Source: Bacteroidota bacterium (GTDB lineage Bacteria > Bacteroidota > Ignavibacteria > Kapaibacteriales > UBA961). Taken from it: DNA of 38,281 nucleotides. The position numbers were made by a program, and so were the translations under genes. The stretch covers positions 1 to 38,281 of the forward strand of contig JAFDZU010000060.1 of the NCBI GenBank assembly GCA_018266765.1, read 5' to 3'. The notes under the pieces are model-generated. The model was not told the DNA's origin. It made no database searches and worked only from the letters and a program-made list of their open reading frames with translations. Below are positions 1 through 38,281 of this stretch, in pieces. Each line of letters opens with the position of its first letter. Position 1 is the stretch's first letter.

Positions 1-72
1 TGAAATTCTGCGTAAGGTGAGTTAGTAAATTCTTCTAAAAGTAAAAAAACAGGAGACACCATTCAAATTCCA

Positions 73-116
73 GTCAGGGCGGTTGTTACAACTGCCCGTA
101 AACATTTGCCTATAAA
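73..116. repeat. Dispersed intergenic hairpin repeat, copy 1
   Basis: This stretch reads GTCA, then a 9-bp stem (GGGCGGTTG / CAACTGCCC, loop TTA, 77-97), then GTAAACATTTGCCTATAAA. A second copy lies at 27774-27818 with the same flanks and a stem that differs by a compensatory change (G-C to T-A) and a G-T to A-T change. Both copies lie downstream of minus-strand genes. The paired changes suggest that the structure matters, as in a 3' UTR RNA element or a REP-like palindrome. Its function is unknown. Confidence 0.6.
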
Positions 117-196
117 ACGATTTCCCGTCCAATCATACTAATACAACCGACCTACTTCATAACTTTATAGCCGGCAATTTGTTAGAAGTCGTTTAC

Positions 197-221
197 AACG
201 CTTGAACGGTCAGGAAGCGTT
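197..221 (-). terminator. Hairpin just downstream of the first T9SS gene
   Basis: A perfect 7-bp stem (AACGCTT 197-203, AAGCGTT 215-221) with an 11-base loop starts 11 bases past the stop codon of the minus-strand gene ending at 233. There is no clear T-tract on the minus strand, so a terminator role is inferred from position only. Confidence 0.4.
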
Positions 222-232
222 ACTGTTAACAC

Positions 233-3043
233 TTACTTGATTACCGTCATCATTTTGGTTGTTTCTTTTCCTTCGACAGCCAAATGATAGTAATATGAAC
301 CACTTGAGAGCTTTGAGCAGAATTCATCCGACAAAAAAACATGATGCAGTCCGGCATGAAGAGTTGCCTCTACTACTGTTGCTATTACTTTCCCTACAGC
401 ATCCATTAGAATTAACGTTGCAAGAGACTGTTTATCTAATGAAAAATAAATTGCCGTTGAGTTTTTGACAGGATTCGGGTAGTTTTGTTCAAGTGAAAAC
501 GGTAAGTCTTGATGTTGATTTTCCACTCCAACCGTAACCGTCGAGGCAAAAGCACCTCCACCATGTGTTCCTACGATAAGTTGCCCGTCAGATTCTCGAT
601 AATCCATTGTTTCTACAGTGAGATTGCCAATAGTGTTGATGGATTGCTGTGTCCATTCAGTTTTTGTTCCATCAAGAGTTAATGTAGTATAAAGTCCGGT
701 ACTTGTGCCTACTGCATATATTGTTGTTTGTCCGTTCCGAAGGATTTTCACACAACGGAACGAAGGCCCCCATCCACTACCATCAGCATTCATCTCTAAG
801 TTTCCGGCAACGGGAGTCCAAGATATCCCACCGTCAGTTGTGGCAAATAAACTTTGCACTGCGTAATTTGAGAAGGCGACCAAAATTATTTTGGGATCTT
901 TAGAATCAACGGCAATTGATGAAATAAAAGAATTTATCGGAAAACTTGGCGAAGAAATATCTTTAACAGCACTACCGGCACTGCCACCTAATGCCGCAAC
1001 ATATACATTGCCGAGATGTGTACCAAGAACGACCACATTTTCCGAAGCTGAACTTGCCGCAATTGCAGTAATAAATTGGTTCTGCGGAATTACAGCTCCT
1101 ACCGTCGGCAGATGTACCCATTCCATAGAATTAAAGTTTGCTGAGTCCGATAGACGGTCGAGATTCGGTACGGCAAAAAGGCGATTTTTTGCGGGAATAT
1201 AAAGAGTGTTTTCTTTCCAAGGGTCAAGAAACGGATTCGTTACAAAGAGCATTTGTGTTGCATTTGCTATGCTGTCGGGCGCAAGATATACTTGGTCATA
1301 CTTAGGAGAATCAAGTAACGTAGCAATAATGTATCCGCTTTGAGCAGTTGTAATTGCAATAGAATTTTTGTGTCGTAACGAAGGAACACATCCATCACCT
1401 CCCGTCAATTGTTTCCATGGTGTATTTGGTTGGTAATTCGTTGTGAGAAATGAACTGTTGTCCTGCAACCCACCGATTACTTTTTTGTCGTTTGGCGATT
1501 GGTGGTCGAGTGCAATTCCATAATATTGTGTGCAGGTATATCCATTATTCAAAGATTCCCAAGAATCGAGAGTAGCAGTAGAAATATCATTAAGCACGTT
1601 TATGCCGCCATCATTAGCAGAGTAGATTTTATTGGGATTAACTCCGTCAAACAGTACATTATGAATATCAGGGTGCATATATGTCGGTGGCTCAACAATA
1701 TAAGGATACCCTCCAAGATGTACTACTTTATTGGTATCGGCAAAGCCATTTGTGGAGTAATAGGCATTACTTCCGGCGATTATAACTGCATTCTCATCAT
1801 TAGGTTTCACGGCTAAAGCAAGGCAATATCCCGAAAGCGAGGAAAAGGATTTATCACCGGTATATTCATTTGCTAATCTCATCGAAAAAAAACCTGATCT
1901 ATTTTGCCACGTGCCACCCGAATTCGAACCGTCCCCCGTTCCATAAACGTATTTCCAAAATGTATGACGTTGGGAAAACAGATTCGTATAAACGCTTGAA
2001 TATGAACCGGGTTTTTCGGTCAGAACATACAAAGCATTCGGGTTAGACGGCGCATAAGCCAAACGAAAACGTCTCAAAGAATCAGGGAAATTTGCCGGTG
2101 TAATATTAGTCCACTTTGCTCCGTCGGTCGAGCGGAAAACACCATAACGACTTGGTCTTGCTCCAAATTCTCCTGCTGAAAGCGCAGAATACAAAACGCC
2201 GTTTGGTGTAATAACTATCGTAGAATTAAAACTTGGTTTCGTTGAATCTCCCAAAATATTTACCCAGTTTTCTCCACCATCCACAGAGCGCATAATACCG
2301 CCATAACATGCCGCATAGATTTCGTCATTCGTTGTATTTGCAGGATTAATTGCAATATCCCAAACTCCTTGAAATGATGCTGTGAGTGTGTTTGGCTTTA
2401 ATTCATCTACGTGAGTAGACGGCAAAACCGCCCATGTTACTCCACCATCAATAGATTTGTAAATACCTGTTCCGGTGAGAATTGTACGAAGGTTCGTACT
2501 TGTTCTGCGGTCGGTTGTCGAAAGAACTTCGCCTGTTCCCATGTACCAAATATTGGTTTTTCCGGCTCGTTTATCTTGGACAATACAACTAACATGTTGA
2601 AATTCATTTGCCGGAAGTGTTTTTGTCCATGTTTTGCCACCATTTACCGAACGCCATACACCACCGGTTACACCACCTGCAAGTAGTATATTTGGCTGAG
2701 AAATGTCTTGAGCCACTGCACGAGTTCGCCCGCCAACATTATACGGACCAATCGCCGCGAATTCCATCGAAACATCCGTTGAAGATAAGTCTGTTTTTTT
2801 AGAAAACATATTGCTGTGAGGCAAAGCAAAGGGCAGAGTCTTTGCAAATTCAATCTCATGAACGCGGATATTTGGTGGAATTGTTTGAGTTTCGGGATTG
2901 GCTGTACGCATCAATTCCCATTGGTATCGTTCAAACGGTGAATCAGACTCTTGACGATTCGGAAGCTGACCAAAAACTGAAGTAATCATAATTGGAATCA
3001 GCACGATGAATCCAACTCTGCGGAGAGAAACAGGAGTCTGCAT
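233..3043 (-). CDS. T9SS-sorted secreted protein with sortilin/BNR-type beta-propeller repeats
   Basis: This is a large extracellular protein of 936 residues. I place the start at the ATG at 3043 because it gives a normal signal peptide (MQTPVSLRRVGFIVLIPIMI..., ending SVFGQ). A frame-open ATG at 3121 only adds an unlikely extension. The body holds repeated glycosidase/sortilin-like blades of the type GGVTGGVWRSVNGGKTW, IYKSIDGGVTW, IMRSVDGGENW, FRSTDGAKW and LFATTDGGISW, which indicate propeller folds. The last ~80 residues are a type A T9SS sorting domain: FSLEQNYPNPVKNSTAIYF, a central GKVIATVVEATLHAG and a SGSYYYHLAVEG end. Such domains direct export through the outer membrane and often anchoring at the cell surface. 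The substrate is unknown; adhesion or polymer binding is possible. It is transcribed away from porX. Confidence 0.85.
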   Translation of the reverse strand: MQTPVSLRRVGFIVLIPIMITSVFGQLPNRQESDSPFERYQWELMRTANPETQTIPPNIRVHEIEFAKTLPFALPHSNMFSKKTDLSSTDVSMEFAAIGPYNVGGRTRAVAQDISQPNILLAGGVTGGVWRSVNGGKTWTKTLPANEFQHVSCIVQDKRAGKTNIWYMGTGEVLSTTDRRTSTNLRTILTGTGIYKSIDGGVTWAVLPSTHVDELKPNTLTASFQGVWDIAINPANTTNDEIYAACYGGIMRSVDGGENWVNILGDSTKPSFNSTIVITPNGVLYSALSAGEFGARPSRYGVFRSTDGAKWTNITPANFPDSLRRFRLAYAPSNPNALYVLTEKPGSYSSVYTNLFSQRHTFWKYVYGTGDGSNSGGTWQNRSGFFSMRLANEYTGDKSFSSLSGYCLALAVKPNDENAVIIAGSNAYYSTNGFADTNKVVHLGGYPYIVEPPTYMHPDIHNVLFDGVNPNKIYSANDGGINVLNDISTATLDSWESLNNGYTCTQYYGIALDHQSPNDKKVIGGLQDNSSFLTTNYQPNTPWKQLTGGDGCVPSLRHKNSIAITTAQSGYIIATLLDSPKYDQVYLAPDSIANATQMLFVTNPFLDPWKENTLYIPAKNRLFAVPNLDRLSDSANFNSMEWVHLPTVGAVIPQNQFITAIAASSASENVVVLGTHLGNVYVAALGGSAGSAVKDISSPSFPINSFISSIAVDSKDPKIILVAFSNYAVQSLFATTDGGISWTPVAGNLEMNADGSGWGPSFRCVKILRNGQTTIYAVGTSTGLYTTLTLDGTKTEWTQQSINTIGNLTVETMDYRESDGQLIVGTHGGGAFASTVTVGVENQHQDLPFSLEQNYPNPVKNSTAIYFSLDKQSLATLILMDAVGKVIATVVEATLHAGLHHVFLSDEFCSKLSSGSYYYHLAVEGKETTKMMTVIK

Positions 3044-3434
3044 AGATTTTGTAAAATAGTATAAAAATGAAATTATAGTACTTTGCAATTTACAAATTAA
3101 ACACCAATTATATTCTGTCATCCTGAATTTTGATTAAGATTTACATAACTGTTTTTGGGGAGTGCTTTGCTTCTGCTTGCCGAGATGCTGAAATGAATTC
3201 AGCACGATAAGATATTTAAATACGCTACTTCTTTTTGAAGTTTAATTATAAACACCTACATAAGTAAAACCAAGAGTGATTAACTCTTATGAAAAATACC
3301 TATTATTAACAGATATTTAACACGGTAAATGTCCGTATTTAGGAAATAGTTGCCACAGTAATGCAAGATTTTTAGAATAATTCGTCTTTGCTACCCACGC
3401 ATTTCTAATTAACCACAAAACACGAGATTGCTTA
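3044..3434. other. Intergenic region between the divergent T9SS gene and porX
   Basis: About 390 bp with no credible gene. It must hold the promoters of both divergent genes, but I could not place a convincing TTG-N20-TAnnTTTG match for either. The only clear structure is the hairpin at 3186-3204. Confidence 0.5.
3186..3204. repeat. Small palindromic hairpin in the divergent intergenic region
   Basis: A perfect 7-bp inverted repeat, TGCTGAA / TTCAGCA, separated by ATGAA. It lies between divergent genes, so it is not in a terminator position. It could be a regulatory dyad or a small dispersed palindrome. Confidence 0.4.
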
Positions 3435-5003
3435 ATGGAACATTCAAAAGGTAAAATTCTTTGGATTGACGACGAAATTGAACTTCTGAAACCACATATA
3501 ATTCTACTCACTCAACGCGGTTATACCGTTGAAACCGCTTCAAATGGCGATGATGCACTTGTATTAGCAACCGAAAAAAACTACGATTTATTCTTCCTTG
3601 ATGAATCAATGCTTGGTATGAGTGGCTTAGAAACGCTGTCTCGTTTGAAGGATATTGATTCGTCGAAACCCATTGTCATGGTTACTAAAAATGAAGCTGA
3701 AAGCGTGATGGAAGACGCAATCGGACGGAAAATTGACGATTATCTCACCAAACCTGTCAACCCTGCACAAATATTAGCCGCGTGTAAGAAATTTCTCGAA
3801 TCCAAGAAGATTGCCCAAGGAAAATTCACAAAAGATTACACCCAAGGTTTCAATGATATTACACGGAGGTTATATGGATATATGGATTGGAATGAATGGC
3901 TCGAAGTCTATCAAAAATTAGTGGGTTGGAGCATGGATTTAGACCTTCATCCCGAGCTTGGTTTTGGCGAAACACTCTCTACGCAATGGCGTGAATGCAA
4001 TGCCGCTTTCGGGCGATTTGTCGAGGATAATTACTTGGATTGGATAGACGGCGCGCCTGAAAATACACCGCTGCTGTCGCCACATATAGTAGATAAACAC
4101 GTACTTCCGAAATTATCGAACGGCAAACCCACATTTTTCTTTGTAATTGACTGTATGCGACTTGACCAATGGCTTGTGATGGAAGAACTTATCAAGCCGT
4201 ATTTTACTGTTCAGAAAGACTATTACACTTCTATTTTGCCGACGGCAACACCATATGCACGAAATTCTATTTTTGCAGGACTGTATCCTTCGGAAATTAA
4301 AAAGCATTATCCGCAATATGGCCCCAACGAAAGCGAAAACGAGCACAGCCAAAATGCACACGAAAAAGAATTACTTGCTTCGTTGCTCAAACGTCGGAGA
4401 ATTACACTTAAGAATGATTTATCGTATATTAAAATAATTGATACGGATTTTGGCAAGAAGATTGAGAATGATATTTTGCGATATTCAAAAAATCATCTGA
4501 CGGCAATTGTGGTTAATGCAGTTGATATGATTGCACACTCACGTTCTGATTATCCGATTTTGAAAGAAATTGCGCCGGATGAAAGTGCGTATCGAACCCT
4601 GACAAAAAGTTGGTTTCAGCATTCAAGTTTCTTCGGAATGCTAAAAACACTTTCGACTATTAAGGATATAAATATAGTAATTACGACCGATCACGGTTCT
4701 GTGCGTTGCTTGCATGCCGTTCGTGCTTTGGGCGATAGAGAAACATCATCATGCTTGCGATTTAAGCATGGTAAAAATGTCAAAACTGAAGCAAAGAATG
4801 CTATGTTTATTAAAAACCCCGAGGATTATAAATTGCCGTTGAATGGTGTTTCGACGAATTATATAATTGCTAAAGAAGATTTTTATTTTGTGTATCCGAC
4901 GGATTATCACCATTATGTTCAGCGTTACCGCGATAGTTTTCAGCATGGGGGAATCTCAATGGAAGAAATGATTTTGCCGATAATTACGCTTGAAACGAAG
5001 TAA
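3435..5003 (+). CDS. porX: PorX: response regulator with PglZ domain, T9SS regulator
   Basis: This 522-residue protein matches the PorX architecture and usual length. Residues 1-125 are a CheY-like receiver with the acidic pair D12/D13, phospho-acceptor D56 (FFLDESM), T84 and K106 (LTKPVNP). Residues ~130-220 are a helical linker. Residues ~230-522 are a PglZ domain of the alkaline-phosphatase superfamily, with candidate metal or active-site residues D239 (FFFVIDCMR), T270/T272 (ILPTATPYAR), N361/D364/H368, D419/H420 (TTDHGS) and H504 (FQHGG). In Porphyromonas and Flavobacterium, PorX works with the kinase PorY and the sigma factor SigP to control T9SS genes, and its PglZ domain is a zinc-dependent phosphodiesterase. 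Neither PorY nor SigP is in this window. The start is the only good ATG before the receiver; no strong Shine-Dalgarno is visible. Confidence 0.93.
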   Translation: MEHSKGKILWIDDEIELLKPHIILLTQRGYTVETASNGDDALVLATEKNYDLFFLDESMLGMSGLETLSRLKDIDSSKPIVMVTKNEAESVMEDAIGRKIDDYLTKPVNPAQILAACKKFLESKKIAQGKFTKDYTQGFNDITRRLYGYMDWNEWLEVYQKLVGWSMDLDLHPELGFGETLSTQWRECNAAFGRFVEDNYLDWIDGAPENTPLLSPHIVDKHVLPKLSNGKPTFFFVIDCMRLDQWLVMEELIKPYFTVQKDYYTSILPTATPYARNSIFAGLYPSEIKKHYPQYGPNESENEHSQNAHEKELLASLLKRRRITLKNDLSYIKIIDTDFGKKIENDILRYSKNHLTAIVVNAVDMIAHSRSDYPILKEIAPDESAYRTLTKSWFQHSSFFGMLKTLSTIKDINIVITTDHGSVRCLHAVRALGDRETSSCLRFKHGKNVKTEAKNAMFIKNPEDYKLPLNGVSTNYIIAKEDFYFVYPTDYHHYVQRYRDSFQHGGISMEEMILPIITLETK

Positions 5004-5006
5004 CGC

Positions 5007-5024
5007 AATGCTTTTAGAAGCATT
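5007..5024 (+). terminator. Hairpin after porX
   Basis: A perfect 7-bp stem AATGCTT / AAGCATT with loop TTAG begins 3 bases after the porX stop. No T-run follows, so it may attenuate transcription or protect the 3' end, and tsaE may still be partly co-transcribed. Confidence 0.4.
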
Positions 5025-5089
5025 AATGCCCATTAAATCGAAAATTCGGTGTAAATTTGCCGATAATGTTCCACTATTAGGAGTGCTGA

Positions 5090-5578
5090 ATGGAAACTGA
5101 TTGTTACCATTCTCACAGCGAAGACGAAACCCATAGCTTCGGCAGACAATTTGCCGAAACACTTGCCAAAGGCGATATTATAGCGTTGTATGGTGATTTA
5201 GGTGCGGGTAAAACTGAGTTTGTGAAAGGAATTTGCGACTATTTTCAAGTTGAAGATATTGTTTCAAGTCCAACGTTTACGATTATGAATCAATATTTCG
5301 GAACCGATAGCGATGACGAAGAAATTACTATTTATCATGTTGATTTATATAGGATTGATTCCGCCAAAGAATTGGAAGAGATTGGGTTTGACGATTGTAT
5401 GTTTTCGGAAAATGCTATTAAATTGGTCGAATGGTCGGAAAAAGCCGGTGAAATGCTCCCCAAAATACATTGGACAGTAGATATTGCATTCGCTTCCGAT
5501 AATGACAATGAGCGAATAATTACGATAAGCCATCCCGAAAAAATCGCAAACGGTACTATAGCTGAAAGCAGTAGCTAA
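5090..5578 (+). CDS. tsaE: TsaE: tRNA t6A biosynthesis ATPase
   Basis: TsaE is the small P-loop ATPase that works with TsaB and TsaD in the cytoplasm to put threonylcarbamoyl on A37 of ANN-decoding tRNAs. The 162-residue length is typical. The Walker A motif is GDLGAGKT at residues 35-42, followed by the family signatures VSSPTFTIMNQY, YHVDLYRI and VEWSEKAGEMLP. The ATG at 5090 is supported by a good Shine-Dalgarno, TAGGAG at 5078-5083, six bases upstream. It lies 86 bp after porX and 9 bp before tatD, so co-transcription with tatD is likely. Confidence 0.93.
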   Translation: METDCYHSHSEDETHSFGRQFAETLAKGDIIALYGDLGAGKTEFVKGICDYFQVEDIVSSPTFTIMNQYFGTDSDDEEITIYHVDLYRIDSAKELEEIGFDDCMFSENAIKLVEWSEKAGEMLPKIHWTVDIAFASDNDNERIITISHPEKIANGTIAESSS

Positions 5579-5587
5579 TTTTTTAAT

Positions 5588-7033
5588 ATGATTGATACTC
5601 ACGCACATATAGATTCGGAACAATTCGATGACGACCGCGCAGAAATGCTCGAACGTGCGTGGGCGGCGGGAGTCGAAGCAATCATCATTCCGGCAATTGC
5701 TCCTTCGGGATTTGAAAAATTGCAAGCAATCGTCGAATCGGACAAACGCATATTTCGTGGTGTAGGAATTCATCCGCATAATGCAACCGAAGCAACCGAC
5801 GAAATTCTTGAACAAATAGAACAAGATGCGACTTCTAAACGTGTAGTGGCCATCGGTGAAATCGGATTGGATTATTACTATGATTTTGCTCCGAAAAATC
5901 TCCAAAAAGAAATATTTCGCAAACAATTGCGTATAGCTAAACGGCACAAGCTTCCGGTGATTATTCATAATCGAGAATCAGACGACGATATTCTTTCTAT
6001 TCTTGATGATGAACAAGACGGCAGTTTAGAATTTGTACTTCATTGTTTTTCAAGCTCTTCCGAAGTTTTGGAACGTGCTTTAGAACTTGGAGCACATATT
6101 TCTTTCACAGGTAATATTACTTATAAAAAATCAACGCTTGCGGATGTACTATCTCGCACGCCAATCGAACGAATTATGATAGAAACTGATTCTCCGTATA
6201 TGACTCCTGTGCCGAACCGTGGCAAGCGAAATGAGCCGTCTTTTGTTGGCTTCGTAGCACAAAAAATAGCTGATATTCACACTCTTACTATCGAAAAGGT
6301 ACTTTCAATGACTTCTCAAACTGCACGAAATTTTTTCCGTTTGTCTCTTGGTATCACTTTTGCTTCAATTCTTACTGTTGCAATGTCAAGTGCCTCATTT
6401 GCACAAAGAGAACGAGATAACAGAGAAACAGATATAGAGGAAGAAGTAGAAGTTGTCAATCCATATTCGCGGACGTTCGGTCTTGGGGTAATGATGGGTA
6501 CGAATACAGTCGTAGAATCTATTGAATGTATAGCCGACGGAAAACGCCAAAGTCGAAGCTATGAAGGTATTCTTCTCTATGGATTGGCATTGGAATACTG
6601 CCTTACTGATCATGTTCAATTTGAAGGTTCGTATGTGTATTCCGTTAATAATAAAATAGTTGATGAAAAGACGTGGCCGACTCCCAATACTCATCAGTTT
6701 ATTACTCTCTCAGCACGTTTTGTGGCAAATCCTCGTAAGCCGATTTGTTTCTTTGCCGCCGTTGGAAGCTCTATAATATTAAATCGAATTTTTGATACAC
6801 ATACGACTCAGAATTCATTCAATTTCGGCTTAGGATTATATGGAAATATTAACACGAGTTTTGGTATTCTTGTTCCAACAGCAGAATTAAAATTTGATTT
6901 TCCTTTTTCGTCGAATCAATATCCCGACTTAAAATGTGGAACAAGTCTGGAGTACCCGAATGGACTGCCGGCTAACATTAGCAGGTTTTATTCTCTAGTC
7001 CGTTTTGGTGTTCAGTGGTATCCTAAATTTTGA
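5588..7033 (+). CDS. tatD: TatD-family metal-dependent DNase fused in frame to an outer-membrane beta-barrel domain
   Basis: Residues 1-252 form a complete TatD hydrolase (TIM barrel, normal length ~255) with metal ligands H5 and H7 (DTHAHID), E91 (GEIGLDYYYDF), H127 (IIHNRE), H152 (VLHCFSS) and D201 (ETDSPYM), ending in the usual TARNFFRL. The frame does not stop. It runs into a hydrophobic stretch ending SSASFA (residue 272) and then ~209 residues that look like a small outer-membrane barrel: alternating hydrophobic strands, many aromatics and a final FGVQWYPKF typical of barrel C-termini. M241 (6308) starts a near-perfect signal peptide whose n-region is the TatD C-terminal helix. The locus may therefore encode two proteins from one frame, a cytoplasmic TatD(-barrel) and a secreted barrel. 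A lost stop codon or an assembly error is the alternative. Confidence 0.85.
   Translation: MIDTHAHIDSEQFDDDRAEMLERAWAAGVEAIIIPAIAPSGFEKLQAIVESDKRIFRGVGIHPHNATEATDEILEQIEQDATSKRVVAIGEIGLDYYYDFAPKNLQKEIFRKQLRIAKRHKLPVIIHNRESDDDILSILDDEQDGSLEFVLHCFSSSSEVLERALELGAHISFTGNITYKKSTLADVLSRTPIERIMIETDSPYMTPVPNRGKRNEPSFVGFVAQKIADIHTLTIEKVLSMTSQTARNFFRLSLGITFASILTVAMSSASFAQRERDNRETDIEEEVEVVNPYSRTFGLGVMMGTNTVVESIECIADGKRQSRSYEGILLYGLALEYCLTDHVQFEGSYVYSVNNKIVDEKTWPTPNTHQFITLSARFVANPRKPICFFAAVGSSIILNRIFDTHTTQNSFNFGLGLYGNINTSFGILVPTAELKFDFPFSSNQYPDLKCGTSLEYPNGLPANISRFYSLVRFGVQWYPKF
6293..6310 (+). promoter_or_regulatory. Candidate internal ribosome binding site and ATG for the secreted barrel
   Basis: GAAAAGG at 6293-6299 lies eight bases before the in-frame ATG at 6308. 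Translation from here would give a 241-residue preprotein with signal peptide MTSQTARNFFRLSLG...SSASFA followed by the barrel domain. The purine-rich run also encodes IEKV of TatD, so it could be coincidental. Confidence 0.4.
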
Positions 7034-7064
7034 TGAATCAGTTTGTGCAGAATGGTTGTTTGAT

Positions 7065-7907
7065 ATGAATAATGCCCACGTTTATGATATTGCAGTGGCG
7101 TATCGTATTTATCCGGGAATATCCAAACAGCCCGTCATATTCGGAGATGACAAATGGAAGCTGTCAGAATTATGTTTACGCTCTTTTCGTGATTCTTTGG
7201 GGACACTTCGAGCAAAAATATTTGTGATTCTCGACAATTGCCCTTCTGAATATAAGGCATTGTTTACTAAATATTTTGCGGAAAAAGACATTGTATTTAT
7301 AGAACAAAACGGCATTGGCAATGCTCGTACGTTTGCTCTGCAAATCATGCTCTTATTAGAACAAAACGATAGTGAATACATCTATTTTGCCGAGGACGAC
7401 TATTTCTATTTGCCGAATCAATTTAGTGCCGCAATTGGCTTTATGAAAGAGTGTAAAACGGAATTTATAACGCTCTATGACCATCTTGATTCCTATACAT
7501 TAGATATTCATAATCATACTGAAAAAATAGCAGTTTCTCACGGTAAGCATTGGCGTACAACCGGCTCGACATGTCTCACATTTCTAACAACAAAGACGGC
7601 ACTTCGAGCAACAAAACGAGTGTTTGCAACGTATTCCAAGAAAAATTATGACGCAAGTATATGGTTTGCTCTTACAAAAAGAAATGTATTAAACCCACTA
7701 AAGATACTTGCTTCAATTAATTCTATGCAGATGGTTAAGCTTTATGGCAAAGCATGGCTTTTTTGTTCAACTACAATCCTTTTTGGTAAAAAAAGAACAC
7801 TTTGGAATCCTATTCCCGCAGGGTGTACTCATATAGAAAACGGTGGTCTTGCGCCGAATATTGATTGGCAAAGTGAATTTCAAAAATCTCAAGAAAATCT
7901 CAGTTAA
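7065..7907 (+). CDS. Glycosyltransferase-like protein (GT-A fold)
   Basis: I start this 280-residue protein at the ATG at 7065, after the stop of the tatD fusion at 7033. The frame is open from 7005, but that ATG would overlap the upstream gene. The N-terminal half resembles a GT-A nucleotide-sugar transferase: an early strand VYDIAVAYRIYPG, a segment KIFVILDNCPSEYKALF, NGIGNARTFALQIML, and the acidic metal-binding motif EDD at residues 110-112 in IYFAEDDYFYLP. A later HWRTTGSTCLTFL segment is the likely acceptor region. There is no signal peptide or membrane helix, so it probably acts in the cytoplasm on a surface glycan. The donor and acceptor cannot be told, and no other glycan genes are adjacent. 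Confidence 0.7.
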   Translation: MNNAHVYDIAVAYRIYPGISKQPVIFGDDKWKLSELCLRSFRDSLGTLRAKIFVILDNCPSEYKALFTKYFAEKDIVFIEQNGIGNARTFALQIMLLLEQNDSEYIYFAEDDYFYLPNQFSAAIGFMKECKTEFITLYDHLDSYTLDIHNHTEKIAVSHGKHWRTTGSTCLTFLTTKTALRATKRVFATYSKKNYDASIWFALTKRNVLNPLKILASINSMQMVKLYGKAWLFCSTTILFGKKRTLWNPIPAGCTHIENGGLAPNIDWQSEFQKSQENLS

Positions 7908-7950
7908 TAATTTCAAAAAATCATTTTTATTAAATCCATCACGTAAAGCT

Positions 7951-9552
7951 ATGAAAAGCAAAATAGTATTGATTGCCGGTGCGATTGTTGCCGGAGTTCT
8001 TATAGGTGTTTTCGCGGCTCCGCTTATTTCGGGGGATAATGTCTATGAGCAAGTGCGGAAATTTACCGATGTGCTCAATACCGCCTCCAAAAATTATGTA
8101 GAGAATGTGGACACACAGAAGCTCACAGAAGCCGCCATCAAAGGTATGCTGAATGAACTTGACCCACATTCGGTATATATTCCTGCCGAACAAATGAAAA
8201 AGGTAAACGAAGATTTCCAAGGCAGTTTCGAGGGAATCGGCGTTGAATTCGATATTGTAAAAGATACGATAACAATCGTAACCCCAATTATTGGTGGCCC
8301 AAGCGAAGCACTCGGTATTCAATCCGGTGATAAAATCATAAAAATAGACGGCGAAAATGCTGTTGGTCTTTCCCGCGAAGAAGTTCCTAAAAAACTCAAA
8401 GGCCCCAAAGGTACCCATGTGAAAATCCTGGTGCACCGTGCCGGTGAATCCAAACCGATAGAATTTGATATTACTCGCGATAAAATTCCAATTTATACTG
8501 TAGATGCCGCTTATATCATTCAAGGTACAGATATTGGAGTTATCTCTTCTAATCGCTTTGCGGCCACGACGCACTCGGAGTTTGTAGAAGCTGCACGTCG
8601 CCTCAAAGCTGAAGGTATGAAGAAATTAGTTCTTGATTTGCGTGGCAATCCGGGTGGCTATCTCGACCAAGCATTCAAACTTGCCGATGAATTTCTTCCG
8701 TCCGGTTCGAAAATTGTCTATACTAAGGCACGTCGCCCCGAGCTTGATGAAACATATTATGCAACCGACGGCGGTGAATTTGAGAATATACCTCTCATTG
8801 TCATGGTTAATAGCGGTTCAGCTTCGGCAAGCGAAATCGTTTCAGGTGCGATTCAAGATTTGGACAGAGGACTTATTGTAGGCGAAACTTCATTCGGCAA
8901 AGGGCTTGTCCAACAGCAGTACGCTCTCGGAGACGGCTCTTCGTACCGATTAACGATTGCACGCTATTATACGCCGTCGGGACGCTTAATTCAACGCCCG
9001 TATAAAGACAAAGATAAATATTACAAAGGTGAAGGACGTGAAGAAGGCGAAGAAGGGGATAATATCAATCATACTTCCGACAAAGCTGATTCTACGCATC
9101 CAATCTTCAAGACTGTCAGCGGACGAACTATTTATGGCGGCGGCGGTATTACACCTGATTATATCATTAAACCGGATACTATTACTCAGCTGTATCGCGA
9201 TATTTTCCGTAAAAACATATTCTTTGAATTTACGGATAATTTCCTAAAAGGTGAGGGAGTTGCTGTACGAAACAGTTACAAGGACAATTTCCCCTCATTC
9301 CTCAAAAACTTCAGAGTAACCGATGAAATGATGAAGAATTTTAAGGCAATTGCCGAACAAAAAGGTGTGGTTTGGAATGACGAAAACTATAAAACCGACG
9401 AATCATTCTTGCGGAATCGCCTTAAAGCATTAATTGCTCGTTCAATGTTCGGAAGTCCTTATTTCTTCCCTATTTCTTTTGAAGACGACAAGCAACTAAA
9501 AAAAGCAATTACATTATTTCCCGAAGCCGCTAAAATTGCAAAATTGAAATAA
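7951..9552 (+). CDS. C-terminal processing protease, S41 family (CtpA-like)
   Basis: The 533-residue protein starts at ATG 7951, which gives an N-terminal membrane anchor or signal (KIVLIAGAIVAGVLIGVFA). An upstream in-frame ATG at 7843 lies inside the preceding gene and is rejected. Residues ~85-170 are a PDZ domain (GSFEGIGVEFDI...GIQSGDKIIKIDG). Residues ~185-350 are the S41 core with the Ser/Lys dyad S292 (NSGSASASEI) and K317 (TSFGKGLVQQQ), 25 residues apart as in Prc and CtpB. The C-terminal ~180 residues are a helical extension common in Bacteroidota homologues. It should act in the periplasm, trimming or degrading proteins from their C-termini. A strong terminator follows. Confidence 0.92.
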   Translation: MKSKIVLIAGAIVAGVLIGVFAAPLISGDNVYEQVRKFTDVLNTASKNYVENVDTQKLTEAAIKGMLNELDPHSVYIPAEQMKKVNEDFQGSFEGIGVEFDIVKDTITIVTPIIGGPSEALGIQSGDKIIKIDGENAVGLSREEVPKKLKGPKGTHVKILVHRAGESKPIEFDITRDKIPIYTVDAAYIIQGTDIGVISSNRFAATTHSEFVEAARRLKAEGMKKLVLDLRGNPGGYLDQAFKLADEFLPSGSKIVYTKARRPELDETYYATDGGEFENIPLIVMVNSGSASASEIVSGAIQDLDRGLIVGETSFGKGLVQQQYALGDGSSYRLTIARYYTPSGRLIQRPYKDKDKYYKGEGREEGEEGDNINHTSDKADSTHPIFKTVSGRTIYGGGGITPDYIIKPDTITQLYRDIFRKNIFFEFTDNFLKGEGVAVRNSYKDNFPSFLKNFRVTDEMMKNFKAIAEQKGVVWNDENYKTDESFLRNRLKALIARSMFGSPYFFPISFEDDKQLKKAITLFPEAAKIAKLK

Positions 9553-9571
9553 TATCTCTGCTTAAACTTCT

Positions 9572-9609
9572 ATTCGGCTTGATTTCTAGTACTAGAAATC
9601 AAGCCGAAT
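9572..9609 (+). terminator. Strong intrinsic terminator (38-bp perfect palindrome) after the S41 protease
   Basis: ATTCGGCTTGATTTCTAGT is followed directly by its exact reverse complement, giving a 19-bp stem with no spacer. TTTATTT follows on the plus strand. It lies 19 bases past the protease stop. Confidence 0.85.
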
Positions 9610-9661
9610 TTATTTATAAGTTTTGCTTTGTTTTTATAAACTTCCATAGGATACTTGTTCA

Positions 9662-10453
9662 ATGAACATCTGCCGCATTACAACCATCACACTTGCCATA
9701 CTTACACTTTGGTTTGTTTCACCCTCAACTGCTCATTCTCAAATGGCATTTCCCGGTGAAGAATTAGAGTACGAAGTTTCTTTTTTGGGAATAAAACTCG
9801 GCACAATTAAAATGATAACGGAGCAAAGCCAAACCCTCAACGGTAAAACTGTCTATAAAATGAAAGCACTTATTGACTCCCGTTCAGGAATACCGTTTGT
9901 AGATTTACACTCTATCTATGAATCGTGGATGGACGCATCGGCAACGTATTCACATCAATTTACTGCCAACACCAAAAAAAGTGAAAATACATGGGTCTAT
10001 GATAAATATTCTTTTGACTATGATAATAATGTTATCCGAACAGAAAAGTATGAAGATAAGAAACTCATAGAGAAAAAAAGCATTTCAACACCCAAAAAGT
10101 GGAATGACGGATGCTCACTTTTCTTTACTGCTCGTCAATTACTCTTTGCTAAAAGAAATATAAAAATCCCGACAGTTGTACAGGAAGATACTGTATTTAC
10201 AACTATTGCCTTCACAGGAAAAGACGAAAGCACATCCATTGATGCTGTGGATTATCCCGTAAAAACAACCTATTTTCACGGTGAAGCAAATTGGACGGGA
10301 ATCTATGGAATTACCGGAAAATTCGAGGGTTGGTTCAGTACCGATGATGCTCGCGTTCCTATTAAAGCCAAAATGAAATTATATGTAGGAAGTGCGACTA
10401 TCGAACTTGTGAAATGGAAGCGCGGCTCGTGGCAACCGCCAAAAGCAGACTAA
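9662..10453 (+). CDS. DUF3108 domain-containing exported protein
   Basis: A 263-residue protein with a signal peptide (MNICRITTITLAILTLWF...STAHSQ). The mature part begins FPGEELEYEVSFLGIKLGTIKM, the signature start of DUF3108, and continues with alternating strands ending in KMKLYVGSATIELVKWKRG. Members are periplasmic or surface beta-sheet proteins of unknown role, sometimes compared with lipid- or LPS-binding folds. It is bracketed by two strong terminators, so it is probably a single-gene transcript. No catalytic motif is visible. Confidence 0.8.
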   Translation: MNICRITTITLAILTLWFVSPSTAHSQMAFPGEELEYEVSFLGIKLGTIKMITEQSQTLNGKTVYKMKALIDSRSGIPFVDLHSIYESWMDASATYSHQFTANTKKSENTWVYDKYSFDYDNNVIRTEKYEDKKLIEKKSISTPKKWNDGCSLFFTARQLLFAKRNIKIPTVVQEDTVFTTIAFTGKDESTSIDAVDYPVKTTYFHGEANWTGIYGITGKFEGWFSTDDARVPIKAKMKLYVGSATIELVKWKRGSWQPPKAD

Positions 10454-10481
10454 GTACTTTCTGCTATTTCTTACTAAATTA

Positions 10482-10516
10482 AAAAGCCGACCTTGAGCAA
10501 ATCAACGTCGGCTTTT
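10482..10516 (+). terminator. Intrinsic terminator after the DUF3108 gene
   Basis: AAAAGCCGAC (10482-10491) pairs with GTCGGCTTTT (10507-10516), a perfect 10-bp stem. Inside the loop TTGA and TCAA can extend it past one mismatch. The 3' arm ends in TTTTATTATT. Confidence 0.85.
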
Positions 10517-10661
10517 ATTATTAGAGCACTGCTCCACCCTAATGTAAACACGACAATCCAATTCGATTTTCTCCATCGAAAGTGAACATTCGGAATATGC
10601 TCTCAGTCATTTTGCTTAGATTTGTGTCAATTGTCCCGTGCATTTATTTTACACTTACAAT

Positions 10662-12038
10662 ATGCTTTTTAATTCAACTGAGTTTTCCCGTTCCGAGCTT
10701 ACCGAGATATTTGGCGAACATACTGTTTTTTTTCTGCCGGAATTTACAATCGGCGTTTCAACCGATACACGAACCTTAGAACGTGGTAATATCTTCATTG
10801 CACTCAAAGGCGAGCAATTCGACGGGCATTCTTCCCTCAATTCAGCGTGTGAAAAGGGAGCGTCTGTATTGATAATTGAAGACGGTTATAAAAGTAAGTT
10901 ATCCACAGAAATCAGCAGTTATCCACATATTGTAGTAGAGAGTACAATCACAGCTCTCGGACAGCTTGGCAAACATCACCGTAATCGCTTTAGAATTCCT
11001 ATAGTAGCAATCGCAGGAGCCGCCGGGAAAACCTCCACAAAAGAACTTACCGCACACCTGCTTTCGCAAAGGTTTTCCACACTCAAAACTCAAGCTAACT
11101 TTAATAATCAAATTGGCGTTCCGCTTACGCTTTTACAGCTTACGTCTGAGCATACAGCCGCAGTTATTGAAATTGGTACAAATGAACCCGGTGAAATTGA
11201 AATTCTCTCTGATATATGCTCTCCAACTCACGGCTTAATTACAAATATTGGCAAAGAACATCTCGAAAAACTCATTGATTTGGACGGCGTGGAGCGTGAA
11301 GAAACTGCTCTGTTTCGCGCGCTTGCACGCACAAATGGACAGATTCTCATAAATATGGACGACGAGCGTTTGAGCAATTATTCTGTGAGTTATCCACATG
11401 CGCTTAGCTATGGAATAGAACATCCCGCCGCTCTTCATGCAACGGTAGAATTCAATTCTCACTTGCAACCGATACTTATATTTTCGGGGAATAAACTTCG
11501 GGTACAAATGCAAACGATTGGACTCGCGGCGGCATATAATGCAATTGCGGCGGCGGCTGTCGGATTCTCATTCGGTATGACTTCAGACGAAATTCGTGTT
11601 GGGTTGGAACAGTTCAGCGTTCCTGAAGCGCATGGGTACGGACGAATGAATGTAGAATCATTCAGCGGCTATACGCTTATTAATGATTGCTATAACGCGA
11701 ATCCAGAATCTATGATTATTGCACTCAAAACATTGCAATTATACCCCACAAACGGCAAAAGAATTGCACTGTTGGGGGATATGCGAGAATTAGGTGCGTC
11801 TGCCGCAGAGGAACATCACGCCATAATAGAACAAGCAGTTTCGGCGGCTGATAGGGTGATTGTCATTGGCGAGGAAATGAGTAGTGCGGCTATGCGATTC
11901 CCAATGGTAAGAATTGCTCATTCCAAAAAAGAATGTGCTGAAATGCTCCTCGCTGAAATCTCGGAAGGTGATGTACTGCTTGTGAAAGGTTCGCGTGGGA
12001 TGCGACTCGAAGAAGTAATTGCAGAATTAAAAGGGTAA
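10662..12038 (+). CDS. murF: MurF: UDP-MurNAc-tripeptide--D-alanyl-D-alanine ligase
   Basis: MurF adds D-Ala-D-Ala to the UDP-MurNAc-tripeptide, the last cytoplasmic peptide step of peptidoglycan synthesis. The 458-residue length from ATG 10662 is typical; an in-frame ATG at 10638 would add eight residues. The N-terminal substrate domain carries TIGVSTDTRTLERGNIFIALKGEQFDGH. The ATP-binding P-loop GAAGKT lies near residues 119-124, followed by NFNNQIGVPLTLL and EIGTNEPGEI. The C-terminal domain has INDCYNANPESM and LLGDMRELG. It stands alone here, not in a dcw cluster with murE and mraY, preceded by ~200 bp of intergenic DNA. Confidence 0.92.
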   Translation: MLFNSTEFSRSELTEIFGEHTVFFLPEFTIGVSTDTRTLERGNIFIALKGEQFDGHSSLNSACEKGASVLIIEDGYKSKLSTEISSYPHIVVESTITALGQLGKHHRNRFRIPIVAIAGAAGKTSTKELTAHLLSQRFSTLKTQANFNNQIGVPLTLLQLTSEHTAAVIEIGTNEPGEIEILSDICSPTHGLITNIGKEHLEKLIDLDGVEREETALFRALARTNGQILINMDDERLSNYSVSYPHALSYGIEHPAALHATVEFNSHLQPILIFSGNKLRVQMQTIGLAAAYNAIAAAAVGFSFGMTSDEIRVGLEQFSVPEAHGYGRMNVESFSGYTLINDCYNANPESMIIALKTLQLYPTNGKRIALLGDMRELGASAAEEHHAIIEQAVSAADRVIVIGEEMSSAAMRFPMVRIAHSKKECAEMLLAEISEGDVLLVKGSRGMRLEEVIAELKG

Positions 12039-12123
12039 CCGAAAAATTAATAGTTGTGCCGTAGCAATTTGTGCTAAAGTCTTATTTTTGTTTCGGTTCA
12101 GTTCGGCAGTTATAGCCAACCTT

Positions 12124-12179
12124 CTTCATAAATCCATAGTTTGCAAATAATTGAAGTCGGTTGTAAGAATTGGCTGAAC
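12124..12179. repeat. Possible diverged copy of the intergenic repeat module
   Basis: The order CTTCATAA, (A)TAG, GCAA, GAAGTCG, TGAAC here also occurs at 155-207, and the TCGGCAGTTAtAG just upstream (near 12100) recurs as TCGGCAGTTAcAG near 27859. The similarity is partial and by eye, so membership of one family is tentative. Confidence 0.3.
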
Positions 12180-12206
12180 TTTAAATTTTATTATTCCCAT
12201 AATTCT

Positions 12207-14630
12207 ATGACCAGTATGAAATTCTTTCTCTACTTCATAATTATGTTAACGACAGCATCCATAGCTCATTCACAGCAATATCGTGTTGAACCATTAACCT
12301 CCGACTTACTTTGTGTGGCAACCTATGGTTCGCAAGTAGCGGCAGGCGGAACAAACGGAATACTAATGCTCTCGAATGACGAAGGAACAACATGGAAACA
12401 AGTTTATCTGCCCGGATATCCTATTCTCAAGGATATTATTTATTCTTCCAATGGCAGTACTTTGGCGGTGTTGACCGACAGTAATGCGTATTATTACACC
12501 GTTAATAACGGTATCTCATGGCTGAAAAACCAAGCACCGAAAGGCACGCAATGTATAGCATTCGTTGGAGATTCGAGTATTATCTGTGGTACTCAATCTG
12601 GAAAACTCTATAAAAGTACCATTCAATCCTCGGAGTGGATTGTTGTCAATACTGCTCCCGATCCGATACTAGATATTGCCGAAGCAAGCGCAGACAGTGT
12701 ATTGGTATTTACTTCCAGAGGATTATTTCTTGTTACCAATAATTATTCTCTATTGGGAGAGCTTGTATCCTTTCGATTCTCGCTTAACGGAACAGCCATA
12801 CCCCTTCACAAGACCTACGACGGTCATTGGGGATGTGCAAATGACGGAACGCTCTATTACTCAACATCTGATATTTCTCATTGGAAAATATTCGAGCCGG
12901 ATTCTGTTTCCGAGGTTCTGATGGTACAACCGGGGATGAAAGCAACAACACTATCTCGAAAAAAATACAACTCATGGTTAGGAGGAAGTATTTATTTATC
13001 TTCTACCTATGAAATCGAATCACATACGATAATATCAACTGTAAATATGGATAGCTCCTATTCACCTCGTTTAACTTCTCTATACTTTCCTGATTCTCCA
13101 CCGTCTGTATTTACATCTATTCCGGTTATAACTTCGGCGCAACTGCTCAAAGGCGGGGCAATAATTGCGGTTGGGATAGACAAAATGATTTACAAACAAT
13201 TACCCAACGGAAATTGGAAGCAACTATCTTTATTAACTGATTTTCCATCGAAATATATTAATGAAAAGATTTCTCCCAAAACTTATCAATACATGGGAAA
13301 AATTTACAACAAATTATCCTATCGAACTGAAACAGGCATACTATTTTGCCAATCATCTGATAATGGAATAACATGGAAAACACCACAAAAGGATTGGACT
13401 GCATTTATGGGGCTTGAAGATTATTATTCATATTATCCCACTACATCGTATAATACAAATGGTACGTTGCTTATGCTTGCCGGAAATGCTTTACGAAATA
13501 CATTCTTCCGTTCTACCGATTCTCTGCAATCTTTCAAACGACTTACTTCAGATTTAATTTCCACAAGTTATGCCATAAGCCCTGCAAAAGCATCTCTTCG
13601 ACCTTTTGGTGACAGTACGCGGTTTTTCACTAATTCATTTCGAAATGAACCCTTAGTAATAGGGTGGGAATATAATACTCGTTCAGTATCAGGACTGTCG
13701 TATGATAATGGCACTACATGGAATTATACATTCTATGATTCATTGCTCTTGGGGAAGGCGACGTTTTTACCGGATAATTCACTTCTTATTCCTGTGAAAT
13801 TTCCGGATTCCATTTATTATGATGCAGATGGGTTTTTTGTCAGAAAAAGTGGTGGCTGTGAGTTGTGGAAATCCAACGATACTCTAAAAACACATGAGGT
13901 TATTCCACAGCCCGGACTTCATTCTATTGAAAATATTGCGATGTTTGACCAAACGCACGGAGTAGGGTTTATCGTCTATTCTTTGCCCAATGATAAACAA
14001 AAGGGTGCTTATGCCGAAACTTTCGATGCAGGAAAATCGTGGATATTCATTGACTCATCAAAGTTTATTGATAATTTCCAACCATTCGCCGGATCTTCTC
14101 AAGATGGTTCCGTTTTCATGATGTATGAGCATCATTATACAAGCGACGGTGTCCCGAATACGATACATTTATGGAAAAATAACGGTAAGGAACATTATAC
14201 CGTGACTGTGCCTACCGACCGAGCACTTTATTATCCAATTTCTGCCGATACATTATTTTATACAATCCCGGGTGAGTTATATCGCCTCGTACTTTTGCCA
14301 ATTTCATCGGTTGATGAGCCGAGTATCCAAGATTATGAAACATCTGTCTATATGGAGTCACCATACCCGAATCCTGTAACTTCTACGGTGCGTATTCCTG
14401 TCTGGTACTATACCGCTACTGTCAAACGAGAGGATATTTCGTTGAAATGTTATGATATCTCTGGTAATCAAGTCGCAGATTTAACTCATACACTTACACC
14501 TGTTTCTGATGCTGTGAGTATTGCTGAATGGGATATGAGCAGTCTCCCGTCCGGTATTTATATTGTCAAATCATTATCCAAAAATCGAATAGGTAATGCT
14601 CGTATAGTAGTAAAAGTCGGTGTGAAATAA
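12207..14630 (+). CDS. T9SS-sorted secreted beta-propeller protein
   Basis: The start at ATG 12207 gives MTSMKFFLYFIIMLTTASIAHSQ, a clean signal peptide; ATG 12216 is an equally good alternative and the open frame from 12141 is not needed. The mature protein (~785 residues) has propeller-like blades such as ILMLSNDEGTTWKQV, YYYTVNNGISWLKN, LFCQSSDNGITWKT, GLSYDNGTTWNY and AYAETFDAGKSWIF. These resemble photosynthesis-assembly (Ycf48-like) or sortilin repeats. The C-terminus is a T9SS type A sorting domain: MESPYPNPVTSTVRIPV...CYDISGNQVADL...LPSGIYIVKS. Partner and ligand are unknown. Its closest analogue here is the gene ending at 233. Confidence 0.82.
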   Translation: MTSMKFFLYFIIMLTTASIAHSQQYRVEPLTSDLLCVATYGSQVAAGGTNGILMLSNDEGTTWKQVYLPGYPILKDIIYSSNGSTLAVLTDSNAYYYTVNNGISWLKNQAPKGTQCIAFVGDSSIICGTQSGKLYKSTIQSSEWIVVNTAPDPILDIAEASADSVLVFTSRGLFLVTNNYSLLGELVSFRFSLNGTAIPLHKTYDGHWGCANDGTLYYSTSDISHWKIFEPDSVSEVLMVQPGMKATTLSRKKYNSWLGGSIYLSSTYEIESHTIISTVNMDSSYSPRLTSLYFPDSPPSVFTSIPVITSAQLLKGGAIIAVGIDKMIYKQLPNGNWKQLSLLTDFPSKYINEKISPKTYQYMGKIYNKLSYRTETGILFCQSSDNGITWKTPQKDWTAFMGLEDYYSYYPTTSYNTNGTLLMLAGNALRNTFFRSTDSLQSFKRLTSDLISTSYAISPAKASLRPFGDSTRFFTNSFRNEPLVIGWEYNTRSVSGLSYDNGTTWNYTFYDSLLLGKATFLPDNSLLIPVKFPDSIYYDADGFFVRKSGGCELWKSNDTLKTHEVIPQPGLHSIENIAMFDQTHGVGFIVYSLPNDKQKGAYAETFDAGKSWIFIDSSKFIDNFQPFAGSSQDGSVFMMYEHHYTSDGVPNTIHLWKNNGKEHYTVTVPTDRALYYPISADTLFYTIPGELYRLVLLPISSVDEPSIQDYETSVYMESPYPNPVTSTVRIPVWYYTATVKREDISLKCYDISGNQVADLTHTLTPVSDAVSIAEWDMSSLPSGIYIVKSLSKNRIGNARIVVKVGVK

Positions 14631-14678
14631 TAAAATTATATATAAGCTGAACCTAATCAGAGAAGTAAAGTAATCATC

Positions 14679-15239
14679 TCACTTCTTTATCTGTAGTTCT
14701 CCGAACCGTTGAAACACAACAGAAGAATCCTGATTTTTTAACATATACTTATCATATACCAAGCCAAAATTCTTCCACCGAAAACGAATCAAATTATAGG
14801 AGTTATTAGACAATTTTTCAATGACCACAGCATAGTTTTTGCCGGAATTATTCACGAAACAAAAGTTAATTAAACTGCTTGTCAATTTTGAACTTCGCCA
14901 CAGCGGCAGAATTCTGTCATCTTTAATTCTATAAAGGTACATTTTCAAACTCTTTTCCTTACTCCACCGCGAAGATTTTACGATTCCGACGGCTACATCT
15001 TCATTGCCGTCATTATCAATATCAACAATTGAAATTGAAGCAATGGAATCTAAATATAGTTTAGAATCTACACGCTTTCCGGTTTTATAAAGAATTAATC
15101 GTATGTTTTCTTCTTTGACTGATTCGAGTTTGTAAGTAGTTGAGTTTGAATGGACGATAAAAGTACTGTCGATTGCAGTTCCAAATGCTGTCGTGGTGAA
15201 CATCAAACAAGCAGAAAAAATATAAGGTATGAAATTCAT
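14679..15239 (-). CDS. Small exported protein with one FG-GAP/VCBS-like calcium-site motif
   Basis: A 186-residue protein of unrecognised family. It begins with a signal peptide (MNFIPYIFSACLMFTTTAFG). Residues ~65-85 contain ISIVDIDNDGNEDVAVGIV, a DxDxDG loop like those of FG-GAP/VCBS propeller repeats, which bind calcium. The rest is beta-rich and Lys-rich with a WRSSKL segment. One repeat cannot make a propeller, so this may be a small relative that only shares the loop. It follows the M16 peptidase by 69 bp on the same strand. Confidence 0.6.
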   Translation of the reverse strand: MNFIPYIFSACLMFTTTAFGTAIDSTFIVHSNSTTYKLESVKEENIRLILYKTGKRVDSKLYLDSIASISIVDIDNDGNEDVAVGIVKSSRWSKEKSLKMYLYRIKDDRILPLWRSSKLTSSLINFCFVNNSGKNYAVVIEKLSNNSYNLIRFRWKNFGLVYDKYMLKNQDSSVVFQRFGELQIKK

Positions 15240-15308
15240 AGTGAATGAATGAAATACAGTGTGTTAGAAGGGTTGCGGCATACAAATAAAATACTTTAGT
15301 TAGATTCC

Positions 15309-16562
15309 TTATCCCCGTATTTCCGCCACAGACCATCCTTGGGGAGATAAATATTCTTGCGAAATTCGCAAAATATCATCGGCTTGGACGGCTTCCACGC
15401 GCTCAATTGTAGCAGAAATACTTTCGTGGAAACCTTCTTCGAGTTCGCTTTTGCCCATTGCTTGCATTCGTGAGGACATACTTTCGAGCGACATCATAAT
15501 TCCTGATTTGGACTGTTCTTGTGCGCGGCGCAGTTCTTTCGGAGTAATTTTTGTTTCGCAGAGTTTTGCAAGTTCTTCATAAATCATCAGTTCAGTTTTT
15601 GCTATTTTCTTCTCTTCAGTAGCGGCATAAAGCATTATTGCACCGCAATCGCTCATCGTTTGCAAGGTAGAATACACCGAATAAGCAAGTCCGGCGCGCT
15701 CACGAATGCGTTGATACAACCGCGAACTCATACCATCACCAAGCAGAGTATTCAACACAGAGAAAGCGTAACGGTCAGCCGAGCGAACATCGGGAATGCG
15801 TTTGCTCAAAAGCAGATGTCCTTGCTGGAATTGCTTGGTAATGACGGCTCGTTCGGCAGGAAGAATTTCAGGTGCTATTCTCTTGGAAGTAACTCCGGCT
15901 GAAAGTTGCCCGAAATGCTGAACTGCAACCTTAACAGCGAGTGAATGCTCAATATTCCCGCTAACAGCAATAATGATATTTGCAGGATTATATTGCTCGG
16001 TATGAAAACTACGAATTGAAGTTGGAGTAATAGCCCCGACTGATTCAATGCTTCCGGCAATCGGATTCCCAAGAGAATGATATTTGAAAAGAGAATTCTC
16101 GCCGCAATCGAAGATAACTTCTTCGGGTTCATCTTCATATGATTTAATTTCTTCTATAATTACCGCTCGTTCTTTTTCAATATCGCCGAGATGAAAAGCG
16201 GGTTTAAGTGTGATTTCTGCAAGAAGTGAGAGCGTTTTACGGAAATGTTGTTTCAATGCGCGAACATAAAAACAGGTTTGTTCTTTGGAAGTGAACGCAT
16301 TTGTATATGCACCGAGCGATTCAAATTCAGCGGCAATACTGCGTGAACTTCGTTTGGTTGTTCGTCGAAATGCAAGATGCTCGATAAAATGTGCAATGCC
16401 AATCGTATCGGGCGTTTCGTCACGTGAACCCACATCTATCCACACGCCAAGAGCAAAGGATTCGACCGTTGGCACATATTCCGAAAGAACACGAATACCA
16501 TTACCAAGAACAGTTTTTTCGATAGTCGAAATGTAGGGGGAAATTTTCAGACGTGATGGCAT
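15309..16562 (-). CDS. M16 family zinc metallopeptidase (processing-peptidase-like)
   Basis: I place the start at ATG 16562 (MPSRLKISPY...), since the frame upstream to 16643 runs through a hairpin and is unlikely to be coding. The 417 residues fit single-unit bacterial M16B peptidases. The inverted zincin motif HFIEH sits near residue 58 in GIAHFIEHLAFRRT, with the distal glutamate in KERAVIIEEIKSYEDEPEEV. The C-terminal half has the conserved LLGDGMSSRLYQRIRERAGLAYSVYS segment that contributes substrate-binding R and Y. No signal peptide is visible, so it is probably cytoplasmic. It follows two envelope proteins on the same strand, but the hairpin between them may separate transcripts. Confidence 0.9.
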   Translation of the reverse strand: MPSRLKISPYISTIEKTVLGNGIRVLSEYVPTVESFALGVWIDVGSRDETPDTIGIAHFIEHLAFRRTTKRSSRSIAAEFESLGAYTNAFTSKEQTCFYVRALKQHFRKTLSLLAEITLKPAFHLGDIEKERAVIIEEIKSYEDEPEEVIFDCGENSLFKYHSLGNPIAGSIESVGAITPTSIRSFHTEQYNPANIIIAVSGNIEHSLAVKVAVQHFGQLSAGVTSKRIAPEILPAERAVITKQFQQGHLLLSKRIPDVRSADRYAFSVLNTLLGDGMSSRLYQRIRERAGLAYSVYSTLQTMSDCGAIMLYAATEEKKIAKTELMIYEELAKLCETKITPKELRRAQEQSKSGIMMSLESMSSRMQAMGKSELEEGFHESISATIERVEAVQADDILRISQEYLSPQGWSVAEIRG

Positions 16563-16626
16563 TTGAGACAAAAATCGTTGATTGGATTGTAGAGTTTTTC
16601 TTGGCTTGCCTGTTTTACTTAATTCA

Positions 16627-16659
16627 TCAGCCCCACCACTCAACGAATGATGGGGCTGA
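16627..16659 (-). terminator. Hairpin between the DUF6263-like lipoprotein gene and the M16 gene
   Basis: TCAGCCCCA (16627-16635) pairs perfectly with TGGGGCTGA (16651-16659) around a 15-base loop. It lies 20 bases past the lipoprotein stop. The T-rich flank is on the plus-strand side, not after the hairpin in the minus direction, so it may reduce rather than stop read-through. Confidence 0.5.
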
Positions 16660-16679
16660 CAACGTTCTTTATTTTAGTT

Positions 16680-17762
16680 TTATTTTAACAGTTCTACTGT
16701 AATTGTCGTCGAAAGAACTTGTTTAGCTGTTTGGGTTTGCTTCGATTTTGACTCAGTCATAGTCGCGTTTATCATCGTATTGATTTTATTTTTTTTGTAA
16801 ATCGTTGTTCCGGTTGCGATATCAATGAGCGATTCGCCTTCACCTGAAATTGAAGATTCATTCAGTTTGAATTTTACTGTTTCTTGTTCAACTTTAGGAT
16901 TTACTACTTCAGCATTAAGAGTAGCTTTGATAAGTGCAGTTTTTCTTCCACGAATGTTCTTTACCGAAGCAATCGAATATTTTACAGAATTTCTCACTTT
17001 GAAAACACCCGAAAGAGCTGAAATATCAGTCCTCGACCAAGATTGCGAAGAATCAACAATTCCATTATCAGGAAATGTTTGATATTCGTTCTGGAAAGGA
17101 ACTTGGAATAATTGATATTTCAATTGTTCTATTAAGCGGTCTTTATCAGCCGGTGGGACCGAGTCTTTTTGTTTCCCAAGAATTTTATTGAGAATTGGAG
17201 TAAGCCCGCTAATTTCTTCAATTTTTCCTTTGGCACTCACAAGCATCCGCACATTTTCGCCTATAACACCCGAATACTGCCGAAATTGAGGAGTATTGCG
17301 CTGAGCAGAATCTTGAGAATTATAGTTTGTTTCAATGCTGTTATTTGGCATTGCAGGATTGGGATAAACACTTTTAATACGAATAGAATCCACGCGAACA
17401 CTCATATCAGTTGAGCCGTCTGATTTGGATTCTTTGATAATTTTTGTGTAGTAAAAAGTGGTAGACATTGTGGCTTTATTGCCATCTTGGTCGAGGACAT
17501 CAACTTGCGTTAATTTATAGCTGTACCTGTCGTTTGGCTTTCCTGAATAATGTAGCTCTTTCACTTGTCGCTCTGATTCCTTTACTTCGGTTGCTTGAGC
17601 CGTATCAGCAGGATGAATATTCTGCGAATTGGATTGAGACGCTGTTTGTTGAGGAGATTTATTATCCGAATTATTTGAACATCCTGCTACTACGACAAAA
17701 ACCGCAATAGTCGATAACGATAAGAGTAGTTTTACCACTTGAATTGCCCCAAAAGAGTGCAT
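16680..17762 (-). CDS. Lipoprotein, DUF6263-like
   Basis: The protein has up to 360 residues with a lipobox VAGC, followed by a Ser/Asn/Gln-rich linker (SNNSDNKSPQQTASQ). The domain is a long beta-rich fold with YSYKLTQVDVLD, FYYTKIIKESKSDG, and a central MLVSAKGKIEEISGL...ILNKIL segment. I recall this pattern from DUF6263 proteins, but without a search the assignment is tentative. The same pattern occurs in the adjacent upstream gene, so the two look like tandem paralogues. Start: ATG 17762 overlaps the upstream gene by 31 bases. GTG at 17738 would give a more standard lipoprotein signal (VVKLLLSLSTIAVFVVVAGC) and a 7-base overlap, GTGGTAA. Confidence 0.6.
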   Translation of the reverse strand: MHSFGAIQVVKLLLSLSTIAVFVVVAGCSNNSDNKSPQQTASQSNSQNIHPADTAQATEVKESERQVKELHYSGKPNDRYSYKLTQVDVLDQDGNKATMSTTFYYTKIIKESKSDGSTDMSVRVDSIRIKSVYPNPAMPNNSIETNYNSQDSAQRNTPQFRQYSGVIGENVRMLVSAKGKIEEISGLTPILNKILGKQKDSVPPADKDRLIEQLKYQLFQVPFQNEYQTFPDNGIVDSSQSWSRTDISALSGVFKVRNSVKYSIASVKNIRGRKTALIKATLNAEVVNPKVEQETVKFKLNESSISGEGESLIDIATGTTIYKKNKINTMINATMTESKSKQTQTAKQVLSTTITVELLK

Positions 17763-18724
17763 GAAACTGTTGTTTGTATATTTTCCTTAAATTTTTCGAG
17801 ATTATAACTTGCTTCAATATCAGCAGTATAATTAAGTTCTTGTTTTTTAATTGTGCCACGGGGAGTCATATCCAATCGAATTGTGCCACTTCCTTTGCCG
17901 GAAAGCACTTTTCCAAATCCCGGAATCCCAAACATACGAGTTTCCTGTGGTAATACGGGATATAAATCAGAAGAATTTGCTGAAATTACTATATTTTCTT
18001 TTGTATGTGAAGCTACTTGCACCTTTGCTGTATCGGTGAAATTCAATCCGTCGAGACGAATGCTAATCGGTCGCGTCCACACTGAATCAGCTTTAATTTG
18101 CATTTTTCCTGCAATTAATCCTTTGGAAATATCAGCAACCATTTTCAGATTTTCGTCTGACATCACACTATACCACAGTGTTTTTTGGAGAGTATCTAAA
18201 GCGTCGCCACCATCTACAATAAACTTTTTCAGCCAATCCAAATCACCTGCCTGACCAATCCCTGTTACTTTGGCAACTTCGCCATACGGTGAAACTAAAA
18301 ATTGAAATTGATGATTCATCATTCCAAAGGTCGAAGTCAAGTCAGGAAATTCAGTCTTAATCGTGGTTTTCTCATCGTGCTGCGAATCATAATAGAGTGT
18401 GGTGTTCCCTTCGATGAATGTATATCTTATAGAGTCAATATTACATTGAAGTTTTATAAAACCGTTCTCTGTTCCGTTAGAGGACATCGTAACAAAATAG
18501 TTAACATCACGTTGGTAATTTTTCTCGATATTATCTCTATAAACCCGTTTTACTTTGGTTTTACTTGTAATAGAATAGCTGTGAGCGACTCTGTCTTTCC
18601 AGTCAACATAGATTGAATATTTTCTCATTGCCGCATCAGGTCTAGATGAAGATTTTCCTGCTTCTTGTGCAGTAGCTTCCATTGCCCCGGAAATAAAAAT
18701 TACTGCTATGATGATTTTTTTCAA
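17732..18724 (-). CDS. Exported protein, paralogue of the adjacent DUF6263-like lipoprotein; TTG start
   Basis: I start this at TTG 18724, which overlaps the TGA stop of the NUDIX gene as TTGA. It then reads LKKIIIAVIFISGAMEATAQ, a good signal peptide. The ATG at 18787 would add residues that are only the out-of-frame end of the NUDIX gene. The mature ~310 residues are beta-rich, with YSIYVDWKDRVAHSYSITSKTKVKRVY, TTLYYDSQHDEKTTIKTEF and FLVSPYGEVAKVTGI...DWLKKFI. The last matches the layout of the next gene's MLVSAKGKIEEISGL segment. Function is unknown; a periplasmic or surface role is likely. Overlaps on both sides imply translational coupling. Confidence 0.65.
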   Translation of the reverse strand: MKKIIIAVIFISGAMEATAQEAGKSSSRPDAAMRKYSIYVDWKDRVAHSYSITSKTKVKRVYRDNIEKNYQRDVNYFVTMSSNGTENGFIKLQCNIDSIRYTFIEGNTTLYYDSQHDEKTTIKTEFPDLTSTFGMMNHQFQFLVSPYGEVAKVTGIGQAGDLDWLKKFIVDGGDALDTLQKTLWYSVMSDENLKMVADISKGLIAGKMQIKADSVWTRPISIRLDGLNFTDTAKVQVASHTKENIVISANSSDLYPVLPQETRMFGIPGFGKVLSGKGSGTIRLDMTPRGTIKKQELNYTADIEASYNLEKFKENIQTTVSCTLLGQFKW

Positions 18725-19266
18725 TGTGTTAGTGCAAATTCCGAACGCTGATACAGCGTCCACGCGGCTAAGGTCATGCCATCCCATAATTCACCTTTCT
18801 GAATAAGATTGTTAATTTGATTTGATGTTAAAGAAAGAATTTCAAATTCTTCAGAGTCTTCCGGCTCCGGTACAACAAACGTAAGACCTTCGGCAAAATA
18901 CACATAACAAATTTCGTCGGTTAGCCCTTTGCAAGGAGCAAATTTTCCGATAAGTTGTATTGTATTTGCCATACAGCCCGCTTCTTCGCGTAGTTCAAGC
19001 CGAGCATTTTCTTCCGGCGGCAGTTCTTTTTTGAGTCCGCCACAAGGAAATTCTATACTTTCATCCCGTAATAGATAACGATACTGCTTTACCAGTAGAA
19101 AAGTTCCATCATCGCATCGAGGAATTACAATTGTTGAGCCGGGTGTGTGGACGTAATAATACTCTGCAATAGTATCGGACGGCAAATTATATTGGTCACG
19201 ACGATATTCCCAATAGGGATTTTCAAGTATCGTTTTGGACGAAATAGTGTCTAATTTTTTGAGCAT
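18721..19266 (-). CDS. NUDIX hydrolase, ADP-ribose pyrophosphatase-like, with a degenerate Nudix box
   Basis: The 181-residue protein fits ADP-ribose/nucleotide-sugar pyrophosphatases in length and layout: an N-terminal arm (KTILENPYWEYRRDQYNLP), VIPRCDDGTFLLVKQYRYLLRDESIEFPCGG, then the Nudix helix GGLKKELPPEENARLELREEAG. Compared with GX5EX7REUXEEXGU, the first Glu is shifted and the Arg of RE is Leu, although the metal-binding E-x2-EE core (LELREE) is kept. Activity is therefore plausible but not assured. It would cleave a nucleoside diphosphate linked to X in the cytoplasm. Its stop TGA overlaps the TTG of the next gene. It lies about 90 bp after ndk. Confidence 0.8.
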   Translation of the reverse strand: MLKKLDTISSKTILENPYWEYRRDQYNLPSDTIAEYYYVHTPGSTIVIPRCDDGTFLLVKQYRYLLRDESIEFPCGGLKKELPPEENARLELREEAGCMANTIQLIGKFAPCKGLTDEICYVYFAEGLTFVVPEPEDSEEFEILSLTSNQINNLIQKGELWDGMTLAAWTLYQRSEFALTH

Positions 19267-19357
19267 ATAGTCCGCCCCAAAAAATACGAAAGGACAAAAG
19301 ATAAAATCAGAATTTCATCCTTCATCCCTCGTACTACGTAATATTATTTTATAATAA

Positions 19358-19786
19358 TTAGCTGTTGTTAGCTACGATTTCGCTTTCACTGAAAAAGAAT
19401 GCGATTTCATTGCGTCCATTTTCAGCTGAATCCGAACCATGTACAGCATTTTCACCTTTGGACGAAGCAAACATTTTGCGAATTGTTCCGTCAGCCGCCT
19501 CCGCAGGGTCAGTTGCACCAATTAATGTGCGATAATCGGCTACTGCATTTTCTTTTTCAAGTGCAATTGGCACAATCGCGCCACTGCTCATAAAATCTAC
19601 TAATTCACCATAAAATCCGCGCTCTTTGTGAACAGCATAAAATTCGCCTGCTTGCTCTTTGGAGATACGAGTCAGTTTCATTGATAATATTTTAAAGCCG
19701 GCTTGGGTAATTGCCGCAATAATTTCGCCCATTACATTTTTACGAACTGCATCAGGTTTAATAATTGCTAAGGTACGTTCGACCAT
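19358..19786 (-). CDS. ndk: Nucleoside diphosphate kinase
   Basis: Ndk transfers the gamma-phosphate of ATP to NDPs through a phospho-histidine. The 142 residues match the usual length. The N-terminus [13 protein letters not shown] carries the catalytic Lys, and the active-site histidine is H116 in [25 protein letters not shown] and [20 protein letters not shown] are standard substrate-loop signatures. It lies 33 bp after sucD on the same strand. The pairing is sensible because succinyl-CoA synthetase makes NTP and Ndk equilibrates the NTP pool, and physical association of the two enzymes has been reported in bacteria. Confidence 0.96.
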
Positions 19787-19819
19787 TGTTTTTCCTTGAG
19801 AATAAGAGTTTTTTAAAAA

Positions 19820-21121
19820 TTATTTTTTGCTTGTCTTCTTTGCAGAAGTAGTTTTTGCCGCTTTCTTTGTAGGAGCAGGTTTCACTGCTTCTTTTACAGG
19901 AGCAGGTTTCACTGCTTCTTTTTTTGCAGGAGCAGGTTTCACTGCTTCTTTTTTTGCAGGAGCAGGTTTAGCAACTTCTTTTGCAGGAGTAGGTTTTACT
20001 GCTTCTTTTTTTACAGGGGCGGCTTTTACAGTTGTTTTGGCTACCGGAGCGGCGGCTTTTGCAAGTGTTGATTTTGGAATTTCCTTAATAATAGGTTCAG
20101 CTTTTGGCATTGGAGCAGGAGCCGTAATCGTCGGAGCGACTGTTTTGACAACAACCGGAGCAACAACTTTCGGTGTTGCCACTTTAGCGAGAGGACGAGT
20201 TGCCGCTACCACTTTAGGTTTATCAAGTCCCATTGCTTTCGCTACCGTAATTCCGAGGTCGGCAGGAGAATCTGCAATTACGATTCCGGCTAATTTCATC
20301 GCTGCAACTTTTTCTGCCGCAGTACCTTTTCCACCGGAAATAATTGCACCTGCATGTCCCATTCTTCTTCCCGGAGGTGCAGTGCGACCGGCAATAAATC
20401 CTACAACCGGTTTGCTGACATGTTCAGCAATATACGCGGCTGCCTCTTCTTCTGCCGAGCCACCAATTTCGCCAATCATAATAATTGCTTTTGTTGCAGG
20501 GTCTTCGTTGAAAAGCTTGATTGCATCTATAAATTTTGTTCCAACTATCGGGTCGCCACCGATACCGATACAGGTTGATTGTCCTAAACCAACATCTGTT
20601 AGTTGCTTTACAGCTTCATAAGTCAATGTTCCGCTACGAGATACCAAACCAACCGAACCTTTTGCATGAATGAATCCGGGCATGATACCTAATTTGCACT
20701 CACCCGGAGTAATAACACCCGGACAATTTGGTCCGATGAGTCGAGACTTCGAACCCGCAAGAGCAGCATTTACTGTTATCATGTCTTTTACAGGAATTCC
20801 TTCGGTAATACAAACAATCAAAGGTATTTCCGCACTTATAGCTTCTAAAACAGCATCAGCCGCCATTGGAGCCGGAACGAAAATTATCGTTGCATTTGCT
20901 TTTGTTGCTGCTTTTGCATCAGCTACTGTGTTAAATACTGAAATTGGACGAGTAAATTGATCGTCGCCTTTGCCTGAATACATCAATCCGGCTTTGCCCG
21001 GAGTTACACCACCAACTACATTTGTACCGTATTCCAGCATTTGGGAAGTGTGGTATGTGCCTTCGGAGCCGGTAATTCCCTGCACCAAAACTCTTGTATC
21101 TTTATTAACTAAAACGCTCAC
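19820..21121 (-). CDS. sucD: Succinyl-CoA synthetase alpha subunit with a Lys/Ala/Pro-rich C-terminal tail
   Basis: Residues 1-300 are a complete SucD: the CoA-binding Rossmann domain ([18 protein letters not shown]), [21 protein letters not shown], the [10 protein letters not shown] loop, and the phospho-histidine H256 in [18 protein letters not shown]. The enzyme makes ATP or GTP from succinyl-CoA in the TCA cycle. SucD normally ends near residue 290. Here ~130 more residues follow, with linkers rich in Pro/Ala/Val and then tandem units such as [10 protein letters not shown], ending [15 protein letters not shown]. That tail is highly basic, disordered-looking and similar in composition to histone H1 or bacterial H1-like proteins. 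There is no stop codon or frame change at the junction. SucC is not in the window. Confidence 0.93.
19871..20010 (-). repeat. 27-30-bp tandem repeat encoding the SucD basic tail
   Basis: On the plus strand AGGAGCAGGTTTCACTGCTT recurs with starts at 19871, 19898, 19928 and 19958, and a variant at 19985, so spacing is 27 or 30 bases and always a multiple of three. It encodes the (A/V)KPAPxKKEA units. Nucleotide identity between units is high, which points to recent expansion. Confidence 0.8.
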
Positions 21122-21491
21122 GTTTATAGTTCCTTGAATGTGAACAAATATTCTATCGTAATAATTTTTATTGTTGAATTATATCAGCTTAGCGAGAAAT
21201 AATACGTCCTACAATTATAGGCAATCAATGCATTATTTACATTTTTTTACGCTAAAGCATAGCAAAATTACGAATTTTTTTTGAGAAAGTACGTAAAAAG
21301 CACGAAATACAACGGACTTGCACTTTATATTCATGTAATGAAATCGCGGAGCTTTGTAGTTTGAGGGTTTTATTTCATCTCATTTTTTAATATTTGATGA
21401 GCAGGTAAATGCTTCAACGAATGGTGCCCTGAGAATTCTCCCATTGTTGGAAAGAAGTAGAATATTTGACTTCCCGAATTGATTTATTATG
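21122..21491. other. Intergenic region upstream of sucD and downstream of the DAO-family gene
   Basis: About 370 bp with no open frame worth calling. It should contain the sucD promoter; CAAAATTA at 21263-21270 (minus strand TAATTTTG) fits the -7 element, but no TTG lies at the right distance, so I do not call it. No convincing terminator for the oxidoreductase was seen. Confidence 0.4.
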
Positions 21492-22628
21492 CTACTCCAG
21501 AAGTAACTGTGCAGTTTCACGTCCGGTTTCGCTTCCTAATGCAATTCCCATACCATTGCAACCAAAGCCAACAACAACATTCGCAGAAGATTTTTGAACA
21601 ATTGGGAGTTTGGAATTACTAAAACCCATAATCCCTGCCCAACGATGTTCAATCTCAAAAGAAGTATCGGGAAGTATTACTGAATAGAGGAGTTCTTCCA
21701 ATCTGTCCTGAATGCGTTTGGTTGTTTGCAATTCCGTGGTTTCTTCACCCATAAAATCTATATTTCGACCACCGCCGAACAGCACCCGATTACCAACATT
21801 TCGGAAATAAAAGAACCCTTCGTCAAAATGAAAAACACCTTTGAATTTTAGTGCAATTGGTGAAGTAATAAGCACTTGTCCGCGTCCGGGCTTGATAGTA
21901 TATTCAGGTAAGAGTTCAGAAATTAATGCATTGGTGCAAACAGCCACCTTCCCTGTATGGAAGGTAATATCTCCCGAAGAGTGAGAACATCGAACACGTG
22001 CAACACTTCCTTCGTCTATTATTTCTCGGACGTTTATTCCGGTCAGAATTTCTATACCCAGTTCCGATGAGTACTGCGTAAGCGACTTCATCATCTTGCC
22101 TGTATGAATTTGCCCTTCAAACGGATTTTTTATCAGTGAATGAATCTTATGCGGTGCAAATCCAAATTCACGAATCAGAGAATTATCCAGAGAAAAAACT
22201 TTTTGACCAAATAAAGGTCGTAGCAACATATTTACTTGGTCAATTTGCTCAATGGCTTGTTTCTGCTCGTCGAACAGCAACTCATATCCGCCATATTGCT
22301 CATAGCCGATTGCACTATCGCCAAGCCGTTTACGGAGAATTTCCAAACCGCGCCACCGTTTTTCGATAATAGCCAAAGTGGCATCTTTACCGATGCGGTT
22401 GCAATCCGAAAGAATTTCTGTTAAACTGCCGAAACAAGCAAATCCGGCATTTTTGGTACTTGCACCGGACGGGAAAATTCCTCGTTCGAGAAGAGTAATT
22501 GTAGCATTCGGCGCAGTTTTATGGAGAGAAATCGCCGTCGAAAGCCCGATAATTCCACCACCAATAATGATAAAATCTCGACTCAAAAAACTTTCGTGCT
22601 CCCAAAAACTAAGTGGATATGCAGTCAT
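21492..22628 (-). CDS. FAD-dependent oxidoreductase, DAO family
   Basis: This 378-residue protein belongs to the D-amino-acid-oxidase / glycine-oxidase superfamily. Near the N-terminus is the dinucleotide fold DFIIIGGGIIGLSTAISL (GGGIIG at 23-28) with the ribose-binding acidic residue E48 (LLERG), followed by the FAD signature SGASTKNAGFACFGS. The C-terminus has HRWAGIMGFSNSKLPIV and NVVVGFGCNGMGIALGSETG, which close the FAD site. Such enzymes oxidise amines or amino acids, passing electrons to O2 or a carrier. The substrate cannot be assigned from sequence alone. It is cytoplasmic, with no signal peptide, and its neighbours give no pathway clue. Confidence 0.85.
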   Translation of the reverse strand: MTAYPLSFWEHESFLSRDFIIIGGGIIGLSTAISLHKTAPNATITLLERGIFPSGASTKNAGFACFGSLTEILSDCNRIGKDATLAIIEKRWRGLEILRKRLGDSAIGYEQYGGYELLFDEQKQAIEQIDQVNMLLRPLFGQKVFSLDNSLIREFGFAPHKIHSLIKNPFEGQIHTGKMMKSLTQYSSELGIEILTGINVREIIDEGSVARVRCSHSSGDITFHTGKVAVCTNALISELLPEYTIKPGRGQVLITSPIALKFKGVFHFDEGFFYFRNVGNRVLFGGGRNIDFMGEETTELQTTKRIQDRLEELLYSVILPDTSFEIEHRWAGIMGFSNSKLPIVQKSSANVVVGFGCNGMGIALGSETGRETAQLLLE

Positions 22629-22674
22629 AGTGGTATAAGTACTTATACTGAAATAAACTCAAAAGTCGAACTCT

Positions 22675-25600
22675 CTATCTTCCTACAGATGAAATGACAA
22701 CTGATTTAGCATCACGATACATTCCGGCTTCCATCACCAAGAAATACAAACCTTCGGGCAATTCACCCACCGAATATGTAGTTTGATAGACACCCGGTTT
22801 GTGAGGCATATCAATAATCGTTTTGACAGATTGTCCAAGTGTATTCATCAGCGTAATTTTTACGGGCACTTCCTCTACTGTAGCATATTCTACAGTAGAA
22901 ACTGTCGAAGTTGGGTTTGGAAAATTGCTACGCAGTGCTGATGTAAAAAACTGAACGTTCAGTGTTTTAATTTCACAACCGTAAGCAAGCAACCTAAGCG
23001 TATCTGTGCCCGATGCTGTTGCCGATATACATCGGTCGGCGGTAGCAACTTCCGTTAGTTTTACAATTGGAGCGAGTGTCGAGCCGATAACCGTTGAGTA
23101 TCGCGCGGTCGCAATTGGGTTTTGCAAATTCGTACTGCAATTCAAAAGCGTAATAATAGTTTTGCCGGGGAATCTCTTTATATCTGTAATGCACTGTGGA
23201 GCAATGATAGAATCAAAAACAAGCGATGTTTGCTCGTGTTGAAGAGTGACTGTAATTTCCTTATTGGAAGATTGGTTAAGAACATTTAAACTATCGACTG
23301 AAATATCAACGAGCCGTTCTACGCCTATTTTCTGAGCAGCAGATGACACAGAAGACATCATCACTTTTAGTGGAATAGATTCTACAATAATCCGAGGTGA
23401 AGCAGAGTCTTTTTTGCCGCATTGGTCAGTCCAAAATAATGTTGTCGAATACATTCCGGCAATATCTCCGGCAAAAAACACACTCACAACCGCAGAGTCA
23501 CCCGCCGGAATGATAGCCGATGTAGGAGAAACAGAGAATTTCCCACCTCCACCGCTAATTCCAAGTATCGCTTGAATTGTGCTTCGGTTATGAATTGTGA
23601 GATGTTGGGTAGTAGAATCGAATTGACAAATAGTTATAACCTTAGTTGGGGTAAAAGTGATAAGCGGCTTACCTACCTGAACATTAAGAGTTGCTAAATG
23701 AGGATTATTACATTGATCAAGAATTGTGAATACACCGGAATACAAGCTGTCTTTCGAGCTTCCTTTGAATTGAATTTTAAACGAAATAGAATCTTGTGCA
23801 GAAATAATTGAACTATCAGTCAGCGAGATAAATTCCGGCATACTGCTTACAATTCGTAATTTTTGTCCTACCGTAGCGGCATTATGCACAGTAATAGTTG
23901 CTGAAAGTGAATCATTCGGGCAGATAATAAGCGTGTCGGATGGCAACCTGAGGGTAATCATATCAGGAGTGAGGACAATAACATGAACCGAGTCGGAATT
24001 TGTACAACCGTTGGTATCTGTAATAGTCACAAAATATGTAACACTAACAGGTGGTTTTGCGGTTGGATTTGCAACAGTATCGCTACTGAGACCAAGATTT
24101 GGAACCCATTTATAACGACTGATTGAATCTTTAACAATAACAGAAAGTTGTGCCGTTGAATCGGGACACATCAGCACATCATTCCCGGCATCAAGCGAGG
24201 GAACAGGACGAACTCTAACATGAATATTACCCGTTCCAATACAGCCACTTGCATCAGTTACATCTAATCTGTAAACACCACTGTCGGCGGCAGTAATTCT
24301 TGGGATAATTGCACCGACAATTGCACTGTCATTAAGAAACCATTGATATGTTCTATACGATTTATCTTCCGCTTCGAGCGTAACGAACCCTCCTTCGCAA
24401 AATGAAAGCGGCCCGTCTGAAATAATCCGCGGCGAAAGCGGCAGGATTCCAACTTGAATTTTACTGACAAAAGCATCTTGATTGCCTGCGAATACAGCAC
24501 CTGCTGTCGTTGGAAAATCTTTCGACTGTGTAACTCCGGTAATATATGCCGCACCGGTTGAATCCACAAAAATTGCATTTGCTCTATCAGCAGAAGCCCC
24601 GCCTACCAATGTTGAATACGTTATGACTGAACCTGTTGAATTTGCTTTAGTAATAAAACAATCAGCTGCCAAACCATGCCGAACAGAGTCAATGCCATTT
24701 GATGTTGTCGGGAACTTTGAAGAATTTGTATATCCTGTTACATACGCCGCACCGCACGCATCAATAGCAACTCCTGTGCAGTAATCATCCCCAATTCCAC
24801 CCAAAAAAGTAGAATATTCCAAGCGACTGCCTGTTGCGTTTAATTTCAATAAAAATCCGTCATCTCCTCCATTATATAATGTATCAAATGCAAGTGGAGA
24901 GATGGTAATTTGGAAGTTTGGAGAAGATGTATATCCTGTTACATACGCATTACCCGTGAAGTCCACTGCGATTGCAGTTCCATGGTCGTCACCCGTATTA
25001 CCGAGAAGAGTAGAATACAACAAAGAATCTCCTGTTGGGGAAAATTTTGATACAAAGCAATCGAATGCACCACGATACGTACGCATAATTGCCAAAGGAG
25101 AAGTTGGAAACGATGTGCCTGTGGATTGTGTTTCGCCGGTTACATAAGCAGAACCATTGCCATCAACCGTTATACCACGCACATAGTCATCCCCATTTCC
25201 ACCAATAAGTGTGGAGTAGACAATTTTTCCCGAAGCATCTAATTTTGTTACAAAACCATCGACCGAACCGCCATTCCATACTTTGCTGAAAGCATTTGCC
25301 GTAACGGGATAATCATTTTTCTGGCTGTATGCCTCCGTTGAACCGCCAAAAAATACTTCCCCTAATGAATTGACTATTAATGAATTACTGAAATCCGTTC
25401 CTCTTCCGCCAATAAGTGTGGAATATAGTAATCCTGAGCCGTCCGGCTTTAATTTTACGACAAATGCATCAAATCCTGCATCGGCATTGTGGTGTTTAGA
25501 GCCGTCTGTCGTCGGAAAATCTTTTGAAGATGTATATCCGGTTACGTAGGCATTGCCCGTAGCATCTGCTGAAATTCCGGTGCCGGATGTTGCACCATTT

Positions 25601-26604
25601 GTATCTCCGGCAAGATAAGTAGAATACACCAAGCCCGTTCCCGACGGAGTGAATTTACTAACAAAACAGCTTTTTAATTGTGAAGCGGTTTTATAAGCAC
25701 CCGGTGTAACGGGAAAATTCAACGAACTTGTTTCGCCGGTTATATATGCTGATTTATTTGTATCTACAGAAATTGCAATACCGTCATCAATATTACTACC
25801 ACCCAATAAGGTCGAATAAACCGGAGGGTCTATAATTAATTCATAAGTTTTATCATACTCACCAAACTCAAAGCCGATTATGTCATATCCTGTACGTTTA
25901 TACTTACAATCAACACTTATTTTTTTACCGTCTATCATCTGATAGGCAATCGGCGCACCCATTACCACATTACCAACAGATGAACCAAGCACAATATCAC
26001 CTTTCGGTGTTATATTCATACTTGAAGCACCGTCAAATCGAAAATAAATTTCTTCAACTTTTGCCGTCGGACTGCAGTGTATATCATAACGAAATTGATT
26101 GTTATACGAATAGACACGCATACTTACGCCTTCGTAGAGTTCATCTACCCGAACTGTCTCGAATAATCGAACATTTGGTATCCACTGAGCAGGATTATTC
26201 CCTGAAATATAGTGATGAACCCCCTCGCGAACGCCTTCGCCGATAGATTTTGGAGCTAATCTACCGATAAACTCCATGCGAATTACTTGTCCTTGAATTT
26301 CTTGATTGTTTGCTCTCTGAGTATTGTTTAATAGTGCTCGATTGCTGAGTGAAGTAGATGCGCTTTGTTGTGAAAATACAGAAACATCAAATACAAATCC
26401 AAAAGGTGTAACCCAAGCATTCATATTTGGATAGCGTGTACCAAACTGAGCGGTGGAATTCCACTGACCTTTGTTTTCTATAAAAGCTCCCGTATGAAAC
26501 TGCTGTTGAAATGAATAAGTATCATTCAGCTTTTGAGCCGAGGTCGGAGCAAATGTTAGCGCGAACAAACAAAAAATTATAAATAAACTGCCGTAAAATT
26601 TCAT
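22675..26604 (-). CDS. Giant T9SS-sorted SBBP-repeat beta-propeller protein
   Basis: The 1309-residue secreted protein begins with signal peptide MKFYGSLFIIFCLFALTFAP. Residues ~35-260 match the N-terminal module found on SBBP proteins (FIENKGQWNSTAQFGTRYP..., VTPFGFVFDV). Residues ~265-700 hold about nine SBBP repeats of the form YSTLLGGSNIDDGIAISVD..AYITGETSS, which build propellers. Residues ~705-890 look like PKD/Ig-like modules (SFCEGGFVTLEAEDKSYRTYQWF, a frequent gliding-motility-protein pattern), and then come further Ig-like repeats with FSVSPTSAIIPAGDSAVV. The end is a T9SS type A domain (RSNFPNPTSTVSTVEYA...LPEGLYFLVMEAG). It is likely a surface adhesin or envelope scaffold; no enzyme motif is seen. 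Confidence 0.88.
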   Translation of the reverse strand: MKFYGSLFIIFCLFALTFAPTSAQKLNDTYSFQQQFHTGAFIENKGQWNSTAQFGTRYPNMNAWVTPFGFVFDVSVFSQQSASTSLSNRALLNNTQRANNQEIQGQVIRMEFIGRLAPKSIGEGVREGVHHYISGNNPAQWIPNVRLFETVRVDELYEGVSMRVYSYNNQFRYDIHCSPTAKVEEIYFRFDGASSMNITPKGDIVLGSSVGNVVMGAPIAYQMIDGKKISVDCKYKRTGYDIIGFEFGEYDKTYELIIDPPVYSTLLGGSNIDDGIAISVDTNKSAYITGETSSLNFPVTPGAYKTASQLKSCFVSKFTPSGTGLVYSTYLAGDTNGATSGTGISADATGNAYVTGYTSSKDFPTTDGSKHHNADAGFDAFVVKLKPDGSGLLYSTLIGGRGTDFSNSLIVNSLGEVFFGGSTEAYSQKNDYPVTANAFSKVWNGGSVDGFVTKLDASGKIVYSTLIGGNGDDYVRGITVDGNGSAYVTGETQSTGTSFPTSPLAIMRTYRGAFDCFVSKFSPTGDSLLYSTLLGNTGDDHGTAIAVDFTGNAYVTGYTSSPNFQITISPLAFDTLYNGGDDGFLLKLNATGSRLEYSTFLGGIGDDYCTGVAIDACGAAYVTGYTNSSKFPTTSNGIDSVRHGLAADCFITKANSTGSVITYSTLVGGASADRANAIFVDSTGAAYITGVTQSKDFPTTAGAVFAGNQDAFVSKIQVGILPLSPRIISDGPLSFCEGGFVTLEAEDKSYRTYQWFLNDSAIVGAIIPRITAADSGVYRLDVTDASGCIGTGNIHVRVRPVPSLDAGNDVLMCPDSTAQLSVIVKDSISRYKWVPNLGLSSDTVANPTAKPPVSVTYFVTITDTNGCTNSDSVHVIVLTPDMITLRLPSDTLIICPNDSLSATITVHNAATVGQKLRIVSSMPEFISLTDSSIISAQDSISFKIQFKGSSKDSLYSGVFTILDQCNNPHLATLNVQVGKPLITFTPTKVITICQFDSTTQHLTIHNRSTIQAILGISGGGGKFSVSPTSAIIPAGDSAVVSVFFAGDIAGMYSTTLFWTDQCGKKDSASPRIIVESIPLKVMMSSVSSAAQKIGVERLVDISVDSLNVLNQSSNKEITVTLQHEQTSLVFDSIIAPQCITDIKRFPGKTIITLLNCSTNLQNPIATARYSTVIGSTLAPIVKLTEVATADRCISATASGTDTLRLLAYGCEIKTLNVQFFTSALRSNFPNPTSTVSTVEYATVEEVPVKITLMNTLGQSVKTIIDMPHKPGVYQTTYSVGELPEGLYFLVMEAGMYRDAKSVVISSVGR

Positions 26605-26775
26605 CGATTAAAGGAAATAAATGAGTGAGGTTGAATGAATCTTATGAGTACGAAAATACTATGACTTGTGCTTACAGTCAAATATTTCTTCGGATGGCGG
26701 TTGTGAAACAACCGAGATTGCCTTGGTGTAAAGCTTAAAATTCTCGTTATATTCTGATAAATAAATCCTATTGAG

Positions 26776-27009
26776 TTAGAATACTCTGTATCCGAATACA
26801 GTAGAATTGTTTGAAGCACGTGTTTTCTTATCACCGAGCACAACCCGCACATTTCCTAAATGATCCTTTAATTCGTACATTTTCAAGCCAAGTGTGCGGG
26901 TAAATATCGTTTCGTCTGTCGGGGCTATGTTGTCGTTATTATTACGGGTTATGTTGGGTTTTGCAATGCCCGTGCGGTCGCTTCCATAGAGGGGGATTTC
27001 GGACAAACC
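26776..27009 (-). pseudogene. RHS-repeat core-domain remnant
   Basis: The reading frame carries PLYGSDRTGIAKPN, then RTLGLKMYELKDHLGNVRVVLGDKK. These are the hallmark segments (YGSxRxG and YELxxHLGNVR) of the C-terminal core of RHS/YD proteins in Bacteroidota. Only about 75 residues remain. The frame is closed by a stop ~30 bases upstream of the fragment and by another right after ...NSTVFGYRVF, so both the long YD-repeat body and the variable toxin-like tip are missing. There is no ATG start. It lies directly downstream of the unrecognised exported protein at 27012-27728, suggesting debris of a larger polymorphic-toxin-like gene. Confidence 0.7.
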
Positions 27010-27011
27010 CC

Positions 27012-27728
27012 TTACTTTTTCCTTTTTGGAATAAACAGATTAATAATTTCTAATTCGGTTGCTTTCTTAGGTAACTCTGCAAAACCATCAGCTTGTAATT
27101 CAGTGATAGTATCAGAGTTCTCACAATATGTAATGTCTTTAGTCAAATCTGGATTAAAAGAATTAGGGTGAGTATTTTTCACAACATCTATTTGGGCAAT
27201 ATTCCCTAAATTTAATTCTTTACTTCGATTTATATGTTTGTTAAAACTTGATCCAAAAATTAAACTTACAGAATCTAAATCATCAGCTGTTTGGTAGCAA
27301 TAAAATAATACCAGTTTTGTGTTAGCAAGATATGCCTGCATTCGTTTCTCGTTTTTAAAAGTGATGGTGTAGGATAATCGTCTCTTGCTCTGTTTTGGAA
27401 CATAGTAATAACAAGGAGAACTTTTTAGCGATGGACTATAAAATTCACATTCGTATCCTATTCTACTGTTGTCTTCATTCCAAGATTGAGGAATAATAAA
27501 TATAGGATTACCGTTAGGGTCTCGTCGGCTTAATCCGATATAACCTACAGAATAACAGAATAAACTCCAAGTGTTTAATAATACATAATCATCATTGTTT
27601 GAAATATTAGTGAACATTGTCGTTACATTTAGATTTGTTCCAACGATTTTACATGTTGTAGATGTTGTAATTTTGGCTGAACATTCATTCGCCATTAAAA
27701 CTATAAACAATACAGTTAATATTTTCAT
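27012..27728 (-). CDS. Exported protein of unknown function
   Basis: I do not recognise this 238-residue protein. A signal peptide (MKILTVLFIVLMANECSA) is clear, and the start is backed by a strong Shine-Dalgarno, AGGAG five to six bases before ATG 27728. The mature protein is beta-rich with six or so cysteines (TTCKIVG, LFCYSVGY, YECEFYS, SPCYYYV, LFYCYQ, ITYCEN), consistent with disulfides outside the cytoplasm. An N-terminal domain resembles generic Ig-like folds with no named match. The C-terminus is Lys-rich (LFIPKRKK). Its stop lies within ~30 bases of the RHS remnant, and the hairpin repeat at 27774-27818 lies just upstream. It may be accessory or recently acquired. Confidence 0.6.
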   Translation of the reverse strand: MKILTVLFIVLMANECSAKITTSTTCKIVGTNLNVTTMFTNISNNDDYVLLNTWSLFCYSVGYIGLSRRDPNGNPIFIIPQSWNEDNSRIGYECEFYSPSLKSSPCYYYVPKQSKRRLSYTITFKNEKRMQAYLANTKLVLFYCYQTADDLDSVSLIFGSSFNKHINRSKELNLGNIAQIDVVKNTHPNSFNPDLTKDITYCENSDTITELQADGFAELPKKATELEIINLFIPKRKK

Positions 27729-27773
27729 TTTAACTCCTATTTTTTTGATGCTTGTTCTATTGCTTTTTTTCCC

Positions 27774-27818
27774 GTCAGGTCAGTTGTTACCAACTGACCG
27801 TAAACACTTACCTATAAA
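27774..27818. repeat. Dispersed intergenic hairpin repeat, copy 2
   Basis: GTCA, then a perfect 9-bp stem (GGTCAGTTG / CAACTGACC, loop TTAC, 27778-27799), then GTAAACACTTACCTATAAA. Flanks match copy 1 at 73-116 at nearly every position. It lies between the di-haem gene's 3' end and the start of the exported protein gene, both on the minus strand, so it could also act as a terminator or leader hairpin. Confidence 0.6.
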
Positions 27819-27865
27819 TCGCCTGCTTGATATTTCATCCAATAGTTTCTCCGTTCGGTCGGCAG

Positions 27866-29263
27866 TTACAGTGACCTCAAAAAAGCTATAATTGCCTTAC
27901 GGTCACTTTGGGGTAATTTTTTGAAATATTCGCGTGATGTGGATGCCTCACCGCCATGCCACAGAATTGCCTCTATAAAATTTCTGGCTCTCCCGTCATG
28001 CAGAAAGTTTGAATGTCCGTTCACAAGCTCAGTCAAGCCGATTCCCCAAAGCGGTGAGGTGCGCCATTCATTAGCGGTAGCCAAATAATCAGGTCGTCCG
28101 TCCGATAGTTCATCGCCCATATCATGAAGCAATAAATCTGTGTAAGGATGAATAGTTTGATTAGAAATTTCAGGAATATCCGCAACTGTTCCGGTTTTTA
28201 GTGTGGGAGTATGACAGCCCAAACAATTTGCTTGCATAAAAAGCTGCTTACCGCGTTTGACCGTTTCATCATTCGTGTTACGACGGGAGGGAACAGCTAA
28301 AGTTCGAGTATAATGGACGACGGCATCAAGAGTTTTATCATCAACTTCGACAGCATGAGCAGGAATTGCCTGAACTTGCCCCACTGAATTTTCATCAGGG
28401 AAAACTGATGATGTGATTCCCATATCACCATTATACGCACCTGCATTTTGTTGCCTGAGGTTAGGCATATTACATTTCAGCCCGAAGCGACCGAGAGCAG
28501 TACGTTTATTTGTCACATCAAATACATAATTAGGTCTTCCGGAAATCCCGTCTTTATTTGCATCAGATTCATCGGCAATTGCAAGAATACTACTTTCCGG
28601 CACAGCTTCGAGCAATCCAAGACCAAAAACCGGAGGCGCAACTCGCGGGGATATCATAAGTCCGGCAGGAAGTGCAGTATAGGGATTAATTATTGTGTAT
28701 GTCGGCTGTCGCAAACTGTATTTTTCACCATCGGGGAAAGCCCCTTGGATTTCTTTATACGTTATTCTCACATTACCTTCCGAGACAGAACCAATAACAG
28801 CTCGTGGCTGAAGCTGACCGCCAAATCCGGGTGCAGGATTAGGGCCGCCGTCAGGAGCAAAACCGGGAATACTTAACCGAAAAAGCATCGAAGTTAATTC
28901 TTCTCCTTCATTTGGAGGCGTGCCTCGTCCGTCGCTTGCATGACAGCTTACACAGGCAATGTTATTATAAATTGGCCCCAAACCTGAATTTATTGTAGCC
29001 GGAGCTGTTACGAATTTTGCTTCAAATGCAACATCACCTTCTTGATGAAGCTCAAAACTTTGCGCGCTAAGATTTGGAGCAGGATTTGCAAATGCCTTGG
29101 AAGTAGCATCAAAAATTGTGGTAGCTCCCCCCGAAAGTGCATCATTTTCATCAGGATTTGCCGGTGCTGTATTATCGGTGCAACTCATGTAAAAAAAGGA
29201 AATTACTATAAATATTTTCCAAGAATTTTTTAGGATTTTTCGTTGAATCGTTTTTGTGTTCAT
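27866..29263 (-). CDS. Di-haem c-type cytochrome oxidoreductase (DUF1111 family), lipoprotein
   Basis: The 465-residue protein has an N-terminal export signal ending in a lipobox-like YMSC. Two haem c attachment motifs are present: CVSCH (near residue 109, followed by DGRGTPP) and CLGCH (near residue 355). Both lie in the segments expected for the di-haem oxidoreductase family, with VAPPVFGLGLLEAVPE, DGISGRPNYV, RFGLKCNMPNLRQQ and FLHDGRARNFIEAILWHGGE as family signatures. It should work in the periplasm as an electron-transfer or peroxidase-like enzyme. It begins 24 bases after the imelysin gene stop, so the two are very probably one transcript, as in other imelysin loci. Confidence 0.85.
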   Translation of the reverse strand: MNTKTIQRKILKNSWKIFIVISFFYMSCTDNTAPANPDENDALSGGATTIFDATSKAFANPAPNLSAQSFELHQEGDVAFEAKFVTAPATINSGLGPIYNNIACVSCHASDGRGTPPNEGEELTSMLFRLSIPGFAPDGGPNPAPGFGGQLQPRAVIGSVSEGNVRITYKEIQGAFPDGEKYSLRQPTYTIINPYTALPAGLMISPRVAPPVFGLGLLEAVPESSILAIADESDANKDGISGRPNYVFDVTNKRTALGRFGLKCNMPNLRQQNAGAYNGDMGITSSVFPDENSVGQVQAIPAHAVEVDDKTLDAVVHYTRTLAVPSRRNTNDETVKRGKQLFMQANCLGCHTPTLKTGTVADIPEISNQTIHPYTDLLLHDMGDELSDGRPDYLATANEWRTSPLWGIGLTELVNGHSNFLHDGRARNFIEAILWHGGEASTSREYFKKLPQSDRKAIIAFLRSL

Positions 29264-29287
29264 TTTGTGAAATTTAGAATTTGTGGT

Positions 29288-30358
29288 TTAATTTCCAATA
29301 AGAAGAGGTATAACATCGGCATTCAGCGTCGTTTTAAGTTTCAACACTGCATCCTGCGCCGCTCGAACATTTGCTTTATTCGTAAAAATAGCTTGTCCAA
29401 ACGAAGGAAGCATTGCACCGATTGTCTCAATAGCAGCATCTATTTCTCGTTTGCATCGGGCATCAAGCTCAGCGTTTTTTTCAGCAACTAAGAATGAAAT
29501 TCCTTTGCCGGAGAAACTTCCATAGACCCCATGATAGACATTACGCACGCTTCGAATATTATCGGCAAAATCTGCATTGGAATTGTCACTAAATTGAGAT
29601 TCTTCTCTTTGGCGGTCTTGCAGGGTGAACGGTTCATTAATTTTTCCGTTGGCAACTTCATCGCAAATATTAATCATTCCTTGGATAATCTCTTGTACAG
29701 CGGCATGTTGGGAAACGTAAATACTACTTCCTGTAACACCAGCATTGATAAAATTAGCCCCAAAATTATCTCCTGAAGTATCCCAAGATTTCCATAATTC
29801 AAATACTGCGGCTTTGAAACTTTGTGTAGTCGCGACCAAATAATCAATTTCTCGAATTGTAAAATCTTTCGCAGTTTTGGAATTATTAGCACCAAATAAT
29901 AAATATTCGATAGTATGGAAACCTTTTTGGGTTGATTCGAGTTGGTCAATAGTTTCTTTGGTGAGTGGCGAGGAACTTGCCAGAACACCATCGAGGTCAA
30001 TTTTATTCAGAGGCCAACTATCAATCCTCGGGTCTATTCCTTTCGTCTCTACAGGGCCGAATAAAAACCCTTCGCTTTGTTCCCACGGACGGCGTGCATC
30101 TCGCCATGCCTGTTTTGCCGCATTAAGATTATCTTCAGTTTTGGAAGATTTAAATTGTGAAACTATAGAATCTAATATTTGTGCTCGGTCGAGCATATCC
30201 TTATATGTCGGTATAATGACACCGATTGTAATATTGGTGAGTGCCTCTTTTACATCAGTTGCAGATGTATTCGGCGTTGTTGGATTCGTAGAGCATCCGG
30301 TCGTAATTAACGTTGCAATAATAATTAAAGCAGTAAGAGATATTGAAGAGATTTTCAT
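29288..30358 (-). CDS. Imelysin-family (M75) lipoprotein, probable iron-associated
   Basis: Starting at ATG 30358 gives a lipoprotein signal, MKISSISLTALIIIATLITTGC; the extra upstream frame to 30403 overlaps the porin gene and is rejected. The 356-residue protein has the imelysin signatures QAWRDARRPWEQSEGFLFGPV, IDSWPLN and the GxHxxE motif GFHTIEYLLFG. It also has a C-terminal half with helices NVYHGVYGSFSGKGISFLVAEKN. Imelysins lack proven protease activity in most cases and are thought to take part in iron uptake as EfeO/IcmP-like periplasmic proteins. It lies between an outer-membrane porin and a di-haem protein, consistent with an uptake role. The substrate is inferred only. Confidence 0.87.
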   Translation of the reverse strand: MKISSISLTALIIIATLITTGCSTNPTTPNTSATDVKEALTNITIGVIIPTYKDMLDRAQILDSIVSQFKSSKTEDNLNAAKQAWRDARRPWEQSEGFLFGPVETKGIDPRIDSWPLNKIDLDGVLASSSPLTKETIDQLESTQKGFHTIEYLLFGANNSKTAKDFTIREIDYLVATTQSFKAAVFELWKSWDTSGDNFGANFINAGVTGSSIYVSQHAAVQEIIQGMINICDEVANGKINEPFTLQDRQREESQFSDNSNADFADNIRSVRNVYHGVYGSFSGKGISFLVAEKNAELDARCKREIDAAIETIGAMLPSFGQAIFTNKANVRAAQDAVLKLKTTLNADVIPLLIGN

Positions 30359-30392
30359 AATTAAATAGAGAAAAGTAATACAATGATAAAAT

Positions 30393-31634
30393 TTATAGTT
30401 CAAATCCGATTCCCGTCGAAAATGTGTCCTCGAAGTTATCGCGGGAAATACCGAGAATACGATGATTAAATTGAATTTTCAGAACAACTTGAGGGTGGAA
30501 TTTATAATTTATACCGGCTGTTATAGACTTGCGAGCCCAGCGTGGATTATCAATAACATCTCCTTCGGTTCTAAACATAGAATCGTAATAATCATACCGC
30601 ATAAACGGGAGAAGTTCTTGCTTCATAATAGAATCGCCAAGAGCTAACGGCGAATTTGTAAGCAACGAAAAGACATCAAATCCGGCTTCGATAAATGCAC
30701 CTAACGCTACACTTCCTACAGGAGTTCGCTTTACTCCGAGTTCGTTCGACAAACCTTTATTGGCAAGTGAAATTGCGGCTGAATTTTCGAGTATTCCATA
30801 CAGAGCCAATGTTCTTATATGCAAAGCACCTGCATCAAGAGCTGATTGAAGTGTTCCAATAAAAACATGAGCCGGAATTGTTACATCGGGCTTTGGACGA
30901 TTGCCCGAAGTATTGCCGTAGTATGCGCTTGTACCCAACGTAAAGCCGTCCGATAGTCTATATTGTATATTGGTCGCAAGCGCAAGGTTTTCTGCATTGG
31001 CATAGTCGAAACGTGATTGATACCCCCGTTTTATCCAATTTGCAGAGCTAAACCCGGTGGCATCTAACCCATTGATTAGTTGTAATTGATAGCGGAGTTT
31101 ACCGGTTTGACCATACACTTCGATTCCGTTTTCATGCCATGCAACCGGCAGAAGTGCGGCTTCGGTTTCGGAAACATTTGTTGTAAAAAAATAACTTGGT
31201 TCATAGCGTTCGGAATAAAATCCGATTGGCAAATAAAAATGCCCAACAAGAAAATTTAATTCCGGAATCAATGTAATTCTTACGGCAAGTTTTTCGAGTA
31301 CTACTTCACCACCTTTTTCTATAGATTGCTCATATTGGCCAAATTCCTCAAACCTGTCGAACTCCATAGTAGCTCCGGCTCCACCATGTTCAAATTCAAT
31401 ATCAGCTTCAAAAGCAATATTCTTATTTAGTTGGTATTTGGGTTCAAAAGCAAATCGTTCGGGGTCAATTCTATTCCGTCTTTGCGGGTCAGTTTGCCAT
31501 TTGAAACCATAATAATTCACAATCCCGTACGCTTCGTAAGAGAATGGATTAGAAGGTGTTTGCTGTGGATTTTGCTGGGCTGAAATATTAGTTGTCACAC
31601 CAATTATCAAAAAAAACAGAATAATTGTTTTCAT
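30393..31634 (-). CDS. Outer-membrane porin-like beta-barrel protein
   Basis: From ATG 31634 the protein has 413 residues and a signal peptide MKTIILFFLIIGVTTNISAQ. The body is a run of amphipathic strands with aromatic girdles (EAYGIVNYYGFKWQTD, IAFEADIEFEHGG, FLVGHFYLPIGFYSERYEPSYFF, LRYQLQLINGLDATGFSSANWI) and it ends in FSTGIGFEL, as expected for an outer-membrane barrel. It resembles phosphate-selective or phosphonate-type porins in general layout, but I cannot name the family. Its stop is 34 bases before the imelysin start, so it is probably the first gene of a porin-imelysin-dihaem operon. It is divergent from the gene at 31828. Confidence 0.78.
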   Translation of the reverse strand: MKTIILFFLIIGVTTNISAQQNPQQTPSNPFSYEAYGIVNYYGFKWQTDPQRRNRIDPERFAFEPKYQLNKNIAFEADIEFEHGGAGATMEFDRFEEFGQYEQSIEKGGEVVLEKLAVRITLIPELNFLVGHFYLPIGFYSERYEPSYFFTTNVSETEAALLPVAWHENGIEVYGQTGKLRYQLQLINGLDATGFSSANWIKRGYQSRFDYANAENLALATNIQYRLSDGFTLGTSAYYGNTSGNRPKPDVTIPAHVFIGTLQSALDAGALHIRTLALYGILENSAAISLANKGLSNELGVKRTPVGSVALGAFIEAGFDVFSLLTNSPLALGDSIMKQELLPFMRYDYYDSMFRTEGDVIDNPRWARKSITAGINYKFHPQVVLKIQFNHRILGISRDNFEDTFSTGIGFEL

Positions 31635-31827
31635 TTTGAATGCTATAGTTTTGGATGTAATGCTTATTAAGATTAAATCTAAATTAAGGAATTTTACTGT
31701 TACAACCAAGATAAATTTATACTAAAAGTAATTCTGAAAAATAACAACGGCACGACAATTGTGCATTAGCTTTCAAAAATTGATTATTTTAGTGGAGAAA
31801 CAATTGCCTACCTATCGTAAAGAACAA

Positions 31828-34779
31828 ATGACGGCTCGTTTTTTTCTAAAATCTGCGGTGTATTTATTTGCCTTTGTTGCTTGTATTACTATTAGTAACG
31901 CTCAAGCAGGAAGTCCGGCTAACTGGCTGTATCCAAATGGAAATATGGAGGCAACTCGTTCTCAACCCGTTCCTTCGCTTCGGCAATCAATAGATTCTCT
32001 TGTTCTCAAATGGTCAACTGTAGAAATTTCGGGTGATGTTCAGCCGCTTATCGGAAATATTAAAAGTAATCCAAAGATACTTCCCACATTTCTTTGGTCG
32101 CCTAATGAATTGACGGCGGTGATTAAAGACCACATTGTTGTAATTGATGGTTCCGGTAAACTCCTTACTCGTACTCCACTTCCCTCGTATGCAAAGTTTA
32201 TTCGAGGCATTTCCATGTTATTTGATTCCAATGCAATTGAACCAACTGTTACGACTACTGCACCTGTGGTTATGGGATTGGAAACTCTCGAAACTGAAAA
32301 CCTGCAAGACAGTTTAATTTATTCATTCATTGCAGGGTTTGATAAAACTAAAGATAGTGTTATACTTATAAAACGTATGAGTATAAATGTCGGGAATTTT
32401 AATCCAAATCTATTCGGAAGTGTTACTCCTGTTTTGGGGAGAAATAATGGCGGACAGGCAACTGTCTATGCCGCTGTTAATATGGCTAAACCTGCTATTC
32501 CATCGGTTATTACAGGTGATGTACCGTATTATCGTGGACTTGCTCAATTTAACACATCTACAATTTTCACGACATTCCCATTACCTGACGTAAAAGACCT
32601 CGATAAAAGACGACTTACATTGGGTCCTGAGATTTCATTATTCCCACCTTCAATAGCAAGTTTGGGCGGAGGGCGTTTGGGAATGGCTCTTCCTGTGATG
32701 CCAAGCAATTCAATTACAGAATTACTATCTAATCCGATTACTGTCTCGACCTATGCAGACCGCCCGTATCTGATGTCCTTTGATATTCAAGGTTCGCAAA
32801 TTAACGAAGGTATTGCACCAAGAGAACTTACTTCGCTTCTCGATGCCGAGAGAAACCGTCCGCTTATTCGACCTTATTATGTGAAATTATCAGATGGTGG
32901 AGCGGCCAATGCCGAGAATTGGTATATAGTAGTTGCAGAAGAATATAAAGGTATAGACTCATCGCACGGTAGTGCGCGGCTTCATTTATATAACCCTCAA
33001 GGCGACCCTGTAACAACTCCAAATGATATTATCGCACCTTCCTTTAATGGAAGTTCTAATCACTATTGGTCGGTAGCTGTCGGTAATGTTGACGGAATTT
33101 CTTCTAATGAGTTATTACCATATTACCCAAATAATCCGGGTAATGAAATTGTGGTAACTCAAAGTTCAAAAGAATTTGCATACCCCGGGAGTCGGTTGTA
33201 TGTTTTGCGATGGAGAACAGGTACTCCAATTGAAAAAATCAATAAACCAGGTACATTCCTCACGGCATTTGATACTATTGTTTCTGCACATATAAATGGT
33301 TGGGTAGCGGCTGTTAATGATTTTGATGGGGGAGTAGATGAAAAAAGTGAAATTTTTGTAGTTGACCGCTCGACGGTATATATACTTCGTTTACGGGATT
33401 ATAATACTCCTGAATTACGACTCGGTAATCCATTTGACACACTTAAAGTTCTTAATTTCCCCGATGAAACGATTACATCGCTTGAAGTTGCTGACCTCGA
33501 AGGAGATGGAGCTAATGACATAGTTATTACTACACTTAATCGAACGTATTTATATGGTCGATTGATTCCCGGTTCACTTCAATTATTAGAACCGAAAATT
33601 CAACTTATACCTTCACAAGAATATTGTCTGGGTGATTCCGTAACAGTGCGATGGACCAATCTTCTCAAAGGGCAGGATAAGGTTCATATTTTCTTCCAAC
33701 GATATAAGGACACGCTCCGACTTGATAAAAAAGACACACTCAAGCTTAACTTCTCGAATATTTCCGATACTTTAACTTATTCATTTAAAATTGATTCTTC
33801 TCGACTTGGTGTCGAAGGACGATTAATAATTCAAAGTGCAAACAGCAAAGATATTAAAGATTCATCGGCCATATTCCGCTTCCCGAAGCCAAAAGTTGTA
33901 ATCTCATCGCCAGCTAAAGATAGTCTGTTTTATATAGGATACCCGATTGAAATTAAAGGAATTGCCTCTTGTTTGGATTCGTTAATCCTTCAATATCAAG
34001 GTGATTCATCTTGGATTACCCTTGGAACTATGGTGACATCGTTGCCACCTTTCTTGTTTTCTACAAGTGTACCTTGTCTGCCAATTTTTCCTTGTGATTC
34101 TGCACATAAAGACAGTTCTATCAGTTTTCGTGTTATTGGAATTGGCAACCGAATTAAAGTGATAGATACTTCTGCTATTTATCCTATTAAAGTACATCCG
34201 GCTCCATTCGCTGTTTCTATTGATCCTCCGCCGACGGTTGCTTGTCCGTCTCGTAAAATTACATGGGATGCACTTTCTATTCCTTCATCTCTTATATGTG
34301 ATACCGTTGGAGTTTATGTTTCGGTTGATTCAGGCAAAACTTTTCGTCATGTAGATGATATTCTTTTTGCAAATAATGGTTTTGAGTGGGATGTTCCACT
34401 TAATCTCAGCGATTCTGCCGCAATTCTTCGTTTATGTTGCGATAGAGGATGTATCCGTACCGATACACTAATCTCGAATATAAAAGTAAAATATATTTCG
34501 CTTGTTTCACCAAATCCTTTTGCTCCTCCGCTTGAAATAGCACAGGTTATATATTCTGTACCTCAAGAAACAACTGTTACGATAAGAGTTTATGACCAAT
34601 CTAATCGGCTTGTGGCTGAACCTGTACGAAATCAAACTCGCTTAACAGGAATTGCTTATTGTGACCATTGGGACGGAACGACATCACTTGGTACAGCATC
34701 GAACGGAATGTATTACTTAAGTATCGAAATGTCGAACGGGACTCGTGAAGTATACCCAATATTTGTAAAAAAGAAATAA
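31828..34779 (+). CDS. Large secreted protein with FG-GAP-like segment and FlgD-Ig-like C-terminal sorting domain
   Basis: ATG 31828 is chosen because MTARFFLKSAVYLFAFVACITISNAQ is a proper signal peptide; the open frame from 31759 adds 23 non-signal residues. The 983-residue preprotein has a long N-terminal region with propeller-type sequence and an FG-GAP-like loop, VADLEGDGANDIVITTLN. Ig-like modules follow (VISSPAKDSLFYIGYPIEIKG; VTIRVYDQ...). The last ~90 residues, LVSPNPFAPPLEIAQVIYSV...WDGTTSLGTASNGMYYLSIEMSNG, form a FlgD-Ig-like fold that in this group often serves as T9SS sorting signal. Several cysteines near the C-terminus (CLPIFPCDS, LCCDRGC) may form disulfides. The function is unknown; it is likely a surface or secreted protein. 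Confidence 0.82.
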   Translation: MTARFFLKSAVYLFAFVACITISNAQAGSPANWLYPNGNMEATRSQPVPSLRQSIDSLVLKWSTVEISGDVQPLIGNIKSNPKILPTFLWSPNELTAVIKDHIVVIDGSGKLLTRTPLPSYAKFIRGISMLFDSNAIEPTVTTTAPVVMGLETLETENLQDSLIYSFIAGFDKTKDSVILIKRMSINVGNFNPNLFGSVTPVLGRNNGGQATVYAAVNMAKPAIPSVITGDVPYYRGLAQFNTSTIFTTFPLPDVKDLDKRRLTLGPEISLFPPSIASLGGGRLGMALPVMPSNSITELLSNPITVSTYADRPYLMSFDIQGSQINEGIAPRELTSLLDAERNRPLIRPYYVKLSDGGAANAENWYIVVAEEYKGIDSSHGSARLHLYNPQGDPVTTPNDIIAPSFNGSSNHYWSVAVGNVDGISSNELLPYYPNNPGNEIVVTQSSKEFAYPGSRLYVLRWRTGTPIEKINKPGTFLTAFDTIVSAHINGWVAAVNDFDGGVDEKSEIFVVDRSTVYILRLRDYNTPELRLGNPFDTLKVLNFPDETITSLEVADLEGDGANDIVITTLNRTYLYGRLIPGSLQLLEPKIQLIPSQEYCLGDSVTVRWTNLLKGQDKVHIFFQRYKDTLRLDKKDTLKLNFSNISDTLTYSFKIDSSRLGVEGRLIIQSANSKDIKDSSAIFRFPKPKVVISSPAKDSLFYIGYPIEIKGIASCLDSLILQYQGDSSWITLGTMVTSLPPFLFSTSVPCLPIFPCDSAHKDSSISFRVIGIGNRIKVIDTSAIYPIKVHPAPFAVSIDPPPTVACPSRKITWDALSIPSSLICDTVGVYVSVDSGKTFRHVDDILFANNGFEWDVPLNLSDSAAILRLCCDRGCIRTDTLISNIKVKYISLVSPNPFAPPLEIAQVIYSVPQETTVTIRVYDQSNRLVAEPVRNQTRLTGIAYCDHWDGTTSLGTASNGMYYLSIEMSNGTREVYPIFVKKK

Positions 34780-34821
34780 AACAACAAACTACTTTTAGTA
34801 ATCACTTTTTTTGGTAATCTT

Positions 34822-35541
34822 ATGAGAATATTAGTTGTTGAAGACGAACGAAAAGTAGCCAGCTTTATTAAAAATGGTCTTGAAGAAGAGCGTTATATTG
34901 TAGAAACCGCCTCTGATGGTGAAATGGGGCTTGATATGGCTATCAATAATCACTTTGATGCGATAGTTTTGGACGTTATGCTTCCCAAAAAAGACGGTTT
35001 TTCTGTATTGAAAGATATAAGAGCCGCCGGCAAATCAGTTCCGGTTTTAATGCTTACTGCACGGGGTACAACCGAAGACCGCGTAACAGGGCTTGATCTT
35101 GGTGCAGATGATTATTTAGCAAAACCATTTCATTTTGAGGAACTTGCCGCTCGACTGCGTTCGATTATGCGCCGTTCATCCGCCGAAAAGACTACTAAAC
35201 TCGTTTGTGCAGATTTATCCTTAGACACGATAGCTCACGTTGGTTTCCGTTGGAATAAGGAAATTGAACTGACAACAAAAGAGTACGCCCTTTTGGAATA
35301 TCTAATGCGAAATAAAAATCGAATTGTCTCCCGAAGCATGATAACCCAACATGTTTGGAAGCATAATTTTGATACGGAATCTAATATTATTGATGTTTAT
35401 ATTAAAAGGTTGCGCTCTAAAATTGAAAAAGTTGGTTCTCCACGTATCCTTCAATCAATACGAGGCGTTGGTTATCGAATGAGAGAACAAATGCCGGATG
35501 ATCCGGATATTAATGATACAGATGAAGATGATGATTTATAA
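34822..35541 (+). CDS. OmpR/PhoB-family response regulator with acidic tail
   Basis: The 239 residues comprise a receiver (1-~120: acidic VVEDE near residues 6-8, phospho-acceptor Asp ~51 in IVLDVMLPK, LMLTARG, and Lys ~101 in YLAKPFHFEE) and a winged-helix DNA-binding domain (~130-225: ELTTKEYALLEYLMRNKNRIVSR, VYIKRLRSKIE, IRGVGYRMRE). This resembles CusR/CopR-type regulators of metal or envelope responses. It ends with an unusual acidic stretch, PDDPDINDTDEDDDL. No histidine kinase gene is adjacent, so it is an orphan in this window. It lies 42 bp after the secreted-protein gene and is followed by a strong terminator. Confidence 0.92.
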   Translation: MRILVVEDERKVASFIKNGLEEERYIVETASDGEMGLDMAINNHFDAIVLDVMLPKKDGFSVLKDIRAAGKSVPVLMLTARGTTEDRVTGLDLGADDYLAKPFHFEELAARLRSIMRRSSAEKTTKLVCADLSLDTIAHVGFRWNKEIELTTKEYALLEYLMRNKNRIVSRSMITQHVWKHNFDTESNIIDVYIKRLRSKIEKVGSPRILQSIRGVGYRMREQMPDDPDINDTDEDDDL

Positions 35542-35546
35542 AAAGT

Positions 35547-35570
35547 AGGGCAGAAACGTATTTCTGCCCT
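35547..35570. terminator. Bidirectional intrinsic terminator between the response regulator and folP
   Basis: AGGGCAGAAA / TTTCTGCCCT form a perfect 10-bp stem with loop CGTA. On the plus strand TTATTTTT follows, and on the minus strand the hairpin is followed by ACTTTTTATAA. It lies 5 bases past the regulator stop and 28 bases past the end of folP, so it can end both convergent transcripts. Confidence 0.9.
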
Positions 35571-35598
35571 TTATTTTTAAGAATTTTCGGTCACTATT

Positions 35599-36405
35599 TT
35601 AGTCATTCCTCAACACTTCCCATAATTTTCTCAGCGTTACAATCTGTTTTACTTCGTGCACTCGGATTATTTCTATTGTTTCCTCCAACAGCAAAGCATG
35701 AAGCATAGCTGTGGCAACATCTCGTTCAATTGGGTGCTCTATCCCAAGTAATTTCCCGAGGAATGATTTCCTCGATATTCCCAAAACCATCGGAACGCCT
35801 AAATTTTCAAATTTGTTCAAATTTTTAAGCAGTGACCAGTTGTGTTCGGCAGTTTTCCCGAAGCCAATTCCGACATCAGCCATAACATTCGCTACTCCGA
35901 GTGACCGCGCAAGCTCAATTTTCCCTGATAACTCACTAAAAACATCCTCTGCAACATTATTATAGCTTGGTTTTATCTGCATTGTGCGTGGCGTTCCCTG
36001 AATATGCATAATAATGAGCCCCGCATTATGTACAGCGGCGAGGGTTGCCAATTGAATATCAGTTCCAAGTCCTGAAATATCATTGATAATATTCGCACCT
36101 GCATCCAATGCGGCTACTGCAACGTCATATTTAACCGTGTCTATTGAGATTTTTACTGTAGAATTGACCTTTCTTATCCCCTCAATCACGGGAATCACCC
36201 TCTTTTTTTCTTCTTCAATTGATATTTCATCAGCATTTGGACGCGAACTTTCGCCTCCAATATCTAAAATATCGGCTCCATCTGCAATTAATTGCATAGC
36301 ATGTTCTATCGCAGTATCCTTCTGAACAAATAATCCGCCATCAGAAAAGGAATCAGGGGTTACATTTACTATCCCCATAATTTTAGGAAATTTATGTTGC
36401 TTCAT
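35599..36405 (-). CDS. folP: Dihydropteroate synthase
   Basis: FolP joins p-aminobenzoate to dihydropterin pyrophosphate in folate synthesis. The 268-residue TIM barrel has the hallmark strand KIMGIVNVTPDSFSDGG, the pterin-binding DILDIGGESSRPNADEIS, ISIDTVKYDVA, NIINDISGLG, and the loop VMADVGIGFGKTAEHNWSLL. The C-terminal region has MVLGISRKSFLGKLLGIEHPIERDVATAMLHALL and IIRVHEVKQIV. All catalytic regions look intact. The start ATG at 36405 is the only sensible one. It is convergent with the response regulator and shares its terminator. It begins a long intergenic region upstream. Confidence 0.95.
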   Translation of the reverse strand: MKQHKFPKIMGIVNVTPDSFSDGGLFVQKDTAIEHAMQLIADGADILDIGGESSRPNADEISIEEEKKRVIPVIEGIRKVNSTVKISIDTVKYDVAVAALDAGANIINDISGLGTDIQLATLAAVHNAGLIIMHIQGTPRTMQIKPSYNNVAEDVFSELSGKIELARSLGVANVMADVGIGFGKTAEHNWSLLKNLNKFENLGVPMVLGISRKSFLGKLLGIEHPIERDVATAMLHALLLEETIEIIRVHEVKQIVTLRKLWEVLRND

Positions 36406-36500
36406 ACGTCTTTGTCCTACATTTTGTAAAAAGTTCTCTTACAGAATGGTATTATTAGTGATTAAATTCAAAAAAAATGTGGAAAACTTTTAAAAATTAC

Positions 36501-36531
36501 TTGCATAGTATCACAAAATTACCCAATTTTG
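36501..36531 (+). promoter_or_regulatory. Predicted Bacteroidota-type promoter P3
   Basis: TTG (36501-36503) is followed after exactly 20 bases by CAATTTTG (36524-36531), one mismatch from the -7 consensus TAnnTTTG. The sequence TTGCATaGTAT matches TTGCATcGTAT in the two promoters further right. It faces right, so its transcript would start near 36540 and cross the 21-bp array. Confidence 0.45.
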
Positions 36532-36539
36532 GGTGTGAT
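36510..36539. promoter_or_regulatory. Inverted repeat overlapping P3
   Basis: ACCCAA / TTGGGT with a 2-base centre lies on the -7 element, flanked by ATCAC / GTGAT arms (36510-36514 and 36535-36539) with a 6-base bulge on one side. The position suggests an operator, but no regulator is identified. Confidence 0.4.
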
Positions 36540-36742
36540 TAGGCGTTAGTCCTACGTAACTCATCGTGATTTTAAATTTTGATATCGGAAATAATCGCTA
36601 CAAAAATACATCTTTGAGAAATATTTCAAAGATAATAAAATGTAGTAAAGACAAATAAAGAATACGCAAAGGTGTTTCAAATACAATAATTGTTAAAAAA
36701 TGGCGAATTCCCCCTAAAAAAGCCACATTTTAAAAAATATTT

Positions 36743-37000
36743 GAATTCATTAATGCAATAATGCGGAAAAAATATATCGATTTTGAGTTCTTTTTGTCAA
36801 AAAAGAGTTCATATTTTCAAATTTTGAATTCAATTCTCTAAAAAAAGGGTTCATGTTTGTAAATTTTGAATTCAGTTTTGATAATTTTGAATTCAGTTTT
36901 ATCATTTTTGAATTCATATTTATTAAAATTGAGTTCGAAATTGTTATTTTTGAGTTCATATTTGTAAATTTTGAATTCAAATTTGTCGTTTTTGAATTAT
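36743..37000. repeat. 21-bp-period tandem array of GAATTC-like sites
   Basis: GAATTC or one-base variants (GAGTTC, GGGTTC) start at 36805, 36826, 36847, 36868, 36889, 36910, 36931, 36952, 36973 and 36994 (GAATTA), exactly 21 bases apart. There is one more at 36785 (20 bases before) and one at 36743, two periods earlier. The consensus unit is about TTTTGAATTCATATTTGTAAA. The period equals two turns of B-DNA. On the minus strand the array is also an open frame of a heptapeptide, roughly (N-M/L-N-S-K-F-T)n, ATG at 37043 to stop near 36750, which would form a coiled coil. I regard DNA-level function as at least as likely as coding. Confidence 0.8.
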
Positions 37001-37029
37001 TATATTTCGTAATTAATTTACAATTTCTA

Positions 37030-37104
37030 AAAAAATATTTCAAAAAATAAAAATAATTCTTGCATCGTATTAAAAAAGTTCGTAAGTTTGTACCAAGAAG
37101 AATT
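37030..37104 (+). repeat. 75-bp direct repeat, copy 1, carrying promoter P1
   Basis: This matches 37136-37210 at 74 of 75 positions (C at 37093 against T at 37199), offset 106 bases. The 31-base gap between copies is unrelated AT-rich DNA. Confidence 0.9.
37060..37090 (+). promoter_or_regulatory. Predicted Bacteroidota-type promoter P1
   Basis: TTG (37060-37062), 20-base spacer, TAAGTTTG (37083-37090). This fits both the spacing and the exact TAnnTTTG -7 element used by the primary sigma factor of Bacteroidota. A start site near 37097 is expected, about 150 bases before the FN3 gene. Confidence 0.65.
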
Positions 37105-37135
37105 GAAAATCAGAAAAAATAAAATTTAATATTTG

Positions 37136-37210
37136 AAAAAATATTTCAAAAAATAAAAATAATTCTTGCATCGTATTAAAAAAGTTCGTAAGTTTGTATC
37201 AAGAAGAATT
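37136..37210 (+). repeat. 75-bp direct repeat, copy 2, carrying promoter P2
   Basis: Second copy of the duplication, ending 33 bases before the ATG at 37244. Apart from one transition it is identical to copy 1. Confidence 0.9.
37166..37196 (+). promoter_or_regulatory. Predicted Bacteroidota-type promoter P2
   Basis: TTG (37166-37168), 20-base spacer, TAAGTTTG (37189-37196), as in P1. It would give a leader of about 40 bases for the FN3 gene. Confidence 0.65.
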
Positions 37211-37243
37211 CAAAATTAAATTTTAGAAAAACAAAAGAAAGAA

Positions 37244-37867
37244 ATGGCAAAAGTTAAGTTAGATGTAGCCAGCATATCAGCTCAGGATCTTACAGGTGTG
37301 GCGCAATCTATTGCAAACGGATTAACAAGCAATGTAAATTTTAGTACGCCAATGCCAACACCGTCAGCATTAAATGCAAAAGCGGCAGAGGTTGATACTG
37401 CGAGCCAAGAAATAGAAAATTTGAAATCATTATTAAAGACAAAGCAGTCAGCATTAGATAATAAGCGCAAAGAATTAAGGGACTTAATTAAACAAGCAAG
37501 AAATTATGTAGAATTGAATAGTGGTGGGGACGAAACAAAGATTCTAAGCGCAGGCATGCAGGTTCGTTCGGAGGCGGGAACAGTTGGGTTACTTCAAGCA
37601 CCGCAAAATTTTACGGTTTCAGAAGGCGCAAACCCGGGAATGGTGGAGCTAAAATGGAAAACAGTGCGCGGTTCGAGCAGTTATATTATCGAACGAAGCA
37701 CAGACCCGCCCACATCGTCAAGTTGGACATCAGGTGCAGTAAGCACGAAAGCAAAATATTTGATGGGCAATTTGGAGAGCGGTACAAAGTTTTGGTTTAA
37801 AGTGGCGGCAGTAAATTCAGCAGGAATTGGAGCTTGGAGTTCGCCGATATTAAAGATTATTCCGTGA
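37244..37867 (+). CDS. Coiled-coil plus fibronectin type III domain protein
   Basis: The 207-residue protein has no signal peptide or membrane segment. Residues 1-43 are a polar, Ser/Asn-rich N-terminus (KVKLDVASISAQDLTGVAQSI). Residues ~44-90 are a strong coiled coil (AKAAEVDTASQEIENLKSLLKTKQSALDNKRKELRD in pattern). A short LSAGMQVRSEAG segment leads to a single FN3 domain at ~116-207 (PQNFTVSEGANPGMVELKWKTVRGSSSYIIERS..., ending NSAGIGAWSSPILKIIP). Such small FN3 proteins recur in Bacteroidota, and I know no established function for them. The ATG at 37244 has a purine-rich GAAAGAA just before it. It is driven by the duplicated promoters and lies 81 bp upstream of the double-glycine peptide genes. 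Confidence 0.8.
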   Translation: MAKVKLDVASISAQDLTGVAQSIANGLTSNVNFSTPMPTPSALNAKAAEVDTASQEIENLKSLLKTKQSALDNKRKELRDLIKQARNYVELNSGGDETKILSAGMQVRSEAGTVGLLQAPQNFTVSEGANPGMVELKWKTVRGSSSYIIERSTDPPTSSSWTSGAVSTKAKYLMGNLESGTKFWFKVAAVNSAGIGAWSSPILKIIP

Positions 37868-37875
37868 TTTTGACG

Positions 37876-37889
37876 TGTTGAAAAACACA
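37876..37889 (+). terminator. Weak hairpin after the FN3 gene
   Basis: GTGTT / AACAC, 5-bp stem with GAAA loop, followed by ATTTTAAAAAG. It is too weak for certain termination, so read-through from the FN3 gene into the peptide genes is possible. Confidence 0.35.
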
Positions 37890-37937
37890 TTTTAAAAAGA
37901 TTATTATATTTTATTTTTATTTATCTCTTTATTTTTT

Positions 37938-37943
37938 GGAGAA
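37938..37943 (+). promoter_or_regulatory. Strong ribosome binding site of the first double-glycine peptide
   Basis: GGAGAA lies five bases before the ATG at 37949. The second peptide gene at 38159 has no such site, only AT-rich DNA, so the two may be translated at different rates. Confidence 0.6.
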
Positions 37944-37948
37944 TTTAT

Positions 37949-38107
37949 ATGAACAATGCCTTAAACCTCGACCTTGTAAGTGTAGAAGAACTCTCAACAC
38001 TTGATATGAATGCAATTTTAGGTGGAAATACTGACCCGATTGTCGTTGATAATGGTGGAACAGGAATTATTACTGCAGTTTGGTTTGATACCGGTATCCG
38101 TCCGTAA
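37949..38107 (+). CDS. Double-glycine-leader peptide precursor 1 (bacteriocin/RiPP-like)
   Basis: This 52-residue gene is too small for routine ORF calling. It is supported by its Shine-Dalgarno and by a close paralogue starting 210 bases later. Residues 1-26 form a leader, with LDLVSVEELSTLDMNAILGG matching the double-glycine pattern L-x-x-x-E-L-S-x-x-[DE]-M-x-x-I-x-GG cut by C39 peptidases of ABC exporters. The predicted core is residues 27-52: NTDPIVVDNGGTGIITAV followed by WFDTGIRP. It has no Cys, Ser or Lys, so lanthionine or disulfide chemistry is excluded. Asp and Thr are plentiful, so ester or amide macrocycles (graspetide-like) or no modification are possible. No transporter or modifying enzyme is in the window. 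Confidence 0.75.
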   Translation: MNNALNLDLVSVEELSTLDMNAILGGNTDPIVVDNGGTGIITAVWFDTGIRP

Positions 38108-38158
38108 CTTTTCTTTAATTACTCTAACGAATTTTAAATCTTTTACTATTATAATATT

Positions 38159-38281
38159 ATGAATAATACCCTAACACTCGACCTTGTAACTTTAGATGAA
38201 TTATCAACATTTGATATGAATGCAATCGTAGGTGGAAATACTGACCCTATTGTTGTAGATAATGGTGGAACAGGAATTATT
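38159..38281 (+). CDS. Double-glycine-leader peptide precursor 2 (truncated by the window end)
   Basis: Forty-one codons are visible before the window ends. The leader LDLVTLDELSTFDMNAIVGG differs from copy 1 at several conservative positions (whole leader A4T, N6T, S11T, V12L, E13D, L18F, L24V). The visible core, NTDPIVVDNGGTGII, is identical. Within the 17 codons from the GG onward there are three nucleotide changes, all synonymous (CCG/CCT, GTC/GTT, GTT/GTA). This shows that both frames are translated and selected. The 51-bp gap between the genes has no terminator or clear Shine-Dalgarno. Confidence 0.75.
   Translation, partial: MNNTLTLDLVTLDELSTFDMNAIVGGNTDPIVVDNGGTGII

Follow-up and report, generated by a model that had tools for sequence, protein, structure and literature searches.

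The Bradyrhizobium fbcH gene encodes a cytochrome b/c1 polyprotein, in which a single ORF carries an internal signal peptide and cleavage yields two proteins. To our knowledge, fbcH has no internal start and both of its products function in a single complex. In-frame overlapping ORFs that give two polypeptides are also a known kind of arrangement. For phage endolysins, a single gene was shown experimentally to give two polypeptides from two in-frame ORFs ending at one stop, the short ORF being translated from an internal start that has a ribosome-binding site of its own; there the short product belongs to the same enzyme, and several short chains assemble with the long one (PMC9430671). In Salmonella, alternative in-frame starts yield N-terminal proteoforms of SsaQ/SpaO, ClpB, OmpX and PagC, and such internal starts can alter localisation; each short form is a truncated version of the full protein, and those of OmpX and PagC lose the signal peptide (PMC11005335).

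The TatD gene analyzed here shares with fbcH a single bacterial ORF and an internal signal peptide, with an internal start proposed in addition. It differs from the endolysin genes in that the short product would be an exported barrel with no relation to the enzyme, its signal peptide starting as the last helix of TatD, and from Salmonella OmpX and PagC in that the short form would gain a signal peptide. Open-licence papers were searched, including for Kapabacteria TatD and for TatD-barrel fusions, and contained no TatD in such an arrangement and no case in which an internal start makes the final helix of a cytoplasmic enzyme serve as signal peptide for an outer-membrane protein unrelated to it.

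The window is the whole 38,281-nucleotide stretch analyzed (contig JAFDZU010000060.1 of assembly GCA_018266765.1). Within it, 481 codons are open in frame on the forward strand at positions 5588–7033, and the features assigned to this frame are listed in Table 1.

Table 1. Features of the TatD-barrel frame, in window coordinates.
Feature	Position	Strand	Basis
TatD nuclease domain, aa 1–251, no terminal stop codon	5588..6340	+	Pfam/NCBIfam, invariant ligands, AlphaFold2 pLDDT >90, TM 0.95
Weak Shine-Dalgarno-like GAAAAGG (AAGG core), 8 nt 5′ of the internal ATG	6293..6299	+	Sequence, codon-selection tests
In-frame internal ATG (M241), where the barrel preprotein is proposed to start	6308..6310	+	ATG enrichment in fused genes
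Predicted signal peptide M241–A272, predicted cleavage between A272 and Q273	6308..6403	+	Core position, charge, cleavage-like site, AlphaFold2 helix 252–271
Linker, partly acidic, low confidence	6404..6475	+	pLDDT <60; acid-rich in relatives
8-stranded outer-membrane-type β-barrel, aa 297–481	6476..7030	+	AlphaFold2, Foldseek, OMP_b-brl in 11/38 members
TGA stop codon, common to both proposed products	7031..7033	+	Sequence

Residues 1–251 are, as judged from the sequence, a complete and intact TatD nuclease. Pfam TatD_DNase (PF01026) covers aa 2–251 (1.4e-78, 264 bits against a cut-off of 27), TIGR00010 covers aa 1–251 above its cut-off (259.6 against 206 bits), the metal ligands H5, H7, E91, H127, H152 and D201 are invariant across 38 relatives, and in Foldseek the TatD part matched the solved TatDs 6l25 and 2gzx with a TM of 0.95. 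The initial annotation had described a complete TatD with all ligands and the usual end point, and these results agree with it: TatD proteins usually end at about aa 251–252, where the window ORF has no stop. An NCBIfam search found no radical SAM domain (TIGR04038) after TatD in the window protein. Searching the whole ORF against families at their cut-offs named the TatD part and left the barrel part unnamed, and the barrel is therefore easily overlooked in annotation.

Past the TatD end, the frame continues, as the initial annotation had also reported, into a signal peptide and a barrel: a 20-residue hydrophobic helix (252–271) and a cleavage-like site (SFA/Q) are followed by the linker and the barrel, and the whole 481-aa chain was modelled by AlphaFold2 with a mean pLDDT of 90.8. 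In fused sequences, the median start of the hydrophobic core is 1 residue beyond the end motif of TatD, all 123 examined have a small-x-small site after the core, and 88% carry a net positive charge between the internal ATG and the core. By composition, the window has all three elements, a positive n-region, a hydrophobic core and a small-x-small site, and M241–A272 is predicted to be a Sec-type signal peptide cut by signal peptidase I. Because of the core position, the cleavage-like site and the positive charge, the last helix of TatD appears to be also the n-region of the signal peptide (about 12 residues), a double role proposed at the outset.

The barrel was modelled as eight antiparallel strands that close (aa 297–479), with a mean pLDDT of 92.2 when modelled alone in AlphaFold2, and its Foldseek matches were OmpA, NspA and OmpX. 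Its score against Pfam OMP_b-brl is 15.8 bits, below the cut-off of 28.7, although the family is matched at E ≤ 0.01 in 11 of 38 relatives, and a profile of the barrel gave no significant match to PDB sequences. Since the score lies under the Pfam cut-off, the modelled barrel is likened to OmpA, NspA and OmpX by fold alone and no family membership is assigned; it differs from these 8-stranded barrels in lacking a significant sequence match to any solved structure and in being fused to TatD.

A first search of the window's own genome and 60 relatives gave a TatD match in 61/61, nearly all of them full-length, stop-free fusions. Across the order, a strong match was present in 116 of 123 genomes, one of them split (G651) and one ending before the junction (G637), and the stop-free in-frame junction, for which a search in related genomes had been suggested, was found in about 114 of the 123. 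The seven genomes without a strong match hold fragments, other TatD relatives or nothing, likely through assembly gaps. Because the same stop-free junction occurs order-wide, it is neither chance nor an assembly error, and reading through from TatD to the barrel in frame 5588–7033 is confirmed as genuine, neither chance nor sequencing error. In 294 genomes of the class, a profile of the junction and barrel matched essentially only in frame with TatD; these matches fell in the order and family f13, with weak ones in family f19. In the remainder of the class, TatD either stands alone or is linked to a radical SAM domain (TIGR04038), and in the rest of the phylum it is mostly single (255–300 aa). 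On a tree of 143 TatD domains, with many forks unresolved, the fused state requires 2 changes, including the G651 split. A related-locus search returned mostly ordinary TatDs and three named fused genomes; a named fused member is 'Ignavibacteriae bacterium HGW-Ignavibacteriae-4' (NCBI phylum Ignavibacteriota).

Other members of the class carry other additions. At L054–L061, L079 and L080 (families f18, f28, f20 and others) a radical SAM domain is fused in frame, joining TatD near the point where the order has the signal peptide and barrel. TIGR04038 (tatD_link_rSAM) thus resembles the present case in class and in joining a second domain to the TatD end, and differs in that this domain is a radical SAM enzyme domain without a signal peptide; judging from these sequences, the class has attached different domains to the C-terminal end of TatD. 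Family f19 (L050–L053, L255–L260) has proteins of about 590–615 aa consisting of TatD, a signal peptide, a long charged linker, probably a coiled-coil, and a divergent barrel.

In the window, positions 3435–5003 encode a response regulator with a PglZ-like domain, resembling PorX by eye; TsaE and the fused gene lie downstream of it. This PorX-like/TsaE neighbourhood occurs only in family f1; elsewhere dnaX lies upstream and upp downstream, and gene neighbourhoods, considered as a clue to barrel function, gave no envelope link.

The split genome, G651, separates the two parts into two genes (L313 5566–6318 and L314 2186–2971). Its TatD ends in NAMHFFDVK followed by a stop, between Prx and upp with dnaX beyond; in other families, dnaX and upp recur near the fused gene. 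Its barrel is a separate 251-aa ORF on a different contig and begins MLRSQYGKQSCAVIRSAQYFLLVLALFLSTLSWSIAQ, which looks like an ordinary signal peptide; this ORF now sits before a glycosyltransferase gene. The TatD tree places G651 inside the fused clade, so the split is a secondary fission. Separate genes in relatives had been named by the initial annotation as counterevidence to its reading, and this one genome has them, but on the tree they represent a later split. The split indicates that TatD and the barrel can serve as separate proteins.

For analysis of the internal start, codon positions were counted back from the TatD end, which places M241 at -10. An ATG within codons -19 to -3 is present in 115/125 fused genes versus 23/90 unfused TatD genes, and at -10 itself in 64/125 versus 3/90. 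Fused lineages without ATG at -10 mostly carry one at -11, -12 or -18 (table 4/60 versus 51/10). No ATG in -19 to -3 was found in family f6 (6 sequences) or in L066, L052, L259 and L237. Family f6 (L042, L068, L225, L228, L229, L246) is fused with the internal ATG gone; there the internal start has apparently been lost, leaving possibly a polyprotein only or a non-ATG start, and in the other four sequences a non-ATG start may be conceivable.

The strongest support for an internal start comes from synonymous codon choice, counted with one sequence per 75% cluster and with expectations from each gene's own codon usage. In genes with ATG at -10, GAG encodes the -14 Glu in 31 of 34 clusters versus 7.6–8.8 expected (z 9–10), and 15 other conserved Glu columns show no comparable preference (z -2.0 to 2.8). 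Followed by a Val codon (GTN), GAG gives GAGGT, 8 nt 5′ of the ATG, and GAGGT is the usual form of the homologous site in relatives, where the window has GAAAAGG. In genes with ATG at -18, GAG is preferred instead at -22 (17/20 versus 9.2 expected), with no preference at -14 (4/11 versus 6.3 expected); in unfused TatDs, GAG at -14 is slightly in excess (z 2.0). Within the same genes, an SD-like 4-mer precedes 81 of 115 internal ATGs versus 63 of 886 other in-frame ATGs, and an SD-like motif precedes 79% of internal starts versus 12% of TatD's own starts. Compared with synonymous shuffles, fused genes have stronger SD pairing (p 2.5e-5) and weaker local structure (p 1e-5) at the site, and unfused genes have neither. 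A purine- or A-rich element upstream of the internal ATG gave no signal, and groups with ATG at -11 and -4 have little SD. On tree-independent pairs, ATG versus SD gave p of about 1 with 9 pairs, too few for power, and pairs for fused state versus internal ATG were likewise too few. Because of this shortage, the codon evidence can be taken as independent only insofar as synonymous sites are saturated, as the flat control Glu columns indicate.

The initial annotation had pointed to GAAAAGG before the internal ATG, and the motif is indeed present 8 nt upstream; only its AAGG (K237 = AAG) matches, however, and the congeners L002 and L003 lack this, having AAAG. The putative internal ribosome-binding site is thus weak in the window's genus. 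SD use is also low in other genes of the window genome (17% versus 8% in the control). An anti-SD 16S tail is present in the order; of 41 genomes searched with an exact pattern, 8 had it, and misses may reflect the strict pattern or missing rRNA. Taken over the order, the selection tests argue for an internal start with a ribosome-binding site and a shared stop, weak in the window.

We strongly infer, from selection, initiation at the internal ATG, and consider it probable that the frame is two in-frame overlapping genes with one shared stop, in which the barrel comes from an internal start and TatD exists only as a fusion. Ribosomes would also start at the ATG in the last TatD helix (M241 in the window), usually aided by an SD motif (GAGGT or GGAG) within TatD codons. 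The product would have an N-terminal Sec signal peptide, be cut after A272, and be placed in the outer membrane as a barrel of about 23 kDa. Starting at 5588 would give the 481-aa chain, whose nuclease part would fold in the cytoplasm. With somewhat lower confidence, this long product may insert through its internal signal peptide, which would act as a signal anchor in the Sec translocon; cleavage by signal peptidase is probable and would leave TatD held at the inner membrane through the signal-peptide helix on its C-terminus. TatD would be made only as a fusion because the barrel start lies upstream of the TatD end in the same frame, and a stop of its own would truncate the barrel. This point goes beyond the initial annotation, whose proposal of one frame giving two proteins for two compartments is supported by the order-wide fusion, the ATG enrichment, the GAG/GGAG selection and the split genome. 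The long product may also supply barrel, given that family f6 remains fused without an internal ATG. Only tentatively do we combine all of these steps, so that one frame would yield an outer-membrane protein and an inner-membrane-tethered TatD by internal initiation and signal-peptidase cleavage, with a shared helix and an order-wide ratchet forcing the nuclease to be membrane-fused.

A single 481-aa chain, cut at its signal anchor into inner-membrane-anchored TatD and barrel with the internal ATG irrelevant, would be compatible with the cleavage-like sites in all fused sequences, with the persistence of the fusion in family f6 and a few others without an internal ATG, and with the lack of a stop after TatD throughout the order, G651 excepted. 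It is unlikely, since it leaves unexplained the enrichment of ATG, its replacement at other positions and the GAG preference that tracks it. The same tracking bears on whether the SD-like motif is a ribosome pause that helps signal-peptide recognition, as its place just 5′ of the signal-peptide codons might suggest, rather than a start site: the motif keeps start-codon spacing (8–9 nt), and in lineages with ATG at -18 it has shifted 5′ together with the ATG, although the signal peptide has not moved; we regard a pause as very improbable.

A trace less credible again is one bifunctional protein, with TatD and barrel as a covalent unit such as an envelope-tied nuclease. The fusion has been kept across very deep divergence, as such a unit would be, but G651 encodes each part by a gene of its own, the two lying on different contigs; TatD and barrel belong in different compartments; and the usual neighbours (dnaX, Prx, upp) include no envelope genes. 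An assembly or sequencing error that removed a stop or shifted the frame was rejected as vanishingly improbable, with an identical open junction in more than 110 genomes.

Internal in-frame starts usually lead to shorter versions of the same protein. In two overlapping genes of the kind proposed here, what the internal start appears to yield is another protein, destined for another compartment; this is conserved over the order, and selection on synonymous codons for the ribosome-binding site is visible. The arrangement would be self-locking, since a stop after TatD would end the barrel frame too, and relocation of the barrel would be the sole way out; it would offer a clear natural example of a ratchet formed by in-frame overlap, from which one escape (G651) is documented, and it raises the question of how a nuclease without its own stop codon is released or tethered.

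Follow-up and report, generated by a model that had tools for sequence, protein, structure and literature searches.

Peptides with a double-glycine (GG) leader are exported by PCAT/AMS transporters (ComA/ComC, PCAT1, LahT), and LahT/ComA recognise their leaders through positions -1, -2, -4, -7, -8 and -12 (PMC6363468). The combination of GG leader and C39-ABC exporter is reported to be typical for class II bacteriocins and for microcins (PMC10233263, PMC9746304). The closest functional precedent for the locus described here is, by analogy, the EbfG1-4/PteB system of Synechococcus elongatus PCC 7942, where clustered GG proteins are needed for biofilm formation and a C39-peptidase transporter is needed for their secretion (PMC4997328), and where three of these proteins, EbfG1-3, form amyloid (PMC9981879). 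In both cases a Gram-negative bacterium encodes several small precursors with a GG motif side by side; the genome studied here carries a candidate PCAT, and to neither set of peptides has a bacteriocin activity been assigned. In S. elongatus, however, exporter and precursors share one cloned fragment, whereas here the exporter is on another contig, and the tail of our peptides is near-invariant between copies, unlike that of EbfG1-4; the likeness drawn is not one of sequence. A second comparable case is the cluster of bacteriocin-type signal domain proteins in Treponema denticola, which are tandemly duplicated and secreted, and in which reportedly no bactericidal activity was found (PMC11879956). 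Tandem duplication of GG-type genes is common to that cluster and the present array, but the T. denticola genes are interleaved with lipoprotein genes and have an adjacent ABC transporter, unlike the array here.

The window, that is the whole stretch of 38,281 nt analysed, is contig C63 of a genome of 3.71 Mb in 106 contigs (G000). At its right edge two ORFs follow each other, in agreement with a first, sequence-only reading which had seen two adjacent genes of about 50 residues with GG leaders (Table 1). The first ORF is complete and encodes 52 aa, the leader MNNALNLDLVSVEELSTLDMNAILGG being followed directly by the core NTDPIVVDNGGTGIITAVWFDTGIRP. The second is cut by the contig end after 41 aa; it has a GG leader too and its core begins with NTDPIVVDNGGTGII. 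The predicted mature peptide of copy 1 has 26 aa, a computed mass of 2729.0 Da and a net charge of about -2. A chance origin of these matches is excluded, because a strict pattern for small ORFs with a GG leader matches just the two edge ORFs in the window and gives 0 matches in 300 Markov-1 simulated windows. We regard both ORFs as genuine genes for PCAT-type secreted peptides, which would be cleaved behind the GG and exported.

Table 1. Features at the right end of the window
Feature	Position	Strand	Evidence
Dihydropteroate synthase (DHPS), left flank, anchor conserved in G002	35599..36405	-	Pterin_bind E 3e-79; L005:2150-2950
fn3-domain protein, 207 aa, 81 nt gap upstream of array	37244..37867	+	Pfam fn3 E 7e-8
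GG-leader peptide precursor, copy 1	37949..38107	+	complete ORF; 88% identical copies on C81; 7 homologues in G002
Leader of copy 1, MNNALNLDLVSVEELSTLDMNAILGG	37949..38026	+	11-copy alignment and sister-genus peptides
Predicted mature peptide of copy 1, NTDPIVVDNGGTGIITAVWFDTGIRP	38027..38104	+	cleavage after GG predicted from leader type
Near-invariant C-terminal 15 residues, TGIITAVWFDTGIRP	38060..38104	+	pN/pS 0.011 between genomes
GG-leader peptide precursor, copy 2, cut by contig end	38159..38281	+	copies 3 and 4 on G000:C81

The search for more copies to the right, proposed by the sequence-only reading, succeeded. Two further copies are located at the end of contig C81 of the same genome (23099-23464, minus strand, E about 1e-26), and this contig starts within a preceding peptide copy, of which it has the final codons. 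Behind the C81 copies lies a strong intrinsic terminator with a 16-pair stem (C81 23078-23044), and beyond it a TPR histidine kinase is read convergently to them. An intact locus is present in another genome of the same genus, the Ignavibacteria MAG G002 (contig CALMMI010000042.1), with the gene order DHPS, fn3 protein, seven tandem copies (L005 4479-5922) and TPR histidine kinase. Judged by this synteny, C63 most likely adjoins C81, and the two together would hold at least four copies. The initial count of two thus holds for the window but reflects the contig break, as array sizes in the genus are at least four (G000) and seven (G002). At the intact G002 array and its flanks no exporter, maturase or immunity gene was recognisable, and the flanking genes that were checked in the window are ordinary ones. 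What had been called a secreted-peptide locus does contain secreted-peptide genes, but not a biosynthetic cluster, since the intact locus lacks exporter and maturase and the exporter is unlinked.

The fn3 protein occupies the same position in G002 and is 85% identical there. No full-length homologue was detected in G001, G004, G009, G005 or G003, so that among the seven genomes tested the full-length protein was found only together with the peptide array (G000, G002). It shows no obvious signal peptide, and it is a possible operon partner of the array. The DNA 5' of its gene is repetitive: about eight units of a 21-nt periodic repeat of the TTTGAATTCA type occupy intergenic positions 36792-36980, a similar 7-codon repeat (LHLNFWT) occurring in G007 (L061), and just before the gene a segment of about 100 nt is doubled at 90% identity (37011-37110 and 37117-37216, within 37011-37216).

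In copy 1 the leader carries V-15, L-12, D-8, M-7, I-4, G-2 and G-1, and L-12, E/D-8, M-7, I-4 and the GG are conserved in the alignments over 11 copies and two genera. This agrees with the known recognition positions (GG at -2/-1, hydrophobic residues at -4, -7 and -12, E/D at -8; PMC6363468) and bears out the earlier assignment to the C39-type double-glycine class. A whole-genome search of G000 yielded a single C39 match above the cut-off, on contig C31. The protein, a PCAT of 728 aa with C39, ABC membrane and ABC ATPase domains, aligns over its full length to PCAT1 (4ry2) and ComA (8hf7) and is adjoined by a 432-aa HlyD. G001, G002 and the genomes of a sister genus (g3, see below) have kept the pair, the adaptor ORF of G009 having 364 aa, and in five genomes the Cys, His and Asp columns of the C39 domain do not vary. 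In leader positions and in the full-length PCAT with its C39 Cys/His/Asp the system resembles the PCAT/AMS systems of PMC6363468; different from those, the core here has no match among named families, and the genes of the substrates form an unlinked tandem array in Ignavibacteria. The exporter with its HlyD partner that had been looked for thus exists as one pair in the genome, but not at the array: the two are on separate contigs in G000, and none is present at the intact G002 locus. The family f1 comprises the array-bearing genus g1 (including G000, G002 and G001) and g2 to g4. Within it the PCAT occurs in g1 and g3 and the peptides only in g1 and g3, two clades being too few for a strong case of co-occurrence; the g2 and g4 genomes tested gave neither a C39 match above cut-off nor peptides. 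In G001 the exporter is present and no peptide was detected, but the assembly probably misses the array region, since the flanking DHPS is without a match as well. A second C39-ABC protein, running off a contig edge, was seen in G004 (C35, L067:2-1534), with a response-regulator gene on the same contig.

Each of the genomes of the sister genus g3 (G004, G007, G009) contains one GG peptide, with fumC on one side and a ribosomal-protein-S21-like gene on the other; these two names were given by eye from sequence. An example is the precursor MKREFQTLTAAEMTAIVGG followed by TTATIVETSSPDAPGIYDLYMDWGWRSDPVDPSKK. In these leaders the GG (-2/-1) is retained, as are the hydrophobic positions -4, -7, -12 and -15, and the tail pattern [VL]-[WY]-x-D-x-G-[IW]-R is shared with g1, the g3 form being DLYMDWGWR. 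Because leader spacing and tail motif agree, the g1 and g3 peptides likely descend from a common ancestor. As independent evidence, a search with model A1 alone matched G004 and G007 at E about 0.05. The strong scores that peptides receive from a model which includes them, that of G004 in A3 and those of G004 and G009 in A4, arise partly by construction. G009, which is outside A3, was matched by it at E 1.5e-13, but as G009 is close to G004 this ties the g3 members to each other more than g1 to g3. In G009 a 47-aa ORF directly 5' of the GG peptide (L083:1282-1425, also L149:4817-4960) has DLYSDWGWRNEK at its end, and with it the tail motif, but lacks a GG leader; this tail region is not kept in G004.

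No further convincing member was found in about 390 genomes of the class and about 395 of the phylum that were sampled. The candidates rejected comprise a 40-aa ORF with a similar tail in G334 (L086:1486-1608), which is antisense to a 473-aa ORF; matches in G055, G025, G250 and many others of class and phylum at E 0.002-0.1, taken as chance since they fall within long ORFs, are interrupted by stops or align with a part of the model only; a Cys-rich GG peptide in G615 (L145) that has only the leader style in common; and a weak match in G004 (C96) containing a stop and without a coherent ORF. A scan of viral contigs gave no relative, and a partial plasmid match (50% identity, E 0.8) was taken as chance. 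The core had not been recognised by the sequence-only reading from any class, and indeed no Pfam or NCBIfam model scored above its cut-off; a literature search for two core strings also gave no match. Both findings that would have spoken against the proposed peptide locus, a genome free of exporter and related peptides or homologues with a shifted GG site, did not materialise, as the C31 pair and the C81 copies were found and GG site and spacing are kept in the 11 copies and the g3 peptides. Judged by these comparisons, the peptides appear to form an undescribed family that belongs to a known kind, the GG peptides exported by PCATs.

Repertoire-type RiPP families combine constant leaders with varying cores, the prochlorosins being a diversifying case. 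This model was rejected here, as the tail of the core varies less than the leader. Between the copies of G000 and G002, pN/pS is 0.29 in the leader, 0.37 in the middle and 0.011 in the last 15 residues, where about 70% of the synonymous sites have changed and about 6.6 synonymous stand against about 0.2 non-synonymous differences per between-genome pair. The copies are homogenised within each genome, but the comparison between genomes shows the tail to be under extreme purifying selection. An unmodified class II bacteriocin or microcin, killing relatives and raised in yield by the tandem copies, would fit the usual association of GG leader and C39-ABC exporter, and weak sub-threshold matches to the Lactococcin and bacteriocin_sig models point the same way. 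The intact array and its flanks contain no small immunity ORF, though, the cores are acidic and short, and the tail does not diversify but stays invariant from copy to copy and between genomes. These three features argue against a classical bacteriocin, and the set of peptides does not resemble a bacteriocin repertoire under diversification; we consider this explanation unlikely.

Lanthipeptides and sactipeptides had been dismissed early for want of Cys, which is sound by established chemistry, as none of the 11 g1 cores contains Cys; the Cys that a disulfide bacteriocin would need is likewise missing. The core had also been described as free of Ser and Lys, but a Ser is present in the core of one G002 copy (L005:5546-5704). 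Another alternative is a RiPP precursor in which the aromatic-x-Asp motif (WFD/YMD) or Thr/Asp residues would be cross-linked by a maturase encoded elsewhere (cyclophane, graspetide, MNIO or similar). The conserved C-terminal aromatic-x-D-x-G-x-R motif, which we take to resemble maturase targets, would suit it, and Thr-directed chemistry may act on the core. The leader further resembles the Bacteroidota-style GG leaders of rSAM-modified RiPPs (TIGR04149, GG_sam_targ_CFB), but with 16.5 bits it stays below the cut-off of 25. SPASM proteins occur in the g3 genomes, whereas G000 and G002 gave no SPASM match although the control genomes did, and the core has no Cys; the peptides can therefore not be assigned to the rSAM/SPASM RiPPs by leader score or enzyme. 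A search for an MvdD-type ATP-grasp gave no match, but gave none in any control genome either. An ATP-grasp maturase is absent from the intact locus too. A graspetide, as once envisaged, and a SPASM-modified RiPP thus found no support in these searches, and we judge the RiPP alternative to be rather improbable. An unmodified product is probably the simplest reading, because there is no maturase at the intact locus and no SPASM protein in the array-bearing genomes.

Gene array, leader conservation, exporter presence and purifying selection on the tail are observed. From these we tentatively favour, at somewhat less than even confidence, a non-lethal extracellular factor, acting as a short signal or as a surface or biofilm-matrix peptide like the cyanobacterial EbfG. 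The leader of about 26 residues would be recognised and cut after Gly-Gly by the C31 PCAT, the only C39-peptidase ABC exporter of the genome; PCAT, HlyD adaptor and an outer-membrane channel would release an acidic peptide of 26-27 residues, probably unmodified, which would act through the invariant C-terminal segment. The tandem copies would raise the dose of one product and not provide a repertoire. Against this reading stands the unlinked exporter, and the C31 PCAT could serve other substrates. Nor is a receptor consistently linked, since it is only in g1 that the TPR kinase adjoins the array. A bolder version, to which we give little credence, is a new Gram-negative pheromone family of PCAT-exported 26-mers. 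A receptor of their own, perhaps the TPR histidine kinase next to the array in g1, would detect the invariant aromatic-x-Asp-x-Gly-x-Arg tail, and tandem amplification would set the signal dose.

The matrix half of the favoured reading could also hold alone, the peptides being structural biofilm or amyloid components strictly analogous to EbfG1-4. Clustered C39-dependent GG proteins and amyloid formation in S. elongatus, the hydrophobic IITAVWF stretch followed by a turn-like DTG, and a dose suggested by many near-identical copies are compatible with it. The likeness is one of gene arrangement, however, the exporter is linked there and not here, and the AlphaFold model of the precursor is uninformative (pLDDT 57), so that we hold this strict analogy to be improbable.

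GG-leader peptides with unlinked exporters are easily overlooked by cluster-based genome mining, and this Ignavibacteria family is a clear case, with an exact predicted mature mass, one candidate exporter and a conserved tail. If the non-lethal role is true, it adds to the few Gram-negative cases, EbfG among them, where peptides of this type have a role other than killing. The group that carries these near-identical tandem genes is little studied. Two other parts of the window deserve mention. At 3435-5003 a response regulator is fused to a PglZ domain, a protein which presumably resembles PorX of the type IX secretion system. At 27866-30403 a di-haem oxidoreductase adjoins an imelysin (M75) gene, looking like an iron-acquisition pair.
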